DNA from: Pseudomonadota bacterium | Lineage (GTDB): Bacteria > Pseudomonadota > Alphaproteobacteria > Acetobacterales > Acetobacteraceae | DNA length: 64,000 bases | Direction of reading: 5' to 3' | Assembly: GCA_021801255.1 (NCBI GenBank) | Contig: JAJYYH010000003.1 | Span: forward strand, 1 to 64,000 | Part shown: positions 1-64,000 of the stretch, piece after piece | How positions within the stretch are numbered: position 1 is the first letter of the stretch | Layout: every line of letters starts with the position of its first letter | Notes under the pieces: generated by a model | The model's database searches: none | What the model was told of the DNA's origin: nothing | What the model saw: only the letters and a program-made list of their open reading frames with translations | Translations under genes and position numbers: made by a program

Positions 1-120
1 GCGTATCGCTTCAACCGCCGATACGACCTCGCCGCCATGATCCCGCGCCTCACCTGGGCCGCGGTGCGGACACCGCCAATGCCCTACCGCCTGCTTAAGT
101 TGGCTGAAAATCATGCGTAA
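1..120 (+). pseudogene. 3' end of an IS1595-family (ISXO2-like) transposase, cut by the window edge
   Basis: Frame 1 is open from the first base and encodes 39 residues ending at TAA (118-120). The residues FNRRYDLAAMIPRL and TPPMPYRLLKLAE match the conserved C-terminus of IS1595/ISXO2-like DDE transposases. Only the tail lies in the window, so it cannot be said whether the element is intact upstream. The 111 bases after it (121-231) are AT-richer than their surroundings and probably contain the IS end. I could not define a terminal inverted repeat. Confidence 0.75.
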
Positions 121-231
121 TCAGGAACCTTTATCTTCGCGCCGGTTGATTTAATATCCAAGAAAATGTTTTTGCTTATTTTTACAAAAAGAAGCGCTTT
201 CTATAGTCATTCAGAGTGTGCCAGGGCCGGA

Positions 232-2037
232 TTATGTCAGAGCCAGCGCCTGATCGAGATCGGCGATCAGGTCATCGGCGGATTCGAGGCCGATCGAGAG
301 GCGAATCACGTCCTCGCCGGCGCCCGCGGCCGCGCGCTGCTCCTCGTTGAGCTGACGATGGGTGGTTGAGGCGGGATGCAGGATCAGGCTCCTGGTGTCG
401 CCGATATTGGCGAGGTGGGAAAAGAGCCTCACTCCCTCCACCACCTTGACGCCGGCGGCGAAGCCGCCCTTGACGCCAAAAGTGAAGACCGCGCCCGCGC
501 CGCGCGGCAGGTATTTCTCGGCAAGCGCCCGATAGGGGCTTGCCGGCAGTCCGGCATAGGAGACCCAGGCGACGCGCGGGTCGGCGTCGAGAAACGCCGC
601 CACTTTCCGGGCGTTGGCGACATGGCGCTCCATGCGCACAGGCAGCGTCTCGGTGCCGGTGATGGTGAGGAAGGCGTGCAGCGGCGCCTGGGTCGGGCCG
701 AAATCGCGCAACGCCACCGCGCGCGCCTTGGTGGTGAAGGCGAAGTCGCCGAAATTCTCATAAAATTTCAGCCCGTGATAGGCCGGCTCCGGCGCCGTGA
801 GGGAGGGGAAGCGGTCGCCCGCCGCCCAGTCGAATTTGCCCGATTCGACGATGATCCCGCCCATCGCCTGGCCGTGGCCGGCAAGGAATTTGGTGGTCGA
901 GTGGCAGACGATATCCGCCCCCCATTCGATCGGGCGGCAGAGATAAGGGGTCGCCAGCGTGTTATCAACGATGAAGGGAATGCCCGCCTCATGGGCGACC
1001 TTCGCCACCGCTTCGAGATCGACGATGATGCCGCCGGGATTGGCGAGGCTCTCGACGAAAATCGCCTTGCAGCGTGGCGTCAGCGCGCGGCGGAAATTCT
1101 CCGGGTCGGTGGGATCGACGAAATGGCAGGTCCAGCCGAGACGCTTGAAGGAAAGCCCGAACTGAGTGAGCGAGCCGCCATAGAGGTTGCGCGAGGCGAG
1201 AAATTCATCACCGGGTTCGAGCAGGGTGAAAAAAATGAGAAACTGCGCGGCATGGCCGGAAGCGGCGGCCAGCGCCGCGCGGCCGCCTTCAAGACTGGCG
1301 ACACGCTCCTCCAGCACCGCGACCGTCGGGTTGGTGAGGCGAGAATAAATATAGCCGAAATTATGCAGGTTGAAGAGCGAAGCGGCGTGATCGACATCAT
1401 CGAAGACATAGGCCGTGGTCTGATAGATCGGCGTCGAGCGGGCCCCCGTGGTCGGATCGGGCGCGGCCCCGGCGTGGATGGCGCGGGTCTCAAAGCCATA
1501 GCTCGGGTTTTGTGCCGGCAGCGGGCGCGCCCTGGCCGCGCGGTCGTTGGGCGCGCGCGCCGGCTGGTTGCGAATGAGCCCGGAATTGACACCGCTCCAG
1601 GAAAGCTCGCCACCGAGGCGCCCGAACTCGATCTTCGGGCAGCGGTTCATGATCACCTCCAGCCCTGCCGCCTCGGCGCGACGAGCCGCCTCATCGTGCT
1701 GAATGCCCAGTTGCATCCATACCACCTTCGCGCCGATGGCGATCGCCTCCTCGACGATCGGGGGCACCTCGCGGGCATTGCGGAAGATCTCCACCATGTC
1801 GATGGGTTCGGGAATGTCGCCGAGCCGGGCATAGACCTTTTCGCCGAGCAGTTCACCTCCGGCCAAACCCGGATTGACCGGGATCACCCGGTAGCCTTTG
1901 CCCTGGAGGTATTTCATCACGAAATAGCTCGGCCGGTTCCAGTTGCTGGAGGCCCCGACCAGCGCGATGGTGCGCGTGATGGCGAGGATGCGGCGGATGG
2001 TGGCATCTGAATAGGGCAAGGGCGCGAGCAGGGTCAT
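232..2037 (-). CDS. CoA-binding domain fused to O-acetylhomoserine aminocarboxypropyltransferase (sulfhydrylase)
   Basis: A 601-residue protein with two domains. Residues 1 to about 150 form a Rossmann-like CoA-binding domain of the YccU type (IALVGASSNWNRPS, residues 24-37; VIPVNPG, 51-57; MNRCPKIEFGRL, 130-141). A Pro/Ala-rich linker of about 25 residues follows. From about residue 178 comes a Cys/Met-metabolism PLP enzyme (YGFETRAIHAGAAPDP; PLP lysine K383 in HSTTKFLAGHG). The enzyme domain would make homocysteine from O-acetylhomoserine and sulfide in the cytoplasm. In many proteobacteria the two parts are separate adjacent genes; here they are one open frame. A GGAGG lies 10 bases before the ATG. 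The enzyme assignment is strong. The role of the CoA domain is unknown. Confidence 0.9.
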   Translation of the reverse strand: MTLLAPLPYSDATIRRILAITRTIALVGASSNWNRPSYFVMKYLQGKGYRVIPVNPGLAGGELLGEKVYARLGDIPEPIDMVEIFRNAREVPPIVEEAIAIGAKVVWMQLGIQHDEAARRAEAAGLEVIMNRCPKIEFGRLGGELSWSGVNSGLIRNQPARAPNDRAARARPLPAQNPSYGFETRAIHAGAAPDPTTGARSTPIYQTTAYVFDDVDHAASLFNLHNFGYIYSRLTNPTVAVLEERVASLEGGRAALAAASGHAAQFLIFFTLLEPGDEFLASRNLYGGSLTQFGLSFKRLGWTCHFVDPTDPENFRRALTPRCKAIFVESLANPGGIIVDLEAVAKVAHEAGIPFIVDNTLATPYLCRPIEWGADIVCHSTTKFLAGHGQAMGGIIVESGKFDWAAGDRFPSLTAPEPAYHGLKFYENFGDFAFTTKARAVALRDFGPTQAPLHAFLTITGTETLPVRMERHVANARKVAAFLDADPRVAWVSYAGLPASPYRALAEKYLPRGAGAVFTFGVKGGFAAGVKVVEGVRLFSHLANIGDTRSLILHPASTTHRQLNEEQRAAAGAGEDVIRLSIGLESADDLIADLDQALALT

Positions 2038-2260
2038 GGGCGGGTCGTCCTCCGGGAGCGGTCGTGCGGCATGATACCAGCCAGGGACGGCGGCGCTACC
2101 CGACCGAGAGCGGCGGCCTCGGGGTGCGCATCATTGGCAGCGGCAGCGCCCCCAGACCCGCATCGCGGGCGATGGCGTGACCCTCGGGAACCGGGGTGCC
2201 GCGGATGTGATTACGACGGGCGTGCCCGCCAAAAAGACCAAAAAGGAAGGAACCATACGG

Positions 2261-2869
2261 TCAAGCCTGGTGCCGGGCGAACGCGTCCTCGACATCGCGC
2301 AGCTGGTCCTTGCCAAAGAACATCTCGTTGCCGACGAAGAAGGTCGGGGCTCCGAAAGTGCCGCGGGCCACCGATGCCTCGGTGTTGCGCAGCAGCTCCT
2401 GCTTCACCTCGGGGGACTGGGCGCGCGCGAGCAGGCGTCCGGCGTCGAGGCCGTTCCCCGCGAGGACCGCGCGGATCACCTCCGGCTCGTCCATCTTCTT
2501 CGGCTCGCACCACATGTTGTGGAAGATCACCTCGACGTAGTGTTCGAAACAGCCTTCATGCCGGGCCGCAACGGCGCCGCGCATAAGCGTGAGCGTGTTC
2601 ACCGGGAAATGCGGGTTCCGGCGAAAATCGGTGATGCCATGCCGCGCCAGGAAGCGCCGCGTCTCCAAGTCCATGAAGGCGCGCTTGCTGGGGACGTTTG
2701 CGAAGGCCTCGGCCGGAGATCGGTTGCCCGTCGCCTTGAAGACGCCGCCGAGCAGGATCGGCACGTAACGGAAGCGCGCCGCGGTGCGCTGCTGGATCAT
2801 GGGGATCACCCGGTGGGCGAGGTAGGCGTTCGGGCTGCCGACGTCGAAGTGAAACTCGATCTCGTCCAT
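2261..2869 (-). CDS. 2-hydroxychromene-2-carboxylate isomerase-like protein (DsbA/kappa-GST fold)
   Basis: A 202-residue thioredoxin-fold protein of the HCCA isomerase family. It opens with MDEIEFHFDVGSPNAYLAHR, which contains the catalytic-type serine of the family. It ends with the conserved GTFGAPTFFVGNEMFFGKDQL segment before the final helix. Such enzymes use glutathione and act in aromatic or xenobiotic breakdown; the real substrate is unknown. The ATG at 2869 is chosen over an upstream in-frame start at 3022 because homology begins there and because the upstream residues read through a different gene's remnant and element DNA. It starts one base after the stop of the interrupted SDR gene, so it was the second gene of that operon. 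The inserted element has probably cut it off from its native promoter. Confidence 0.85.
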   Translation of the reverse strand: MDEIEFHFDVGSPNAYLAHRVIPMIQQRTAARFRYVPILLGGVFKATGNRSPAEAFANVPSKRAFMDLETRRFLARHGITDFRRNPHFPVNTLTLMRGAVAARHEGCFEHYVEVIFHNMWCEPKKMDEPEVIRAVLAGNGLDAGRLLARAQSPEVKQELLRNTEASVARGTFGAPTFFVGNEMFFGKDQLRDVEDAFARHQA

Positions 2870-2870
2870 C

Positions 2871-2944
2871 TCACCAGGTCTCCCCGTAGGGCCGCAGGTC
2901 CAGCTCATGGGTCCAGGCGTCGCGCGGCTGCATGTGCATCTGCC
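2871..2944 (-). pseudogene. 3' remnant of the SDR gene interrupted by the integrated element
   Basis: In the frame ending at TGA (2871-2873) this strip encodes QMHMQPRDAWTHELDLRP and then YGETW. That is a typical C-terminal tail of SDR oxidoreductases paired with HCCA isomerases (PRDAWTHELDLRP). It has no start codon of its own that would give a functional protein. Joined to codon 223 of the SDR fragment at 9297-9965 it gives one uninterrupted 245-codon gene, so the two are halves of one gene separated by 6.35 kb. Confidence 0.85.
2940..2944. repeat. Left copy of the 5-bp core repeat CTGCC (attL side)
   Basis: CTGCC here and at 9297-9301 flank the element. On the minus strand it reads GGCAG, the end of the TGG CAG (Trp-Gln) codons of the SDR gene. 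Deleting the element plus one copy restores the frame exactly, so this is the recombination overlap or target duplication. Confidence 0.75.
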
Positions 2945-2958
2945 GAACCTGTTTCCGG

Positions 2959-2973
2959 CACTGTTTGACAGTG
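2959..2973. repeat. Inverted repeat CACTGT-TTG-ACAGTG at the left end of the element
   Basis: A perfect 6-bp inverted repeat with a 3-base centre, 15 bases inside the left boundary and upstream of the integrase gene. It is followed by TTTACAAC (2975-2982), an octamer that recurs in the same orientation at the right end (9270-9277). Either could bind the integrase, an excisionase or a repressor; the role is inferred from position only. Confidence 0.5.
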
Positions 2974-3033
2974 TTTTACAACCCATAGGAACTGGCTGAA
3001 ACTCTAACGATAGCATCCGCACTCGTTCCGTTG

Positions 3034-3051
3034 CGTCCCGTCACGTCCGGC
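3034..3051 (+). repeat. Left 18-bp subterminal direct repeat (candidate integrase arm site)
   Basis: CGTCCCGTCACGTCCGGC matches 9161-9178 in 17 of 18 bases and in the same orientation. Upstream at 3002-3009 is CTCTAACG, also repeated before the right copy (9119-9126), and downstream both sides have GTGTAGC. The repeat lies just before the integrase gene, as arm-type sites often do. An alternative is that these repeats mark an older or nested att site. Confidence 0.6.
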
Positions 3052-3088
3052 GCTAGAGTGTAGCATCATGCATAGCGAAGGTGCTGCC

Positions 3089-4321
3089 ATGGCTGGCAAG
3101 CTGAACACCCTTTCCATCAAGCGGATCACGAAGCCCGGCAACTATTGCGACGGCGGCGCCTTATACCTTCGGGTAGCGCCGAGCGGTGCGAAAAGCTGGT
3201 GCTACAGGTTCAAGAAGCGCGATCCGCTCACCGGCAAGGATAAGCAAACCTGGCTGGGCCTTGGCTCGCTCGAACTGGTGACGTTGGCCGAAGCGCGAGC
3301 GCGATGCTTGGAACTGCGCCGGCTGCTGCGCCAAGGGGGTGATCCGCTCGGCGCTGAACGCGCCAGGCGAGCCGGCCATGCTGGCGGCAGGGCGTTCGCC
3401 GAAGTGATGGCGCTCTACATCGACGCGCACAAGGCCGGCTGGCGCTCGGAAAAACACGGCCGCCAGTGGCAAACATCGCTTGAACTGCACGCCGCCAGGC
3501 TGCTGCCGCTATCCGTGGCCGCGATCGATACCAGCGCCGTGCTCGCCGTGCTGCGGCCGCTATGGAATGAGAAAACCGAGACGGCGAGCCGCCTGCGCGG
3601 CCGGATCGAGAACGTCATCGCCTTCGCGACGGCGCGCGGCTGGCGCGTTGGCGAGAACCCAGCACGCTGGCGCGGGCACTTGGATAGGCTGTTGCTGGCG
3701 AAGGCCAAGGTTGCCGCTGTAGAGCATCATCCCGCCGTGCCGTGGCAGGATATAGGCGCCGTCATGGCAAGGCTGGCCGAGAGCAAGGGCACGGCTGCCA
3801 GGTGCCTGCAATTCGCGATCCTGACGGCTGCTCGAAGCGGTGAAGCGCGCGGCGCCAGGTGGAATGAGATCGATCTCGACGCCGGCCTATGGACGGTTCC
3901 GGCCAGCCGCATGAAGGCCGGCCGCGAGCATAGGGTGCCGCTTTCCGCGCCGGCGCTGGCGATCCTGGCCGAGATGCTGCCGCTCAAGCGGCGGCCTGAC
4001 GGGTTGGTATTCCCCGGCGGCCGGCCTGGCGCGCTGCTGAGTGACGTGGCGCTGAGCAAGGCGTTGCGCGCTGCCGGCGGCGGTGATGCCACGGTTCACG
4101 GCATGAGATCGAGTTTCCGCGACTGGTGCGCCGAGGCGACGGCATACCCGCGCGAGATCGCCGAGGCCGCGCTCGCACACTCGAACCCCGACAAGACGGA
4201 AGCGGCCTATCTGCGCGGCGATGCGCTCGATAAGCGCCGCTTGCTGATGGCCGCATGGGGTGAACACTGCCTGAGATCGCCAGACGCCACGGCGGCCATC
4301 GTGCCGCTGCGCCGCGCCTGA
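3089..4321 (+). CDS. int: Tyrosine-type site-specific integrase, P4 family
   Basis: A 410-residue integrase that would insert and excise this element. The N-terminus (KLNTLSIKRITKPGNYCDGG, then LYLRVAPSGAKSWCYRF) is the DUF4102-type arm-binding domain of P4-like integrases. A SAM-like core-binding region follows, then the catalytic domain with the arginine in TAARSGEARGARW, the HxxR motif in HGMRSSFRDW, a histidine in ALAHSNPDKTEAAYLRGD and the nucleophilic tyrosine in AAYLRGD. The ATG at 3089 has GAAGG seven bases upstream and starts at family homology; an ATG at 3068 would add seven residues. It lies just inside the left subterminal repeats. P4-family integrases usually target tRNA ends, whereas this site is inside a protein gene. 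Confidence 0.93.
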   Translation: MAGKLNTLSIKRITKPGNYCDGGALYLRVAPSGAKSWCYRFKKRDPLTGKDKQTWLGLGSLELVTLAEARARCLELRRLLRQGGDPLGAERARRAGHAGGRAFAEVMALYIDAHKAGWRSEKHGRQWQTSLELHAARLLPLSVAAIDTSAVLAVLRPLWNEKTETASRLRGRIENVIAFATARGWRVGENPARWRGHLDRLLLAKAKVAAVEHHPAVPWQDIGAVMARLAESKGTAARCLQFAILTAARSGEARGARWNEIDLDAGLWTVPASRMKAGREHRVPLSAPALAILAEMLPLKRRPDGLVFPGGRPGALLSDVALSKALRAAGGGDATVHGMRSSFRDWCAEATAYPREIAEAALAHSNPDKTEAAYLRGDALDKRRLLMAAWGEHCLRSPDATAAIVPLRRA

Positions 4322-4594
4322 AACGAGACGGCCAGGGAAGCGCCTGACACGCGCAACCCCGGCCTAAACCCGAACCCATGGGGGACGCCATGGCTGAGCC
4401 TGATCCGAGACATACCGCGCCGGCGCATAGGCGCAACCCTGGCCTGAGCCGCCAATGCCGCACGCTCGCGTCGGAAGCGCCTGATCCGCGCCTGATATTT
4501 TCAGGTATATCAGTTGATTACGTCATACTATCCAACAATCGCATGAACATGGCATTGTAAGGCGTTGTTCACAGAATGAGATGGGACAGTTTCC
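4322..4594. other. Intergenic region between integrase and AlpA-like gene
   Basis: These 273 bases have no convincing gene. The end (about 4490-4560) is clearly AT-richer than the rest of the element and has short self-complementary runs (CTGATATTTTCAGG and GTATATCAG). It probably contains the promoter and operator for the AlpA/primase operon. A 60-residue open frame here shows no family features. Confidence 0.4.
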
Positions 4595-4813
4595 ATGGAA
4601 CCATACGCCTTAACCGTTGCGGAAGCGGTTCGCTTTTCCGGCATCGCGCGGACGCGGCTCTACATGCTTGCCAGTGAAGGCCGCATCGAACTGAAGAAGT
4701 GCGGCTGGCGAACGATCGTTCTTGCCGATGATCTCAAGCGGCTGCTCGAAACCCTGCCGGCGGCTGATATCCACTTGACGCCGCACCGCGCCGCGCCGGC
4801 CGATGCCGCATAA
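4595..4813 (+). CDS. AlpA-like / excisionase-type helix-turn-helix protein
   Basis: A 72-residue protein with a MerR/AlpA-type winged helix: LTVAEAVRFSGIARTRLYML is the helix-turn-helix, and GRIELKKCGWRTIVLADDLKR is the wing and following helix. AlpA-family proteins regulate integrase or act as recombination directionality factors, and they normally sit between integrase and replication genes, as here. It could be an activator, a repressor or an Xis; the sequence does not decide. The C-terminal 15 residues are Pro/Ala-rich and probably disordered. Confidence 0.75.
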   Translation: MEPYALTVAEAVRFSGIARTRLYMLASEGRIELKKCGWRTIVLADDLKRLLETLPAADIHLTPHRAAPADAA

Positions 4814-4831
4814 ACCCCTGAAAACCCACAG

Positions 4832-4865
4832 AAAAAACCCGCCAAGCGCTTGCGACGCCGGCGGG
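4832..4865 (-). terminator. Rho-independent terminator-like hairpin reading on the minus strand
   Basis: On the minus strand CCCGCC (4865-4860) and GGCGGG (4843-4838) form a 6-bp GC stem, followed at once by six T residues (4837-4832). On the plus strand no T-run follows, so it points leftward. No minus-strand protein gene is nearby, which suggests a short antisense transcript from the primase leader ends here. The inner loop also holds AAGCGCTT, a perfect palindrome. Confidence 0.5.
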
Positions 4866-4881
4866 CTGAAAGGCACTGAAT

Positions 4882-5775
4882 ATGCAAACCAAAATCTATC
4901 CCGCACCAGCCGCGCCGTCAACAAAAATTGACGGCGGTGATCTCGCCGCCCGGCTCGGCCTGCATCGCGCGGGCCGGGGATGGCGGGGGGACTGTCCGCT
5001 TTGCGGCTATCGCGGCTCGCTCGCGCTCGACGTTCGCGGCAACCAGCATTTAATCTGGTGCTCGAACTGCGCCGATCGCGCTGGCCTTGCGCGGCTGTTG
5101 CGTGCCGAAGGCGTGCCGCACGTGCCACCCCCTGCCGAGCGCCTGCCGCGCGCCGCACCGGACGCCACGGCCAGGATCGCCCGCGCTGCCGCGATATGGC
5201 GCGGCGCGGAACCGATCGAACCCGGCTCGCCTGCGGCTAAGTATCTGGAAAATAGGCGTATTTCCCACGCCATGAACTCGGCCGCCTTGCGCTGGCGTCC
5301 CGACGTGCCGCACCCTGCCGGCGGCCGGCGCATCGCACTGCTCGCCGCAGTCACCGCACCGGATGGCAGTTTCGCAGGCGTGCAGCGGGTTTTCGTGAAA
5401 CCGGACGGCCGAAAAGCCGATATCGAACCCGCGAAGGCATCCCTCGGCGTTGTCGCCGGTGGCGCTTGCCGGCTCGCCGATCCCGAAGGTGGCGCGCTGG
5501 TGATCGGCGAAGGCGTCGAAACGTCCGCCGCCGCTGGCGCGATCCTTGGCCTTCCCGCATGGTCCGCGATCAGCGCCGGCAATCTCGGCCGATCGCTGAT
5601 CCTGCCACCGGCAATTCGCAGCGTCGTCATCGCCGTCGATCACGATATGGCCGGCCAGGCGGCGGCTCGGGAAGCGTGGCGGCGATGGACACGCGAAGGC
5701 CGGCATGTGCGGCTCGCAACGCCGAGGAAAGCCGGATCGGATTTCGCTGATCTCGCGATGGGGGGTGTGCGATGA
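4882..5775 (+). CDS. Zinc-finger and Toprim-domain primase-like replication protein
   Basis: A 297-residue protein. A CHC2-type zinc-binding region is seen at residues 38-63 (CPLCGY, then WCSNCADRAG). A middle region of the DUF7146 type follows (EPGSPAAKYLENRRI, with the downstream RIALLAAVTAPDG and QRVFVKPDGRKA). A Toprim fold closes the protein, with the acidic glutamate in ALVIGEGVETSAAA and the DxD-like motif in VVIAVDHDMAGQAAA. Such proteins prime DNA replication of phages, satellites and plasmids. It overlaps the helicase-like gene by four bases (ATGA), which implies coupled translation. The zinc finger is close to the N-terminus after a 35-residue variable lead. Confidence 0.85.
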   Translation: MQTKIYPAPAAPSTKIDGGDLAARLGLHRAGRGWRGDCPLCGYRGSLALDVRGNQHLIWCSNCADRAGLARLLRAEGVPHVPPPAERLPRAAPDATARIARAAAIWRGAEPIEPGSPAAKYLENRRISHAMNSAALRWRPDVPHPAGGRRIALLAAVTAPDGSFAGVQRVFVKPDGRKADIEPAKASLGVVAGGACRLADPEGGALVIGEGVETSAAAGAILGLPAWSAISAGNLGRSLILPPAIRSVVIAVDHDMAGQAAAREAWRRWTREGRHVRLATPRKAGSDFADLAMGGVR

Positions 5776-7838
5776 ACCCGCAAACCCCCCGCGCCGCGCT
5801 GGCCGGCATCAAACGCCTTGAGCCGTCCGAGACGCTGCCGGGCGTCAAAGCTGTTGATCCGCCGGCCGTCGTTCTCGACGCGCTCGAAGCCGATGCCGCG
5901 CCGTTCACGATCGCCGCTGCGCCGCCTGATCCGCTCGCCGATCTCGCCGAGCGCGCAAAGGCCGATCCGGCGGCTGCGTTCTCTGATGACGTGATCGAAG
6001 CGCTCGCCGAACTGCGCGCCGAAGATCGCGGACGGTTCGAAGCCATCCGCGCCGCTCTCAAGCGGGCCGGCATCCGCGTTACCGCGCTCGATCCGCTGAT
6101 CTGCACGGCGGCGGGTGATGAAGGCGCGCGCCAGACTCAAGCCGATCTTCTGATCGAGATCGCGGCCGAGGCCGAGCTTTTCCATGATCGTGACAAACGC
6201 GCGTTTGCCGATATTCGCGTTGGCGACGTTCGCGAAACGTGGCCGGTGAAATCGACAGGATTTCGGCGATGGCTCGGCCGAGCGTTCTACAAAAAGCACG
6301 GCGGCGCGCCGAACTCGGACGCTATGGCATCCGCGATCGCGGTGCTCGAAGCCAAGGCACACTATGACGCGCCTGAACGGCCGATTTTCCTTCGCGTTGG
6401 CGAGCACGATAGCCGCTTATATCTCGATCTCTGCAATGATGCGTGGCAGGCGATCGAGATCGATGCCGCCGGCTGGCGCGTAGTTTCCGAGCCGCCTTGC
6501 CGGTTCCGCCGCGCGCCGGGGATGCTGCCGTTGCCGGAACCGGCGCGCGGCGGAACGCTGAACTCGCTACGCGAGTTGCTGAATATCAGCACGGATCAGC
6601 AATTTACCCTTTCCGTAGCGTGGCTGCTGGCGACGTTCCGGCCGTCCGGGCCGTATCCCGTGCTTATCGTCTCTGGCGAGCACGGATCGGCGAAAATGTC
6701 GTTCGTGAGCACCTTGCGCGCGATGATCGATCCCAACAGCACGCCGATGCGCTCGACGCCGCGCGAGGATCGCGATTTGTTCGTTAGCGCGACAAATGCT
6801 CACGTTCTCGCCTTCGACAATCTGAGCGGACTGCCGGGTTGGCTTTCGGATGCCTTATGCCGTCTCTCTACCGGCGGCGGATTCAGCACGCGGCAGTTAT
6901 ACAGTGACGCGGATGAAATTTTGTTCGACGCGATGCGGCCAATTGCACTGAACGGCATCGAGGATATCGTGAGCCGGCCTGATCTCGCGGATCGCGGCCT
7001 TTTCTTGGCGCTCGCGGCGATCCTGGAAGCTGATAGGAAAACCGACAAAGGGATGCGCGCCGCGATCGAGACGGCGCGGCCGGCAATCCTTGGCGCGCTT
7101 CTCGATGCCGTCTCGCGCGGCCTGCGGCGGCTGCCTGGCTTGACGCTGCCGGCGCTGCCAAGGATGGCCGATTTCGCGGTTTGGGCCTCGGCCTGCGGCG
7201 ATGGCGCGCTTTGGCCGGAAGGCGGCTTCCTGCTGGCGTTCAATGCGAACCGCGCCGCCGCGATCGGCGACGTGATCGAAGCGGACGCCGTTGCTTCCGC
7301 GGTGGTGAAGCTGATGGCCGATGCGGCGGAATGGACTGGCACCGCCGGCATGCTACGCCAGCGGCTCGGCGAGATCGCCGGCGAGGCCGCCGCCAAGGCT
7401 CGAACCTGGCCGGGTAACGATCGAGCACTCGCGGGAAAGTTGCGCCGGATCGCGCCTTTTCTGCGCTCGCCGAGCGTCGGGATCGAGGCGATTCCCGGCC
7501 GGAACCACGGCGGGCGGTATATCCACCTTCGCCGTTCCCCTACAGTAGGGAATTTTGCGTCACTTGCGTCACTTGCGTCACAGGAACAAAAAAACTGCGG
7601 GAATCCGCCAGTTTCCGGCGGCTCAAGCCGTGACGCAAAGCGTGACGCAAATCTGGCTGGTGACGCAAACGGCTTCGGCCGTGACGCAAACGGTGACGCA
7701 AACCCGCCGCCTGATCCAGTTTGCGTCACGGATAAGCCATTGGAAACATTGGCTGGTGACGCAAGTGACGCAAATGACGCAAATTCCCCTACCTTTCCGA
7801 CGCCGGAAAGCACGCATACCCGTCGGGGGGTAGTATGA
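5772..7838 (+). CDS. Helicase-like ATPase of mobile elements, with an iteron cluster inside its 3' end
   Basis: A 688-residue protein. The central part is the ATP-binding domain found beside Toprim primases in alphaproteobacterial mobile elements: ISTDQQFTLSVAWLLATFRP, the P-loop-like SGEHGSAKMSFVSTLRA, then LAFDNLSGLPGWLSDALCRL, STGGGFSTRQLYSDADE and ALNGIEDIVSRPDLADR. In the P-loop the residue after lysine is methionine (GSAKMS), where family members usually have Ser or Thr; this may weaken nucleotide binding. Residues after about 595 are low-complexity (SLASLAS, DANGDAN, DASDANDAN) because they are encoded by repeated TGACGCAA octamers. It is probably the replicative helicase or initiator of the element. 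The DNA itself may be its own origin. Confidence 0.8.
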   Translation: MNPQTPRAALAGIKRLEPSETLPGVKAVDPPAVVLDALEADAAPFTIAAAPPDPLADLAERAKADPAAAFSDDVIEALAELRAEDRGRFEAIRAALKRAGIRVTALDPLICTAAGDEGARQTQADLLIEIAAEAELFHDRDKRAFADIRVGDVRETWPVKSTGFRRWLGRAFYKKHGGAPNSDAMASAIAVLEAKAHYDAPERPIFLRVGEHDSRLYLDLCNDAWQAIEIDAAGWRVVSEPPCRFRRAPGMLPLPEPARGGTLNSLRELLNISTDQQFTLSVAWLLATFRPSGPYPVLIVSGEHGSAKMSFVSTLRAMIDPNSTPMRSTPREDRDLFVSATNAHVLAFDNLSGLPGWLSDALCRLSTGGGFSTRQLYSDADEILFDAMRPIALNGIEDIVSRPDLADRGLFLALAAILEADRKTDKGMRAAIETARPAILGALLDAVSRGLRRLPGLTLPALPRMADFAVWASACGDGALWPEGGFLLAFNANRAAAIGDVIEADAVASAVVKLMADAAEWTGTAGMLRQRLGEIAGEAAAKARTWPGNDRALAGKLRRIAPFLRSPSVGIEAIPGRNHGGRYIHLRRSPTVGNFASLASLASQEQKNCGNPPVSGGSSRDAKRDANLAGDANGFGRDANGDANPPPDPVCVTDKPLETLAGDASDANDANSPTFPTPESTHTRRGVV
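7544..7794. repeat. Cluster of twelve TGACGCAA/TTGCGTCA octamers: candidate iteron replication origin
   Basis: TTGCGTCA starts at 7555, 7564, 7573 and 7721. TGACGCAA starts at 7631, 7643, 7661, 7682, 7694, 7757, 7766 and 7775. The first three and last three are spaced exactly 9 bp apart and oppose each other, so 7544-7580 and 7757-7794 form a near-perfect long inverted repeat that also includes GTAGGG/CCCCTAC at the outer edges. The cluster lies in the 3' end of the ATPase gene, where the reading frame tolerates it as low-complexity sequence. Repeats of this density beside primase and helicase genes are typical of iteron origins bound by an initiator. The origin role is inference. Confidence 0.8.
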
Positions 7839-8254
7839 GCGCCGCCTCACGCCTTCGCGAGCAGCTTGCCAGCGCTGGTGTGCGGCTCGCGCTCGATGGC
7901 GACGGCAACCTAGAGTGGCAGGCGCCGGCCGATCCCCCGGCCGCCTTGCTCGCCGAAGCGCGGCGCCTGAAACCCGCTTTGATCGGGCTCTTGCGATCCG
8001 AAGTGACGAACGAGAACAGCGGCCTGCTCTCGCTGGCCGAGATCGCCGGCATGGTGGAAGCGCTCGCCGGCGCCTTGCCGCTCGATGCGCCGGACAGACT
8101 GCGCGAAGCCGCCTGCCTGATGCGCCGCGCCGGACACTGCCGCGCCGAGATCGCCGCGACGTTGCTGCCTGCCGTGCCGCTGGCGACGCTCGGAATGGCC
8201 GCCAGGCTCGCGCTCGAAGATGGACTGGCGGACGCGGTGGGGTGCGAGCCATGA
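7835..8254 (+). CDS. TubC N-terminal docking domain-like protein of the element
   Basis: A 139-residue protein. The first 50 residues (LREQLASAGVRLALDGDG, then AARRLKPALIGLLRSE-like text, seen as LAEARRLKPALIGLLRSE) resemble the TubC-type docking fold (L-GV-L--DG-L ... K--LI-LL) found in proteins beside element primases. The rest is alanine/leucine-rich helical sequence with one cysteine pair (AACLMRRAGHC). Function is unknown; a docking or adaptor role for the replication proteins is possible. It overlaps the ATPase gene (ATGA) and the next gene (ATGA), so all are translated as one block. Confidence 0.6.
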   Translation: MSAASRLREQLASAGVRLALDGDGNLEWQAPADPPAALLAEARRLKPALIGLLRSEVTNENSGLLSLAEIAGMVEALAGALPLDAPDRLREAACLMRRAGHCRAEIAATLLPAVPLATLGMAARLALEDGLADAVGCEP

Positions 8255-8487
8255 GCACGTCGCGGCTTTGCGGCCGGTGTGGCTTGCCGCCGCCGAGCCG
8301 ATGTCTGGCATGCGCGCTGGCGGCGAACCCGCGCGGTGCCGAATCCCCCGCCGAAGCCGCGCAGGCGATCGCCAAGATGGCCGAGCAACTACGCCCGGAC
8401 TGGCAGCAACCCGAGCGATTTTTCGAAGCGAAATCGGCCTTGATCTATGCTGCTCGCGCCTTGGCTGAAACCCTGAAAGGAACATGA
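8251..8487 (+). CDS. Small CxxC zinc-ribbon-like protein of the element
   Basis: A 78-residue protein beginning MSTSRLCGRCGLPPPSRCLA, where C7-x2-C10 and C18-x2-C21 would bind one zinc. The remainder is helical (AEAAQAIAKMAEQLRPDW and FFEAKSALIYAARALAETL). I do not recognise a named family. The start overlaps the previous stop (ATGA), and AAAGGA for the next gene lies inside its end. A nucleic-acid or protein-binding role is inferred only from the cysteines and context. Confidence 0.65.
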   Translation: MSTSRLCGRCGLPPPSRCLACALAANPRGAESPAEAAQAIAKMAEQLRPDWQQPERFFEAKSALIYAARALAETLKGT

Positions 8488-8488
8488 C

Positions 8489-8902
8489 ATGAGCGATGAC
8501 CCCGCACAGAAACCAGTGTCGCCCGCAGTGAACGTCCGCTACATCACGCCCAGCCATGGCAGGGGCAGGTTGACGCCGTTCACGCCCGGCACGTCCGGCA
8601 ACCCCGGCGGCGTGGGCGGGCGCTTTCACGAGGTGCAGCGGTTGGCCCGCGAAGCCAGCCCGGAAGCAATGAAAACGCTGATCGAGATCATGCGGGACGG
8701 CGACGAGGAAACCCGCGCTCGAATTGTGGCGATTCAGGAAATTCTCGGACGTGCGCACGGGCGCATACCGGCAGAGATGAAAGGCGACGGCACGCCGCTG
8801 ATCGATGCCTCGAAGATGAGCGAGCAGCAGCTCGGCCTGCTGATCGAGGCGTTGCGCCTGGCGAAAGCGGCCGGCCCGAGCACGCCGCAGGCCGAGGGGT
8901 GA
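8489..8902 (+). CDS. DUF5681 domain protein
   Basis: A 137-residue protein with the DUF5681 signature: GRLTPFTPGTSGNPGGVGGR at about residues 27-46, followed by helical sequence (FHEVQRLAREASPEAMKTLI and ARIVAIQEILGRAHGRIPAE). DUF5681 proteins are common near phage terminase genes and in mobile elements, and some look like small-terminase relatives; function is not established. An AAGGA lies 8 bases before the ATG. It is the last gene of the element's plus-strand block. If it binds DNA for packaging, the element could be a phage satellite; that is speculation. Confidence 0.75.
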   Translation: MSDDPAQKPVSPAVNVRYITPSHGRGRLTPFTPGTSGNPGGVGGRFHEVQRLAREASPEAMKTLIEIMRDGDEETRARIVAIQEILGRAHGRIPAEMKGDGTPLIDASKMSEQQLGLLIEALRLAKAAGPSTPQAEG

Positions 8903-9296
8903 TCTCGCCGCTGGCGAGCGTGGCGTCTGATAAAGCAGGCGATATCAGATGCGCCGGCACGTCCGCCGGCGCCTAGTGTCAGGTCCGCTGGCGCTCGGCC
9001 GCGCCATCGTTCACGTGAAAAATACACGCGGAACACCGCGCCGGCGCCTCATAACAGGATATCTGACGCGGCCTGATCCTTCAGGCGGAAACAAGAGCCG
9101 ATCACGCTTCCGCGAGCGCTCTAACGCTGGCCGTCATCTGTCCTAACGCTGGCCGCTATCCGTCCCGTCCCGTCCGGCATTATTCGCTCTAGTCCGGCTT
9201 CAAGGTGTAGCTTGGCGGGTATAACGCGGAAACGCTGGTTTGCCGATTTACGTGATGGATACAGCGACGTTTACAACATGCGCGGCGGAAGGTGCG
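8903..9296. other. Right-end non-coding region of the element
   Basis: These 394 bases between the DUF5681 stop and the right boundary have no recognisable gene. They hold two copies of CTAACGCTGGCCG (9121-9133 and 9143-9155), the right subterminal 18-bp repeat (9161-9178), GTGTAGC and TTTACAAC (9270-9277). Short palindromes such as GCCGGCACGTCCGCCGGCGCC occur near 8950. This looks like attachment-site and recombinase-binding DNA. Confidence 0.55.
9119..9178 (+). repeat. Right subterminal repeat block (candidate integrase arm sites)
   Basis: CTCTAACG (9119-9126), a second CTAACGCTGGCCG at 9143-9155, TATCCGTC, and CGTCCCGTCCCGTCCGGC at 9161-9178. The left end has CTCTAACG, GCATCCG and CGTCCCGTCACGTCCGGC in the same order and orientation between 3002 and 3051. 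Confidence 0.6.
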
Positions 9297-9965
9297 CTGC
9301 CAGTAGGTCTCGGCGATGGAGGCGGGATTGACCAGCTCGTCGGGCGCGAAGCTCTCCTTCCCAAGGCGCTTGCGCCGCATCTCACGCACCCAGGCCGTGT
9401 CCACGCCGGAGTCGATCACCAGATGGGCGACGTGGATGTTCTGCGCCCCAAGTTCGCGAGCCATGCTCTGCGCCACCGCGCGGAGGCCGAACTTGGCGCT
9501 GGCGAACGCGGCAAAGCCTTGGCGGCCCCGTAGACTGGCGGTCGCGCCGGTGAAGAGGATGCTGCCGCGGCCGCGCGGCAACATTAACCGCGCCGCCTCC
9601 CGCCCCGCGAGGAAGCCCGCGTAGCAGGCCATCTTCCAAACCTTGCGGAACACCCGCTCGGTGGTTTCCAGGATGGGAAAATTGACGTTGGCGCCGACGT
9701 TGAAGACGCAGACTTCGAGCGGTGCGGTGCGCTCGGCCTCGGCCAGGAACGCGATGACCGCGTCCTCATTGCGGGCGTCGAGGGTGCGACCATTACACCG
9801 GCCACCGGCCGCCTCGATCTCGGCGACCAGTGGTGCCAGTTTCTCACCATTGCGACGCCCGGCATGCACGGCATAGCCGCCCGCGGCGAAGCGGCGCGCG
9901 ACTGCGGCGCCGATGAAGTTGCCGGCGCCGATCACGGCGACGGAGGCGTTGCGTTGCGTACCCAT
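9189..9965 (-). pseudogene. 5' part of an SDR oxidoreductase gene, truncated by the integrated element
   Basis: Codons 1-223 (9965 down to 9297) are native SDR: the Rossmann motif VAVIGAGNFIGAAVARRFAA, then CVFNVGANVNFPI, and the AFASAKFGLRAVAQSMAREL helix. The usual YxxxK tyrosine position is phenylalanine here (FAAFASAK), so catalysis by the classical mechanism is doubtful. After Q223 the frame runs 35 residues into element DNA and stops at 9189. The lost tail sits at 2871-2944. The ATG at 9965 has AAGGAG nine bases upstream; an earlier in-frame ATG (10007) lacks one. The chimeric protein could still be made. It is divergent from the HxlR gene. Confidence 0.85.
9297..9301. repeat. Right copy of the 5-bp core repeat CTGCC (attR side)
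   Basis: Pairs with 2940-2944. It falls on codons 222-223 (TGG CAG) of the SDR gene. Beyond it the SDR coding sequence continues without a break to its start. Confidence 0.75.
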
Positions 9966-10020
9966 CGTGGTCGACTCCTTGTTATGGCTCGGTTCCGGGC
10001 TTGCCACGTGTCTCGCACCC

Positions 10021-10039
10021 CAGTGTTATTTTTGCACTG
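10021..10039. promoter_or_regulatory. Candidate HxlR operator between the divergent SDR and regulator genes
   Basis: CAGTG-TTATTTTTG-CACTG is an inverted repeat with 5-bp arms and an AT-rich centre, placed between the SDR start (9965) and the HxlR start (10119). Position and symmetry suggest the regulator's binding site. Confidence 0.4.
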
Positions 10040-10118
10040 ACTAAGAGATGGTGCGTTTGGATTCTGAACCCGTCAAGGGTAAAGTTGGTGTTTGCTGTGA
10101 TCCGGAGGAGAGCGGTCG

Positions 10119-10613
10119 ATGCGGTGGCGCGAACTAGACCAGCAGGAGTGCTCGGTTGCCCGAACCGTGTCGGTGATCGGCGACCGCTGGACCTTGCTGG
10201 TCCTACGCGAGTGCTTCCTGCGAGTCCGCCGCTTCGAGGCGTTCCAGGAGCGGCTGGGGATCACCCGTCCCCTGCTGTCGGAGAGGCTGCAGAAGCTTGT
10301 GGATGCGGGAGTGCTGGAGAGGGTGGCCTATCAAGAGCGGCCGACCCGCCACGAATACCGCCTGACGCCCCGCGGCCTCGACCTCTATCCCGTGCTCATG
10401 GCCATCGTGCATTGGGGTGACGTCCACATGGCCAAGGACGGGCGCCGCCCCTTGCTGCATCGGCATCGAGTCTGCGGACATGTTTTCGATCCGGTGATGG
10501 TCTGCTCGGAATGCCAGGAGCCGCTGAAGGCGGGCGAGGTGAAGGTCGAGCCTGGCTTCCGCGCCGACGGCGAGACGCCCGCATCGGCAGCACAGACGGA
10601 GGCTCCGTGGTGA
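10119..10613 (+). CDS. HxlR-family winged-helix transcriptional regulator
   Basis: A 164-residue regulator. Residues 1-100 are the HxlR winged helix (ECSVARTVSVIGDRWTLLVL, FEAFQERLGITRPLLSERLQ, AYQERPTRHEYRLTPRG). A C-terminal extension has HRVCGHVFDPVMVCSECQEP, where three cysteines could form a metal- or redox-sensitive site. GGAGGAG lies 8 bases before the ATG. It is divergent from the SDR/isomerase operon and most likely represses or senses a ligand for it. The element has left the regulator and the SDR promoter intact but has detached the isomerase gene from them. Confidence 0.88.
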   Translation: MRWRELDQQECSVARTVSVIGDRWTLLVLRECFLRVRRFEAFQERLGITRPLLSERLQKLVDAGVLERVAYQERPTRHEYRLTPRGLDLYPVLMAIVHWGDVHMAKDGRRPLLHRHRVCGHVFDPVMVCSECQEPLKAGEVKVEPGFRADGETPASAAQTEAPW

Positions 10614-11205
10614 TCAGGTGTGGTCAAAGGAGGGTCGTTCGGCGAGAGGCCGGTGCCATATCGGAGATTGCGCCGTCCCCTCCGCAGATTTTCCACCAGC
10701 CTAACGGAATGGGACAAAAGTCTTTTTACCTTCCGGTTCAGTCGCCGCTTCTACCCATTCAATGCTTTCCGGCCGCTCCCTGGACTTGCCGGGGATGCGG
10801 CCGCGCCAACCAAAGCGGAGCTATACTCGGGAGGAGTGGCAGCATCCTACATGTTGTGGGTATGGGTATTAAGCGAATAGGCGCGCAACCAGCCGGGTTA
10901 CGCGCGGAGGCGACGTGGTCAGTCTGACAAACAAAAAGCGGCGCCATGGATAGTATCAAACGATCCGGCCGTAATAACGTTTCAGTCAAACCGGAATAGC
11001 CGGTTGCGATAGACTTTGGGATTCGAGGGGCTTGGCTTCGGCAATGTTTCCGCTCATACCCAATCTGCCCCAATACAGCCGATCCGAGCGGCGCTGGCGA
11101 GGACAGATCGGCGGGCTGGGCTGTCCCTGATACGGCGGGAAGGGCCGCCTTGTTACCCGCCGAGGGGGTAGTCTGTGGCTGTGCGGCGCTAAGTCTTTGA
11201 TTTTA
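10614..11205. other. Non-coding stretch between the HxlR gene and tRNA-Ala
   Basis: About 590 bases without a convincing gene. Open frames on both strands here have no family features and unnatural composition. A 6-bp hairpin AACCGG-AATAG-CCGGTT lies at 10989-11005. Composition is more mixed than in neighbouring genes, which fits decayed or intergenic DNA. Confidence 0.5.
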
Positions 11206-11281
11206 TGGTGGAGCCAAGGGGAGTCGAACCCCTGACCTCCTGAATGCCATTCAGGCGCTCTCCCAACTGAGCTATGGCCCC
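11206..11281 (-). tRNA. tRNA-Ala (anticodon GGC)
   Basis: A 76-base cloverleaf on the minus strand starting GGGGCCATAGCTCAG, with anticodon stem CCTGA/TCAGG, loop ATGGCAT (anticodon GGC), T-loop GGTTCGACTC and encoded 3' CCA. The acceptor stem GGGGCCA pairs with TGGCTCC with one G-T pair. Confidence 0.95.
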
Positions 11282-11316
11282 GACCGGGGCGGTTATAGAG
11301 GCGCCTAGTGGGTGGA

Positions 11317-11499
11317 TCAAGCGGGCGGGTGGATCAAGCGGGGGACCATGTCATCGCCCGCAACGATTGTGGCGCCGAGCACCAGCAGCAGAACCTCCCT
11401 TACGGGAAACATCACCTTGGCCGATGGGCCGGAATCACGCAGGGCGGCGAAGGGCAGCAGAAAACGCGGCGCAGGCAATTGGCCCATCCGGGGTCTCAA
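11317..11499 (-). pseudogene. Fragment of an ISAs1-like transposase N-terminus
   Basis: A 60-residue open frame ends shortly after LLPFAALRDSGPSAKVMFPV and EVLLLVLGATIVAGDDMV. This is like the N-terminal segment of ISAs1-family transposases (F--LPDPR----YP--E-L---L-A-I-GADD). The expected GADD is AGDD and the rest of the protein is missing. Near its downstream end GGGTGGATCAAGCGGG is duplicated in tandem (about 11310-11342). Read as an IS remnant; the short match keeps confidence moderate. Confidence 0.5.
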
Positions 11500-11564
11500 T
11501 AACGTCGCCCCTCTAAATCAAACTTCAGTCCACCTGGAAAACTCTCGGGGAAAAACTTCCGGGT

Positions 11565-12464
11565 TCAAGCGATCGCCCTGTCGGGAAGGGCGATGCCGGT
11601 GAGGGCCTGCCAAACGCGGATGACAAAGGCGTCGTCCTTGCTCCCCTCGCCATGGGCGGCGGCGGCGAGGAAAAGCTGGTGGGCGCAAGCGGCGAGAGGC
11701 AGCGGAAAGGTCAGTGCGCGGGCCTGATCGAGAACGATGCCGAGATCTTTGATGAAGATGTTCACGGCAGAAAGCGGGGTGTCGTCGCCGGCCAGGATGT
11801 GCGGCACACGGTTCTGCCACATCCACGAACTTCCCGCCGACGACGAGATCACCTCGAACAATGTGGCCGGCTCGGCGCCGGCGCGGATGCCAAGCGCCAA
11901 CGCCTCGGCCGCCACCGCGATATGCACACCGGCGAGCAGTTGATTAACCATTTTCACCGTGCTGCCAATGCCGTGCGCCGCGCCGAGACGCCAGATTTTA
12001 CCGGCGATCGCCGTCAGCACCGGCTCGGACTTGGCGAAGGCGATTTCGGGGCCCGACGCCATCACCGTCATCGTCCCTGCCCGCGCCCCGGAAGCACCAC
12101 CCGAGACCGGCGCGTCGAGCAGCAGAAGGTCGGCCTCGGCGAGCCGCGCGCCGAGTGCTTTGGCGGCCTCGGGGGCCATCGTGGTGCAGGAGATCACGAC
12201 TGTCCCCGGGGCGAGTTTCCCGGCGCATCCTTCGGCGCCGAACAGCACCGCCTCGGCCTGCGCGGCGTTGACGACGAAGATCAGCACCACCTCGAGATTG
12301 CCGGGCAGATCGACAGCGCGTGCCACCACCTTGCCGCCGGCCTCCGCTAACTCGTCGCGCGCCGGGCCGCGGAGATCGCAGCCGGTCACGGCAAATCCCT
12401 TGCGCTGGAGGTTGAGCGCCGCCCCCATGCCCATCGTGCCGAGCCCGATCACTGCCGTTTCCAT
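11565..12464 (-). CDS. NAD(P)-dependent 3-hydroxyisobutyrate/L-threonate dehydrogenase family protein
   Basis: A 299-residue beta-hydroxyacid dehydrogenase. The N-terminal Rossmann motif is VIGLGTMGMGAALNLQRKGF. The substrate loop DAPVSGGASGARAGTMTVMA and the catalytic lysine in VKMVNQLLAGVHIAVAAEAL are both present. VVNAAQAEAVLFG and the overall pattern resemble L-threonate dehydrogenases, but the substrate cannot be fixed from sequence. The ATG at 12464 shares its first base with the stop of the upstream pip gene and has GGAGAAAGG before it, so the two are translated together. No aldolase or kinase of a threonate pathway is adjacent. Confidence 0.85.
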   Translation of the reverse strand: METAVIGLGTMGMGAALNLQRKGFAVTGCDLRGPARDELAEAGGKVVARAVDLPGNLEVVLIFVVNAAQAEAVLFGAEGCAGKLAPGTVVISCTTMAPEAAKALGARLAEADLLLLDAPVSGGASGARAGTMTVMASGPEIAFAKSEPVLTAIAGKIWRLGAAHGIGSTVKMVNQLLAGVHIAVAAEALALGIRAGAEPATLFEVISSSAGSSWMWQNRVPHILAGDDTPLSAVNIFIKDLGIVLDQARALTFPLPLAACAHQLFLAAAAHGEGSKDDAFVIRVWQALTGIALPDRAIA

Positions 12465-13444
12465 CACCTTTCTCCTTTATGTGGGCCGCATGCGAAGCCG
12501 AAGTCGCGGAACCGTTCCACCGCCGCCACCAGGGCCCGGCGGATGCCTGGCTCCAGCGCCGAATGCCCGGCATCGGCGATCACCGCCAGCCGCGCCGCGG
12601 GCCAGGACTGGGCGAGAGCGAAAGCGGTCTCGGGTGGGCAGATCATGTCGTAGCGTCCCTGGATGATCTCGGCCGGAATATGGGCGATGCGGTGCATCGC
12701 CGCGAGCAGGCCGGTCTCCGGCAGGAACAGGCGATGGGTGAAATAATGCGCCTCGATCCGCGCCAGCCCCAAGGCCGAGCGATCGGCGGCGAAAGAGGAA
12801 ACGGTCTCGGGATGGGGCAGCAAGGTGCTGCAGGTACCCTCATAGAGCGACCAGGCGCGCGCCGCCGGCAAATGGATCTCGGGGTCGGGGTCGGTGAGGC
12901 GGCGCATGTAGGCCGCGAGAATATCGCCACGCTCGGACTCTGGCAGAAAGCCGCGAAACGCCGCGTGGGCTTCCGGGAAGAACCGCGCGAGGCCTTCGAG
13001 AAACCAGGCGATCTCGCGCGCCCGGCCCAGGAAAACGCCGCGCAACACGCAACCCGCGACCCGCTCGGGATGCGCCTGGGCATAGGCGAGCGCCAGCGTG
13101 GCACCCCAGGAGCCACCGAACAGCAGCCAGCGCTCGATGCCGCGATGACGGCGCAGCGCCTCGATATCGGCCACCAGATGCGCGGTGGTGTTCTCGACGA
13201 GCCCGCCGAGCGGGCGGGAGCGGCCGGCGCCGCGCTGATCAAAAATCACCACCCGCCAATAGAGCGGGTCGAAAAACCGCCGATGCACCGCGCCTGCCCC
13301 TGCCCCCGGCCCGCCATGCAGGAACAGCACCGGGGCGCCATCACGCTGGCCGGATTCTTCCCAATACATTTCGTGGCCGCTGGAAAGTGACAGAAAGCCC
13401 GTTTCATACGGAGTGACTTCAGGGAACAGATCAGCACGCGGCAT
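12464..13444 (-). CDS. pip: Proline iminopeptidase (peptidase family S33)
   Basis: A 326-residue alpha/beta hydrolase that removes N-terminal proline from peptides in the cytoplasm. Motifs: oxyanion-hole HGGPGAG (residues 43-49), DQRGAGRS, nucleophile elbow GGSWGATLAL with S112, the acid in IQGRYDMICPP and the histidine in DAGHSALEP. Length and the start MPRADLFPEVTPYETGFL, followed by SLSSGHEMYWEESG, match the family closely. It is upstream of, and coupled to, the dehydrogenase gene. Confidence 0.93.
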   Translation of the reverse strand: MPRADLFPEVTPYETGFLSLSSGHEMYWEESGQRDGAPVLFLHGGPGAGAGAVHRRFFDPLYWRVVIFDQRGAGRSRPLGGLVENTTAHLVADIEALRRHRGIERWLLFGGSWGATLALAYAQAHPERVAGCVLRGVFLGRAREIAWFLEGLARFFPEAHAAFRGFLPESERGDILAAYMRRLTDPDPEIHLPAARAWSLYEGTCSTLLPHPETVSSFAADRSALGLARIEAHYFTHRLFLPETGLLAAMHRIAHIPAEIIQGRYDMICPPETAFALAQSWPAARLAVIADAGHSALEPGIRRALVAAVERFRDFGFACGPHKGER

Positions 13445-13501
13445 GGGCGCCGATCATAGCAGGCCGATGGGGGTGCGAAAGGCCGCGGGTTGCGGCAAGA
13501 A

Positions 13502-13520
13502 AATGTTATGTTATAACGTT
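13502..13520. promoter_or_regulatory. Zur-box-like operator upstream of znuA
   Basis: AATGTTATGTTATAACGTT is an AT-rich imperfect palindrome whose core GTTATGTTATAAC differs by one half-site base from the proteobacterial Zur consensus GTTATA-N-TATAAC. It lies 31 bases before the znuA ATG, where a repressor would block transcription when zinc is sufficient. Confidence 0.7.
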
Positions 13521-13550
13521 GCGCTCTGAGCCCCCACGCAGGAGAGACCG

Positions 13551-14447
13551 ATGAAGCTTCCCGTCTTCATGCGCGCCGCGCCGCTGTTTGCCGCCCTTGG
13601 TGCGGTTTTTTTGGCGCAACCCGTGCGTGCCGCCTCCGACGCGCCGGTGGCGATCGTCGCGGCGGAGAATTTTTACGGCGATGTCGCGCGCCAGATCGGC
13701 GGCCCGGCGGTCAAGGTCACGTCGATCCTCAGCAATCCCAACCAGGATCCGCATCTGTTCGAGGCGAGCCCGGCGGTCGCGCGCGCCGTTGCGGCGGCGC
13801 GGATCGTTGTCTATAGCGGCATCGATTATGACCCGTGGATGGAAAAGCTGCTCGCCAGCGCGCCCCAGGCGAGCCGTGAAATCATCGTTGTCGCCAATCT
13901 TATCGGGCGCAAATCCGGCGATAATCCGCATATCTGGTATGATCCGGCAACCATGCGCGCCTTCGCCGGGCGTCTCAGCGCCGATCTCAGCACCGCCGAT
14001 CCTAGCCGCCGCGCCGAATATGCTGCCCGCCTCGCGCGTTTCGCAGCCTCGCTCGCCCCCATCGAGGCAAAAATCACCGCGCTGCACGCGCGCCTCGATG
14101 GCGTGCCGGCTACCGCGACCGAGCCGGTTTTCGGCTATATGTTCGCCCGCCTCGGCATGGTGGTGCGCAATGAAGCCTTCCAGTTGGCCGTGATGAACAA
14201 TACCGAGCCCGCCGCCCACGACGTCGCGGCTTTCGAAAACGACCTGAAAACCCATCAGGTGCGGTTGCTCATCTATAACGCCCAGGCGAGCGACCCCATC
14301 GCCGCGCGGATGGAAAAAATCGCCCGGGCTGCCGGCGTGCCCATCGTCGGCGCCGCCGAGACCGAGCCGCCGGGCCTCAATTATCAGGCCTGGATGATGA
14401 GCGAACTCGACGCGGTTGACCGGGCGCTGCCCGCCGGGACGCGGTGA
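13551..14447 (+). CDS. znuA: Zinc ABC transporter substrate-binding protein (ZnuA-like, cluster A-I)
   Basis: A 298-residue periplasmic metal-binding protein. A signal peptide covers about residues 1-28 (cleavage near VRAAS). Metal ligands of the family are visible: the histidine in NQDPHLFEASP, the histidine in GDNPHIWYDP and the acidic C-terminal site near GAAETEPPGLNYQAWM. The His-rich loop common in ZnuA is absent, so manganese or another metal cannot be ruled out; the Zur-like box favours zinc. GGAG lies 8 bases before the ATG. The gene overlaps the ATPase gene by four bases. Confidence 0.88.
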   Translation: MKLPVFMRAAPLFAALGAVFLAQPVRAASDAPVAIVAAENFYGDVARQIGGPAVKVTSILSNPNQDPHLFEASPAVARAVAAARIVVYSGIDYDPWMEKLLASAPQASREIIVVANLIGRKSGDNPHIWYDPATMRAFAGRLSADLSTADPSRRAEYAARLARFAASLAPIEAKITALHARLDGVPATATEPVFGYMFARLGMVVRNEAFQLAVMNNTEPAAHDVAAFENDLKTHQVRLLIYNAQASDPIAARMEKIARAAGVPIVGAAETEPPGLNYQAWMMSELDAVDRALPAGTR

Positions 14448-15262
14448 AAACCCTAGAATTCCAAAATGTTACTCTCACGCTAGGCCGGCGCACCGTGCTT
14501 GCCAGCGTCGATCTCGTGATCGATGCCGGCGAGTTCATCGGTGTCTTGGGCGCAAACGGCGCCGGCAAGACGACGCTGATGCGCGCCGCTCTCGGCCTGC
14601 TCACACCGAGCGGGGGGCGCATTCGCGTGTTCGGCGAGCACCCACGGCGGGGCAATCCCTTGATCGGCTACGTGCCGCAGCATCAATCGCTCCCCGCCGG
14701 GTTGCGCCTGAGCGGCTTTGATATCATCGCCGGCGTGGTTGCCGGGCATCGCCTCGGGCTTCCCTGGCTTTCACGCGCCGGCCGCGAGGAAGTATCCTGG
14801 GCGCTGGAAAAAGTCGGCGCCGCCGATCTCGCGCGCCGCCCGCTCGGGGCGCTTTCGGGCGGCGAACGCCAGCGCCTGCTGCTCGCCCAGGCGCTGATCG
14901 GACGGCCGCGGCTGCTGCTGCTCGACGAGCCGTTGATCAGCCTCGATCCCCGCCACCAGCAGGGCATGGTCGATCTCATCCGCGATCTGCAAAAGGAACT
15001 CGGCTTCACGGCGCTGTTCAGCGCCCATGAAATCAACCCCCTGCTCGGCGCCATCGACCGCGTGCTCTATCTCGGCGGTGGCAAGGCGGCGCTCGGCCCG
15101 GTTGACGCGGTGATCACGCCGGTGGTGCTCTCACGCCTCTATGGCACGCCGATCGAGGTCGTGCATCTCAACAACCGCATTTTTGTCCTCGCCGGCAACG
15201 CCGATCTGGAAGCCCAGCCCCATCTTCATGAGCACCACGGGGCATCGGCGGGGCACCCCTGA
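14444..15262 (+). CDS. znuC: Zinc ABC transporter ATP-binding protein
   Basis: A 272-residue ABC ATPase that powers the zinc importer. Walker A GANGAGKT is at residues 36-43, the Q-loop is in YVPQHQSLPAG, the signature LSGGERQR at 137-144, Walker B LLLLDEP at 157-163 and the switch histidine in FSAHEINPLL. The GTG start at 14444 overlaps the znuA stop (GTGA). The tail HLHEHHGASAGHP is histidine-rich and may bind zinc at the cytoplasmic face. Confidence 0.92.
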   Translation: MKTLEFQNVTLTLGRRTVLASVDLVIDAGEFIGVLGANGAGKTTLMRAALGLLTPSGGRIRVFGEHPRRGNPLIGYVPQHQSLPAGLRLSGFDIIAGVVAGHRLGLPWLSRAGREEVSWALEKVGAADLARRPLGALSGGERQRLLLAQALIGRPRLLLLDEPLISLDPRHQQGMVDLIRDLQKELGFTALFSAHEINPLLGAIDRVLYLGGGKAALGPVDAVITPVVLSRLYGTPIEVVHLNNRIFVLAGNADLEAQPHLHEHHGASAGHP

Positions 15263-16047
15263 TGCTCGCCTACGCCTTCATGCGCCATGCCTTCGCGGCC
15301 AGCGCCGTGGTCGCGCTGATCGCCGGACCGGTCGGCTATTTTCTGGTGCTGCGCGGGCAGACTTTTGCTGGCCACGCGCTTTCCCATGTCGGCTTTACGG
15401 GTGCCACGGGTGGGGTTCTCGCCGGTATTTCGCCGTTTTTCGGCATGGTTGCGGCAACCCTGCTGGCTGGGCTCGGCATGGGCGCGTTCGGCGCGCAGCT
15501 CGCCGAACGCGATGTCGCGATCGGCATGGTGCTCGCCTTTGCGCTCGCACTCGGCATGCTGTTCCTGCATTTCTTCACCGCCTACGCGACCGCGGCGACG
15601 GCGCTTCTGTTCGGCAACGTGCTCGCCGTCGATATCGCGACGGTGTGGCTTCTGCTGGCGCTCGGCCTTGGCTCCATCGCCGCCCTCGCGGTGATTTCGC
15701 GCCCGCTGCTGCTCGCCAGCCTGCAACCCGAACTCGCCGAGGCGAAAGGCGTCTCGCTTCGGCTCTATGCCGTGCTGTTCATGGCGATCGTCGCCATCGT
15801 CACCGCCGAATGCGCTGAAATCGTCGGCGTGCTGCTGGTATTCACGCTGATGGTCGGCCCGGCGGCGGCGGCCTCGCGTCTCACCCGCCATGTCCTAAGC
15901 GGCGTCGCACTCGCCGCCGCCCTCGCGCTCGCCGAGGCCTGGGGCGGCCTCAGCCTCGCTTTCTATACCGACTGGCCGAGCAGTTTTTCCATCACGCTTT
16001 TGAGTACCCTAGTCTATCTGGCCGCCGCGGCGCTGGCTTCCCGGTAA
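15262..16047 (+). CDS. znuB: Zinc ABC transporter permease
   Basis: A 261-residue integral membrane protein of the ABC-3 family with about eight hydrophobic helices. Family features include GYFLVLRGQTFAGHALSHVG near the start and AVISRPLLLASLQPELAEAKG in the middle. TAECAEIVGVLLVFTLMVGP marks a conserved late helix. The ATG shares a base with the znuC stop (TGATG), completing znuA-znuC-znuB. Confidence 0.92.
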   Translation: MLAYAFMRHAFAASAVVALIAGPVGYFLVLRGQTFAGHALSHVGFTGATGGVLAGISPFFGMVAATLLAGLGMGAFGAQLAERDVAIGMVLAFALALGMLFLHFFTAYATAATALLFGNVLAVDIATVWLLLALGLGSIAALAVISRPLLLASLQPELAEAKGVSLRLYAVLFMAIVAIVTAECAEIVGVLLVFTLMVGPAAAASRLTRHVLSGVALAAALALAEAWGGLSLAFYTDWPSSFSITLLSTLVYLAAAALASR

Positions 16048-16140
16048 ATCCCGAAGCGGCGGCCATTGCGCCAGCAACGCTGACCTTGCCTTGCCGTTCT
16101 GGCGTGCTAGTGCTGGCACACGGCAGAGAGGGGGAAGGCG

Positions 16141-17319
16141 TTGGCGGGTCCGCTGTTTTCGCCGGCGCAAGGCCGCCGCGTTGGCGTGATGGCGGCCGGT
16201 TTTGGCACCTTCATCAACCTCTACACCACCCAGGCGATCCTGGTGGTGCTGGCGCGGGATTTCGGGGTGAGTTTTGCTCGCACCGGCCTCACCGTCACCG
16301 CCCCGCTGGCCGCCGTGGCCCTCGTCGCGCCCTTCGTCGGCTCGATCTCCGACCGGCTGGGACGCAAGCGGCTGATCGTCGGGGCCGGCTTCCTGCTCGC
16401 GCTGCCAACCCTGCTGATCGCCGGGGCTGGCCATTTCCCGCTCCTCATTGCCTTGCGTTTCGCCCAGGGCCTGTTGCTGCCATTCATCTTCGCCATCACC
16501 GTCGCCTATATCGGTGACGAGACGAGCGAGGCCGAGAATATCCGCCTCGCCGGCAGCTATTCCATCGGCACCATTATCGGCGGTTTCTGCGGCCGCCTCA
16601 TCGCCGGCTATGCCGCCGCCCTCATCGGCTGGCGGGCGGGATTCGTCGTCCTTGCCCTGCTGACCGCCGGCGCCGCGCTGATCGTGGCCCTCGTGCTCCC
16701 ACGGGAGCGCCACTTCCGCCCGCAACACGGGCTACGCGCCGCTCTCGAGGGATTCGCCCTGCATATCGCCAACCCGCGGCTGATCGCGACCTATGCCGCC
16801 GGCTTCGCGGTGCTGTTCTCGATCGTCGCGACCTTTACCTATGTCAACTTCCTCCTCGCCGCCCCCCCCTATAGCCTTGGCCCGGCGGCACTCGGCAATA
16901 TTTTTGCGACCTATCTCGTGGCCATCGTCTCGACACCGCTCGCCACACGCCTCGCCGTCCGCATGGGTCGGCGCGTCACCCTGCTGGTTGCGGCCACCAC
17001 CGGCATCGCCGGACTCACCCTCACATTGATCGGCCCGCTGCCCGCCATCGTCGCCGGGCTGGCGCTTGGCGTCGGCGGCATGTTCCTCGAACAGGTGATG
17101 GCCATCGGCTTCGTTGCGCAAGCCGCCGAACGCGCCAAATCCACCGCGGTCGGCCTCTACGTGACTTTCTACTATATCGGCGGCGCCCTCGGCGGCATCC
17201 TGCCGGGCAGCCTCTGGCGCGGCTTCGGCTGGCCAGGCTGCGTCGGCCTGATCATCGTCGTCCAACTCACCATGCTCGCCATCGCGCTGCCCTTCTGGCG
17301 TCCTCCCGCCGGCCATTGA
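16141..17319 (+). CDS. MFS transporter, likely drug or metabolite exporter
   Basis: A 392-residue major-facilitator protein with about twelve hydrophobic segments. The motif A-like loop between helices 2 and 3 reads GSISDRLGRKRLIVGAG, and a related loop follows helix 8 (ATRLAVRMGRRVTLLVA). The TTG at 16141, preceded by GAGAGGGGGAAG, fits the family N-terminus; no ATG does. The substrate cannot be told. A terminator-like hairpin follows. Confidence 0.85.
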   Translation: MAGPLFSPAQGRRVGVMAAGFGTFINLYTTQAILVVLARDFGVSFARTGLTVTAPLAAVALVAPFVGSISDRLGRKRLIVGAGFLLALPTLLIAGAGHFPLLIALRFAQGLLLPFIFAITVAYIGDETSEAENIRLAGSYSIGTIIGGFCGRLIAGYAAALIGWRAGFVVLALLTAGAALIVALVLPRERHFRPQHGLRAALEGFALHIANPRLIATYAAGFAVLFSIVATFTYVNFLLAAPPYSLGPAALGNIFATYLVAIVSTPLATRLAVRMGRRVTLLVAATTGIAGLTLTLIGPLPAIVAGLALGVGGMFLEQVMAIGFVAQAAERAKSTAVGLYVTFYYIGGALGGILPGSLWRGFGWPGCVGLIIVVQLTMLAIALPFWRPPAGH

Positions 17320-17329
17320 GCGAAGGCAG

Positions 17330-17363
17330 GACGAAGGGGCAGAGCGCCCTCGTCTTTGCTTTT
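17330..17363 (+). terminator. Terminator-like hairpin after the MFS gene
   Basis: GACGAAGGG (17330-17338) pairs, with one bulge, with CCCTCGTC (17347-17354), followed by TTTGCTTTT. It lies between convergent genes. Confidence 0.5.
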
Positions 17364-17371
17364 CCCGTAGC

Positions 17372-18430
17372 TCAAGGAGCAGCGGGAACGCGGAGGGTTT
17401 GGCCGGGATAAATCAGTTTGGGGTTATGAATGCTGGTGCGGTTGGCCTGGAAAATGAGGGTATAGTGGACACCGCTGCCGTAGGTGGCACGGGCAATTTT
17501 CCACAGATTTTCGCCGGGCTGGACCATAACGGTACCAGGCGCCAGGATTTTGCCGGCGAGCGCTTCGCGGCGGAACGGCAGTGAGACCCGGGCGAGAACC
17601 TGCTGTTTAGTGTCTTTCTCGGTGAGGTCCAGGCGATGGGCACCGGGCGGCACTGCGGTTGCGAGTGCGAGGGCCCAGTGTCCCGCGGTATCGGCTTGCG
17701 CGATGCCGGCGGGGTGGTTGTCCAGGCTGAAGCTGAGCGAGGCGCCGGGGGCGGCGTGGCCAGCGAGGCGGAGATGTCCGGCGGCATCGTAGTCGAGCAC
17801 GTCCACGCCAGGCGCGGTGTTCTTGGCCAGGCTCGCCGGGCCTTGCAGGAGGCGCGGCAGATTGTCGCCGCCCGGACCCTCGGGCGTAAGAACGGCAAGC
17901 GGGGCGGGGGGCGACGGGGTGCTGGGCGCGGGGATGACCACGAGGACGCCGCCGTTGCCAGGAGTTGCCGGCGACGAGGAAAAGTCAGCGGCGCGCAAAT
18001 TGAGTTCGTGCACGCCGGGGGCGAGGGGGGTATCGGGGGTGAAGATGAAGGCGCCGGAGGCATCCGCCGTGGCGCGCCCGATTTCATGGCCGCCATCGGT
18101 GATCGCGACGACGGCGCCGGGGGCGGCGCGCCCGGCGATCACGGCGTTTCCTTGCGGGGTGACGCGCACGATATCGAAGCGCGGTGTCGCGGCGTCCGGC
18201 GCGGGTGTGGTGCTGGGCGCGGGCGGCGCCGAAGCGGGGCTGGCTGGCGTCGGGGCGACGGCGGGGGCTGACGGCGCGGTAAGGGGGAGGGTCAGTTCGG
18301 CGTGAGGCATGAACCGCCACCCGAGCAGCCCGGCGCCCGCCATCACGCCAAGGGTGACGAGGCCAATCGCCACCCGCGATGACCGGCTCCGCTCAGCCCG
18401 GGGCGAGGAAGAGCCGCTCTCTGACATCAT
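17372..18430 (-). CDS. Membrane-anchored LysM-domain protein
   Basis: A 352-residue protein with a short cytoplasmic lead, one transmembrane helix (about residues 19-40, VAIGLVTLGVMAGAGLLGW), a Pro/Ala-rich periplasmic linker and two Ig-like repeats (QGNAVIAGRAAPGAVVAITD and GHLRLAGHAAPGASLSFSLD). A C-terminal LysM domain closes it (VQPGENLWKIARATYGSG ... IYPGQTLRVP). It probably binds peptidoglycan from the inner membrane. A TPR-free relative of other LysM/Ig proteins is possible. No strong ribosome site is seen at the tandem ATG start. Confidence 0.82.
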   Translation of the reverse strand: MMSESGSSSPRAERSRSSRVAIGLVTLGVMAGAGLLGWRFMPHAELTLPLTAPSAPAVAPTPASPASAPPAPSTTPAPDAATPRFDIVRVTPQGNAVIAGRAAPGAVVAITDGGHEIGRATADASGAFIFTPDTPLAPGVHELNLRAADFSSSPATPGNGGVLVVIPAPSTPSPPAPLAVLTPEGPGGDNLPRLLQGPASLAKNTAPGVDVLDYDAAGHLRLAGHAAPGASLSFSLDNHPAGIAQADTAGHWALALATAVPPGAHRLDLTEKDTKQQVLARVSLPFRREALAGKILAPGTVMVQPGENLWKIARATYGSGVHYTLIFQANRTSIHNPKLIYPGQTLRVPAAP

Positions 18431-18488
18431 GGTGACATTTTAGAGAAAATTCGCCTATTCCGCAATCGATATGCTGCGTTGGCGGGCG

Positions 18489-19349
18489 TCAGCGCAGCCC
18501 GCCAAGGGCGGCGGCGGAGAAGCCGAGCAAAGTGGTGAGCAGGAGGGCGGCGAGGCTGGCAAGTGCCGGCGCCGCGCCGCCCGCGCGCCGTAGGCGTGGC
18601 AGGAACCGGGAGGCGAACCATTGCGTTGCCAGTGGCGCGAGCACGACCGCCTGGACCGGGGCGGCGTGGCCGTGTAGCAGGCGGCCATTGGCGAGAATAG
18701 CGGAAGCGGCGAGCAGGCCGATACCGGCGCTCGCCGGCAGCAAGCCAACTTCGGACCGGGCCAGCTCGCGCGCACCAAGTGCGGCGGCGGCAAGGACGAA
18801 GGCGAGAACCGGCGCGTGCCCAGTTCCGCCGATCGCGCCGAAGGCGGATGCGAGGCCGGCGGCGCATGCCGCGACCCTCCAGCGATCGGCGCCGAGCAGC
18901 GGCACGCCGAGGGCTGCGACGAGGCCGAGAGTAACCGCCTCGGCTTTCCAGGCGGTGATTATCCCGCCGGCGCTGCGCGGCGCGCCCGCGAGCCACCACC
19001 CGGCACAGCAGGCAAGCAGGCCGAACAGGGCGAGCACCCATCGATCCGAGCCCTGCCGATGGCCCTTCGCGCCGCGCCCCGGCGGGCGTGCCGCGCCGAG
19101 GAGCGCCACGCCGAGGGCAGCCAGGGCGAGTGGCAAAAGACGCCGCTCGGCAAGGCCGAGCACGGCGGCCCAGCCGGCGAGGACGCCAAGCCCGCACGCC
19201 GCCAGGACGAGGGCGCGCCAGCGCCGCCGCGCGCCAAGCCAGGCGCTGGCGGCGGCGACCAGCAGAGCAAGAGCAACGCCCCGCCACTCGCCCGCGATCA
19301 GCCGCGGGAGGTGGTCAATCACCCCGAGCTGAGCCATCTTGGGGGGCAT
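18489..19349 (-). CDS. Integral membrane protein of unknown function
   Basis: A 286-residue, very hydrophobic protein rich in Ala, Leu and Gly, with about eight to nine predicted membrane helices, for example GVALALLVAAASAWLGA and LVLAACGLGVLAGWAAVLGL. I do not recognise a family. Overlapping open frames in other phases are arginine-rich shadows. Two in-frame ATGs (19349, 19337) are possible and neither has a clear ribosome site. It is divergent from the cytochrome b561 gene and may share a promoter region with it. Confidence 0.6.
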   Translation of the reverse strand: MPPKMAQLGVIDHLPRLIAGEWRGVALALLVAAASAWLGARRRWRALVLAACGLGVLAGWAAVLGLAERRLLPLALAALGVALLGAARPPGRGAKGHRQGSDRWVLALFGLLACCAGWWLAGAPRSAGGIITAWKAEAVTLGLVAALGVPLLGADRWRVAACAAGLASAFGAIGGTGHAPVLAFVLAAAALGARELARSEVGLLPASAGIGLLAASAILANGRLLHGHAAPVQAVVLAPLATQWFASRFLPRLRRAGGAAPALASLAALLLTTLLGFSAAALGGLR

Positions 19350-19412
19350 GATTGGCGCGGTCGGGGCGCGTCGGGCCCGGTGCGGGTCAAGCGGGGTGGC
19401 GAGAGGCGAGGC

Positions 19413-20081
19413 ATGAGCGGGATCAAACTATCCATCCGGGTCTGGGATGCGCCGGTGCGGCTGTTCCACTGGCTGCTGGTCGTGCTGGTGATCGGGCTTT
19501 ACGCGAGCCAGTTCGCCGACGCCATGGCGCTGCACTACCGGCTCGGCGAGATCACCCTGAGCCTCGTGGTGTTTCGCCTCCTCTGGGGAATTTTCGGCAG
19601 CGACACGGCGCGTTTCGCCCGCTTTCTCCGGCGCCCCAGCGCCGCATTCGCGCATTTGCGCGATTTTCGCAGGCGCGAGCCCGATACCGTGATCGGCCAT
19701 AACCCGGCCGGCGGCTGGATAGTGGTGATCCTGCTGTTTCTCCTCCTCATTCAGGCGTGTACCGGGCTTTTTTCGCGCGCCGATGAGCACAGCGCCGGCC
19801 CGCTCAATCATTTTCTCGCCAAACCCGCCTCCGATGTGGTCTCGGCGATCCATTCCTTCAATTTCTACCTGATTCTGGCGGCGATCATCGTCCATCTGCT
19901 GGCGATCGCGGCCTATGCCTGGTTCAAGGGGCAGAATCTGGTGCGGCCGATGATCAGCGGGCGGAAGCGCCTGCCAGCGGCAACACCCGCGCCGCGCCTC
20001 GGCAGCCCGTTCCTGGCCCTCGCGCTCTATCTCGTCGCGGTCGCGGTGGTGGCCGCGATCCTTTATCTGCCGCCGCGCTGA
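19413..20081 (+). CDS. Cytochrome b561-type membrane haem protein
   Basis: A 222-residue protein of the Ni/Fe-hydrogenase-like b-type cytochrome / cytochrome b561 family. It starts with IRVWDAPVRLFHWLLVVLVI, whose histidine is a haem ligand. GHNPAGGWIVVILLFLLLIQ and SAIHSFNFYLILAAIIVHLLA supply further haem histidines. It carries electrons across the inner membrane; the partner is unknown. The ATG at 19413 follows GAGAGGCGAG and family homology starts here; longer upstream reading frames are antisense to the neighbouring membrane gene. Confidence 0.87.
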   Translation: MSGIKLSIRVWDAPVRLFHWLLVVLVIGLYASQFADAMALHYRLGEITLSLVVFRLLWGIFGSDTARFARFLRRPSAAFAHLRDFRRREPDTVIGHNPAGGWIVVILLFLLLIQACTGLFSRADEHSAGPLNHFLAKPASDVVSAIHSFNFYLILAAIIVHLLAIAAYAWFKGQNLVRPMISGRKRLPAATPAPRLGSPFLALALYLVAVAVVAAILYLPPR

Positions 20082-20150
20082 GCCTGGGCGGCGCGGTTGA
20101 CCGGGGGCGCGGCATCGGGCGGAATGGCCGGGAAAATCGGGAGGATAATC

Positions 20151-20678
20151 ATGGACCAAGCCAGCCTGCGCGCGCTCCAGGCGCCGCTCAAGGAGCGCTA
20201 TCGCAACCAGCCGGAAACCGCCCTCACCAAGGCGCGCGCTGAGGCGCGGCTGGTGCCTGGCGCCGTCGCCTGCACGGTTGCGACCCATGCCGGCCCGGCG
20301 CGCGCCGGCCTGCACCCCGCGACCGGCGGCGATGGCACGGAGGCCTGCTCGGGCGATATGCTGCTGGAGGCGCTGGTGGCCTGCGCCGGGGTGACGCTCG
20401 CCGCGGTCGCGACCGCCATGGGGGTTGAGCTGCGCGAGGCTCGCGTCATCGCCGAGGGGCAATGGGATGCCCGCGGCACGCTGGCGCTTGATCGCAACGC
20501 CCCCGTGGGCGTCATCGACATCGCGCTCACCTTCGAGCTGGATACCGATGCCGATGACCGCACGGTGGGCCGTCTGGTCGAGACCGCCGAGCGCTATTGC
20601 GTGGTGTTCCAGACGCTCAAACAGTCTCCGGTAATGCGTATGACGCATCGGCGGATCGGCGCCGGAGGGGTGCGATGA
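20151..20678 (+). CDS. OsmC/Ohr-family peroxiredoxin-like protein
   Basis: A 175-residue OsmC-fold protein. Key cysteines are seen: C78 in EALVACAGVTLAAVA and C150 in AERYCVVFQTLKQSP, plus C66 in GGDGTEACSGDMLLEA. The family reduces organic hydroperoxides, but many members have no proven role. The ATG at 20151 has GGGAGGAT upstream, better than earlier in-frame starts. It overlaps the next gene by four bases (ATGA), so it is coupled to the quinone reductase. Confidence 0.85.
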   Translation: MDQASLRALQAPLKERYRNQPETALTKARAEARLVPGAVACTVATHAGPARAGLHPATGGDGTEACSGDMLLEALVACAGVTLAAVATAMGVELREARVIAEGQWDARGTLALDRNAPVGVIDIALTFELDTDADDRTVGRLVETAERYCVVFQTLKQSPVMRMTHRRIGAGGVR

Positions 20679-21649
20679 AGGCGATCCGCTGCGTCGAATG
20701 GGGCGGGCCGGAGAAGCTGCGGCTGAAGGATGTGGCCCCGCCCCAGCCGGGGCCGGGCGAGGTGCGGCTCAAGGTGCACGCGGCGGCGGTGAATTTTCCC
20801 GATATCCTGATCATCCAGCGCAAATACCAGGTGCGTCCGGAGCTGCCGTTCACCCCCGGCGTCGAGCTTTCCGGCACGGTGCTGGAGGTCGGGCCGGGGG
20901 TGAGCCGGCTGCGGGTCGGGATGCGGGTTGCCGCCAGTGTTGGCACCGGCGCCTTCGCCGAGGAGGCCGTCGCGCGCGAGGGCGCTTGTTTCGCACTGCC
21001 CGAGGCGGTGTCGGATGATGTCGGCGCGGCTTTTCTGCTGACCTATGGCACGACGTGGCACGCCCTGGTCGATCGCGCGGCGCTGCGGGCGGGTGAGCGC
21101 CTGCTGGTGCTGGGGGCGGCCGGCGGCGTCGGGCTGGCCGCCTGCGATATTGGGCGGCATCTCGGCGCGCGGGTCATTGCGGCGGCTTCCTCGGCGGAAA
21201 AACTTGCGCTCTGCCGTGAATACGGGGCGGCCGAGACGATCGATTATGCGACCGAGGAAATCCGCGCCGGCATCGCGCGGACGACCGGCGGAGAGGGCGC
21301 AGATGTGATCTACGATCCGGTGGGGGGAGATCTGGCCGAGCCGGCCTTCCGCTCGATCGCCTGGCGCGGGCGCTATCTGGTGATCGGCTTCGCCGCCGGC
21401 ACAATTCCGGCCTTGCCGCTCAATCTTGCGTTACTGAAGGGGGCCTCGCTGGTCGGCGCCTACTGGGGTGAGCATGTGCGCCGCGAGCCCGAACGCCATG
21501 CTCGGGAGACCGAGGAATTGATCGCCGCGATCGCCGCCGGGCGGCTGAAACCGCTGGTTTCGCGGCGCTATGCCCTGGCCGAAACGGCACAGGCGCTGCG
21601 CGACATGGCGGCGCGCCAGGTGCGCGGCAAGATCGTGATCGTGCCCTAG
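20675..21649 (+). CDS. NADPH:quinone reductase-like MDR family oxidoreductase
   Basis: A 324-residue medium-chain dehydrogenase/reductase without zinc ligands. The GroES-like N-terminus shows AAAVNFPDILIIQRKYQVRP and PFTPGVELSGTVLEVGPGVS. The nucleotide-binding part has VLGAAGGVGLAACDIGRHLG and the family's YDPVGGDLAEPAFRSIAWRG. It would reduce quinones or enones with NADPH. Together with the OsmC gene it looks like an oxidative or electrophile stress pair. Confidence 0.88.
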   Translation: MKAIRCVEWGGPEKLRLKDVAPPQPGPGEVRLKVHAAAVNFPDILIIQRKYQVRPELPFTPGVELSGTVLEVGPGVSRLRVGMRVAASVGTGAFAEEAVAREGACFALPEAVSDDVGAAFLLTYGTTWHALVDRAALRAGERLLVLGAAGGVGLAACDIGRHLGARVIAAASSAEKLALCREYGAAETIDYATEEIRAGIARTTGGEGADVIYDPVGGDLAEPAFRSIAWRGRYLVIGFAAGTIPALPLNLALLKGASLVGAYWGEHVRREPERHARETEELIAAIAAGRLKPLVSRRYALAETAQALRDMAARQVRGKIVIVP

Positions 21650-21703
21650 GCGCGGACCAGGGGGAACTTGTCAAACCCGCCGCGCGGCGTCACATCTTGG
21701 GAC

Positions 21704-22561
21704 ATGAACCGCACGCTTGCTCTCCTGCTCGGCTTGGCTCCTCTCGCTCTCTGGGCATTGCCGCACCCCGCGCTGGCGCAAAGCGGCGCCGGGCCGGCAA
21801 CGCCCCGGACCGAGGCGACGACCGTCGATGCCGATTACGCCTTCTACACGGCGGGACTGAATACCGGCGATCTCAGCACGGCGATCGATCTCAGCCCGAG
21901 CGGCTATCGTGTGAAATTCAATTTTCACACCGCGGGACTGTTTGGCGCCTTTATCCACGGCCAGAACGAAACCGTCGTCGAGGGGCGCTGGCAGGGGTCG
22001 GACGCAGTGCCCGAGCGTTACGACTCGGTCGGCCTCTGGAGCGGTCAGAAATGGGAAACCGCGATCGATTACGCTGATCTGGAACCTTTCACCCGCGTCC
22101 TCACGCCCCCGCGCGAGCCCGATCGCGATCCGGTGACGCCCGCGCAAGCGCGCCAGACCCTCGATTCACTGAGCGCCATGGCGTTGCTGGTTCGTCGCGT
22201 GCAGCTCACCGGAAGCTGCGACGGCACGGCACGGCTGTTCGATGGCCGTCGGCTGATGGAACTCACCGCCCATACTGTTGGCAACGAAACCGTGCCGCGC
22301 TCCTCGCGTTCGCCCTATTGGGGCACTGCCCAGCGCTGCGACTTCGAGGGATTGCTGATCGGCGGCTTCGAGCATGACAAGGAAGAGGGCAGCACCCGCC
22401 GGCCGAAACGCGGTTCGGCTTGGTTTGCCGCCATCGCGCCAGGGGCGCCGCCGATGCCGATCCGCATGGATTTCGAGACGCTCTGGTTCGGTACCGCCTC
22501 GATGTATCTGACGGCGTTTCATCCGCAGAAATCAGCGCTGGTCGCGGGCGCCCCGCGCTGA
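21704..22561 (+). CDS. DUF3108 periplasmic protein
   Basis: A 285-residue exported protein. Signal peptide about 1-25 (LALLLGLAPLALWALPHPALAQ). The mature part is the beta-rich DUF3108 domain (VDADYAFYTAGLNTGDLSTA, then GYRVKFNFHTAGLFGAFIHG, later FDGRRLMELTAHTVGNE). DUF3108 proteins are envelope proteins of unknown role, predicted to have lipoprotein- or lipid-binding folds. The ATG at 21704 gives a clean signal peptide. No operon partner is obvious. Confidence 0.8.
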   Translation: MNRTLALLLGLAPLALWALPHPALAQSGAGPATPRTEATTVDADYAFYTAGLNTGDLSTAIDLSPSGYRVKFNFHTAGLFGAFIHGQNETVVEGRWQGSDAVPERYDSVGLWSGQKWETAIDYADLEPFTRVLTPPREPDRDPVTPAQARQTLDSLSAMALLVRRVQLTGSCDGTARLFDGRRLMELTAHTVGNETVPRSSRSPYWGTAQRCDFEGLLIGGFEHDKEEGSTRRPKRGSAWFAAIAPGAPPMPIRMDFETLWFGTASMYLTAFHPQKSALVAGAPR

Positions 22562-22672
22562 TAGTATTTCCTTCGCGCGGCTTGAGCGTGCGAAAGCGCT
22601 TGAAAAACCAGCGCGAGCCGCCAAAATCTGCGCCGACAAGGGCATTTCGCCCGCGAGGAGAGCGAACCGACC

Positions 22673-23449
22673 ATGGCCTTTAGTCCCGACTACCGGGCCT
22701 ATCCCGGCGCAAGCAGCACGGCCGCCAGCGCGGCCGTTCTCGATGCGGGGCTGCGCGCCTATATGCTGCGCGTCTATAACTGGATGGCGTCCGGCCTGCT
22801 GCTGACCGGCATCGTTGCCTATGGCATCGTCAATACCAGCCTGATCGATCTGTTCTATCCGCTGGTGATGACCTCGTCCGGGCCGCACCGTGTGGCGTCC
22901 GGTCTCGCGATGCTATCGATCTTCGCCCCGCTCGGCTTCGTGTTGGTGTTGAGTTTTGGCGTCAACCGGCTCTCGAAAAGCGCGGCACAGACGCTGTACT
23001 GGCTGTTCTGTGTCGCCATGGGGGCCAGCCTCACGAACATCTTCCTGCAATACACCGGCACCTCGATCACCCGCGTGTTCTTTATCACCTCGGGCACCTT
23101 CGCCGCCATGAGTCTCTGGGGCTATACCACGCGGAGCGATCTGAGCCGCATGGGTAGCTTCCTGTTCATGGGCCTTATCGGTATCATCCTTGCCAGCCTG
23201 GTGAACATGTTTGTGGGCAGCTCGGCGCTGCAATTCGCGCTGAGCGTGATCGGGGTGCTGGTGTTCACCGGCTTGATCGCCTTTGACACGCAGCGCATCA
23301 AGGCGAGCTATCTGCAGTTCGCCTATGCTGATAGCCCGGAGGCGGCGGCGAAGCGCAGCGTCTATGACGCATTGCAGCTTTTTCTCAACTTTATCAATCT
23401 CTTCATGCTGTTGCTGCAACTGACAGGCGTCAGAAACAACAACAGCTAA
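22673..23449 (+). CDS. Bax inhibitor-1 / YccA family membrane protein
   Basis: A 258-residue protein with seven hydrophobic helices and the BI-1 signature regions: LRAYMLRVYNWMASGLLLTG near the start, FFITSGTFAAMSLWGYTTRS in the middle and TGLIAFDTQRIKASYLQFAY late. The conserved C-terminal acidic pair region (FDTQRIK) is linked to calcium or proton leak in homologues. The bacterial role is a modulator of membrane protease FtsH in some species. GAGGAG lies 12 bases before the ATG. Confidence 0.9.
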   Translation: MAFSPDYRAYPGASSTAASAAVLDAGLRAYMLRVYNWMASGLLLTGIVAYGIVNTSLIDLFYPLVMTSSGPHRVASGLAMLSIFAPLGFVLVLSFGVNRLSKSAAQTLYWLFCVAMGASLTNIFLQYTGTSITRVFFITSGTFAAMSLWGYTTRSDLSRMGSFLFMGLIGIILASLVNMFVGSSALQFALSVIGVLVFTGLIAFDTQRIKASYLQFAYADSPEAAAKRSVYDALQLFLNFINLFMLLLQLTGVRNNNS

Positions 23450-23453
23450 CCCT

Positions 23454-25394
23454 TCAGGACGGGGTCCAGGGGCTTTGCCCCTGGATTTCTTCCCCCAAGG
23501 CGGCGCGCAGCGGCGCCAGCGCCGCGGCAAATGCCGCACTTCGCCCAATCGAGCTGGTGAAGAGAGGGCTGCGCACCTGGGCAAGGCTTGCGGTGCGGAC
23601 GGTGCGATCCGTGAGATGGAAACCCAGGCATTTCGCGTCCCATTGCAGCCCGCAATGGGCGATGAGGCGCTGCGCCTCGGGCACGAAGTCGCGCACCAGC
23701 GCCTCGTAGCGAAGATCGAGCATGATCCCTGCCGGCAGGGCCTCGCGCCAATGCGCCATGACCCGTTCATAGGCGCGGTAGTAGCGGCCGAGTTCGCCGA
23801 GATCGTAGGTGAAGTCGAGCGCGCCGGTAAAAAGCTTGGTGAAGCAGGAAAAGCAGGTATCGAGCGGGTCACGGATCAGATGGACGATGCGGGCGCCGGG
23901 CAGGGCGCGGTGGATGAGGCCGAGATGGCGGAAATTGAGCGGCACCTTGTTGGTGACGCGGGTTGCGCCGGGGGCGAGGGCGCGCAGGCGTGCGAGATAG
24001 GCTGTGCCAAGCGCGTGGAGGCCATCTGCGTCGAGGGTTTCGGGCGGAGGAAACTGTTCCAGCACGCGCTCGAACGCATCCATTTCCTCGCCGCCATGAA
24101 CGCCGGGGAGGCTGGCGAGAATCTGTTCGACGAGGGTGGTGCCGGAGCGTGGCATGCCGACGATGAAGATTGGCAAGGCCGCGGGATCGCCGCCGCCCGC
24201 CCGCACCCAGCACGCCGGAAAACGCGCCGGGATGGCCGCGAGTTTCTTGAGCGTCGCGGCCTCGTCATAAACGATTTGCGCGCGTTTGAGCGCGTTGCCG
24301 GCGCGGTAATGGGCCATCGCCTCCGCGGGTTGGTTGCAATCCACATGGCTTTTGGCGAGCGCGAAATGGGCGTCGATCCGGTCGGCATCGGGGAGTGTGT
24401 CGAGCTGGGCGGCGAGCTGCCGCAGCGCCTGTTGGTCGGCGTCGTCCTCGCTTAGGCGGGTGAGATCGACGAGGTTGCGGTGATAGCCGGCAACCAGGGG
24501 GTCAATGGCGATAGCCCGGCGGAGCGCGGCACGGGCCGCATCCAGATCGCCGAAAGCGGCCTCGGTATTGCCGAGATTGCACCAGGTTCGCGCCATGTCG
24601 GGGCGGAGCGCGAGCGCCCGTTTATAGCAGGCGCGGGCCTTGCCGAGAACGCCGCGGGCGTGCCAAAGCGTGCCGAGATTGTTATGCGTATCGGCGTGCT
24701 CGGGCGCCAGCGCCAGCGCGCGCGTGAAGCGAGCCTCGGCGGCGTCGAACTGGCCGAGGTTTTTCAGCGCGACGCCGAGATTGTTCAGCGTCTCGACATG
24801 GTTGGGTTTGATTTTGACGATCTCCCCCAGCAGCGCCGCGGCCTCGGCGGGGCGGTCGCGCGCGATCAGCAGGGCGGCGAGATTGAAGGAAATGCTCGGC
24901 TGGCGCGGCGCCAGCGCCAGGGCGGCGCGGAAGCTGGCCTCGGCGCCGGCGTGATCGCCGAGCGATTTTAGCGCGCTGCCGAGGTTGTTGTGCAATGCCG
25001 CGAGATCGGGACGGAGCGCGAGCCCGGCGCGAAACGAAGAAACCGCTTCCATATATCGCCCGAGGGCGGCAAATGCATTGCCGAGATTGTTGTAAATTTC
25101 TGGGATATCGGGACGCAAGCGGAGCGCGGCGGTGAAATGCGGCAGCGCTTCCGCCGCGCGCCCGAGGCTGGCCAATGCATTGCCAAGATCGTTGCGCAAC
25201 GCGGCATGGCGAGGATGAATGTCCACCGCCCGCGCCAGCCGCATCGCCGCCTCCTCGGTCCGGCCGCTGGCCAGCAGGGCGCTACAGAGAGTGGCGATGC
25301 GGTGGGGATCGTCGCGTGCCGCAGCGGAGCGCATAGCGGGAGCGTGTCGCGCCTTGGCGCCGGTTGCGCGGCGGTGTTTGCGGTCCAGCGCCAT
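23454..25394 (-). CDS. TPR-repeat sulfotransferase family protein
   Basis: A 646-residue protein. About ten TPR units fill residues 30-330 (ALRNDLGNALASLGRAAEAL, EIYNNLGNAFAALGRYMEAV and similar). The C-terminal third is a PAPS-dependent sulfotransferase domain with the 5'-phosphosulfate loop PIFIVGMPRSGTTLVEQILA and the 3'-phosphate region RIVHLIRDPLDTCFSCF. The acceptor is unknown; relatives sulfate proteins or carbohydrates. The last residues (IQGQSPWTPS) are encoded by a dispersed palindromic repeat. It is convergent with the BI-1 gene, four bases apart. Confidence 0.88.
   Translation of the reverse strand: MALDRKHRRATGAKARHAPAMRSAAARDDPHRIATLCSALLASGRTEEAAMRLARAVDIHPRHAALRNDLGNALASLGRAAEALPHFTAALRLRPDIPEIYNNLGNAFAALGRYMEAVSSFRAGLALRPDLAALHNNLGSALKSLGDHAGAEASFRAALALAPRQPSISFNLAALLIARDRPAEAAALLGEIVKIKPNHVETLNNLGVALKNLGQFDAAEARFTRALALAPEHADTHNNLGTLWHARGVLGKARACYKRALALRPDMARTWCNLGNTEAAFGDLDAARAALRRAIAIDPLVAGYHRNLVDLTRLSEDDADQQALRQLAAQLDTLPDADRIDAHFALAKSHVDCNQPAEAMAHYRAGNALKRAQIVYDEAATLKKLAAIPARFPACWVRAGGGDPAALPIFIVGMPRSGTTLVEQILASLPGVHGGEEMDAFERVLEQFPPPETLDADGLHALGTAYLARLRALAPGATRVTNKVPLNFRHLGLIHRALPGARIVHLIRDPLDTCFSCFTKLFTGALDFTYDLGELGRYYRAYERVMAHWREALPAGIMLDLRYEALVRDFVPEAQRLIAHCGLQWDAKCLGFHLTDRTVRTASLAQVRSPLFTSSIGRSAAFAAALAPLRAALGEEIQGQSPWTPS
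23465..23485. repeat. Dispersed palindromic repeat (REP-like), copy 1
   Basis: TCCAGGGGC-TTT-GCCCCTGGA, a perfect 9-bp hairpin between convergent genes and inside the sulfotransferase gene's 3' end. The same arms recur at 31704-31724. It may act as a bidirectional terminator. Confidence 0.7.
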
Positions 25395-25469
25395 GAATGC
25401 AAGGCTAATGCTGGGCGCGCTAACAAACCCTTACCGGCGGCGCGCGGGGATGTTTTCGGGAGGACGGAA

Positions 25470-26234
25470 ATGAGCCAGTTGGCAGGAAAAATCGCCTGGA
25501 TCACCGGCGCGGGGAGCGGCATTGGCGAGGCGGCGGCGGTGGCGCTGGCGCGCGAGGGGGCGGCCGTGGTGCTCACCGGGCGGCGGCGCGAGGCGTTAGA
25601 GAAGGTCGCCGCCGTGATCAAGGCGGCGGGCGGGAGGGCGCTGGTCGAGCCCGGCGATCTCGCATTGGCCGACACCGCGCCGCGCATCGCGGCCAGCATC
25701 GCCAAGCATTTCGGCCGGCTCGATATCCTGGTCAACAACGCCGGGCTCAACGTGGCGCGCCGCGCCTGGGCGGAGCTAACGGCCGCCGGGGCCGACGAGG
25801 TGATGGGCGCCAATCTGCACGCCGCGTTTTATTGCGTGATCGCCGCGCTGCCGATGATGCGGGCACAAAAGGATGGCGTACTGATCCATACCGCCTCTTT
25901 TGCCGGGCGCTTCGTGAGCCCGCTGAGCGGGCCGGCCTATTCGGCGGCCAAGCACGCGGTGGTGGCGATGAGCCACAGCCTGAACCTGGAGGAATGCGTG
26001 AACGGCATCCGCTCCACGGTGATCTGTCCGGGCGAGGTGGCAACGCCGATCCTGGATCGCCGCCCGGTGCCGGTGAGCGCGGAAGACCGGGCGCGCATGC
26101 TCCAGGCTGAGGATTGCGCCGATCTGATCCGCTATGTCGCGACGCTGCCACCGCATGTCTGCCTCAATGAAGTACTGATCACGCCGACCTGGAATCGTGG
26201 CTATGTCGCAGCAAGAGCGCGCGCCGTTTCTTGA
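25470..26234 (+). CDS. Short-chain dehydrogenase/reductase
   Basis: A 254-residue classical SDR: TGAGSGIGEAAAVALAREGA cofactor loop, NNAGLNVARRAW, catalytic serine in HTASFAGRFVSP, and YSAAKHAVVAM with the YxxxK pair. Arg/Arg after the second strand (LTGRRREAL) suggests NADP preference. The substrate is unknown. GGGAGGACGGAA lies just before the ATG at 25470; longer upstream frames cover the divergent TPR gene's start and are rejected. Confidence 0.9.
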   Translation: MSQLAGKIAWITGAGSGIGEAAAVALAREGAAVVLTGRRREALEKVAAVIKAAGGRALVEPGDLALADTAPRIAASIAKHFGRLDILVNNAGLNVARRAWAELTAAGADEVMGANLHAAFYCVIAALPMMRAQKDGVLIHTASFAGRFVSPLSGPAYSAAKHAVVAMSHSLNLEECVNGIRSTVICPGEVATPILDRRPVPVSAEDRARMLQAEDCADLIRYVATLPPHVCLNEVLITPTWNRGYVAARARAVS

Positions 26235-26307
26235 CCGGGAAGGGATGACAAGGCGGCACAGCGCCCTACATCCGCTGGTGATCACCACGCGCGAGAGGAG
26301 AGACGCC

Positions 26308-27249
26308 ATGCTGATCCGCCGGCTGCGCGGCTGGGAGCTTCCCGAAGGGGAAGCGACCGCTGAAACCCCGGTTCCGAGCCGCCGCAAGCTCATGGCCGGC
26401 GCCGCAGGGTTCGCCCTCGCAAGCGCGCTCACTCCCGAGACCGGACGCGCCGACAGCGCCGTGGCAAAGAGCGCTGCCGGGCGGTTCGACCCGCAGCGCC
26501 CCCTGACCCCCGAGCGCGATGCCGAAACCTACAATAATTACTATGAATTCGGCACCGACAAGGATATCTGGGAAGACGCCAAGGCGCTCCCGCTGCGACC
26601 CTGGGCGGTGGTGGTGGACGGGCTGGTCGGCAAGCCGCAGACCTTCGCCATCGACGATCTGCTGGCGCGTATGCCGATCGAAGAACGGGTCTATCGTCAC
26701 CGCTGTGTCGAGGCCTGGGCGATGACGGTGCCGTGGAGCGGCTTTCCGCTCGGCGCCTTGCTCGCCGCGGTCGAGCCGCAGGCAGGCGCGAAATATGTGC
26801 GGTTCGAAACCCTGAGCGCGCCGAAATTCATGCCCGGTCTACAGGAGCCCTGGTATCCCTGGCCCTATATCGAGGCGCTGACGCTTGCGGAGGCGGCCAA
26901 TGAGCTGACGTTTCTCGCCACCGGCCTCTATGGCAAGCCGATGCCGCCGCAGAATGGCGGGCCGATCCGTCTCGTCGTGCCCTGGAAATACGGTTTTAAA
27001 TCGGCCAAGGCGATCGTGCGGATATCGCTGGTGGACAAACGCCCGGCAACGTTCTGGCAGACGATCCAACCGCGCGAATACGGCTTCTGGGCTAATGTCA
27101 ATCCCAACGTTGCGCATCCGCGCTGGAGCCAGGCAAGCGAGCGGCTGATCGGGACCAGCGAGCGTGTGCCAACCCAGATCTATAATGGCTATGGCGCCTT
27201 CGTCGCTTCGCTGTATGCTGAACGCATGAAAGAACCTTTGTTCATGTGA
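26308..27249 (+). CDS. msrP: Protein-methionine-sulfoxide reductase catalytic subunit MsrP
   Basis: A 313-residue periplasmic molybdoenzyme that repairs oxidised methionines in envelope proteins. A Tat signal is at residues 24-49 (SRRKLMAGAAGFALASAL). The molybdopterin cysteine is C133 in YRHRCVEAWAMTVPWSGFPL. YNNYYEFGTDKDIWEDA and FKSAKAIVRISLVDKRPATF are further family marks. GAGAGGAG precedes the ATG at 26308. The usual haem partner MsrQ is not recognised next door; the following gene is a much smaller membrane protein. Confidence 0.93.
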   Translation: MLIRRLRGWELPEGEATAETPVPSRRKLMAGAAGFALASALTPETGRADSAVAKSAAGRFDPQRPLTPERDAETYNNYYEFGTDKDIWEDAKALPLRPWAVVVDGLVGKPQTFAIDDLLARMPIEERVYRHRCVEAWAMTVPWSGFPLGALLAAVEPQAGAKYVRFETLSAPKFMPGLQEPWYPWPYIEALTLAEAANELTFLATGLYGKPMPPQNGGPIRLVVPWKYGFKSAKAIVRISLVDKRPATFWQTIQPREYGFWANVNPNVAHPRWSQASERLIGTSERVPTQIYNGYGAFVASLYAERMKEPLFM

Positions 27250-27557
27250 GCCGCGTGCGCCCCTGCACCGTTCTTGCCGCTGGCTTTTTCGTGGCAGCCT
27301 TTGGGCTGGCTATCACCTTGCCGCCGGACACGTCCCTGGTGGCCGCCATAGCGTTTGTCGATCCGGTGCTGCCGGGCCAAATCCACGCGCTGCTGAGCGG
27401 GTATCTTCCCGCTTGGGTGTGGAGCGGAATGGCGGTGCCGCTGCTGCTGCGCCCGTCCTGGCTTCTGCCAGCCTCGTTCGGCATCATCGCGGCCGGCCTC
27501 GCCGTGACACTGAACGCAGCGCGCCACGCTCCGCGCTCCCGCCGTCGGCCCCGCTGA
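27246..27557 (+). CDS. Small membrane protein coupled to msrP
   Basis: A 103-residue protein with three hydrophobic segments (VLAAGFFVAAFGLAITLPP, VWSGMAVPLLLRPSWLLP, SFGIIAAGLAVTLNAA) and an Arg-rich tail. The GTG start overlaps the msrP stop (GTGA), so translation is coupled. It is too short and lacks the haem histidine pattern of MsrQ. I recognise no family. It could help MsrP at the membrane, but that rests on position alone. Confidence 0.55.
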   Translation: MSRVRPCTVLAAGFFVAAFGLAITLPPDTSLVAAIAFVDPVLPGQIHALLSGYLPAWVWSGMAVPLLLRPSWLLPASFGIIAAGLAVTLNAARHAPRSRRRPR

Positions 27558-27609
27558 GTCTTTTTCTTTCCACCCGTCCCACCCGTCGCATATCGGGCTT
27601 GCCCGCGCT

Positions 27610-28062
27610 TCAAGGCGGCGGCGTGAGGTGGTGCGGGACAAAACCGTGCCGCGCCGCGAGGATTTCCCCTACCCGGCGGCGATGGCAAATATGCCAATCC
27701 GCCTCGTAGCAGAGCAGGCAGCAGGGCTTTTCCGCCGCGCGCGCCGCTGCCTCCATGAGTGCGGCCTCAGCCTCGGGCGTCGCTAGCCTGGCCGCGACGA
27801 TGCGCCAGAATTTGTCCCATTGCCGCCGGTGATGGGCCTCGCGCCCCTCGGGTGGGGTACCGAGCGGCTTGAGATGGACGTAATCGAGGCCGGCCTCGGC
27901 AAGCGATGCGGCAAGCTGGCGCTTGGAAAACCCGGCGCGGCGCGACAGCGGCCGGTCGCGCACATCGATCACCACCCGCACCCCGGCGCGCAAGAGATCG
28001 GCAATCACGTCCGCCTGGGCGCGCTTCTCATAGCCGATCGAGAACAGCGCCCGCCCGCTCAT
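27610..28062 (-). CDS. DUF488 family protein
   Basis: A 150-residue cytoplasmic protein of the DUF488 family: LFSIGYEKRAQADVIADLLR at the start, VIDVRDRPLSRRAGFSKRQL, and CCLLCYEADWHICHRRRVGE, which has the conserved cysteines and histidine. Biochemical role unknown. It overlaps the trpE 3' end by four bases, so it is expressed with trpE. Confidence 0.88.
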   Translation of the reverse strand: MSGRALFSIGYEKRAQADVIADLLRAGVRVVIDVRDRPLSRRAGFSKRQLAASLAEAGLDYVHLKPLGTPPEGREAHHRRQWDKFWRIVAARLATPEAEAALMEAAARAAEKPCCLLCYEADWHICHRRRVGEILAARHGFVPHHLTPPP

Positions 28063-29582
28063 TCCGCCCGCATGCCGCGATCGGCGGCGAAGCGCACCGC
28101 TTCCTCGGCAGCGCGGAACAGGGCGCGCGCCTTCTGCCGGGTTTCCTCGTATTCGGCCGCCGGGTTGGAATCCGCCACCACGCCGCAGCCGGCCTGGACA
28201 TGCATCACGCCGTCCTTGACCACCGCGGTGCGCAGCCCGATGCAGGTATCCATGGTGCCGTTGGCGGCGAAATAGCCGATGCAGCCGGCATAGATGCCGC
28301 GCCGGACGGGTTCCAGCTCGTCGATGATCTGCATCGCCCGCACCTTCGGCGCGCCGCTCAGCGTGCCGGCGGGAAAGCCCGCGACGAGGGCGTCCACCGC
28401 GTCGAGCCCGGCGCGGAGTTTCCCTTGCACATCCGACATGATATGCATGACATGACTGAACCGCTCGATGGAAAAACTCTCGGTCACCCGCACGCTGCCC
28501 AGCTCGGCGACGCGCCCGACATCGTTGCGCCCGAGATCGAGCAGCATCAGATGCTCGGCGCGCTCCTTGGGATCATTGAGGAGTTCGGCCTCCAGCGCCA
28601 GATCCTCCTCATGCGTCGCGCCCCGGCGGCGCGTGCCGGCGAGCGGGCGGATGGTGACGGTGCCGTCGCGCAGCCGCACCAGGATTTCGGGGCTGCTGCC
28701 GACGACCGAAAATCCGCCAAAATCGAGGAAAAACAGGAAGGGCGCGGGATTGATGCGCCTGAGCGCACGGTAAAGCGCGAAGGGCGGCAGTGCGAAGGGC
28801 GCCGAAAACCGCTGGCTCGGGACGACCTGAAAGACATCGCCGGCAAAAATGTATTCCTTGGCCCGTTCCACCGCCGCGATGAATTGCTCGCGGGTGAAGT
28901 TGGAGGAAGGCTCGGCCATCGGCGGCAGGGCGACGGCGGGCGGCGGGCGCGGCAGGCCGCGATCGAGCGCTTCCCGCGCCGCCGCGAGGCGCGCCTCGGC
29001 GGCGGCATAGGCCGGCTCGGCCGCGAGATCGGGGCGCGGATAGACCGGCGCGATCAGGGAAAGCTCGTCCTTGACGTTGTCGAAAATCGCGAACAGCGTC
29101 GGGCGCACCAGAATGGAATCCGGCAGGCCGAGCGGATCAGGTTTTTCGCCGGGCAGCCGCTCCATCAGCCGCACCATGTCATAGCCGAGATAGCCGACCA
29201 GGCCGCCCGCCATCGGTGGCAGGTTTTCCGGCACGTCGAGCCGGGTCTCATGGATCACCGCGCGCAGGCTTTCGAGGGCTGGGCGCGTATCAGGGGTGAA
29301 AGCGTGCGGCGCGGCGAGCGCGTCGCGGTTGATCTCGGCCCGGCCCGCGCGGCAGCGCCAGATCAGGTCGGGCGCGAAACCGATGACCGAATAGCGCCCG
29401 CGCGCCGCCCCCCCCTCGACGCTTTCGAGCAGGAACGAATTGGGCTGGCCATGGGCGAGCTTGAGGAAGGCCGCGACCGGGGTTTCGAGATCGGCGACGC
29501 CGCGCCAGAACACCAGGCTGCCCCGCCCGCGGGCGTAGGCATCACGGAAAGCGGCGAAGCTGGTGGGCGAGATGGCGTTCAT
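28059..29582 (-). CDS. trpE: Anthranilate synthase component I
   Basis: A 507-residue enzyme that makes anthranilate from chorismate with glutamine-derived ammonia, the first step of tryptophan synthesis. The N-terminal regulatory domain includes FLLESVEGGAARGRYSVIGF (tryptophan site with the LLES motif). The catalytic domain has FQVVPSQRFSAPF, IRPLAGTRRRGATHEEDLAL and TLSGAPKVRAMQIIDELEPV, ending in VQAGCGVVADSNPAAEYEET. The partner trpG is not in the window. No leader peptide or attenuator is obvious in the 46 bases between it and the ppiD-like gene. Confidence 0.95.
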   Translation of the reverse strand: MNAISPTSFAAFRDAYARGRGSLVFWRGVADLETPVAAFLKLAHGQPNSFLLESVEGGAARGRYSVIGFAPDLIWRCRAGRAEINRDALAAPHAFTPDTRPALESLRAVIHETRLDVPENLPPMAGGLVGYLGYDMVRLMERLPGEKPDPLGLPDSILVRPTLFAIFDNVKDELSLIAPVYPRPDLAAEPAYAAAEARLAAAREALDRGLPRPPPAVALPPMAEPSSNFTREQFIAAVERAKEYIFAGDVFQVVPSQRFSAPFALPPFALYRALRRINPAPFLFFLDFGGFSVVGSSPEILVRLRDGTVTIRPLAGTRRRGATHEEDLALEAELLNDPKERAEHLMLLDLGRNDVGRVAELGSVRVTESFSIERFSHVMHIMSDVQGKLRAGLDAVDALVAGFPAGTLSGAPKVRAMQIIDELEPVRRGIYAGCIGYFAANGTMDTCIGLRTAVVKDGVMHVQAGCGVVADSNPAAEYEETRQKARALFRAAEEAVRFAADRGMRAE

Positions 29583-29628
29583 CGGTGCTTCCTTGCGCGC
29601 CTCGGCCGCCCGCGATCAGGGACGGCGA

Positions 29629-31548
29629 TCAGGGGGCGGCGATCTGGCCGAGCAGAGCCTCGTTCACTCGTGGATGGCCGCGCTCGCGCACGGCGTTGAC
29701 ATAGATCTGTTCGATATCATTGCCGATACGCTGGGTCAGCACGTCGCGGATCTTGCCGTAATCGAGCGGCATGGTTTTGGCGTCGGGGTCGTTGATTTCG
29801 GCGAGCACCGCGACCACGAAGCTATCCTTGGTCTCGACCATGGTGGGCTCGCCCTTCTGGATGGCGAAAAGCGGCGCGATGAGCGACGCCGGCACGCCCT
29901 CGGCGCCAGCATTGCGCTTCACCGCCGGCAGCCGGCGCACCCGGAGCCCGGCCTTGAGCGCGGCATCGGCGAGGCTTTCGCCGCCCTTGACGGCGGTGAG
30001 CAGACCGGCCGCGGCGACTTCCTGCGCATGGCGCTCCGCCGCCTCGATCCAGGCGCGGGTGACATCGGGCTTGACCGCGGCAAAAGGCTTGACCGCGGGG
30101 GGAATCACCTCCGCGACGCTCACTGCGAAATAGGCCCGGCCGGCAGGCGCTCCCTCGGCGCTCGGCAGATCGACCTCGGTCACATGCGGCGGATCGCCCT
30201 TCTTCATCTGAAACGCGGTGGCGATCAGCGCTTTATCCAGTGCCTCGGGGCCGGGCAACGGGGCGGGTTGACCCTCCGGCGTTGCGCCCTCCGCGTCGAG
30301 CGTGCCGGCCACTCCGATCGCGCCGAGATCGCTCGGGATCTCGTCGAGACCGCCGCTGCCGGCGAGCGCGTCCTCGAGCTTGGTGGCGCGGTCATCGATC
30401 TGCTCGGCGGCTTTCTGGCGTGCGAGATCGGCGCGGAGCTGCTCCTTGACCGCGGCGAAATCCTGGCTGCTCGGCGGGTTGATCTTGTTCACCCGCACGA
30501 CATACCAGGCGAGGTCGGTCTTGATCGGCCCGGTGATGACGCCCGGTGAGGCCGCGAAAATCGCCTTGGCGAGTTCGGGAACCGGGATTTGCGCGGGCGT
30601 CGCGGCATCAAGGGCGAGCGTCGATTCGCCGGCCTGCTGTGCCGCCTTGTCCATCTCCGCCCAGCTCGCCCCGCCGCGCCAAGCGGTGGCAAGCTTGTTG
30701 GCCGCCGCTTCGCTCCGCGCCACCACCACCTCGATGGCGCGGCTCTCGGGCTTGGAAAACTCCGCCTTGCGCTGGTCATAGGCGAGGTGGAGTTCGTCCT
30801 CGGGGATGGTGATGGATTTGGCAATGGTCTCGGGCGAAAGGACCACCGCCTTGATGCGGCGGTATTCCGGGGCGCTGAAATCACCAGGATGGTTTTCCCA
30901 GTAGCGCTTGAGTTCGGCATCGGTCGGCGCGGGGGGCGGCGGCGCGGCATTGAACGGCAGCTCCACCGCGTCGGCGACGCGGGTCTGGTCCTGGAAGGTG
31001 AACAGCGCGCGCACCAGCATCTCAGGGGGCGCGACGCCGGCGCGAAGCGCGCCCAGGATCTCCTGCTCGCGGAGATCGCCGCGCACCATGTCAAAAAATT
31101 GTCCTTCGTCGAGCCCGTTTTTCTGCAGCACCATCTCGAACTGGCGGCGATCGAAACTGCCGGCCGGGCCCTGGAAGGCCGGGATGGCATAGATCGCCTG
31201 GCGCAGCGCGGCATCGGGCACCACCACGCCGAGGTTTTCCGCCGCCACGTTCATCGCCGTCTGGGCGATCAGGATCTCGACGGTCTGGAGCGCGATCTGG
31301 CGGCGTAGTGCGGCGTTCGGCGCCGCCTTGTCGCCAAGCTGGCGCTCGGTTGCCTGGAGCTGACGCTGGAAGGCGCGCTGCACGGTGGGCGCATCGAGCT
31401 TGCGCCCGGCGACGCTCGCCACCGAACTGTCGGTGCCGACCAGCCGGATGACGTCCCCCACCCCCCAAACGGCAAAAGCGATGACCAGCAGGAAAAACAG
31501 TGCCCGGACGAACCAGGAGTCGAGATGGCTGCGGAATTTGGTGAGCAT
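29629..31548 (-). CDS. ppiD: SurA/PpiD-type periplasmic peptidyl-prolyl isomerase chaperone
   Basis: A 639-residue chaperone anchored by one N-terminal helix (about residues 13-34, VRALFFLLVIAFAVWGVGDV). A SurA-N-like helical domain follows (FQRQLQATERQLGDKAAPNA), then a parvulin-type PPIase domain around residues 240-370 (RIKAVVLSPETIAKSITIPE; WAEMDKAAQQAGE), and a long C-terminal region with a second, degenerate parvulin-like part. Length and layout match PpiD, which helps outer-membrane proteins leave the Sec channel. The ATG at 31548 has GGGAAAG upstream and begins the anchor directly. Confidence 0.88.
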   Translation of the reverse strand: MLTKFRSHLDSWFVRALFFLLVIAFAVWGVGDVIRLVGTDSSVASVAGRKLDAPTVQRAFQRQLQATERQLGDKAAPNAALRRQIALQTVEILIAQTAMNVAAENLGVVVPDAALRQAIYAIPAFQGPAGSFDRRQFEMVLQKNGLDEGQFFDMVRGDLREQEILGALRAGVAPPEMLVRALFTFQDQTRVADAVELPFNAAPPPPAPTDAELKRYWENHPGDFSAPEYRRIKAVVLSPETIAKSITIPEDELHLAYDQRKAEFSKPESRAIEVVVARSEAAANKLATAWRGGASWAEMDKAAQQAGESTLALDAATPAQIPVPELAKAIFAASPGVITGPIKTDLAWYVVRVNKINPPSSQDFAAVKEQLRADLARQKAAEQIDDRATKLEDALAGSGGLDEIPSDLGAIGVAGTLDAEGATPEGQPAPLPGPEALDKALIATAFQMKKGDPPHVTEVDLPSAEGAPAGRAYFAVSVAEVIPPAVKPFAAVKPDVTRAWIEAAERHAQEVAAAGLLTAVKGGESLADAALKAGLRVRRLPAVKRNAGAEGVPASLIAPLFAIQKGEPTMVETKDSFVVAVLAEINDPDAKTMPLDYGKIRDVLTQRIGNDIEQIYVNAVRERGHPRVNEALLGQIAAP

Positions 31549-31679
31549 GCACGCTTTCCCTAAAGAGGGCGCACCATAGAAAAGCAGCACTGGCCTGGCC
31601 AGAGGCGGCTCGGAGGGCGTCGCGAAATAAATGCGCCTCCAAAGGCAAGGAGCGTAGCAATCCTTCCCGGAATGCGGGT

Positions 31680-31724
31680 CTGGGGCCGCTGGCCCCAGCG
31701 GGGTCCAGGGGCGGCGCCCCTGGA
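31680..31724. repeat. Dispersed palindromic repeats (REP-like), copy 2
   Basis: Two adjacent hairpins: CTGGGGCC-GCT-GGCCCCAG (31680-31698) and TCCAGGGGC-GGC-GCCCCTGGA (31704-31724). The second has the same arms as 23465-23485. It lies upstream of the ppiD-like gene and downstream of the aminoacylase gene. Confidence 0.7.
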
Positions 31725-31756
31725 CTTATCCTGCGTCGATAAACTCTCCACCAATC

Positions 31757-33217
31757 CTAAGCGGCCCTGGGCAGTGCCTGGCGCCGCAAGAGCCGCCCCG
31801 CCGCCGCCCCGCTCACCCCGCGCGCCCCGGAATAGGCGCTCTCACCGTTGATCCAGGTCTCGATAATGCCAGCGGCCGGCTCCGTCGGATGGTCGTAATC
31901 GGCACGATCGGCGATGGTCGCGGGGTCGAACAGCACGAGATCGGCATGGGCGCCGGGGCGCAGCACGCCGCGATCGGAGAGGCCGAACACGGCGGCTGGC
32001 CGTCCGGTCATTTTGTGGATCGCGGTTTCCAGATCCAACAGCCCGATCTCGCGCACGTAATGGCCAAGCACACGGGGAAATGTGCCCCAGAGACGGGGGT
32101 GGGGAAAGGCGTCATGCGGCAGCCCGTCCGAGCCGATCATGCTGAGCGGATGGGCGAGAATGCGGCGCACATCGGCCTCGTCCATCTGGAAATAGATGGC
32201 GCCCGCCGGCAACAGCCGCGCCGCGGCATCGGCGAGCGAGACGCCCCAATCGTCGGCAATGTCGGCCAGCATGCGCCCGGCCATTTCGGGATGCGGCGCG
32301 GAAAACGTGACTTTCACCGGCACGTCCGCGCGCACCCGCGCTGGCAGCAGCACGGTCGAGGCGGCGGCGTAGGGATAGACGTCGAAGGCGAGGCGCGTTT
32401 GCGCCGCGGCACGCTCAAGCAGCGGCAGGGTCTCGCGCGAGCGGCCGAAATTTTCCGGCAACGCGCATTTGTGGTGGCTGATCACCACGCCTGCCCCGAC
32501 GGCGCGACCAATGCCGAGGCTCTCCTCAATGGCGGCGATGATTTCGCCCCCCTCGTCGCGCAGATGCGTCACATAAAGCCCGCCCTCCTGGCGCAGCGCC
32601 TCGGCGACCGCGATCACCTCCGCGGTCGGCGCGGCGGTGCTCGGCGGATAATAGAGCCCGGTGGAAAGCCCCCAGGCGCCGGCGCGCAGCGCCTCGGCGA
32701 GACGGTCGCGCATGCGCGCGGCCTCGCGCTCGTTTGCCGCCCGCCCGGTATCGCCCGCCAGCGCCGCCACACGGAGCGACATATGCCCGATCAAGGGCAC
32801 GACATTGAGCGGCGGCGGCGCGCGCTCCAGCGCCTCGGCATAGGCGGCGAAACTGTCGAACACCCAGCACGACGCATCGCCGAACAGATTGAGCGGGGCG
32901 GGCGGCGCCTTGAGCCGCTCGGGGGCGAGGCTGATGCCGCAATTGCCGGTGACAACCGTGGTGACACCTTGCGAGAGCTTGCAGGCGAGACAGGAAACCC
33001 CGCACAGCACGGCGCGATCATCATGGGTATGGGCGTCGATGAAGCCGGGCGCGAGAGCATGGCCGGCGCAGGCGATCTCGCGCGCCGCGCTGGCTCCGCC
33101 GAGATCACCGAGGGCGGCGATCTGCGCCCCGTTTACCGCGAGATCGCCGCGCCGGCGCGGCGCGCCGGTGCCGTCAAGGATGAGCGCATCACGGAACAGC
33201 AGGTCATACCGGGCCAT
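31757..33217 (-). CDS. N-acyl-D-amino-acid deacylase (amidohydrolase family)
   Basis: A 486-residue amidohydrolase. The metal-binding HxH is H63-T-H65 in APGFIDAHTHDD. C79 and the VTTVVTGNCGIS segment match D-aminoacylases, as do GLSTGLYYPPSTAAPTAEV and GAGVVISHHKCALP. The C-terminal part keeps MIGSDGLPHDAFPHPRLWGT with a metal-site aspartate. It would release D-amino acids from N-acyl forms. The adjacent strand-mates are transport and hydantoinase genes, which fits a D-amino-acid/hydantoin scavenging theme, though this is inference. Confidence 0.9.
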   Translation of the reverse strand: MARYDLLFRDALILDGTGAPRRRGDLAVNGAQIAALGDLGGASAAREIACAGHALAPGFIDAHTHDDRAVLCGVSCLACKLSQGVTTVVTGNCGISLAPERLKAPPAPLNLFGDASCWVFDSFAAYAEALERAPPPLNVVPLIGHMSLRVAALAGDTGRAANEREAARMRDRLAEALRAGAWGLSTGLYYPPSTAAPTAEVIAVAEALRQEGGLYVTHLRDEGGEIIAAIEESLGIGRAVGAGVVISHHKCALPENFGRSRETLPLLERAAAQTRLAFDVYPYAAASTVLLPARVRADVPVKVTFSAPHPEMAGRMLADIADDWGVSLADAAARLLPAGAIYFQMDEADVRRILAHPLSMIGSDGLPHDAFPHPRLWGTFPRVLGHYVREIGLLDLETAIHKMTGRPAAVFGLSDRGVLRPGAHADLVLFDPATIADRADYDHPTEPAAGIIETWINGESAYSGARGVSGAAAGRLLRRQALPRAA

Positions 33218-33274
33218 GGCGCGAGCCTAGCGGGGTGCGCGGCGACTGTGCAACGGTCTCTCGCCTCGCCCGCT

Positions 33275-36200
33275 TCAACGCCGCGGCGCGGGCGCGTGCG
33301 TCACCTCTGGCGGGGTTGGGCGATCAGGCCCATCGGCATTGTCCTTGCGGTGAAGGACGGCGAATACGGCGGGCACGAAGAGCAGCGTCGAGACGGTGGC
33401 GAACAGGAGCCCGCCGATCACCGCGCGGCCGAGCGGCGCGTTCTGCTCGCCGCCATCGCCGAGGCCGAGCGCCATCGGGATCATGCCGATGACCATGGCG
33501 GAGGCGGTCATCAGCACCGGGCGAAGCCGCACGAAGCCCGCCTCCAGCGCGGCCAGGGTGGAGTTCTTGCCGCTTGCCAACTGCTCCCGCGCGAAGGCTA
33601 CGACCAGGATCGAGTTGGCGGTGGCGACGCCCATGCACATGATCGCCCCGGTCAGCGCCGGCACGGAAAGTTCAGTATGCGTGACGAACAGGATCCACAC
33701 AATACCCGCGAGCGCCGCAGGCAACGCCGTGATGATGATGAAGGGGTCAAGCCAGGACTGGAAATTCACCACCAGCAGCAGATAGATCAGGACGATCGAG
33801 CCGACCAGGCCAAAGAGCAATTCGCTATAGGCGGTGTTCATCGTATCGACCTGGCCGCGCACCGCGATCGTCACGCCGGGTGGGCGGTATTTCATATTTT
33901 CGGCGATGACCTGGTTGATGTCGTCCGACACGCCCCCGAGATCGCGGCCCTGGACGGAGGCAAAAATCTCTTCCATCGGCTGCACGTTATAGTGCGAGAC
34001 CATGCCGGGGCGGCCCATCGGCCTGATGGTCGCGAGCGCGCCGAGAACCTGGGCATCCTTGCCGAGATTGGAGATCGGCATGTTGATCAGATCGTTCATC
34101 GTATCGATCCGATATTGCGGCGTCTGGCCGACCAGGAAGTAGGTAATGCCGGATTTGTAATCGAGGTAGAAATTGGGGCTGGTCTGATAGTTGGAATAGA
34201 GCGAGGTCAGCATCGAATTGGTGACATCTGCCTCTGTCAGCCCGACCAGCTTCGCGTAGCTGCGGTTAACGTTGACTTCAAGCGTCGGATAGTTGAAGGG
34301 CTGCGCAAGGTGAATATCGACGAGGCCGGGCACATGCACGGTTTGCTTGAAGATACGAAGGGCAAAATCATAATCGGTCTGGAGATCGGGCCCCGCCACC
34401 TGGATATCGATCGGCGAGGGGCGGCCAAAATTGAGGATCTGCGTGTTCATGTCGGCTGGCATGAAATAGAATGTTGTGCCAGGGAAATGCTCGGACAACT
34501 CGTCGCGCAGCACGGCCACGTATTGCGCCGTCGGACCATGATCCTTCTTGAGCGTGATCAGAACATCGGCGTCCTCGGGGCCGAACGAGCCGGTGCTGAG
34601 ATAGGCGAGCGGAATACCCGCCACCGGAAGGTCGATATTGTCAACAAAAGTGTCCACTTCATGCGGCGGCAGACGCGAGCGAATGTAATCCTCAACCTCT
34701 TGGCAGAGCCGCGCCGTCTCCTCGATGCGCGTGCCGGTTTGCGCTCTGATGTGCAAATACATCACCCCGGCATCGACATCGGGGAAGAAAATTCGCCCCA
34801 GCCATGGCACCAGCGCCACCACGGAGATTACCGTAAAGGCCAGGAAAATCGGAATGAAGAAGGCGCGCACGCTAAGCAGGGTCGCCAGAATCTCGCGATA
34901 GCCCGCCCGCATCCGCTCAAAGCCACGCTCAAAGCCCTTCTGAAAACGCACGAACGGGTTGCGTGATTTCGGCGCGGCATGCCCCTCTCCCGCATGACGC
35001 ACATTGCGCAGCATATAGACCGCCATCGTCGGTACCAATGTAACCGACAGGATGAAAGAGGCGACCATCGCGAAAACCACCGCCTCGGCGAGCGGCACGA
35101 AGAGATAATAGGAAACCCCGGTGAGCAGAAACATCGGCGCGAACACGACGCTGATCGCCAGCACCGAAAGCAGCGCCGGGATGACGATCTGCTGCGCGCC
35201 ATCGAGGATGGCGGTCTCGATGTCCTTGCCCATCTCCATGTGGTAGTTGAAATTCTCGATCGTCACGGTCGCTTCATCGACCAGGATGCCGACGGCGAGC
35301 GCGAGCCCGCCCATCGTCAGTGTGTTGATCGTCTGGCCAATCGCCGAGAGCACAATGATCGACGACAATATCGATAGTGGGATGGAAACCGCGATGATGA
35401 TGGTCGAGCGGATGGAGCCGAGAAACAGCAGGATCATCATCGCGGTGAGCACCGCGGCGATTACCGCCTCGCGCACCACGCCTCCGATCGCCGCCTTGAC
35501 GAAGATCGACTGGTCGCCAACGAGATGCAGCTCCATGCCCTTGGGCACGGTCTCCTCGATCAGCGGCATGCGGTCCTTGACACCCTGGACGATATCGAGC
35601 GTCGAGACGGCGCCCGCCTTGACCACAGGCATTAGCACGGCGCGCTCGCCATTCACCCGCACCATGTTGGTCTGCGGGATGGCTCCATCATGGATGAAGG
35701 CGACATCCTTGGCGTAGATGACCGTACCGTTGCCCTTTTTGATCGGGAAAAAATTCATCTCCGCGATGCTGCGCGGCTGATCGGTCAGCACCATGTCCCA
35801 TTCATATTTCCCGATCTTTTCCGTCCCCGTCGGCAGGATGAGATTCTGCTGGTTGATCTGATCGACCACGTCCTGCGGCGAAAGCGCGTTCGCCTGCATC
35901 GCCTGCGGGTTGAGATCGGCGATCACCATGCGGTATTTGCCGCCATAGGGCGTGAGAATGGCCGAGCCCTGCACCGAGGCCAGCGCCGGTCGGATCACGT
36001 TGTTGGAATAGTCGAACAGAATTGTCTCCGGCACCGTGGTGCTGGAGGCCGTCATCGAAATGACGGGAATGCTCGCGGCATTGTAGAAGAGCACGAAAGG
36101 CGGCACCGAGCCACGCGGAAAAAAGCTCAGAACGACCTGCGCGGTGGCCGTCACCTCGGAAAGCGCCGCCGAGATATTCACGTGATTATCAAAGTAAATT

Positions 36201-36478
36201 TTCAATATGCCGTAATCGATCATCGAGTTCGACTCGATATGCTCGATATCGGGCGTCGTCTGGGTTACGGTTTCCTCGAAAAAGAAGACAAATCTATCAG
36301 CTATATCGATAGGCAACATGCCGTTGTACTGAAACACCACGGCCACAACGGGAATATTGATGGACGGAAAAATATCTTTCGGCGTGCGGATGGCCGCGAG
36401 CGTTCCGAACAACAGGATCAGTATCGCCAACACCACGAAGGTGTAGGGCCGCCTGAGCGCTACGCGAACCATCCACAT
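33275..36478 (-). CDS. RND efflux transporter permease, second copy of a tandem pair
   Basis: A 1067-residue inner-membrane permease. It opens with VALRRPYTFVVLAILILLFG and has porter domains (TPDIEHIESNSMIDYGILKI; LSTGSFGPEDADVLITLKKD). The proton-relay helix is VGILVDEATVTIENFNYHME with Asp-Glu where AcrB has Asp-Asp. The family end is LMTASAMVIGMIPMALGLGD. The ATG at 36478 matches the start of its tandem sister. The longer frame upstream is sister DNA in another phase. It shares long, nearly identical tracts with the upstream copy, densest in the 3' half. No adaptor (MFP) or outer-membrane factor gene adjoins the pair. Confidence 0.92.
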   Translation of the reverse strand: MWMVRVALRRPYTFVVLAILILLFGTLAAIRTPKDIFPSINIPVVAVVFQYNGMLPIDIADRFVFFFEETVTQTTPDIEHIESNSMIDYGILKIYFDNHVNISAALSEVTATAQVVLSFFPRGSVPPFVLFYNAASIPVISMTASSTTVPETILFDYSNNVIRPALASVQGSAILTPYGGKYRMVIADLNPQAMQANALSPQDVVDQINQQNLILPTGTEKIGKYEWDMVLTDQPRSIAEMNFFPIKKGNGTVIYAKDVAFIHDGAIPQTNMVRVNGERAVLMPVVKAGAVSTLDIVQGVKDRMPLIEETVPKGMELHLVGDQSIFVKAAIGGVVREAVIAAVLTAMMILLFLGSIRSTIIIAVSIPLSILSSIIVLSAIGQTINTLTMGGLALAVGILVDEATVTIENFNYHMEMGKDIETAILDGAQQIVIPALLSVLAISVVFAPMFLLTGVSYYLFVPLAEAVVFAMVASFILSVTLVPTMAVYMLRNVRHAGEGHAAPKSRNPFVRFQKGFERGFERMRAGYREILATLLSVRAFFIPIFLAFTVISVVALVPWLGRIFFPDVDAGVMYLHIRAQTGTRIEETARLCQEVEDYIRSRLPPHEVDTFVDNIDLPVAGIPLAYLSTGSFGPEDADVLITLKKDHGPTAQYVAVLRDELSEHFPGTTFYFMPADMNTQILNFGRPSPIDIQVAGPDLQTDYDFALRIFKQTVHVPGLVDIHLAQPFNYPTLEVNVNRSYAKLVGLTEADVTNSMLTSLYSNYQTSPNFYLDYKSGITYFLVGQTPQYRIDTMNDLINMPISNLGKDAQVLGALATIRPMGRPGMVSHYNVQPMEEIFASVQGRDLGGVSDDINQVIAENMKYRPPGVTIAVRGQVDTMNTAYSELLFGLVGSIVLIYLLLVVNFQSWLDPFIIITALPAALAGIVWILFVTHTELSVPALTGAIMCMGVATANSILVVAFAREQLASGKNSTLAALEAGFVRLRPVLMTASAMVIGMIPMALGLGDGGEQNAPLGRAVIGGLLFATVSTLLFVPAVFAVLHRKDNADGPDRPTPPEVTHAPAPRR

Positions 36479-36495
36479 GGGTCGTTTCTCTCGCC

Positions 36496-39400
36496 CTAGT
36501 CCCGCGGTCCAGATTCGTGTGACACCCGCGGTGGCTCCGAGGAATCCGGTTTGTCGAGATTTTCTTTGCGATGGAGAACAGCAAAGACGGTCGGCACGAA
36601 GAGCAGCGTCGAGATGGTGGCGAACAGGAGCCCTCCGATCACCGCGCGGCCGAGCGGCGCGTTCTGCTCGCCGCCGTCGCCGAGCCCGAGCGACATCGGG
36701 ATCATGCCAATGACCATGGCGGAGGCGGTCATCAGCACCGGGCGAAGCCGCACGAAGCCCGCCTCCAGCGCGGCCAGGGTGGAGTTCTTGCCCTCCGCCA
36801 ACTGCTCCCGCGCGAAGGCCACGACCAGGATCGAGTTGGCGGTGGCGACGCCCATGCACATGATCGCCCCGGTCAGCGCCGGCACGGAAAGCTCGGTATG
36901 CGTGACGAAGAGCATCCAAACAATGCCCGCGAGCGCCGCCGGCAACGCCGTGATGATGATGAAGGGATCAAGCCAGGACTGGAAATTCACCACCAGCAAC
37001 AGATAGATCAGGACGATCGAGCCGACCAGGCCAAAGAGCAATTCGCTATAGGCGGTGTTCATCGTGTTGACCTGGCCGCGCACCGTCACCGAGACACCTG
37101 GGGGGCGGGATTTCATGTTGGCAGCGATCACCCGGTTGATGTCGTCCGAGACGCCGCCGAGATCACGGCCCTGGACGGAGGCAAAAATATCCTCCTCGGG
37201 TTGAACGTTGTAATGGGAAACCATGCCAGGCTCGCCAATCGGCTTGAAAGAGGCGAGCGCGCCGAGAACCTGGGCGTTCTTACCAAGGTTAGAGATCGGC
37301 ATATTGATCAGATCGTTCATCGTATCGATACGGTATTGCGGTGTTTGGCCGACCAGGAAGTAGGTGATGCCGGTCCTGTAATCGAGATAAAAATTCGGGC
37401 TGGTCTGATAGTTGGAATAGAGCGAGGTCAGCATCGAGCCGGTGATATTTGCCTCTGTCAGCCCGACCAGCTTCGCGTAGCTGCGATCGGTATCAACCTG
37501 AATGCTGGGATAATTGAATGGCTGCGCAAGATGCGTATCGACGAGGCCCGGGATGAGATTGAATTGCCGATAAAGACGCAGCGCGAATTCATAGTCAGTG
37601 CGCAGATCAGGGCCGGAGATCTGGATATCGATCGGCGAGGGACGGCCGAAATTGAGGATCTGCGTGTTCATGTCGGCTGGCATGAAATAGAATGTTGTGC
37701 CAGGGAAATGCTCCGCCAGTTCATGGCGCAGCAGCGCCACGTATTGCGCCGTCGGGCCGTGATCCTTCTTGAGCGTGATCAGAACATCGGCGTCCTCGGG
37801 GCCGAACGAGCCGGTGCTGAGATAGGCGAGCGGAATGCCCGCCACCGGAAGATCGATATTGTCAACAAAAGTGTCCACTTCATGCGGCGGCAGACGCGAG
37901 CGGATGAAATCTTCGACCTCCTGGCAGAGCCGCGCCGTCTCCTCGATGCGCGTGCCGGTCTGCGCCATGATGTGCAAATACATCACCCCGGCATCGACAT
38001 TGGGGAAGAAAATCCGCCCCAGCCATGGCACCAGCCCCACCACGGAGATCACCGTAAAGGCCAGGAAAATCGGAATGAAGAAGGCGCGCACACCAAGCAG
38101 GGTCGCCAGAACCTCGCGATAGCCCGCCCGCATGCGGGCAAACCCGCGCTCAAAGCCCTGCTGGAAACGCACTAACGGGTTGCGCGACTTTGGCGCCGCA
38201 TTCGCCCCCTCCTCGCCATGCTCATGATGCGCGACGTTGCGCAGCATATAGACCGCCATCGTCGGCACCAGCGTGCGCGAGAGGATGAAGGAGGCGACCA
38301 TGGCAAAAATCACCGCCTCGGCGAGCGGCACGAAGAGATAATAGGAAACCCCGGTGAGCAGCCACATCGGCGCGAACACGATGCTGATCGAGAGCAGCGA
38401 GAGCAGCGCCGGGATGACGATCTGCTGCGCGCCATCGAGGATGGCGGTCTCGATGTCCTTGCCCATCTCCATGTGGTAGTTGAAATTCTCGATCGTCACG
38501 GTCGCTTCATCGACCAGCATGCCGACGGCGAGCGCGAGCCCGCCCAATGTCAGCGTGTTGATGGTCTGGCCGATCGCCGAAAGGGCGACGATCGAGGAGA
38601 GCACCGAGAGTGGAATGGAAACCGCGATGATGATCGTCGAACGGACGGAGCCGAGAAACAGCAGGATCATCAGCGCGGTGAGCACCGCGGCGATCGCCGC
38701 CTCCCGCACCACACCGTCGATCGCCGCGGTGACAAAAATCGACTGATCGCCGATGAGATGCAGTTCCATGCCCTTGGGAGATGTCTCCCGGATCAGCGGC
38801 ATGCGATCCTTGACGCCTTGCACGATCTCAAGTGTCGAGACATCGCCCGCCTTGACCACCGGCATCAGCACGGCGCGCTCGCCGTTCACCCGCACCATGT
38901 TGGTCTGCGGCACGGAGCCGTCATGGATGAAGGCGACATCCTTGGCGTAGATCACCGTGCCGTTAGCTTTCTTGATCGGGAAAAAATTCATCTCCGGGAT
39001 GTTGCGCGGCTGATCGGTCAGCATCACGTCCCATTCGTATTTCCCGATCTTTTCCGTCCCCGTCGGCAGGATGAGATTCTGCTGGTTGATCTGCTCGACC
39101 ACGTCCTGCGGCGAAAGCGCGTTCGCCTGCATCGCCTGCGGGTTGAGATCGGCGATCACCATGCGGTATTTGCCGCCATAGGGCGTCAGCACCGCCGAGC
39201 CCTGCACTGAGGCCAGCGCCGGTCGGATCACGTTGTTGGAATAATCGAACAGAATGGTCTCCGGCACGGTGGTGCTGGACGCCGTCATCGAAATGACGGG
39301 AATGCTCGCGGCATTGTAGAATAATACATAGGGCGGCACCGAACCGCGTGGGAAATACTTCAGGACCACCTGCGCGGTGGCCGTCACCTCGGCCAGGGCG

Positions 39401-39711
39401 GCGGCAACATCGACATGATTGTCAAAGAAAATCTTGACAATGCCATAATCGATCATCGAGTTCGACTCGATATGCTCGATATCGGGCGTGGTCGCGGTCA
39501 CCGTGCGTTCGAAGAAATAGACAAACCGGCCCGAAATATCCTGGGGCATCATCCCGTTATACTGAAACACGACGGCGACCACGGGAATATCGATGGACGG
39601 AAAAATATCCTTCGCTGTGCGGATCGCGGAAAGCGCGCCGAACAGCAGGATCAGAATGGCCAGCACCACGAAGGTATAGGGCCGCCTGAGCGCGACTTGA
39701 ACAATCCACAT
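36496..39711 (-). CDS. RND efflux transporter permease, first copy of a tandem pair
   Basis: A 1071-residue permease, 17 bases upstream of the second copy and in the same operon. Same layout: VALRRPYTFVVLAILILLFG, SNSMIDYGIVKIFFDNHVDV, VGMLVDEATVTIENFNYHME, and VVNFQSWLDPFIIITALPAA. A clear difference is the insert HHEHGEEGANAAPKSRNP after helix 6, where the other copy is shorter. Two different but related permeases side by side suggest a heteromeric pump as in MdtBC, or a recent duplication. The substrate is unknown. A 12-bp perfect palindrome sits directly before the ATG. Confidence 0.92.
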   Translation of the reverse strand: MWIVQVALRRPYTFVVLAILILLFGALSAIRTAKDIFPSIDIPVVAVVFQYNGMMPQDISGRFVYFFERTVTATTPDIEHIESNSMIDYGIVKIFFDNHVDVAAALAEVTATAQVVLKYFPRGSVPPYVLFYNAASIPVISMTASSTTVPETILFDYSNNVIRPALASVQGSAVLTPYGGKYRMVIADLNPQAMQANALSPQDVVEQINQQNLILPTGTEKIGKYEWDVMLTDQPRNIPEMNFFPIKKANGTVIYAKDVAFIHDGSVPQTNMVRVNGERAVLMPVVKAGDVSTLEIVQGVKDRMPLIRETSPKGMELHLIGDQSIFVTAAIDGVVREAAIAAVLTALMILLFLGSVRSTIIIAVSIPLSVLSSIVALSAIGQTINTLTLGGLALAVGMLVDEATVTIENFNYHMEMGKDIETAILDGAQQIVIPALLSLLSISIVFAPMWLLTGVSYYLFVPLAEAVIFAMVASFILSRTLVPTMAVYMLRNVAHHEHGEEGANAAPKSRNPLVRFQQGFERGFARMRAGYREVLATLLGVRAFFIPIFLAFTVISVVGLVPWLGRIFFPNVDAGVMYLHIMAQTGTRIEETARLCQEVEDFIRSRLPPHEVDTFVDNIDLPVAGIPLAYLSTGSFGPEDADVLITLKKDHGPTAQYVALLRHELAEHFPGTTFYFMPADMNTQILNFGRPSPIDIQISGPDLRTDYEFALRLYRQFNLIPGLVDTHLAQPFNYPSIQVDTDRSYAKLVGLTEANITGSMLTSLYSNYQTSPNFYLDYRTGITYFLVGQTPQYRIDTMNDLINMPISNLGKNAQVLGALASFKPIGEPGMVSHYNVQPEEDIFASVQGRDLGGVSDDINRVIAANMKSRPPGVSVTVRGQVNTMNTAYSELLFGLVGSIVLIYLLLVVNFQSWLDPFIIITALPAALAGIVWMLFVTHTELSVPALTGAIMCMGVATANSILVVAFAREQLAEGKNSTLAALEAGFVRLRPVLMTASAMVIGMIPMSLGLGDGGEQNAPLGRAVIGGLLFATISTLLFVPTVFAVLHRKENLDKPDSSEPPRVSHESGPRD

Positions 39712-39723
39712 CGAACCGGTTCG
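39712..39723. promoter_or_regulatory. 12-bp palindrome abutting the RND start codon
   Basis: CGAACCGGTTCG lies at -1 to -12 of the first RND gene, with AGGGAAAG just upstream as the likely ribosome site. It could be a repressor operator or fold over the start codon in mRNA. No regulator gene is adjacent. Confidence 0.35.
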
Positions 39724-39850
39724 CTTTCCCTATGCCTGCCAACGGGCAGCTGGAGGCCCATCCCATGCCGACCCTGCCGGGCTCGGGATATCGCCCGACC
39801 GGCCCCCGGCATCTAGCGCAGCCGCCGCGAGGGGGGAATTATATTTTCTT

Positions 39851-41575
39851 TTAAGCCTCTCCCCGCAGCCGCGCCGTCGCTTCCGCGTCAACCGCGCCGG
39901 CGGCGTCGAGATGCACGCGATAGAGCGCGCGGGCCATCGCGGCGGAAACCACGCCGTCGCGCACATCCCGCGCCACCGCCTCGGGCGCGCGCCGCGCGGG
40001 ATCGCCGAAGCCGCCACCCCCGGGCAGTTTGAGCACCAGGCGCTGACCTTCGGGGATGATCTGGAACCCCTTGGCGCGGAGAAGCGTGCCATCCGAAAGC
40101 GCCACCACCCCCGCCGCGCCCGCCCCGCCGCCGGCGCGCCCGCGCGGCGCATGCGCGACACGATCAAACACCGCGTTGCAGGCGAATTCCTGATCCCCCT
40201 TGGTGCCGATTTCCATGACCTGGCCGAGGCCGCCCCGCATCCGCCCGGCGCCGCCGGAATCAGGGCGCAACTCTTTCCGCCAGAACACCACCGGGGCGAC
40301 GTTCTCGGTGGCTTCCACCGGCATGGTGCGCACGCCCGAGGGAAACGCCGTGCCGTCCAGCCCGTCGCGCGCCGGCCGCGCCCCGGTGCCGCCGGAGTTG
40401 AAGGTGATGACCTCGAAATCGGGCAAGGCCGGCCGATTGCCGCGCGCTCCCCCGGAAATCGCCCCACCCCCGCGCAAGGGCGGGTTCCACAGGCACGACG
40501 AGCCCTCCGCCGCGACACGTTCCGGCACCGCCTGGAAAAGGCAGCCCATCATCAGGTCCGGCAGCAACTGGCCGATGACATGGCGCACCGAGACCGCGTA
40601 GGGCCGTGGCGCATTGAGGATCGAGCCTTCCGGGATTACCATGCGCAGCGGCGCGAGGCTCGCCCAATTATTGGGAATTTCGGGCGCCACCACCACCTTG
40701 ATGCCAAACGCGGCATAGGCCCGGCAATAGGCGGGGGGAACATTGATCCCGCGCGGGGACAACCCCGAGGTGCCAGCGAAATCGACGCTGATGTCCCCCT
40801 CGCCGATCGTCATCGCGGCGGCAAGCCGCACTTCCTCGTCATAGCCGTCGGAGAAAATTTCCGCCCGATAGGTGCCGCGGGGCAACCGCGCGATCTCGGC
40901 CGCGGTCGCGCGGCGGGAGCTTGTGAAGATGAAATCCGCCAGTTCATCCAGCGTGCCGAGGCGGAATTCGTCGAACATGGCGCCCAGCCGGCGCGCGCCA
41001 GCCTCGTTGCAGGCGGTCAGCGAATAGACATCACCCTCGAGTTCGACGGGAAGGCGCGAGCCGGCGCGGAGAAAATCGAAAAAAGTCTCGTTGGGCTGCC
41101 CGGCGTCAAAACACTTGACGATCGGGATATAAAGCCCCTCCTCGAACACCGAGCGGCCCTCCGGGCCCATTCCCAGACCGCCGATATCGATGACATGGGC
41201 GGTATTGGCGAACAGTGCCACCAGGCGCCCACCATGGAAGGCCGGGGTGACGACGGTGAGGTCGTGCAGATGCCCGGTGCCGAGCCAGGGGTCGTTGGTG
41301 ATGTAGTGATCGCCTGGGCGCATCGTCGGGGCGGGGAATTTGCGCAGGAAATGCCCGACGCTTTCCGACATCGAGTTGACATGGCCGGGCGTGCCGGTCA
41401 CCGCCTGAGCGAGCATCCGGCCATCAAGGGTGAAAATCCCCGCCGACAGATCGCCCGCCTCGCGCACCGTGGTGCTGAAGGCGGTGCGGATCATCGTCTG
41501 CGCCTGCTCCTCCACCACCGCGATCAGCCGGTTCCACATCACCTGGAGGCGGATCCGCGCCAGCGCCGTGCTCAT
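39851..41575 (-). CDS. hyuB: Hydantoinase B / 5-oxoprolinase beta-type subunit
   Basis: A 574-residue protein of the HyuB family. Features are RTAFSTTVREAGDLSAGIFT, MLAQAVTGTPGHVNSMSESV, the metal-linked DHYITNDPWLGTGHLHDLTV and later GINVPPAYCRAYAAFGIKVV. With HyuA it hydrolyses hydantoins, oxoproline or N-methylhydantoins using ATP. Its ATG overlaps the hyuA stop by four bases. The usual GGGG signature near the C-terminus (LPGGGGFGDPARR) is present. Confidence 0.92.
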   Translation of the reverse strand: MSTALARIRLQVMWNRLIAVVEEQAQTMIRTAFSTTVREAGDLSAGIFTLDGRMLAQAVTGTPGHVNSMSESVGHFLRKFPAPTMRPGDHYITNDPWLGTGHLHDLTVVTPAFHGGRLVALFANTAHVIDIGGLGMGPEGRSVFEEGLYIPIVKCFDAGQPNETFFDFLRAGSRLPVELEGDVYSLTACNEAGARRLGAMFDEFRLGTLDELADFIFTSSRRATAAEIARLPRGTYRAEIFSDGYDEEVRLAAAMTIGEGDISVDFAGTSGLSPRGINVPPAYCRAYAAFGIKVVVAPEIPNNWASLAPLRMVIPEGSILNAPRPYAVSVRHVIGQLLPDLMMGCLFQAVPERVAAEGSSCLWNPPLRGGGAISGGARGNRPALPDFEVITFNSGGTGARPARDGLDGTAFPSGVRTMPVEATENVAPVVFWRKELRPDSGGAGRMRGGLGQVMEIGTKGDQEFACNAVFDRVAHAPRGRAGGGAGAAGVVALSDGTLLRAKGFQIIPEGQRLVLKLPGGGGFGDPARRAPEAVARDVRDGVVSAAMARALYRVHLDAAGAVDAEATARLRGEA

Positions 41576-43695
41576 GGGTTTTCTCCCCGCCGTAAGTCAC
41601 CCCCTCGCCGCAATTCACCCCCTCGCCGCAATTCGATTGTCCCCGAGGCGAGCAACCGGGCCTGCCAATCGGGGCCGATCAGGGTGGAAGTCTCATCCTC
41701 GGCGATGATCGCCGGCCCCTCAAGCCGGGCGCCCGGGCCAAGGGCGGCGCGCGCGAAAACCGACCATTCCACCTTCTCGCCGTGCGCCATATCGCGCACG
41801 GACTGGCCCCGCGCCGCCCGAGCATGCCAGGGCGCCGGCGCCGCCGCGACGGTTCCGGGCGAGGGTGCGGACGTTGCGATGCGCACCGCGAAACTCAGAA
41901 CCTCGATATCGGAACCCGGCACCGGGCGGGTGTAAAACCGGGTGTATTCGGCATCGAACGCCACGCGCAGCCCCGTCACCTCGGCCGCGCCGAGTTCTCC
42001 GGGAGGCAGTGGCACGGCGATTTCGTGGCCCTGGCCGACATAGCGCATGAAGGCGAGCCGCTCCTCGTGCGTCGCAGCCCCCGGTGCGCCGGCGGCGACC
42101 ACCCCCCGCGCCTCCGCCGCCATCGCCGCCAGCAGCGCATTCACCGCCACGGCATCGAACCGCGCCAGACGCTGGTACAGGCTGCGCACCACCTCATAGG
42201 CGATCGGCGCGCGGAGAAAGCCAATGGCACTGCCGACCCCGGCGCCGGGGGGGATGAGCACCCGATCGATGCCGAGTTTTTCAGCGATGCGGTAGGCATG
42301 CACCGGCCCGCCGCCGCCAAAGGCGATCAGCACCCGCCCCGCGAACCCCTTGCCCGATTCGACGGCATGGACCAGGGCCGCGTTGGCCATCGTCTCATCG
42401 ACCATCTCCACCACGCCAAGCGCCGCCAGCGCCGGATCGTCGATGCCAAGCGGCGCGCCCACCGTCTCGGCCAGCGCGCGCGCCGCCCGCGCCGGATCGA
42501 GCTTCAGCCGGCCGCCGGCGAAGCGTTCCGGATCGTAGCGGCCGAGCAGCAGGTTGGCATCCGTTACCGCCGGCAGCACGCCCCCCCGCCCGTAGCAGGC
42601 CGGGCCAGGATCGGCCCCGGCGCTCTCCGGGCCAATGGTGATGCGCCCCAGCGCATCGACGCCGGCGAGGCTGCCCCCGCCGGCGCCGATTTCCACCATC
42701 TCGATCACCGGAATACGTAGCGGCAAGCCCGAGCCCTTGCGGAAGCGGCCGATGCGCGCGACCTCGAAACCGCGCGTTGTTTGCGGCACAAACCCATCGA
42801 TCAGGCAGATTTTCGCCGTCGTTCCCCCCATGTCGAACGAAAGCACGGCGGGACAATGCTCGGCGCGCGCGATGTGAGCGGCGAAAATCGCGCCGCCCGC
42901 CGGCCCGCTCTCCACCAGGCGCACCGGAAACCGGCACGCGGTCTCGACGGTGGTGAGCCCGCCGCCCGAGAGCATGAGCAGCAGTGGCGCCGCAACACCG
43001 ATCTCGGCAAGCTCGGCCGCCAGCCGGCGCAGATAGCGCGCCATCAGCGGCTGGATATAGGCATTGGCGACGGCGGTGGAAAACCGCTCCCATTCGCGCA
43101 TCTCGGGCGCTACCTCGGCGGCGAGCGAAACCGGCAGTTCCGGCCAGGAAGCGGCCAGGATGGCGCGGGCCGCCTCTTCATGCGTGGGATTGACGAAGCC
43201 ATGGAGAAAACCGATCGCGACACTCTCCACCCCGGCGCCGCGCAGCGCCGGGATCAGCGCCCGCACCGCGTCGTGGTCAAGCGGGCGTAGAACATGGCCC
43301 TCGTTGTCGAGCCGCTCGGGGACGGTGAAGCGCAAATCGCGCGGCACCAGCGGCTCAGGCAGCATGAGGTTGAGGTCATACTGGTCGTAGCGGCTCTCGT
43401 TGCGCAGCGCCAGAACGTCGCGGAAGCCTGCCGTGGTGATCAGCGCGGTGCGCGCACCCTTGCGCTCGATGATCGCGTTGGTCGCCAAGGTCGTGCCGTG
43501 GATCACCAAAGCGAGATCGCCCGGCGCCAAGCCGGCGGTGGCGAGAATCGCCGCAACCCCCTCGAGCACGCCGCGCTCCGGCGCCTCGGGCGTGGTCAGC
43601 ACCTTCGCCGTCCAGCGCTTTTCTCCCCGCTCCAGCGTGAAATCGGTGAAGGTGCCGCCGATATCGATCGCGAGGCGGGCGGGAGCAGAGGACAT
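41572..43695 (-). CDS. hyuA: Hydantoinase A / 5-oxoprolinase alpha-type subunit with a repeated C-terminal tail
   Basis: A 707-residue HyuA protein of the ASKHA (actin/Hsp70-like ATPase) fold: IDIGGTFTDFTLERG at the N-terminus, VIHGTTLATNAIIERKGART, LSFDMGGTTAKICLIDGF and IALGGGGPVHAY-type loop (seen as IAFGGGGPVHAYRIAEKLGI). The C-terminus carries three repeats of LRRGG/D encoded by an 18-base tandem repeat (41590-41640), not seen in most relatives. I choose the ATG at 43695, next to homology, though up to nine more residues are possible. The substrate is unknown. Confidence 0.9.
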   Translation of the reverse strand: MSSAPARLAIDIGGTFTDFTLERGEKRWTAKVLTTPEAPERGVLEGVAAILATAGLAPGDLALVIHGTTLATNAIIERKGARTALITTAGFRDVLALRNESRYDQYDLNLMLPEPLVPRDLRFTVPERLDNEGHVLRPLDHDAVRALIPALRGAGVESVAIGFLHGFVNPTHEEAARAILAASWPELPVSLAAEVAPEMREWERFSTAVANAYIQPLMARYLRRLAAELAEIGVAAPLLLMLSGGGLTTVETACRFPVRLVESGPAGGAIFAAHIARAEHCPAVLSFDMGGTTAKICLIDGFVPQTTRGFEVARIGRFRKGSGLPLRIPVIEMVEIGAGGGSLAGVDALGRITIGPESAGADPGPACYGRGGVLPAVTDANLLLGRYDPERFAGGRLKLDPARAARALAETVGAPLGIDDPALAALGVVEMVDETMANAALVHAVESGKGFAGRVLIAFGGGGPVHAYRIAEKLGIDRVLIPPGAGVGSAIGFLRAPIAYEVVRSLYQRLARFDAVAVNALLAAMAAEARGVVAAGAPGAATHEERLAFMRYVGQGHEIAVPLPPGELGAAEVTGLRVAFDAEYTRFYTRPVPGSDIEVLSFAVRIATSAPSPGTVAAAPAPWHARAARGQSVRDMAHGEKVEWSVFARAALGPGARLEGPAIIAEDETSTLIGPDWQARLLASGTIELRRGGELRRGGDLRRGENP

Positions 43696-43846
43696 TACCG
43701 GCATGCGGCATCGGGCGGGCAAAGCATCGTGCCAGTGAACCCCTTCCCGCCCCCTTTCGCAAGCCGCAATTGCCCGCCATGATAGGGGCCATCGCTGCGA
43801 GCGTGCGCGGCCGCAACGCCCCTATCGATTCTCCCGGGAGGAGATC

Positions 43847-44809
43847 ATGACCAAACCCGTCCTGCTGATCACCCGCCGCCTGCCGCAAGCCGTCGAAGCG
43901 CGCGCCGGGCGCGAGTTCGAGGCGCGCTTCAACCGCGACGACCACATTCTCAGCGCCGCGGAGCTGCTGCGCCTCGCCGACGGCGCCGATGCCCTTCTCA
44001 CCGCCCCCGGCGACCGGCTCGACGCCGCGACGATCCAGGCGCTCCCCGCGCGCCTAAAAGCGATTGGCACCTTCAGCGTCGGCTTCGATCACATCGACAT
44101 CGCCGCCGCGAAAGCGCGCGGCATCCAGGTGTGCAACACGCCCGACGTGCTCTCGGTCGCCACCGCCGAGACCGCGATGCTGCTCATCCTCGCCGCCGCC
44201 CGCCGCGCCGGCGAGGGCGAGCGGCTGGTCCGCGCCGGCCGGTGGACCGGCTGGGCGCCGACCCAGCTTCTCGGCACCCAGGTGTCGGGGCGGCGGCTCG
44301 GCATCTTCGGCATGGGCCGGATCGGACGCGAACTGGCGCGCATGGCGCGCGGCTTCGCCATGGAAATCCACTACCGTGACCAGGCGCGCCTGCCGCCCGA
44401 CCTCGAACAGGGCGCCATCTTCCACGACAACGATGACGATTTTCTCAGGCTCTGCCAGGTGCTCTCGCTCAACGCGCCGGGCGGCGAAAGTACAAAACAC
44501 TGGCTGAACGCGGCCCGCATCGCCAAACTCCCCAAGGGCGCCGTGGTGGTGAATGCCGCGCGCGGCACGCTGATCGATGACAAGGCGCTGATCGCGGCGC
44601 TGCAAGGCGGCCACCTCGCCGCCGCCGGGCTCGATGTCTATAACAACGAGCCGCATCTCGAACGCGGCTATCTGGATCTGGAAAATATCGTGCTGCTGCC
44701 CCATCTCGGCAGCGCCACGGTGGAAACCCGCGACGCCATGGGGGCGCTGGTCCTCGACGGCATCACCGCCCTCCTCGCCGGCCAGCGGCCACGCAATCTC
44801 GTCGTTTAG
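43847..44809 (+). CDS. D-isomer-specific 2-hydroxyacid dehydrogenase (glyoxylate/hydroxypyruvate reductase-like)
   Basis: A 320-residue NAD(P)-dependent reductase. The cofactor loop is GMGRIG (residues 155-160). The catalytic triad is R239 (NAARGTLID), E268 (YNNEPHLE) and H286 (LLPHLGSA). This set, and GTFSVGFDHIDIAAAKARGI near residue 75, fit glyoxylate/hydroxypyruvate reductases. The substrate is inferred from family only. GGAGGAG lies 6 bases before the ATG. It ends before a strong hairpin terminator. Confidence 0.92.
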   Translation: MTKPVLLITRRLPQAVEARAGREFEARFNRDDHILSAAELLRLADGADALLTAPGDRLDAATIQALPARLKAIGTFSVGFDHIDIAAAKARGIQVCNTPDVLSVATAETAMLLILAAARRAGEGERLVRAGRWTGWAPTQLLGTQVSGRRLGIFGMGRIGRELARMARGFAMEIHYRDQARLPPDLEQGAIFHDNDDDFLRLCQVLSLNAPGGESTKHWLNAARIAKLPKGAVVVNAARGTLIDDKALIAALQGGHLAAAGLDVYNNEPHLERGYLDLENIVLLPHLGSATVETRDAMGALVLDGITALLAGQRPRNLVV

Positions 44810-44822
44810 CGGAGAGTAAGCG

Positions 44823-44864
44823 GGGGGTTTTGCCCCCTTTCCCCCACCAAGGGCGAAAGCCCTT
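44823..44864. repeat. Hairpin-rich intergenic repeat after the hydroxyacid dehydrogenase gene
   Basis: GGGGG-TTTT-GCCCCC at 44823 onward, then AAGGGC-GAAA-GCCCTT (44849-44864), a hairpin with a GAAA tetraloop. It resembles REP-type palindromes that follow genes elsewhere in the window, but the arms differ from TCCAGGGGC. Confidence 0.5.
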
Positions 44865-44887
44865 GCAACCATTCCCGAAGAAATGAA

Positions 44888-44920
44888 AAGGCCCGGAACG
44901 GTTGTGCCGTTCCGGGCCTT
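44888..44920. terminator. Strong bidirectional hairpin terminator
   Basis: AAGGCCCGGAACGG (44888-44901) and CCGTTCCGGGCCTT (44907-44920) form a perfect 14-bp stem with loop TTGTG. It lies between convergent genes (43847-44809 plus and 44948-45199 minus). Confidence 0.85.
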
Positions 44921-44947
44921 ATATCGGGGTTTTCGTGAGGGGAAAAA

Positions 44948-45199
44948 TTACGCGCTGCCGTTGGGGCTGGCGCGATCGGTCTCAGGGCGCTGGCCTTCAT
45001 AGCCCTGCGCGAGCTGCAGCCGATCGCTGTCAACATGCGGACCACGGCCCCAGGCAACCTGGCCCTGGGCGGACTGCTCCGTCACCGGAGGACGCGCCGC
45101 GGCCTGCTGCTCATACGCGGCGGGAGATTGATGCACACCGGAAGCCGCCGCGGCGGTCAAACCAATGGCGGAAACAGCGGCGAAGAGAAACTGACGCAT
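44948..45199 (-). CDS. Small secreted protein of unknown function
   Basis: An 83-residue protein with a signal peptide (about 1-21, MRQFLFAAVSAIGLTAAAAS). The mature part is Gln/Ala/Gly-rich and hydrophilic (HQSPAAYEQQAAARPPVTEQ; LQLAQGYEGQRPETDRASPN). No domain is recognised. The ATG at 45199 is preceded by AAGGAAGGAAGG. A stem-loop CCACC-GGTTC-GGTGG lies in its leader at about 45237. A bidirectional terminator follows. Confidence 0.6.
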   Translation of the reverse strand: MRQFLFAAVSAIGLTAAAASGVHQSPAAYEQQAAARPPVTEQSAQGQVAWGRGPHVDSDRLQLAQGYEGQRPETDRASPNGSA

Positions 45200-45350
45200 G
45201 ATACCTTGCCTTCCTTCCTTAACTATCGAGCGGGGCCACCGGTTCGGTGGCTCAATCGATGAGGCGTAAATAGTAGCGCCAGTTATAACATGCAAGCTTA
45301 TAAACGCATGGCTGTGTTGCAGCGCAGCGAACGCTGTGGGACTTGACCTA

Positions 45351-45572
45351 TCAGGGACCGAGCGGGCGCGCCTCATCGGGCAGCATGATCGGAATGCCGT
45401 CGCGGATCGGATAGGCGAGCCCCGCCGCCTCGCTGATCAGTTCATTACGCACCGGATCGTAACGCAGCCCCTGGCGGGTGAGCGGGCAGACCAGGATTTC
45501 GAGCAGGCGCGGATCAACCGGCCGCGCCGCAGCGGCGCCGGCAGGCGGATCAGGTAGATCGGGTTTGGTCAT
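45351..45572 (-). CDS. Trm112-like small zinc-ribbon-related protein
   Basis: A 73-residue protein of the Trm112/YcaR family: [20 protein letters not shown], then [20 protein letters not shown] and MLPDEAR. Most bacterial members keep a CPxC...C zinc site; here only one cysteine remains, so zinc binding is unlikely. In eukaryotes Trm112 activates methyltransferases; the bacterial role is unknown. The ATG at 45572 has GGAGGG upstream; a GTG four codons earlier is less likely. Confidence 0.82.
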
Positions 45573-45695
45573 CGGACCCTCCACAAGGCATTCCCTAAGA
45601 GCCTGAAAATCAATCGAGCTTGGAAAAGTCTGCCCTCTGAAAATATTGGTTTTTCCGATCGATCCTGGGGCGTGAGGGCATGCTTTTGCAAACTC

Positions 45696-46361
45696 TCAGC
45701 CCGTCGCGTGCTGGCTCAGCACGGCGCCTGATGCGAGCGCGATCTCCAGCAGCGCGCGTAATGCCTGCGCGCGCGCCGCGAGATCGGGGGCTTCCAGGAG
45801 CGCCTGTTTCTCTGCCGGCTCGAACGGGCAGATCATGGCGAGCGTCGCGAGCAGCAACGCGGCCGGCATCGCCTCGATCGCCTCCCATTCCACCTCATAG
45901 CGCTGGCGCGCGAAATATGTCCGCAGCAGCCCCCCGAGCCGCACGCGGTCGAGGGAAGGCAGCGTCGCCCCGCGGTCAAGATCGCCGGCATAGCCGGTAA
46001 AGTCGCCCCGCACCCGGCGGTAACCGCGCCTCGCCTCGACCTCCCCGGCTACCACGAAGCGGATCACCCCGGTAAGGGTGATCAGATAGCGGCCATCCTC
46101 GGTCTCGCTGAACGAGGACACCCGGCCGAGACAGCCGACACGATAGAGACCTGGCCCGAATTCCCCGCGCGGACGGGCGGGGTCGGGCTGGATCATGCCG
46201 AACATCCGCCCAGCCGCGAGAGCATCTTCCACCATGGCAAGATAACGCGGCTCGAAAATATTGAGCGGCAGCCGCCCCTCTGGCATCAGCAACGCTCCGG
46301 CGAGCGGGAAAACCGGAAAAATTTCGGGCAAGTCCTCCAGGCATGGGTGGAAACGAAGCAT
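45696..46361 (-). CDS. LON-substrate-binding-domain protein
   Basis: A 221-residue protein matching the N-terminal domain of Lon without the protease: IFPVFPLAGALLMPEGRLPL, NIFEPRYLAMVEDALAAGRM, GCLGRVSSFSETEDGRYLIT and later CPFEPAEKQALLEAPDLAAR. Likely a substrate-binding adaptor or stand-alone domain; role unknown. It follows the thioredoxin-like gene by five bases and is in the same operon. Confidence 0.9.
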   Translation of the reverse strand: MLRFHPCLEDLPEIFPVFPLAGALLMPEGRLPLNIFEPRYLAMVEDALAAGRMFGMIQPDPARPRGEFGPGLYRVGCLGRVSSFSETEDGRYLITLTGVIRFVVAGEVEARRGYRRVRGDFTGYAGDLDRGATLPSLDRVRLGGLLRTYFARQRYEVEWEAIEAMPAALLLATLAMICPFEPAEKQALLEAPDLAARAQALRALLEIALASGAVLSQHATG

Positions 46362-46366
46362 CTCTG

Positions 46367-47329
46367 TCAGCGGAACAACAGCGCCGAAAGCTTGCGCCGC
46401 GCCGCCATCGTCGCCGCGTCGTCAAACCCCCACGCCTCGAAGAATTTTAGCAGTTGCAGCCGTGCCGCGTCCTGGTTCCAGCCCGGCTGCTCGCGGATGA
46501 TCGAGAGCAGCGCCTCGGCCGCCGCTTCGCGCTCGCCCTTGGCATTGAGCGCGGTCGCCAGATCGTAGCGCGCCGCGCGGTCATGGGGATCGGCGGCGAG
46601 ACGGGCTTTTAAACTCTCGATCGCCCCCGCCGCCTGGCGCCCTTCGCGGGCCAAGGCGAGCGCGCTCCGCGCGCCCGCGATCTCGGCGTGCTCGGCGAGC
46701 TTGGGTGGCACCTGGGCGAGCGCCTGCTCGGCGCGGTCCTCGGCGCCCTCCGCCATCAGCGCGCGGATCAGCCCACCCCAGCCTTCCGCGTTCTCCGGCT
46801 CCTCGGCGATCAGCGCGCGGAACAATTCGCCAGCGCCCGCGGCATCACCCGCTTGCAGAGCGGCGCGCGCCTCAGCCAGCAGATCGGCCGTGGGCATGGC
46901 GCCCCCGGCCAGCTTGAGCAGACCCTCAACAAAGCGCTTGATCTCGGATTCGGGCAGCGCGCCCTGGAACATATCGGCGATCTGGCCCTGCCAGAAGGCG
47001 GCAACCGTCGGTACCGATTGCAGCGGCAGGCCAAGCTGGGTGAGTTGCTGGACGAGGGCGCGGTTCTTGTCGATGTCGATCTTGACCAGCTTGACCCGCC
47101 CGCCCGCCGCGCGTGTGACTTTTTCAAGCGCCGGGGTAAGCTGTCGGCACGGGCCGCACCAGGTCGCCCAGAAATCGACCAGCACGGGCACGCCGCGCGA
47201 GGCTTCGATCACGTCGGCCATGAAGGTTTTCTGATCGCCCTCGACGATCATCGCAGCCGCGCCGGGCATCGCAGCCACGCCAGAGGGCGCCTCGGCCGCA
47301 GCGCGGCCCTGACCGAGAATGAGTTCCAT
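46367..47329 (-). CDS. Thioredoxin-domain protein with TPR tail (CnoX/YbbN-like)
   Basis: A 320-residue protein. The thioredoxin domain (residues 28-140) has active site W57-C58-G-P-C61. The C-terminal half is TPR-like helical (ALQAGDAAGAGELFRALIAE; AEGAEDRAEQALAQVPPKLA). This is the layout of CnoX/YbbN, a holdase co-chaperone that hands clients to GroEL/DnaK. Unlike E. coli YbbN (SxxC), both cysteines are present, so it could also be a reductase. It heads a short operon with the LON-domain gene. Confidence 0.9.
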   Translation of the reverse strand: MELILGQGRAAAEAPSGVAAMPGAAAMIVEGDQKTFMADVIEASRGVPVLVDFWATWCGPCRQLTPALEKVTRAAGGRVKLVKIDIDKNRALVQQLTQLGLPLQSVPTVAAFWQGQIADMFQGALPESEIKRFVEGLLKLAGGAMPTADLLAEARAALQAGDAAGAGELFRALIAEEPENAEGWGGLIRALMAEGAEDRAEQALAQVPPKLAEHAEIAGARSALALAREGRQAAGAIESLKARLAADPHDRAARYDLATALNAKGEREAAAEALLSIIREQPGWNQDAARLQLLKFFEAWGFDDAATMAARRKLSALLFR

Positions 47330-47411
47330 AGCTTGCGTATCCTGCCTGTGCGCGGTTGATCATCGACAATATAGGCGTGCCGCCGGAAAGGTCATCCAGG
47401 GGCACCGGAAA

Positions 47412-48227
47412 TCAGCAGCGGCGCGGCGCCGCGAGCTTGAAATCGGCGAGCTTGCCGGTCATCACGAAATCGCCGAAATCCATCTCCAGTTCATCGGCGA
47501 CGCCGTTTTCCCAATAGCGCATGCCGACCTCGTAATCCGGCTCGGACGCATCGGGCGTGCGGTCGAAAAACGCGACATGGACATAGCCGCTCGGCAGTTT
47601 TGATAAAGCCGCGATGCGAAACGGCTCGGGCGTTTTCCAACTGGTGATCACCACCGAGGTATCCTGCGCGCCGGTATCGGAGGTGCCGTCGAACAGCGGC
47701 ACGGCGAGGAATTTCTTGCCCTGCTCGGCTGCTGCGATGATCGTCGCGGTGTGCCACATCGGAAACAGCGTGCCGATCGGGAGTTTCTGCACCCCGGCCT
47801 TGGGCAGCGTATAGCGCACCTCGCCCGCCCCGCCCGGCCGCTCCAATGCGGCCTCGCCTGAAGTCACCTCGGTGGTCGCGGTATCGGTGGTCTGGCGCAT
47901 GCGGAAGCGCATCTTGAGCCCGTCCTTGGCCTCCCAGGTGGCGTAGTCCGAGACCATCTGGACATCCTGGCCGTCGCGGTTGGTGATCGTCATGTCGAGC
48001 CGCTGCTGCACCGCCCAGCCGTCGCAGGCATCGATAACCTCGTAGTTCATCGTGCCGGAAGCGGCAACGACATCGCCGCCATGGGTGGTATCGAGACTGA
48101 GGCGATAGGTGCCGCGATAGGCCGCCAACCCCGCGGCGACATGCGCGACCAGGGATTCCGCGCGGCCAAGCATGGGGTGCAACAGCAGGCTCAAGGCCGC
48201 CACCAGGGCGGGAAGGCGGATTTTCAT
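47412..48227 (-). CDS. eipB: Cell envelope integrity protein EipB (DUF1849)
   Basis: A 271-residue periplasmic protein with a signal peptide (about 1-23, LPALVAALSLLLHPMLGRAE). The mature part is the beta-spiral DUF1849 domain: AGLAAYRGTYRLSLDTTHGG, EVIDACDGWAVQQRLDMTIT, TLFPMWHTATIIAAAEQGKK and FFDRTPDASEPDYEVGMRYW. C68 and the terminal C271 correspond to the conserved disulfide known in Brucella EipB, which protects the envelope under stress. Its start is 110 bases from the SPOR gene's stop; both are on the minus strand. Confidence 0.9.
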   Translation of the reverse strand: MKIRLPALVAALSLLLHPMLGRAESLVAHVAAGLAAYRGTYRLSLDTTHGGDVVAASGTMNYEVIDACDGWAVQQRLDMTITNRDGQDVQMVSDYATWEAKDGLKMRFRMRQTTDTATTEVTSGEAALERPGGAGEVRYTLPKAGVQKLPIGTLFPMWHTATIIAAAEQGKKFLAVPLFDGTSDTGAQDTSVVITSWKTPEPFRIAALSKLPSGYVHVAFFDRTPDASEPDYEVGMRYWENGVADELEMDFGDFVMTGKLADFKLAAPRRC

Positions 48228-48338
48228 GCGCAGCGGGCTCCAGACATCACCGTCTCACATTAGGGGTGGTGGCGCCATTTCACCACCCATCGGCAGCGGA
48301 TTGAATGCGGCGCGCAACGACCCTCCTCCGCCGCCAGA

Positions 48339-49085
48339 TCAGAAATCGGCAAGCGCGCATCCCGCGCCCCTGGCGCGCAGCCGCTCGCAGAGCCGCCGCG
48401 CCTCGGCGCCGTCGGTGAAGCCGCTGGCACGAAGCCGCCAGAATTCGTGCCCCGCATGGCTCACGCGGGTGATCAGGGGCTGGCGGGAGGCCAGCAGCGC
48501 CGGAAATTTCTTGCTGAGCCGCTCCCATTCCTGCCGCGCCGCTTCCTCGCTCGGCAGCGCCGCGAGCTGCACCGCGACCCCGTGCATGGCGCCGGTTTTG
48601 GCCGCGACCGCGGGTACGGCAGCGGGGTGGAGCGCGGCTTCATGCAGCGCTGGCGGCTTGGCCGCCGCGGCGGCTTTCGGTGCCGGCGCGGGGGTGGCGG
48701 GCGCGGGGGTCTGCCCAGAAGACGGCTCGGGCTGCATCTGGCGCAGCATCTCGGGCGCCGGTTTTTCCGAGGCGGGCGCGAGCGGTGGGCCGCCAGACGT
48801 CGCCCCCTCCTCGCCGCTGTCATGGCCGCTGCCGGAGAGGATCGCCTCATCCGCGCCCGCCACCTGCATGCCGCCGGCATGCTCGGGCTTGACCTTGAGC
48901 GGCCCGGTCTCGGCCGCGATCAGCGGCGCCGGCCCCGGCCGCTGCCCCGCGAGCGCCCAGACGCCGATAATTGCCAGCAGCGCCGCGCCCAGCCCGCCGG
49001 CGATCAGCAGCAACCGCCGGGTTCCCCCCTCCATCCGCGCCGCCCGTCCCGGACGATAGGCCGGGATCTCAATCTCTGAGGTCAT
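48339..49085 (-). CDS. SPOR-domain membrane protein
   Basis: A 248-residue protein: a short cytoplasmic lead, one membrane helix (LLLIAGGLGAALLAIIGVWA, about 24-43), a Pro/Ala-rich periplasmic linker and a C-terminal SPOR domain (GVAVQLAALPSEEAARQEWE, HEFWRLRASGFTDGAEARRL). SPOR domains bind denuded peptidoglycan at the division site. It lies just downstream of argS, 52 bases away. The start at 49085 is chosen over a TTG 14 codons upstream. Cysteine pair CERLRARGAGC at the end may form a disulfide. Confidence 0.85.
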   Translation of the reverse strand: MTSEIEIPAYRPGRAARMEGGTRRLLLIAGGLGAALLAIIGVWALAGQRPGPAPLIAAETGPLKVKPEHAGGMQVAGADEAILSGSGHDSGEEGATSGGPPLAPASEKPAPEMLRQMQPEPSSGQTPAPATPAPAPKAAAAAKPPALHEAALHPAAVPAVAAKTGAMHGVAVQLAALPSEEAARQEWERLSKKFPALLASRQPLITRVSHAGHEFWRLRASGFTDGAEARRLCERLRARGAGCALADF

Positions 49086-49137
49086 CAGCCGATCGTCCGC
49101 CCCATGCCTCAACGCCCCATTCCTCAAAGCGTACCCC

Positions 49138-50919
49138 TCATCGCATCTCCTCGACCGGGGTCACCCCCATCACGGCCAGGCCGGAGCGGATCACCACCGC
49201 CGTCGCCGCCACCAGGGCGAGCCGCGCGCCGGTCTCGAGCGGCGTTTCGGCCTGGATGAAGCGCAACGCCGCGGCCTCGCGCCCGCGGTTCCACAATATA
49301 TGAAAGTCGCTCGCTAGATCATAGAGAAAAAACGCAATCCGATGCGGCTCGCGGGCCCGCGCCGCGCCCTCGACGAGACGCGGCCAGGCGCTCAGGCGAC
49401 GGATCAGGGCAAGCTCGGCGGGATCGTTGAGGCTCCCCAGCGCGGCCTCGGCCAGCGCCTCGGGCGCCGTGGCAAAACCCTGCTCGGCGGCGTGGCGCAG
49501 CACCGAGCGCGCCCGGGCATGGGCGTATTGCACGTAAAACACCGGGTTGTCGCGGGTTTGCGCCACCGCCTGGTCGAGATCGAACTCCATCTGCGCGTCG
49601 TTTTTGCGCGTCAGCATGATGAAGCGCACGGCATCGCGCCCGACCTCCTCGATCAGGTCGCGGAGCGTGATATAGCTCCCGGCACGCTTCGACATGCGCA
49701 CCGGCTGGCCGGATTTCACGACATGGACGATCTGGCAGAGCAGCGCCTCGAAGACAACGCGCCCCGCCCCAAGCGCCGCGACGGCGGCCTTCATGCGCGG
49801 CACGTAGCCGCCGTGGTCGGCGCCCCAGACATCGATCAGAACATTGAAGCCACGGTCGATCTTGTCGGCGTGATAGGCGATGTCATTGGCGAAATAGGTC
49901 GCCGTGCCGTCGGATTTCTTGAGCGGGCGATCGACCTCGTCGCCGAACAGCGTGGCGCGAAACAGGGTCTGCGGCCGCGGCTCCCAATCCTCGGGCAGTT
50001 TGCCCTTGGGCGGCGCGAGCACGCCCTCATGGATCAGCCCCGCCGCTTCCAGCCGCGCGATCGCCGCTTCGGTCGCACCCTTGGCGACGAGCGCCGCCTC
50101 CGAGGTAAAAATCTCCTGCGCGACGCCGAGACGGTCGAGATCGGCGCGGATTTCGGCGAGCATCGCGGCGACGGTAATTTCGCGTACGGCGTCGAACCAC
50201 AGCGCCGGATCGGCAGGAAACGCGCCCGGCGTGGCCAGCTTGTCGCCGAAACGTGCCGCCAACTCGGCGCCGACGGGGATCAGATAATCGCCGCGATATT
50301 GCAGCCCAGCCGGCGCGAGAGCGTCGAATTCGGCTTCCGTGAGCGTCGTGCCGAGGGCTTGCAGATAGCGCCAATAGGCCGCCCAGGCGAGGGCCGCGAC
50401 CTGCGCCCCGGCATCGTTGATGTAGAACTCCTTGGTGACCTTATATCCCGCCTTGCGCAGTAGATTGGCCAAGGCATCGCCGACCACCGCACCCCGGCAA
50501 TGCCCGACATGCATCGGCCCTGTCGGATTGGCCGAGACATACTCGACATTGACCCGCTCCCCGGCGCCGATCGCGCCATCACCATAGGCCTCGCCGGCTC
50601 GGAGAATCGCCGGCAGCATCGCATGCAGGGCTTCGGGGCGCAGTCGGATATTGAGAAATCCCGGCCCCGCCGCCTCGGCCTGAAAAATCTCCGGCGCCGT
50701 GGCGAGCGCCGCGGCCAGTGCCGCCGCCAGATCCCGTGGCCGCTGCCCGGCCGCCTTGGCCGCGACCATCGCGGCGTTGCTCGCGAGATCGCCATGCAGC
50801 GCCTCGCGCGCCGGCGTCACCTCGACGCGCTCGAGGATTTCCCCCGGCAGCGCACCCGCGACCGCCGCCAGCGCGGCCAGCACCCGCGCCCGGACCACGG
50901 CAAAAAGATCGCTGTTCAT
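49138..50919 (-). CDS. argS: Arginyl-tRNA synthetase
   Basis: A 593-residue class I synthetase. The N-terminal Add-1 domain (REALHGDLASNAAMVAAKAA) precedes the HIGH-type motif HVGH (residues 137-140 in NPTGPMHVGHCRGAVVG). The KMSKS region is the arginine-type VRMSKRAGSYITLRDL. The C-terminal DALR domain (RLVEGAARAREPHRIAFFLY) closes it. The ATG at 50919 fits the family; an earlier in-frame start adds 26 unlike residues. Confidence 0.95.
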   Translation of the reverse strand: MNSDLFAVVRARVLAALAAVAGALPGEILERVEVTPAREALHGDLASNAAMVAAKAAGQRPRDLAAALAAALATAPEIFQAEAAGPGFLNIRLRPEALHAMLPAILRAGEAYGDGAIGAGERVNVEYVSANPTGPMHVGHCRGAVVGDALANLLRKAGYKVTKEFYINDAGAQVAALAWAAYWRYLQALGTTLTEAEFDALAPAGLQYRGDYLIPVGAELAARFGDKLATPGAFPADPALWFDAVREITVAAMLAEIRADLDRLGVAQEIFTSEAALVAKGATEAAIARLEAAGLIHEGVLAPPKGKLPEDWEPRPQTLFRATLFGDEVDRPLKKSDGTATYFANDIAYHADKIDRGFNVLIDVWGADHGGYVPRMKAAVAALGAGRVVFEALLCQIVHVVKSGQPVRMSKRAGSYITLRDLIEEVGRDAVRFIMLTRKNDAQMEFDLDQAVAQTRDNPVFYVQYAHARARSVLRHAAEQGFATAPEALAEAALGSLNDPAELALIRRLSAWPRLVEGAARAREPHRIAFFLYDLASDFHILWNRGREAAALRFIQAETPLETGARLALVAATAVVIRSGLAVMGVTPVEEMR

Positions 50920-50947
50920 GGGTATGCTTCCAAAAAAGGCGCGGCGC

Positions 50948-52108
50948 TCAACCGGAGACCGAGATATCGGTGAGGCGGCGGTGTTCGTCCATGGCAAAAC
51001 GGTCGGTCATGCCGGCGATATAATCGGTGACGATCATCGCCGCCCGCGCCGATCCCGCCTCGCCCGCGCGCGCCCGCCATTCGCCGGGCAGCAGGCCAGG
51101 ATCGGTGTGCAGCAGGCGGAACAGCCCCTCGGTGAGCTTTCGCGCCTTGCTGGTCATGCGGTTGACCCGCCAGTGGCGATACATGCGGGCAAAAAGAAAC
51201 TCCCGGATCGCCCGGTTGGCGTCATTGCAGCGCGGGCTGAAGGCGACGACCGGCTTCCTGGCGTGGCGGATGGCGTCGGCGTCCGCCGGATCGAGCGCGG
51301 CGATGCGATTTTTGGTTTCGGCGATGAGATCGGAGACCAGCGCGTCGATCACCCGCCGGATGGTTTCATGGCGGAGCCGGGGCGGCGGCATATCGAGGCT
51401 CGCGCGACGCGCCTCGGCCAGCGCCGCACCGACCAGTGGCAGATGGCCGATATCGCCCGCGTCGAACAGCTCGGCGCGCAATCCGTCATCGAGATCGTGG
51501 CCGTGATAGGCGATATCATCGGCGAGCGCCGCGACCTGTGCCTCGGCCGAGGCGTGGGTGCCGAGATCGAGCTTGTGGCGGGCATCGTAGTCCGTGACAT
51601 AGGCGGGCGGACGGGCGAGTGGGCCATTATGCTTGGCCAGCCCTTCCAGCGTCTCCCAGGTCAGGTTGAGGCCGTCGAAGGCGGCATAGCGGCTCTCCAG
51701 GAGCGTCACGACACGGAGCGACTGGGCGTTGTGATCGAAACCGCCGAACGGCCGCGCCGCCTGCGCCAAAGCCTCCTCGCCGGCGTGGCCGAAAGGCGGG
51801 TGGCCGAGATCGTGGGCGAGCGCCAAAGCCTCTGTGAGATCCTCGTTGAGCGCGAGCGCGCGCGCCACCGAGCGGGCGATCTGCGCCACCTCGATCGAAT
51901 GGGTGAGCCGGGTGCGGTAGAAATCGCCCTCGTGATTGACGAAGACCTGGGTTTTATATTGCAGCTTGCGGAAGGCCGAGCTGTGGATGATGCGGTCGCG
52001 GTCGCGCTGATAGGGGCCGCGCCCGATGGCGTCGGGCTCGGGATGGAGCCGGCTTCGGGAGGTCTCGGCGCGGACGGCGTAGCGTGCCAGGCTGGGGGCG
52101 TCGCTCAT
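50948..52108 (-). CDS. dgt: Deoxyguanosinetriphosphate triphosphohydrolase-like HD protein
   Basis: A 386-residue HD-domain enzyme of the dGTPase family. It has GRGPYQRDRDRIIHSSAFRK, the metal-site histidines in RLTHSIEVAQIARSVARAL and ALAHDLGHPPFGHAGEEAL (HD) and the later SMPPPRLRHETIR-type helix (seen as LDMPPPRLRHETIRRVIDAL). It would convert dNTPs to nucleoside plus triphosphate; the alphaproteobacterial form often acts on several dNTPs. The ATG at 52108 is chosen; a GTG six codons upstream is possible. It is divergent from the ErpA-like gene with a 67-base gap. Confidence 0.9.
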   Translation of the reverse strand: MSDAPSLARYAVRAETSRSRLHPEPDAIGRGPYQRDRDRIIHSSAFRKLQYKTQVFVNHEGDFYRTRLTHSIEVAQIARSVARALALNEDLTEALALAHDLGHPPFGHAGEEALAQAARPFGGFDHNAQSLRVVTLLESRYAAFDGLNLTWETLEGLAKHNGPLARPPAYVTDYDARHKLDLGTHASAEAQVAALADDIAYHGHDLDDGLRAELFDAGDIGHLPLVGAALAEARRASLDMPPPRLRHETIRRVIDALVSDLIAETKNRIAALDPADADAIRHARKPVVAFSPRCNDANRAIREFLFARMYRHWRVNRMTSKARKLTEGLFRLLHTDPGLLPGEWRARAGEAGSARAAMIVTDYIAGMTDRFAMDEHRRLTDISVSG

Positions 52109-52140
52109 GGCCGCGCGGCTTAGCACTGCAGGGCAGTCTC

Positions 52141-52169
52141 TTCAATCCGCACCACGACCGTCCTATATT
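52141..52169 (+). promoter_or_regulatory. Promoter-like sequence directly before the ErpA-like start (possible leaderless mRNA)
   Basis: TTCAAT (52141-52146), a 17-base spacer and TATATT (52164-52169). Transcription would start about seven bases on, at the ATG at 52176 itself. No ribosome site is visible before that ATG. Confidence 0.45.
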
Positions 52170-52175
52170 ATGGCT

Positions 52176-52517
52176 ATGGACCAGGTTACCCCCCGCTTCG
52201 CCCTCTCACCCCGCGCCCAGGCGCGCATTAAGGCGCTGCTCGCCGCGCAAAAGGGCGCGGCGGCGCTCCGCGTCAGCGTGCTCGCCGGCGGCTGTAGCGG
52301 TTTTCAATACCGTTTCGAGCTGGACGATGCCTACACCCCCGATGATATCGCGATCGGGGAAGCAGATGCCCGCGTCGTCATCGACCCGGCGAGCCTTGAT
52401 CTCCTTGCCGGCGCCGAGCTGGACTTCGTCGAGGAACTGATGGGCACCTATTTCAAGGTGAAAAACCCCAATGCCACGACTTCCTGCGGCTGCGGCACGT
52501 CGTTTGCTGTCGATTGA
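52176..52517 (+). CDS. erpA: A-type iron-sulfur carrier protein (ErpA/IscA/HesB family)
   Basis: A 113-residue scaffold or carrier that inserts Fe-S clusters. The three ligand cysteines are C40 (GGCSGFQYRF), C104 and C106 (TTSCGCGTSFAV). NPNATTSCGCG is the family end. An ATG two codons earlier (52170) is also possible. The ErpA-versus-IscA label rests on general similarity. It is followed 9 bases later by exonuclease III. Confidence 0.9.
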   Translation: MDQVTPRFALSPRAQARIKALLAAQKGAAALRVSVLAGGCSGFQYRFELDDAYTPDDIAIGEADARVVIDPASLDLLAGAELDFVEELMGTYFKVKNPNATTSCGCGTSFAVD

Positions 52518-52526
52518 GCGGCAGGG

Positions 52527-53297
52527 GTGAAGCTCGCCACCTGGAATGTCAATTCGATCCGCCAGCGCGCCGAGCAGGTCGCCCGCTGGGTAAAACGCGC
52601 GGCCCCGGACATCCTGCTGCTCCAGGAGCTGAAATGCGAGGCGGCGGCGTTTCCCGAGACGCTCTTCGCGGAACTTGGCTACCGCGCCGAAATCGTCGGG
52701 CAGAAGGCCTATAATGGCGTCGCCGTGCTGTCGCGCCTGCCATTCGAGACCCGCGCGCGCGCTCTACCCGGTCTGCCGCCGCACGATACCCAGGCGCGCT
52801 ATGTCGAAATCGAGGCGGCAGGCGTGGTGGTGGGTGGGATCTACGCGCCCAACGGCAATTCCGGCGGTGATGACGGCTTCGCCTACAAGCTCGCCTGGCT
52901 CGACGCCCTCGCCGTCCATGCGGCGCATTTGCTCGCTGCCGACACGCCCCTTATTCTCGCCGGCGATTTCAACATCTGCCCGACCGATGCCGATCTGGCC
53001 CCAGGCGCCTTGGCGCCCGAGGACGCGCTGGTGCGCCCCGAAAGCCGCGCCGGCTTTCGCCGTCTGCTCTGGCTCGGCCTGACGGACGCGCTCCGGGCGC
53101 TGCATCCCACCGAGCGCCTCTTCACTTTCTGGGACTATCAGGCCAGCGCCTTCGATGCCGATCGCGGCTTGCGCATCGACCATGTCCTGCTTTCGCCGAC
53201 GCTGGCCGAGCGGCTGGTCGCGGCAAGCGTCGAGCGCGCCGAACGCGCCGCGCCGCATCCCTCCGATCATGCGCCGGTGGTCGTCACGCTCGATTGA
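52527..53297 (+). CDS. xth: Exodeoxyribonuclease III
   Basis: A 256-residue AP endonuclease/3' exonuclease for base-excision repair. Motifs in order: LATWNVNSIRQR, LQELKCEAAAFPE (catalytic Glu), YNGVAVLSRLPFE, GGIYAPNGNSGGDDGFAYKL, AGDFNICPTDAD, RIDHVLLSPTLAERL and HPSDHAPVVVTL. A GTG start at 52527 gives the family N-terminus. The stop is inside a 15-base tandem duplication shared with the convergent gene. Confidence 0.95.
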   Translation: MKLATWNVNSIRQRAEQVARWVKRAAPDILLLQELKCEAAAFPETLFAELGYRAEIVGQKAYNGVAVLSRLPFETRARALPGLPPHDTQARYVEIEAAGVVVGGIYAPNGNSGGDDGFAYKLAWLDALAVHAAHLLAADTPLILAGDFNICPTDADLAPGALAPEDALVRPESRAGFRRLLWLGLTDALRALHPTERLFTFWDYQASAFDADRGLRIDHVLLSPTLAERLVAASVERAERAAPHPSDHAPVVVTLD

Positions 53298-53313
53298 TCA
53301 GGTGCTTTGGTGA

Positions 53314-53868
53314 TCAGGTGCTTTGAATGACTCTGGCGAGCAGCGGCGCGGCGTCCGGCGCCGCCCAGTTGATCGCGCCTTCGAGCCGCCCGGCGATGCG
53401 CCCGGCGCGGTTGAGGATCAGCGTCGTCGGGATGCCCTCGAGCTTGAGCGATTGCAGCGCCGCGCCCTCGGGATCGAGCCAGATCGGCAAATGCTCGATG
53501 CCATGGCTGTCGTAGAACGCGCGCACCCTTGCGGCGCCGCCGCGATCGGAGGACACCGGCAGTACCACGATCCCTCTTTCGGCGACCCGGGAAGCGAGCT
53601 GGTCGAGCGCCGGCATCTCGGCGACGCAAGGCGGGCACCAGGTCGCCCAGAGATTGAGCACCACCCCCTTGCCGAGAAACTCCACGAGATGGTGCGTCCG
53701 CCCGGCGCCGTCCTGGAACGAGAGCGCCGGCGCCGGCGCGGGCGGTACCACCAGGGTCATCGTGGAGACGTCATAGAGCTGCTCGGCGGCCAGCGATTTG
53801 CCGATCAGCGCCGCCGTCGCTACCGTGGAGGCGAGAGCGAGCGCCGAGCGGCGCGTCAGAATTGCCAT
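53314..53868 (-). CDS. TlpA-like periplasmic thiol-disulfide reductase
   Basis: A 184-residue exported thioredoxin-fold protein. A Tat- or Sec-type signal ([18 protein letters not shown], residues 6-23) precedes the active site W77-C78-P-P-C81 in [40 protein letters not shown] holds the cis-proline. It probably reduces cysteines for cytochrome c maturation or copper-site assembly. AAGGGAA precedes the ATG at 53868. It is divergent from argH, only 15 bases away. Confidence 0.9.
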
Positions 53869-53883
53869 GCGGGATTCCCTTTC

Positions 53884-55278
53884 GTGACCGAGCACACCGA
53901 CGCCAACCAGCAATGGGGCGGCCGCTTCCAGGCCGGCCCCGCCGCCATCATGCAAGAGATCAACGCCTCGATCGGCTTTGACCGCGCACTCTGGCGCCAG
54001 GACATCCGGGGCTCTCTGGCGCACGCCGCCATGCTGGCCCGCGTCGGCATCATCAGCCCCCAAGATGAGACTTTGATCCGCCAAGGTCTAGAGGCGATCG
54101 CCGCCGAGATCGAATCTGGCGCCTTTCCCTTCGACGCCGCGCTCGAGGATATCCATATGAACATCGAGGCGCGCCTCAGCGCGCGCATCGGCGAGCCGGG
54201 CAAGCGCCTGCACACCGCGCGCTCGCGCAACGACCAGGTGGCGACCGATTTCCGCCTCTTCGTGCGCGACGCGATCGACGGGCTCGACGCCCAGATGGCC
54301 GATCTCATGCGCGCCCTGGCCACCCGCGCCGCCGAACACGCCGCCCAACCGATGCCCGGCTTCACCCATCTGCAAACCGCGCAACCCGTGACCTTCGGCC
54401 ATCATCTGCTGGCCTATGTCGAGATGCTGGCGCGCGATCGCGGGCGGTTGCGCGACGCCCGGGCGCGGCTCAACGAATGCCCGCTGGGGGCGGCGGCGCT
54501 CGCCGGCACCTCGTTCCCGATCGACCGGCGCATGACCGCCGCCGAACTCGGTTTCGACCGGCCGATGGCAAATTCCCTCGATGCTGTCTCAGATCGCGAT
54601 TTCGCGCTGGAATTTTTGAGCGCGGCGGCGATTACCGCGATGCACCTCTCGCGCCTCGCCGAGGAAATCATCCTCTGGTGCAGCGCGCCGTTCCGTTTCA
54701 TCACGCTTTCCGACGCCTTCACCACCGGCAGCTCGATCATGCCGCAAAAACGCAACCCCGACGCCGCCGAGCTGGTGCGCGCCAAGACCGGGCGGATCAC
54801 CGGCGCGCTGGTCGCCCTGCTCACCGTGATGAAGGGCCTGCCGCTCGCCTACGCCAAGGACATGCAGGAAGACAAGGAGCCGGTGTTCGACGCGGCGCGG
54901 GCATTATCGCTGGCGCTCGCCGCGATGGCCGGCATGGTGCGCGATCTGCGCCCCGATACCACGCGGATGCGCGCGGCAGCGGGGGAAAGTTTCGCCATCG
55001 CGACCGATCTCGCCGACTGGCTGGTGCGCGAGCTTCATCTGCCGTTCCGCGTGGCGCATCACGTGACGGGGCGGCTGGTGGCCGCCGCCGAAGCCAAGGG
55101 CATCGATCTCGCCGCACTCCCGCTTACCGAGATGCAGGCGATCGAGCCACGCATCACGGCGGCGGTTTTTTCGGTTCTGACCGTCGAAGCCTCGCTTGCC
55201 TCGCGCATAAGCGAGGGCGGCACCGCGCCGGCGCATGTCGCCGCCGCCGCTTCGCGCTGGATCGAGGCGCTGGGATGA
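53884..55278 (+). CDS. argH: Argininosuccinate lyase
   Basis: A 464-residue enzyme that splits argininosuccinate into arginine and fumarate, the last step of arginine synthesis. The N-terminus [20 protein letters not shown] and [16 protein letters not shown] are conserved. [20 protein letters not shown] gives the substrate site, and [20 protein letters not shown] is the fumarase/lyase signature. The GTG at 53884 is chosen; longer upstream readings are antisense to the TlpA-like gene. It overlaps the lptM-like gene (ATGA). Confidence 0.95.
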
Positions 55279-55406
55279 GGCTGTGGCTGCTGATCCCAGC
55301 GCTCGTCCTCGTCCTCGGGCTTGCCGCCTGCGGCAAGAAGGGCTCGCCGGAGGCCCCCGGCCCCGCCGACAAAATCACCTACCCCCGCGCCTATCCGCCG
55401 TATTGA
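55275..55406 (+). CDS. lptM: LptM-like small lipoprotein
   Basis: A 43-residue lipoprotein precursor: signal and lipobox [10 protein letters not shown] with C19 lipidated, followed by [20 protein letters not shown]. The CGxKGxxxxP pattern and placement just before lysA match LptM (YifL), which helps mature the LPS translocon LptD. The ATG shares four bases with the argH stop. Confidence 0.75.
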
Positions 55407-55420
55407 GGCCGCCCACCGCG

Positions 55421-56758
55421 ATGGATTTATCCCCCATTCCCGACCCCACGCTTGCCGAACTGATCGCGCTCCGGCCGCATTTGTCCCGCGACGCCCTGGC
55501 TGGGCTGATGTTGGACGACGTGCCGCTGGGGGCGATCGCCGACGCCGTTGGCACGCCGGTCTGGGTCTATGCGGCGGATACCATGCGGGCGCGCTATCGG
55601 GCGCTCGCCGGCGCGCTCAAAAACCTCGCGCGCGTCCACTATGCGGTCAAGGCCAACGACCACCTCGCCGTGCTCGCGCTATTCGCCGCTGAGGGGGCGG
55701 GCGCGGATGTGGTGAGCCTCGGGGAATTGCGGCGCGTCCGCCGCGCCGGGATCGACACCCGGGACGTGGTGTTTTCCGGGGTCGGCAAAACCCCCGACGA
55801 ACTCCGCGCGGCGCTTGCCGAGGGGGTTGGCCAGATCAATGTCGAGAGCGCCGAGGAGTTGGAGATGATCGCGGCCCTCGCGCGGGCGATGGGCAAGCGC
55901 GCGCCGGTCGCGCTTCGCGTCAACCCCGATATCGACGCCGGCACCCATCCGAAAATCACCACCGGGCGGCGCGAGAACAAATTCGGCATCCCGGCCGCCG
56001 CCATCCCCGCCCTCTACGCCCATGCCAGCCAGCTCGCGGGCATCGAGACGCTGGGGCTGGCGGTGCATATCGGCAGCCAGATCACCTCGGCGCAACCGTT
56101 TCGCGCCGCATTCGCCGAAATCGCCGCCCTGGTCGGCGCGCTGCGGGCGGCGGGGCAGGTGGTGCGGCGCGTTGATTGCGGCGGCGGGCTCGGCATCGCC
56201 TATCGCCATGAGGCGGCACTCTCGCCGGAAGCTTTTGCCGGCGCGCTCCGGGCCAGCCTGGATGGGCTCGATCTGGAGCTGATCGTCGAGCCGGGGCGCT
56301 GGCTGGTCGGGCCGGCCGGCGTGCTGCTGGCCAGCGTCGTTCTGGTCAAGCACGCCGCGCCCTATCCCTTCGTGGTGCTGGACGCGGCGATGAACGATCT
56401 GCTGCGCCCGGCGCTCTATGACGCCTGGCACGGCATCGTCCCGCTCGCCGACGCCGCGCGGGCGGCCGCGCCCCACGCCATCGTCGGGCCGGTCTGCGAA
56501 AGCAGCGACGCATTTGCCGCCGCGCGCACTCTTCCCCCCCTTGCTCCGGGCGGGCGCGTCGCCATTCTTGATGTCGGGGCCTATGGTGCGGTGATGAGTT
56601 CGACCTACAATGCGCGCCCGCTCGCTGCCGAGGTGATGGTCGCGGGCGGCGGCTTCACGGTGATCCGCCCGCGCCAGGAGATCGCGGATCTCTGGCGCGG
56701 CGAAACCGTGCCTGAATTCATCGCGAACCGCCCCGCTTGCGGTGGCGCGGTGATATGA
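55421..56758 (+). CDS. lysA: Diaminopimelate decarboxylase
   Basis: A 445-residue PLP enzyme making lysine from meso-diaminopimelate. The PLP lysine is K77 in VHYAVKANDHLAVLALFA. Other marks: GAGADVVSLGELRRVRRAGI, LAVHIGSQITSAQPFRAAFA, DCGGGLGIAYRHE, LIVEPGRWLVGPAGVLL and GPVCESSDAFAAAR with the substrate-site cysteine, then DVGAYGAVMSSTYNARPLAA. The ATG at 55421 follows the lptM-like gene by 14 bases. It overlaps the DUF4175 gene by four bases. Confidence 0.95.
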   Translation: MDLSPIPDPTLAELIALRPHLSRDALAGLMLDDVPLGAIADAVGTPVWVYAADTMRARYRALAGALKNLARVHYAVKANDHLAVLALFAAEGAGADVVSLGELRRVRRAGIDTRDVVFSGVGKTPDELRAALAEGVGQINVESAEELEMIAALARAMGKRAPVALRVNPDIDAGTHPKITTGRRENKFGIPAAAIPALYAHASQLAGIETLGLAVHIGSQITSAQPFRAAFAEIAALVGALRAAGQVVRRVDCGGGLGIAYRHEAALSPEAFAGALRASLDGLDLELIVEPGRWLVGPAGVLLASVVLVKHAAPYPFVVLDAAMNDLLRPALYDAWHGIVPLADAARAAAPHAIVGPVCESSDAFAAARTLPPLAPGGRVAILDVGAYGAVMSSTYNARPLAAEVMVAGGGFTVIRPRQEIADLWRGETVPEFIANRPACGGAVI

Positions 56759-59313
56759 GCCGGCTTGCGCGCCAGCGGTGGGTCGCACGCCTCGTGCTCG
56801 GCTTTGAGCAGATTTGGCTGGCGCTCTGGCCGGCGCTCGGGCTGTTCGGCCTCTATGTCCTCGCGGCGCTGCTCGATTTGCCAGCGGCACTGCCGCCAGA
56901 GTGGCGCGCCGCCCTGCTCGGGCTCACCGCCCTCGGCGCGCTTGGCCTGCTCGGGCACGGGCTGCGGGGCTTCCGCTGGCCGGATCGGGCCGCCGCCGAA
57001 CGGCGCATCGAGCGCGCCTCCGGCCTCGCCCATCGTCCGCTGGCGACGCTTGCCGACCGCCCGGCGCTGCCGGAGATGGCGGGGTTGTGGCAGGCCCATC
57101 TCGCGGCCGAGCGGGCACGGCTCGGCGGCCTGCGAAGCGGCTGGCCGCATCCCGGCCTGGCTCGGCGCGACCGCCGGGCGCTCCGTGCCGCTCTCCTCGT
57201 GGCGCTCGCCGCCGCCCTGGTGATCGCCGGGCCCGACGCGCCGCTGCGCCTCGCCCGCGCCTTCCATCCCGATCTCGCGTTCGGCGCCGCCACCGCTGGC
57301 GATAAACTCGAAGCCTGGATCACCCCACCCGGCTATACCGGCCTCGCGCCGATCTTTCTTCATGCGCCGGGAGAAAAGCTCAGCGTGCCGGCGGGTTCGC
57401 GGCTCAGCGTCAATCTCAGCGGCGCGCGCACGCCCGCCGATCTCGTGCTGAACGGCGCCAAAACGCCGTTCAAGCCACTCGACCCGACGAGTTTCCAGGC
57501 CGAGATGGTGCTCACGGAGAGCGGGCGGCTGGTCGTGCGCCAGGGCTGGGCAACGCGCGGGGCGTGGGATCTCGCAGTGACGCCGAACACGCCCCCGGTG
57601 ATTGCCTTCACCGCGCCCCCCGGCCCGGTGCCGCGCCGGCCCCTATTACGCCTGCCCTGGCAGGCGCGCGATCAATATGGCGTGGTCGCGGCGACGGCCG
57701 AGATGGTTCTCGCCGCCCGCCCCGATGCCGCCCCGCTCAGCGTTCCGATCCCGCTGCCGAGCGGCCCCACCAGGGCGGCGCGCGGCAGCCTGATCACCGA
57801 TCTCACCGCCCACCCCTGGGCCGGGCTCGCGGTCAGCGCGCATCTCACGGCGCGCGACGCGGCCGGGCTCACCGGGGCGAGCGAGAGTTTCTCCTTCGTG
57901 CTGCCGGAGCGGAATTTTGCCAACCCGATCGCCGCCGTGCTGGCGATGGCGCGCAAATCCCTGAGCCAGAACCCCTCGGCGCGCAGCGGGGCGCTTGAAT
58001 TGCTCGATGGATTGGCCGCCGAGACCAGCCTCTTCGCCAGCGATTGGGGCGGCTATCTCAACGAACGCGCCATCGCTGCCCTGCTTCGCCGCGATCCCAC
58101 CGCCGGCGCCGTGACCGAAGCGCAGGCGCGGCTGTGGCAACTCGCGCTGCATTTCGAGGAAGGCCGGGTGGGCGATACGGCGCGCGCGCTGGAGGCGGCG
58201 CGCCAGGCGCTCCACGACGCCCTCGAACAGCGCGCCCATGGCGACCAGCCGGATGCCAAGACGCTCGATCAGTTGCTCCGGCGCTACCAGGAGGCGCTTG
58301 CCGCCCATCTCGCCGCGCTCGCTCGCCAGGCGCGGCAAAACCCCGCCCTCGATCAGGCCGGCGAGCCCATCGACCCCAGCCAGATCGCACGGATGGCCGA
58401 GGAAATGCGCGAAGCCGCCGCCGCCGGGCGCACACAGGAGGCGGAAGCCCGCCTGCAAGCACTCGAACACCTGATGAAAAAGCTGCGTGCCGGCCGGCCG
58501 CATCCGGTTGATCCGCGCCAGGCGCAGGCACAGAAACGCCTGAAAGAGGCGGAATCCGCGTTGCAGGAGCTGGTGAAACGCCAGGGCGCGCTGCTCGACC
58601 GCGCCCAGGCGCGCGCCGAGGCCGAGCGCGGCGACGACGACTCCATGCTTCGCCAGCCCGGTGGCCTGCCGCTGCCCGGCCTGGCGCAACCCCGCGACGC
58701 CCGTGGCCCATCGCCCTTGCCCGGCGCGACATCGGAGCAGCAAAGCGATCAACGCGCCCAGGCGGCTCTCCGCGAACGGCTGAAAACCCTACATCCGACC
58801 CTGGCCCCGGCCGGCGCCGCGACCGCCGGCAATCTCACCGAAGCGGAGCAGGCGATGCGCCAGGCCGAACAGGCGCTCACCCAAAACGAGGACGACGCCG
58901 CCGCCGAGGCCGAGGCCGAGGCGCTCGGCGCGCTTGAGCGCAGCGGGCAGGATCTCGCCCGCGCCGAGGCCAAGGGCCAGGGCGAGGACGGCCGCGATCA
59001 GGATAGCGCCGATGACGGCGGCGAGGACCAGGACCAACTCGGCCAGTCGGGCACCGTCTCGCGCCCTGGCGATGGCGGCGACAGCGGCCAGGGCGGCGCG
59101 CGCGGCCCGCATCGCCTGCGCCGCGACCCGCTCGGGCGGAGCGTCGAGCAAGGGAGCGCCGGTGGCGACGAGGCGACTGACGTGATGTTGCCCGACACCA
59201 TGGAGCAGGCGCGCAGCCGCGCCATCGAGGACGAACTCCGCCGCCGCGGCGCCGAGCGCACCCGGCCGGAGGAGGAATTGCGCTATATCGACCGCCTGCT
59301 ACAGCCGTTCTGA
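56755..59313 (+). CDS. DUF4175 (TIGR02302-type) large membrane protein
   Basis: An 852-residue protein typical of alphaproteobacteria. The N-terminus has two close membrane helices (about 20-58) and a third near residue 145 (RAALLVALAAALVIAGP). A beta-rich middle follows (EAWITPPGYTGLAPIFLHAP; TPPVIAFTAPPGPVPRRPLL). The C-terminal third is long, charged, Gln/Ala/Glu-rich helical sequence (QAQAQKRLKEAESALQELVK) ending in a Gly/Asp-rich, probably disordered stretch and a conserved tail (SRAIEDELRRRGAERTRPEE). Function unknown; placement after lysA is a common arrangement. Coupled to lysA by an ATGA overlap. Confidence 0.87.
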   Translation: MSRLARQRWVARLVLGFEQIWLALWPALGLFGLYVLAALLDLPAALPPEWRAALLGLTALGALGLLGHGLRGFRWPDRAAAERRIERASGLAHRPLATLADRPALPEMAGLWQAHLAAERARLGGLRSGWPHPGLARRDRRALRAALLVALAAALVIAGPDAPLRLARAFHPDLAFGAATAGDKLEAWITPPGYTGLAPIFLHAPGEKLSVPAGSRLSVNLSGARTPADLVLNGAKTPFKPLDPTSFQAEMVLTESGRLVVRQGWATRGAWDLAVTPNTPPVIAFTAPPGPVPRRPLLRLPWQARDQYGVVAATAEMVLAARPDAAPLSVPIPLPSGPTRAARGSLITDLTAHPWAGLAVSAHLTARDAAGLTGASESFSFVLPERNFANPIAAVLAMARKSLSQNPSARSGALELLDGLAAETSLFASDWGGYLNERAIAALLRRDPTAGAVTEAQARLWQLALHFEEGRVGDTARALEAARQALHDALEQRAHGDQPDAKTLDQLLRRYQEALAAHLAALARQARQNPALDQAGEPIDPSQIARMAEEMREAAAAGRTQEAEARLQALEHLMKKLRAGRPHPVDPRQAQAQKRLKEAESALQELVKRQGALLDRAQARAEAERGDDDSMLRQPGGLPLPGLAQPRDARGPSPLPGATSEQQSDQRAQAALRERLKTLHPTLAPAGAATAGNLTEAEQAMRQAEQALTQNEDDAAAEAEAEALGALERSGQDLARAEAKGQGEDGRDQDSADDGGEDQDQLGQSGTVSRPGDGGDSGQGGARGPHRLRRDPLGRSVEQGSAGGDEATDVMLPDTMEQARSRAIEDELRRRGAERTRPEEELRYIDRLLQPF

Positions 59314-59632
59314 GCGGCCCGCGCGCCGGGCTGGCAGGCGCCGAGGCGCGAAACCATATTAAAAAATGTCAGTGCCGGAAATTGGTCGATATCGCGGAGT
59401 TGTGTCAGGACCGCGGCCGGGCAGGCCGCTGCGGCAGCTTGTCAAAGTGATAATGCGCGTTATAATTCCTCGTATTAATGATATTCGGGTCGTAGTATCA
59501 TGGCCACTGCGGTGCTTCTGGCCACAGGAAGGCGCCGCGCAGTGGCTTGGTGTGGGTTCACGCCGCCCCTTGTCCGGCGCGGGCATGGAGGGTGGTTTTG
59601 GTGTGGTGATGGGTTGGAAAGGCGGGCCGAAG
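59314..59632. other. Intergenic region with a promoter for the HMA-like/barrel operon
   Basis: 319 bases without a gene, AT-richer than the surroundings. It contains a good sigma-70-like promoter at 59439-59466 and, further on, TTAATGATATTCG and REP-free DNA. A mRNA leader of about 150 bases would precede the next gene. Confidence 0.5.
59439..59466 (+). promoter_or_regulatory. Sigma-70-like promoter
   Basis: TTGTCA (59439-59444), 16-base spacer, TATAAT (59461-59466). Five of six and six of six bases match the consensus hexamers. It reads toward the HMA-like gene. Confidence 0.55.
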
Positions 59633-60046
59633 ATGCGGTTGATTTCTCGGATGATCGGCTCAGGCGGGCTGGCGCTGGGGCTGGGGCTGGCGCCGGCCAT
59701 GGGATGGGCCGAGCCGGCGGCGGCGCAGGCGGCGGCTTCGCCGGCTGGAGCCCCAGCCGGTGAGGTGCAGGTGACCGTGCTCGGTGTCACCTCGCCGTTC
59801 TTCGTCTTCGGCATCGTCAAGCGGCTGGGGCAGATCCCCGGCGTCCAGCATGTCTCGTTCAACCTGCTGCACGGCCGCGCGGATGTCCAACTTAAGCCCG
59901 GCGCCGTGGTGACCGACGATGACCTCCGCAAAGCCGTGCGCAATGCCTCCTACTCGTTCGGCGGGATCCACTGGATCCGCCGCCCCGGCGCCACCGATTC
60001 GACCACCGCCGCAGGCGTCGCGGCAGTGGGCCAGGGGACGAAGTAG
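59633..60046 (+). CDS. Exported HMA-like domain protein lacking metal cysteines
   Basis: A 137-residue exported protein: signal peptide about 1-33 (MIGSGGLALGLGLAPAMGWA), then one ferredoxin-like HMA fold (VQVTVLGVTSPFFVFGIVKR, LGQIPGVQHVSFNLLHGRAD, VTDDDLRKAVRNASYSFGGI). The metal-binding TCxxC is replaced by TSPFF, so it should not bind copper or mercury in the usual way. Two starts are possible (59609, 59633); the second gives a compact signal. It lies four bases before the barrel gene, so the two are probably one operon. Role unknown. Confidence 0.7.
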   Translation: MRLISRMIGSGGLALGLGLAPAMGWAEPAAAQAAASPAGAPAGEVQVTVLGVTSPFFVFGIVKRLGQIPGVQHVSFNLLHGRADVQLKPGAVVTDDDLRKAVRNASYSFGGIHWIRRPGATDSTTAAGVAAVGQGTK

Positions 60047-60050
60047 CCGC

Positions 60051-60953
60051 ATGCGTTGTGCCGTCCGACGCCTCGCGGCCGCCGCCGCGGGCCTTTTTGT
60101 CGCGCTGCTGCTCGCCGCGCCGGCGCGCGCGCAGATCACCTTTCCCTCCGCCGCGCCGATTTCCGCCGGCAACATCATCGTCCGCACGCAGCCGACCGTG
60201 ACCGATGAATCGGGAGGGGTGCAGAGCCTCTACGACGAGAACGTCGTTCTCTACGGCGCCTCGCCCGACCTTGCCTTCATTCTTGAGAACAAGTCGATCG
60301 TCTCCAATTCCGCCAATATCGTCACCAACGGCAAGACCGCGGCGCTCACCGCGACCGGCTTCGGCGATACCGTGCTCGATACCCGCTATAATCTCTATGA
60401 ACTCGACGACATCGGCTCGACCTTTCGCGTCGCTCCCTATTTTGGCATCGATCTGCCCACGGGGATGGACAATACCAACGCCTTCATGCCGCGCGAACTG
60501 CAACCCGCCTCCGCCGCCTGGGGCACGCGCGAGGCGCTGACCGCCTCCTGGCAGACCCTGTTCTGGAACGCCCAGGCGCTCATCGGCTATCAGAACTATG
60601 CCAGTTCGAGCGGCTTTCAGCCCGGCGATTCGGTGCTCGCCGATGCCGCGTTTCACTACATGATCTGGCCGGGCGACCTCGATCGTGAAGTGAACGCCGA
60701 GATTTTCGCCTCGCTGGAGACCAATTACTCGCTCTCCGGGATAGATCGCATGGACGGAGCCCCCATCGCCGGCACCGGTGGGCAGCTCTGGCTGGTCGAT
60801 CCCGGCATCATCTATAGCACGCCGCAATACGCCGTCGATCTCACCGCGCTGCTGCCGATCCTGCAACAGTATCGCGGCCCGGGCGCCGCCCGCTACAATT
60901 ACGGCGTGGAAGCCATGTTCCGCTGGAGCTTCTTCACCTATCACCATTGGTAG
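60051..60953 (+). CDS. Outer-membrane beta-barrel candidate (MetA/phenol-degradation-like)
   Basis: A 300-residue exported protein: signal peptide about 1-28 (LAAAAAGLFVALLLAAPARA). The mature part has alternating hydrophobic strands and ends in aromatic residues (FRWSFFTYHHW), as outer-membrane barrels do. YFGIDLPTGMDNTNAFMPRE and LIGYQNYASSSGFQPGDSVL recall the transporter-like family annotated as MetA-pathway of phenol degradation. The function is not established. Its partner is the HMA-like protein just upstream. Confidence 0.65.
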   Translation: MRCAVRRLAAAAAGLFVALLLAAPARAQITFPSAAPISAGNIIVRTQPTVTDESGGVQSLYDENVVLYGASPDLAFILENKSIVSNSANIVTNGKTAALTATGFGDTVLDTRYNLYELDDIGSTFRVAPYFGIDLPTGMDNTNAFMPRELQPASAAWGTREALTASWQTLFWNAQALIGYQNYASSSGFQPGDSVLADAAFHYMIWPGDLDREVNAEIFASLETNYSLSGIDRMDGAPIAGTGGQLWLVDPGIIYSTPQYAVDLTALLPILQQYRGPGAARYNYGVEAMFRWSFFTYHHW

Positions 60954-61062
60954 CGCTTTTTTTTCTCATGCGCCGATAACAGGGAATTGAAACGGGCGCG
61001 CCCTGGTCAGCGGGGAAAAATAACGGCATCTCTGCGCCATTGCATGCACAAGGGGTCGAGCG

Positions 61063-61440
61063 ATGCGCCATTCCGTCTGGCCGTTTCTGTTGGGCAGTCT
61101 GCTGCTCGCCGGCTGCGTCAATTACGAAAAACAGGAAGAAGCCCTGGACGACTCGATGATCGGCCTGCCCGAGGCCGATCTGATCCAGCGCATGGGCGTG
61201 CCGCAGCGCACCTATACATCCGAAGGCCATAAATTCCTCGCCTATGAGCATCAGAGCGAGAGCTACATCTCCGATGGCGGAATGGGCATGGGCGGCTTCG
61301 GCATGATGGGTATGGGGCCCTACGATTTCGGGGAACCGAGCTTCGATAGCGGCGAGGTCGATGTCTCGACCTGCCAGACGGTGTTCGATGTGGTCAAGGG
61401 CGTGGTCCAGAACTTCTCCCGCCATGGCGACGGCTGCTGA
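61063..61440 (+). CDS. Lipoprotein with BamE/SmpA-like segment and Met/Gly-rich loop
   Basis: A 125-residue lipoprotein precursor: signal and lipobox LLGSLLLAGC (C18 lipidated). GLPEADLIQRMGVPQRTYTS, followed by HKFLAYEHQSES, resembles the BamE/SmpA-type fold. A loop GGMGMGGFGMMGMGPYDFGE is unusually rich in Met and Gly and could bind copper or be flexible. C103 and C125 may form a disulfide. Role unknown. Confidence 0.7.
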   Translation: MRHSVWPFLLGSLLLAGCVNYEKQEEALDDSMIGLPEADLIQRMGVPQRTYTSEGHKFLAYEHQSESYISDGGMGMGGFGMMGMGPYDFGEPSFDSGEVDVSTCQTVFDVVKGVVQNFSRHGDGC

Positions 61441-61463
61441 TAGTTTGAAATATACCCTGTTCG

Positions 61464-61616
61464 CGTCAGGATCGGAAAATTCTCTGGCGAGATGATGGGG
61501 AAGTTGTCTGGCACCCGATCGCAGTAAAGGGTCCATTTTCTGGGCATCTCCTCACGCAGAAACGTCAGCATCGCGGCCCCGAAATCGGCGAACTTTGTGG
61601 CATTGGTCATGTGTGA
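61464..61616 (-). pseudogene. Remnant of an IS630-like transposase C-terminus
   Basis: The minus frame reads SHMTNATKFADFGAAMLTFL, then REEMPRKWTLYCDRVPDNF and PIISPENFPILT. It resembles the tail of some IS630-family transposases (F-----FLR---P--W----D-VTDNFR-IS--NFR-L). The frame has no IS start, runs on without the usual stop, and Pro replaces the usual Arg twice, so it is decayed. The match is from memory of the family and is moderate. Confidence 0.45.
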
Positions 61617-61711
61617 CTCGACCGCGAAGCATTCGATTTGGAATCCACGCCGATTGCCCGCACGCCGAACGTTCCTGCCTGCAATCGATCGCGAAATTGA
61701 CATGCGCTCGG

Positions 61712-62491
61712 CTATTCTTCGATCGCCGCTTGCGCCGGTCCCCATTGCAGGTGCTGGCCGCCATCGAGCGCCAGTATCTGGCCGGTGAAGGAGGGGAGCG
61801 CCAAGATGGCGAGCGCCGCGCGCGCCACTTCGGCGGGATCGCCCGGGCGGCCGAGCGGGGTCGCGCCCGATTGGCGGGCGAATTGCGCGGCACTTTGGCG
61901 GGCGCTCGGCAGGATCGGGCCGGGGCCGATCGCGGCCACCCGGATGCGCGGCGCGAGCGCCAGCGCCATGCTCCGCGTCAACGCCCAGAGCCCGGCTTTC
62001 GAGACCGTATAAGAGACGAAATGCGGGGTGAGGGCGAGCACGCGCTGGTCGAGCAGGTTGATCACCACGCCCTCGGCATCGTCCGGCAGCGCGCGGGCAA
62101 AGTTCTGCATCAGCACGAAAGGCGCGCGGAGATTGGGCGCGAGATGCGCATCCCAGCTTGCCCGCGTCACGGTGTCCCACTCGTCGCGCTCGAACACGCT
62201 GGCATTATTGACCAGCACCCCGATCGGGCCGAGCTCCGCCTCGGCGCGCGCGATGAGCGTCGTGACCTCTTCCTCGCTTGCGAGGTCGGCGGGAACCACG
62301 GCGGCAGCGGCGCCGCTGGCGCGGACCAGGGACGCGGTTTCACGGGCGCCATCCTGGCTTTCCCGGTAATGCACGGCGATAGCAAAACCGGCCTCGGCGA
62401 GGGCGAGGGCGAGGGCGCGCCCGATGCGCCGCCCCGCGCCGGTGACGAGGGCGGCGCGAGGGATGGTGGCGGGGATCGCATCACCCTTCAT
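61712..62491 (-). CDS. SDR family reductase, FolM/pteridine-reductase-like
   Basis: A 259-residue SDR. The cofactor loop [20 protein letters not shown] carries the TGxxxRxG pattern of pteridine reductases. [34 protein letters not shown] (YxxxK) and [20 protein letters not shown] are also typical of FolM-like enzymes, which reduce dihydromonapterin or dihydrofolate. The substrate remains a guess. The ATG shares four bases with the uvrB stop. Confidence 0.85.
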
Positions 62492-64000
62492 CGCCGTCCC
62501 CGCTTGCCGCGCTGCTTGGGATCATAGCCGCCGCCCCCCGGCCCGAGCGGCGTTGGCCCGCGCGATCGCCGTTCGCTCACGCCGCGTGGCGTGGGCGGCG
62601 CGGCGAGGCCGAGTTCAAACGCTTCCAGTCGGCGAATTTCATCGCGCAACCGCGCGGCTTCCTCGAATTCGAGATCGGCGGCGGCGGCGCGCATGCGCTT
62701 TTCCAGTTCCTTGAGGCTGCCGGCGAGATCCTTGCCAACAAACTCGCTGCCTTTTTCGGCCCCGAGCGGTGCTACGGTCACGTAATCCTGCTCGAAAACG
62801 CTTTCCAGCACTTGGCCGATCTCCCGTTTCACGGTCTGCGGCGTGATGCCGTGCGCTTCATTCCAGGCTTCCTGTTTGGCGCGCCGGCGCGCGGTCTCCT
62901 CGATCGCCGCTCTGAGGCTCGCGGTGATGGTGTCGGCGTAGAGAATGACCCGCCCCTCGACATTGCGCGACGCCCGCCCGATGGTCTGGATCAGCGAGGT
63001 GCGCGAGCGCAGAAAACCCTCCTTGTCGGCGTCCAGGATGGCGACCAGGGCGCATTCGGGAATGTCGAGCCCCTCGCGCAACAAATTGATCCCGATCAGC
63101 ACGTCGCAGACGCCAAGCCGGAGATCGCGGATGATCTCGACGCGCTCCAGGGTGTCAATGTCGGAGTGGAGATAGCGCACCTTCACCCCTTGCTCGGTGA
63201 GGTATTCGGTGAGGTCCTCGGCCATGCGCTTGGTCAGTGTCGTCACCAGCACGCGACCGCCCCTGGCTGCAACCGCCTTGCACTCGGCGAGCAGATCATC
63301 AACCTGGTGCTCGACGGGGCGGATTTCGGTGGGGGGATCGATCAGCCCGGTCGGGCGGATCACCTGTTCCACGAAGACGCCCGCGGTACGCGCCATCTCC
63401 CACGGCCCCGGCGTTGCCGAAACGAACAGCGTCTGCGGGCGGTAGGTGTCCCATTCCTCGAATTTCAGCGGCCGGTTATCGACGCAGGAGGGCAGGCGAA
63501 ACCCATACTCGGCGAGCACCGATTTGCGGTTGAAATCGCCGCGATACATACCCCCCAGTTGCGGCACCGTGACATGGCTTTCATCGACGATGAGCAGCGC
63601 GTTTTCCGGCAGATATTCAAACAGCGTCGGCGGCGGCTCGCCGGGATTGCGCCCGGTGAGGTAGCGCGAATAATTCTCGATCCCCTTGCAGGAACCCGTG
63701 GTTTCCATCATCTCGATATCGAAGGTCGTGCGCTGCTGGAGCCGCTCCGCCTCCAAGGGCTTGCCCTCACGGGTGAAATAATCGAGGCGGGCGCGCAATT
63801 CGCGCTTGATGTCGGCGACCGCCTGGGTGAGCGTCGGGCGCGGCGTGACATAGTGGCTGTTGGCATAGACGGTGACGGAGGCGAGGTCGGCGGTTTTTTC
63901 CCCCGTGAGCGGGTCGAACTCGGCGATCGCCTCGACCTCGTCGCCGAACAGGGTGACCCGCCAGGCGCGGTCCTCGTAGTGCGAGGGGAAGATATCAACG
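62488..64000 (-). CDS. uvrB: Excinuclease ABC subunit B, 3' part (runs off the window)
   Basis: The C-terminal 503 residues are in the window; the N-terminal ATP-binding part is beyond 64000. The frame is open from the edge ([20 protein letters not shown] and [18 protein letters not shown], read from 64000 down). Helicase motifs follow: [96 protein letters not shown]. The UVR domain ([20 protein letters not shown]) binds UvrC. UvrB is the damage-verifying helicase of nucleotide-excision repair. Confidence 0.95.

Follow-up and report, generated by a model that had tools for sequence, protein, structure and literature searches.

A candidate iteron replication origin within the coding end of an initiator-type ATPase gene of a small integrative element

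A repeat array in the coding end of an ATPase gene

What could twelve copies of one octamer be for when they are written into the protein-coding end of a putative replication gene? Within the window (the whole 64-kb stretch of DNA analyzed here), TGACGCAA or its complement TTGCGTCA occurs in 12 exact copies that all lie at 7555-7782 (228 bp), inside the final 300 bp of a coding ORF (5772-7838), and nowhere else, and a search of the host genome with TGACGCAANTGACGCAA returned four matches, at the window array only. The first-pass annotation had reported this count and span and had held chance to be negligible; the count is exact, and over 100 dinucleotide shuffles of the window the octamer averaged 1.93 copies and never exceeded 6, as against the 12 observed.

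Read from left to right, the array comprises three iterons on the minus strand, five on the plus strand, one on the minus strand and three on the plus strand. Exact octamer search placed the left triplet (7555-7580, minus strand) at 7555-7562, 7564-7571, and 7573-7580 and the right triplet (7757-7782, plus strand) at 7757-7764, 7766-7773, and 7775-7782, both in 9-bp steps and facing each other, which bears out the spacing and opposite orientation described for the outer clusters in the first-pass annotation. The same search located five inner iterons on the plus strand (7631-7701, with starts at 7631, 7643, 7661, 7682, and 7694) and a lone inverted inner iteron on the minus strand (7721-7728). 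The near-perfect 36-bp inverted repeat that had also been proposed is present, though an inverted-repeat search measured its left (7545-7581) and right (7756-7792) arms at 37 nt each with 92% complementarity. Of two spacers, that following the left triplet (7582-7630) contains an A-tract and a weak, short possible hairpin, and that directly after the inverted inner iteron (7729-7756) contains a conserved box, AACCCATTGAAAAC in relatives, which carries two mismatches in the window copy and is also present in relatives with other iterons. The AT fraction of the window array is 0.45 versus 0.35 in the gene body, rising to 0.69 in a 16-bp A-rich stretch (7582-7597), and between the triplets of the four elements that share TGACGCAA it is 0.42-0.51 versus 0.35. 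Family-wide, an AT-rich middle between the triplets is inconsistent (16 of 24 loci above the gene body; Wilcoxon p 0.23). Measured against mononucleotide shuffles, hairpin stems between the left triplet and the inner sites are good in L006 and L034, moderate in L026, L004, L007, L001, and L005, and absent in L008/L027, and we do not claim a conserved hairpin.

The gene that bears the array belongs to an integrated element of approximately 6.35 kb (2939-9292), whose ends were set at the limits of its homology to a related element (L082) from a different genome; no clean att repeat was found for it in the window. All of its genes lie on the plus strand, beginning with a tyrosine integrase (3068-4321; Pfam Arm-DNA-bind_3, Phage_int_M, and Phage_integrase) and a small AlpA/excisionase-like HTH protein (4595-4813; HTH_17 2.4e-4 and TIGR01764 0.024, both below cut-off). 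The Toprim (DnaG-type) primase-like gene, which the first-pass annotation had correctly placed beside the array-bearing coding sequence, occupies 4882-5775 (Pfam DUF7146, Toprim_3 2e-13; phrog_510 DNA primase) and is followed by the Rep-like initiator ATPase itself (5772-7838), a 688-aa ORF for which structural alignment of the model ranked the SaPI5 primase-helicase first. A downstream gene from the ORF list (7835-8254), labeled TubC-like in the first-pass annotation and without a Pfam match, begins with an ATG that overlaps the rep stop as ATGA, an overlap also seen in 15 of 24 array loci when the longest ORF with a start close to the rep stop is counted as the next gene. It is followed by a small ORF with weak zinc-ribbon similarity (8251-8487; DZR 0.018, below cut-off) and a DUF5681-like protein (8489-8902; PF18932 0.0085, below cut-off; phrog_15261 2.7e-11). 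One genome carries two copies of the module on the same contig, 1.3 Mb apart and 90% alike over 4.5 kb, the alignment between them being limited to this segment. The second copy is flanked by a 46-bp direct repeat, ~6.95 kb apart, that takes in the end of a tRNA-Lys gene, and the integrase region of the window aligns with the first copy, not the second.

Conservation of the array across homologous loci

Homologous loci were searched for repeat clusters (n=66) and then scanned for layout (n=64, without L033, which equals L004, and L058, apparently the same replicon as L064); partial, truncated or duplicate loci (L021-L025, L029, L030, L035, L042, L050, L060, L069, L079, and L081) were not used. 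Some redundancy remains in these numbers, with L005/L026 and L008/L027 representing one genome per pair, L067/L068 being close plasmids, and L046, L047, L049, and L051 being close relatives. The layout scan, which chose its own repeat and examined the 3' end of each homologous gene, recovered runs converging in 9-bp steps in 24 of 64 loci. At steps of 8 and 10-15 bp (seven spacings) it recovered them in none of the 64, and neither the 192 shuffles, at any step, nor the gene-body controls, from which loci were left out if their gene body was too short, returned a single case. Records with the strict layout are labeled as alpha- and betaproteobacterial, Myxococcales, and Chloroflexi, some of them metagenome bins; the archaeal plasmid does not have it. 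When the motif was chosen by hand, ten of the 40 loci without the strict layout did show convergence at 9 bp. Such motifs, picked per locus by the author from the commonest octamers and used for this count, the covariation and the synonymous analyses, gave converging 9-bp runs in 30 of 36 loci, the exceptions being L006, L038, L048, L051, L054, and L068. The simplest arrays consist of three iterons facing three (L018, L044, and L047) or two facing two (L056), and in distant elements the letters of the octamer change while the layout of the array stays. Fifteen loci with tails shorter than 40 aa (17 in the cluster search, minus L058 and minus L075, whose array was found by the own-repeat scan) showed no repeat cluster from 400 bp before the match end to 1,500 bp past the stop, and the array is therefore not universal for this ATPase.

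These comparisons bear directly on whether the array has a function at all. Replication slippage, or a chance tandem repeat without function, could produce outer triplets in tandem at 9 bp, and the viral contigs L091 and L093 do carry plain tandem runs of the same octamer. Such a source would not account for the inverted orientation, the irregular inner spacing or the conservation over deep divergence, and the scan over spacings, the shuffles and the gene-body controls rule it out to the point that we give it practically no credence.

Selection might instead act on the peptide, with the repeat maintained as a low-complexity, disordered C-terminal tail containing DAN/LAS repeats. The window array is indeed in frame within one ORF, the tail (residues 592-688; pLDDT ~30) is predicted to be disordered, and the residues NPLKT and THTRRG recur in relatives. 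Against this, synonymous resampling with the tail peptide held fixed yielded at most 2 octamers in 20,000 trials versus the 12 observed, any octamer reached at most 7 in 5,000 trials, and permuting the tail's own synonymous codons gave at most 8. Octamers are kept across frame-shifting indels, in several frames and on both strands: indels between the octamers of L004/L033 shift the frame and the same octamer reads DAN and MTQ, and the octamer is read in at least three strand/frame classes in 18 of 23 tails. In 18 of 23 tails, the best repeat lay above every one of 1,000 synonymous resamplings; in the other five (L002, L032, L037, L054, and L055) it fell within the synonymous null. In L011, L014, L037, and L075, the array lies partly beyond the stop codon, with the 9-bp runs continuing. 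The first-pass annotation had anticipated an array conserved as DNA alongside a diverging protein tail, and among the four octamer-sharing elements this holds, with 93 of 96 octamer positions invariant versus 64 of 132 other array positions, whereas between distant elements the octamer itself changes. The converse case that it had named, an amino-acid tail kept while the octamers are lost, did not occur in any locus examined. The frame-shifting indels, the several frames and the synonymous resampling rule out peptide-level selection of the tail, which we regard as very improbable indeed, and they support repeats that are kept as DNA, not as peptide, with the tail peptide probably under little sequence constraint.

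The ATPase, its winged helix and its distribution

Neither Pfam, PHROG nor NCBIfam contained a match for the 688-aa ATPase, and its profile gave only weak, unrelated matches to the sequences of solved structures (best E 0.05). The "helicase" label of the first-pass annotation thus finds its support in the fold and not in those libraries. Structural alignment of the ATPase model gave its highest Z, among the matches listed, to the SaPI5 primase-helicase 7OLA (Z 20.3, 368 residues, rmsd 4.3, model range 121-581), followed by poxvirus D5/E5 and, lower, SCCmec Cch, and Foldseek placed NrS-1 and SaPI5 at the head of its list. The P4 alpha chain was absent among the best 50 structural matches of the whole model, and alpha may still be a relative. 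The model contains the SaPI5/D5-type fold of a helicase core with a C-terminal winged helix. The Walker A motif of the window copy reads GEHGSAKMS, with Met after the Lys, versus GxxGxxK[S/T], and the other 25 of the 26 aligned homologues have Ser or Thr at this position; the family motif is intact and that of the window copy is not, and the window copy may therefore be ATPase-defective and this copy of the element inactive.

The winged-helix domain (residues 505-592; 7284-7547, plus strand) was modeled by AlphaFold with a mean pLDDT of 89.8 and is the predicted iteron binder. The predicted-disordered tail beyond it includes everything that the array encodes, and since the winged helix ends at residue 592, the array begins, according to the model, where the folded protein ends. 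Winged-helix folds headed the structural matches of this domain (Z up to 6.5), and the origin-binding domain of phage P4 (1KA8; Z 5.5, 69 aligned, rmsd 2.4) scored level with unrelated winged helices. Sites of the left cluster vary between loci and include TTGCGTCA, TTGCGCCC, AGCGTCAC, ACCGTCCG, ACCGTCCA, AGCGTTCC, and ATCGTCAC, among others, mostly with a CGTC-like core. Covariation was assessed over the 26 loci with an iteron alignable on that core, leaving out L018, L020, L033, L041, L063, L065, L067, L073, L075, and the GTCCTGCA type (L044, L046, L047, L049, and L051). Among the domains of the ATPase, to which the test was confined, distance between iterons correlated best with distance between winged helices (r 0.485; recognition helix plus wing 0.499), in a comparison weakened by common descent and by the alignment of sites by hand. 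With the AAA+ domain controlled for, a partial r of 0.318 remained for the winged helix (permutation p 0.0005) and no correlation for either of the other ATPase domains tested (-0.11 and -0.04), and the AAA+ domain controlled for the winged helix gave -0.02. As the repeat tracks the winged helix beyond the AAA+ domain, the ATPase's own winged helix is the likely binder, rather than the AlpA-like or TubC-like protein that the first-pass annotation had also put forward.

Homologues of the ATPase were found in 23 of 299 genomes of the family set (E 1e-10), 17 of 395 of the order set (E 1e-60), 12 of 385 of the class set (E 1e-20), and 12 of 398 of the phylum set (E 1e-30), these sets overlapping. 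The window's host genome itself contains a second homologue, 56% identical and with a different repeat. Further homologues occur on 28 plasmid records, including those of Methylobacterium, the archaeon Methanothrix, Stanieria, and Streptomyces; that of the archaeal plasmid pH6Ac has a weak, sub-threshold Prim-Pol N-terminus. A 35%-identical homologue on Streptomyces pFP11 (NC_006911.1 25356-27077) lies downstream of a primase/polymerase gene, and nine AGGGACGC repeats with the same GACGC core begin 554 bp past its stop. The GC skew of pH6Ac, pM44602, and the M. bullatum plasmid was uninformative on the origin, and the octamer clusters of the M. bullatum plasmid and pM44602 were no larger than 3 and 4 copies per 300 bp.

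Given its small size and satellite-like gene content, the element could be a phage satellite in which the array serves packaging or is recognized by a helper phage, as a pac/cos-like site or an induction site. Similar converging TGACGCAA arrays are present outside recognized genes in viral contigs L087, L089, and L092, and that of L089 lies ~1 kb from genes that appear terminase-like by reading alone, not by family search. Viral homologues of the ATPase are rare (two viral contigs and two records of one Microbacterium phage), so that any link to a helper phage is hypothetical, and a packaging role would not explain why homologous genes with repeats also reside on plasmids (pFP11 and pH6Ac) or why the repeat tracks an element-encoded winged helix. 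We therefore consider this role quite improbable.

A putative origin and its relation to known systems

We propose that the array is quite probably the iteron replication origin of a small integrative element, with the ATPase that bears it as initiator. The features on which iteron origins are recognized were found here, namely multiple short direct and inverted repeats beside an initiator gene that are conserved as DNA, and the comparison of loci supports the candidate iteron origin suggested by the first-pass annotation; what sequence comparison establishes is the layout, the conservation as DNA and the covariation with the winged helix of the ATPase. Iterons often double as control sites, and the array might be a regulatory or partition-like site (operator, incompatibility determinant or centromere) bound by the ATPase or another element protein, with replication starting elsewhere. 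Its position within an operon-like run of genes would suit such a site, as would the lack of a consistently AT-rich opening site between the triplets and, in L008/L027, two additional repeats 218-227 bp past the stop, inside the next gene. On the other hand, no ParA/ParB-type gene was recognized among the element proteins in Pfam, PHROG or NCBIfam, the array follows a helicase gene as origins do in SaPI/PICI, and variation in the repeat goes along with variation in the winged helix of the helicase itself. We consider a purely regulatory or partition role unlikely, albeit worth serious attention.

Under the origin hypothesis, the C-terminal winged helix would bind each octamer, and the facing outer triplets in their 9-bp steps would seat two opposed sets of ATPase subunits, each set growing into a helicase ring, and the intervening DNA would be opened. 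Priming by the Toprim primase would follow, and host enzymes would replicate the excised circle. The overlap of the rep stop with the next start codon would explain why the reading frame stays open across the array: ribosomes would have to traverse it for translation to be coupled to the next gene. We further put forward a broader proposal on which our own confidence is evenly balanced: that these proteins form an undescribed initiator-helicase family of several bacterial phyla and an archaeal plasmid, often with a self-overlapping origin of two converging triplets of 8-9 bp sites in 9-bp steps (three forward, three reverse, with optional sites between); that the triplets act as a DNA template for two opposed half-rings; that each element acquires an origin specificity of its own as its site and its winged helix change in concert; and that the frame runs through the origin only for translation coupling. 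Elements of this group, small and mobile, have a replication gene that matched no family library searched, and the locus would provide an origin and an initiator for them that are open to testing. It also suggests that origins can go unnoticed within genes already annotated. Naturally occurring combinations of winged helix and repeat, whose differences are known, bring origin specificity and incompatibility among these elements within direct reach of experiment, and the three-plus-three layout in 9-bp steps presents a simple system for the loading of two opposed helicase rings.

No earlier description of such an array was found by title or abstract start in the open-licence literature. The alpha protein and ori/crr of satellite phage P4 resemble the present system in that a primase goes with a helicase and a C-terminal winged helix for origin binding; in P4 these domains are fused in one protein, and its repeats are not known to lie in the alpha coding tail. 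The P4 primase is of Toprim type (PMC4234260), as is that of the present element. The PICMI satellites of Vibrio are likewise ~6-kb elements with int, alpA, and a primase; in contrast, their primase is of the DUF3987/DUF5906 type and their site lies downstream of fis, and the word iteron is absent from the main text of their description (PMC10803314). Among the rep-iteron loci of Streptomyces pFP11/pFP1 and pWTY27, the 35%-identical pFP11 homologue is followed by GACGC-core repeats, and the Rep proteins of pFP11 and pFP1 are reported to bind their iterons (PMC3583192). We infer that the pFP11 RepA of the literature is this homologue (WP_011265226.1) and that its reported iterons are the AGGGACGC repeats. 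Unlike the array described here, these repeats form no 9-bp runs and lie outside the gene, ~550 bp beyond its stop codon, and the primase is of Prim-Pol type.

Close parallels are the SaPI/PICI elements (SaPIbov1, SaPI5, and EcCICFT073), whose Rep is a helicase of the same overall fold (7OLA giving the highest Z), self-loading in SaPI/PICI, and which share two iteron sets 3' of rep, an adjoining primase gene and a small integrated element (PMC7581432, PMC6092414). The C-terminal domain of SaPI Rep recognizes iterons directly 3' of its gene and that of Cch2 binds its putative origin (PMC7581432), and the two iteron sets of the PICI origin flank an AT-rich region (PMC6092414). Here, too, two iteron sets are found directly 3' in relation to rep, with the difference that they overlap the gene's end, so that the whole array lies in coding sequence. 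The iterons are exactly 9 bp apart in two converging triplets with an inconsistently AT-rich middle, the primase is a separate Toprim protein rather than the AEP primases of SaPIbov1 and SaPI5, and Rep has no Pfam, PHROG or NCBIfam match. Lambda O, the initiator that provides the other precedent, is not known to be a helicase. The lambda ori lies within gene O, i.e., an iteron origin in the coding sequence of its own initiator, and consists of four 19-bp inverted-repeat iterons beside a 40-bp A+T-rich region (PMC5043065), whereas here up to 12 octamers, all 12 of them coding in the window and their origin role inferred, occupy the predicted-disordered 3' tail of a helicase-type initiator. The first-pass annotation had called an origin written into its own initiator gene compact and unusual; given the PICI/SaPI origins directly 3' of rep and the lambda origin within O, "unusual" was overstated, and by analogy the nested iteron origin proposed here would represent a new variant beside the SaPI/PICI and lambda O origins.

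Walker A motif of the window ATPase

In the ATPase encoded on the forward strand at 5772-7838, the predicted initiator of the small integrated element, the Ser/Thr of the Walker A motif (residues 300-314) is replaced by Met. Among the 26 aligned homologues the window copy alone has this substitution, which suggests that its ATPase is altered or inactivated.

A box beside the inverted inner iteron

Just after the inverted inner iteron, within 7729-7756, lies a box close to AACCCATTGAAAAC, which is also found in relatives carrying different repeats, and a stretch resembling it occurs past the stop codon in the related locus L014. The box may form a second element of the origin, or may in part echo the conserved NPLKT peptide of the ATPase tail.

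Arrays and rep modules at other loci

The tail reading frame of L014 ends early and the array carries on past the stop as DNA, where the box and right triplet resemble those of the relatives of this locus. Two further loci (L008 and L027) have two extra iterons at 9-bp spacing, located 218-227 bp past the rep stop and within the next gene. One genome holds two copies of the rep module (L082 and L083), alignable over a 4.5-kb segment only; L083 is located at a tRNA-Lys and comes with an integrase-like ORF of its own.

Repeat clusters in viral contigs and an archaeal plasmid

The TGACGCAA octamer recurs in three viral contigs (L087, L089, and L092), where it forms converging clusters outside any recognised gene; among the ORFs listed, no Rep was recognised upstream of the clusters. 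The array of L092 is directly followed by a small gene. On the archaeal plasmid pH6Ac (L065), AACTTTGC/TGCTCGAA repeats form a distinct cluster around positions 800-1000, upstream of the rep gene.
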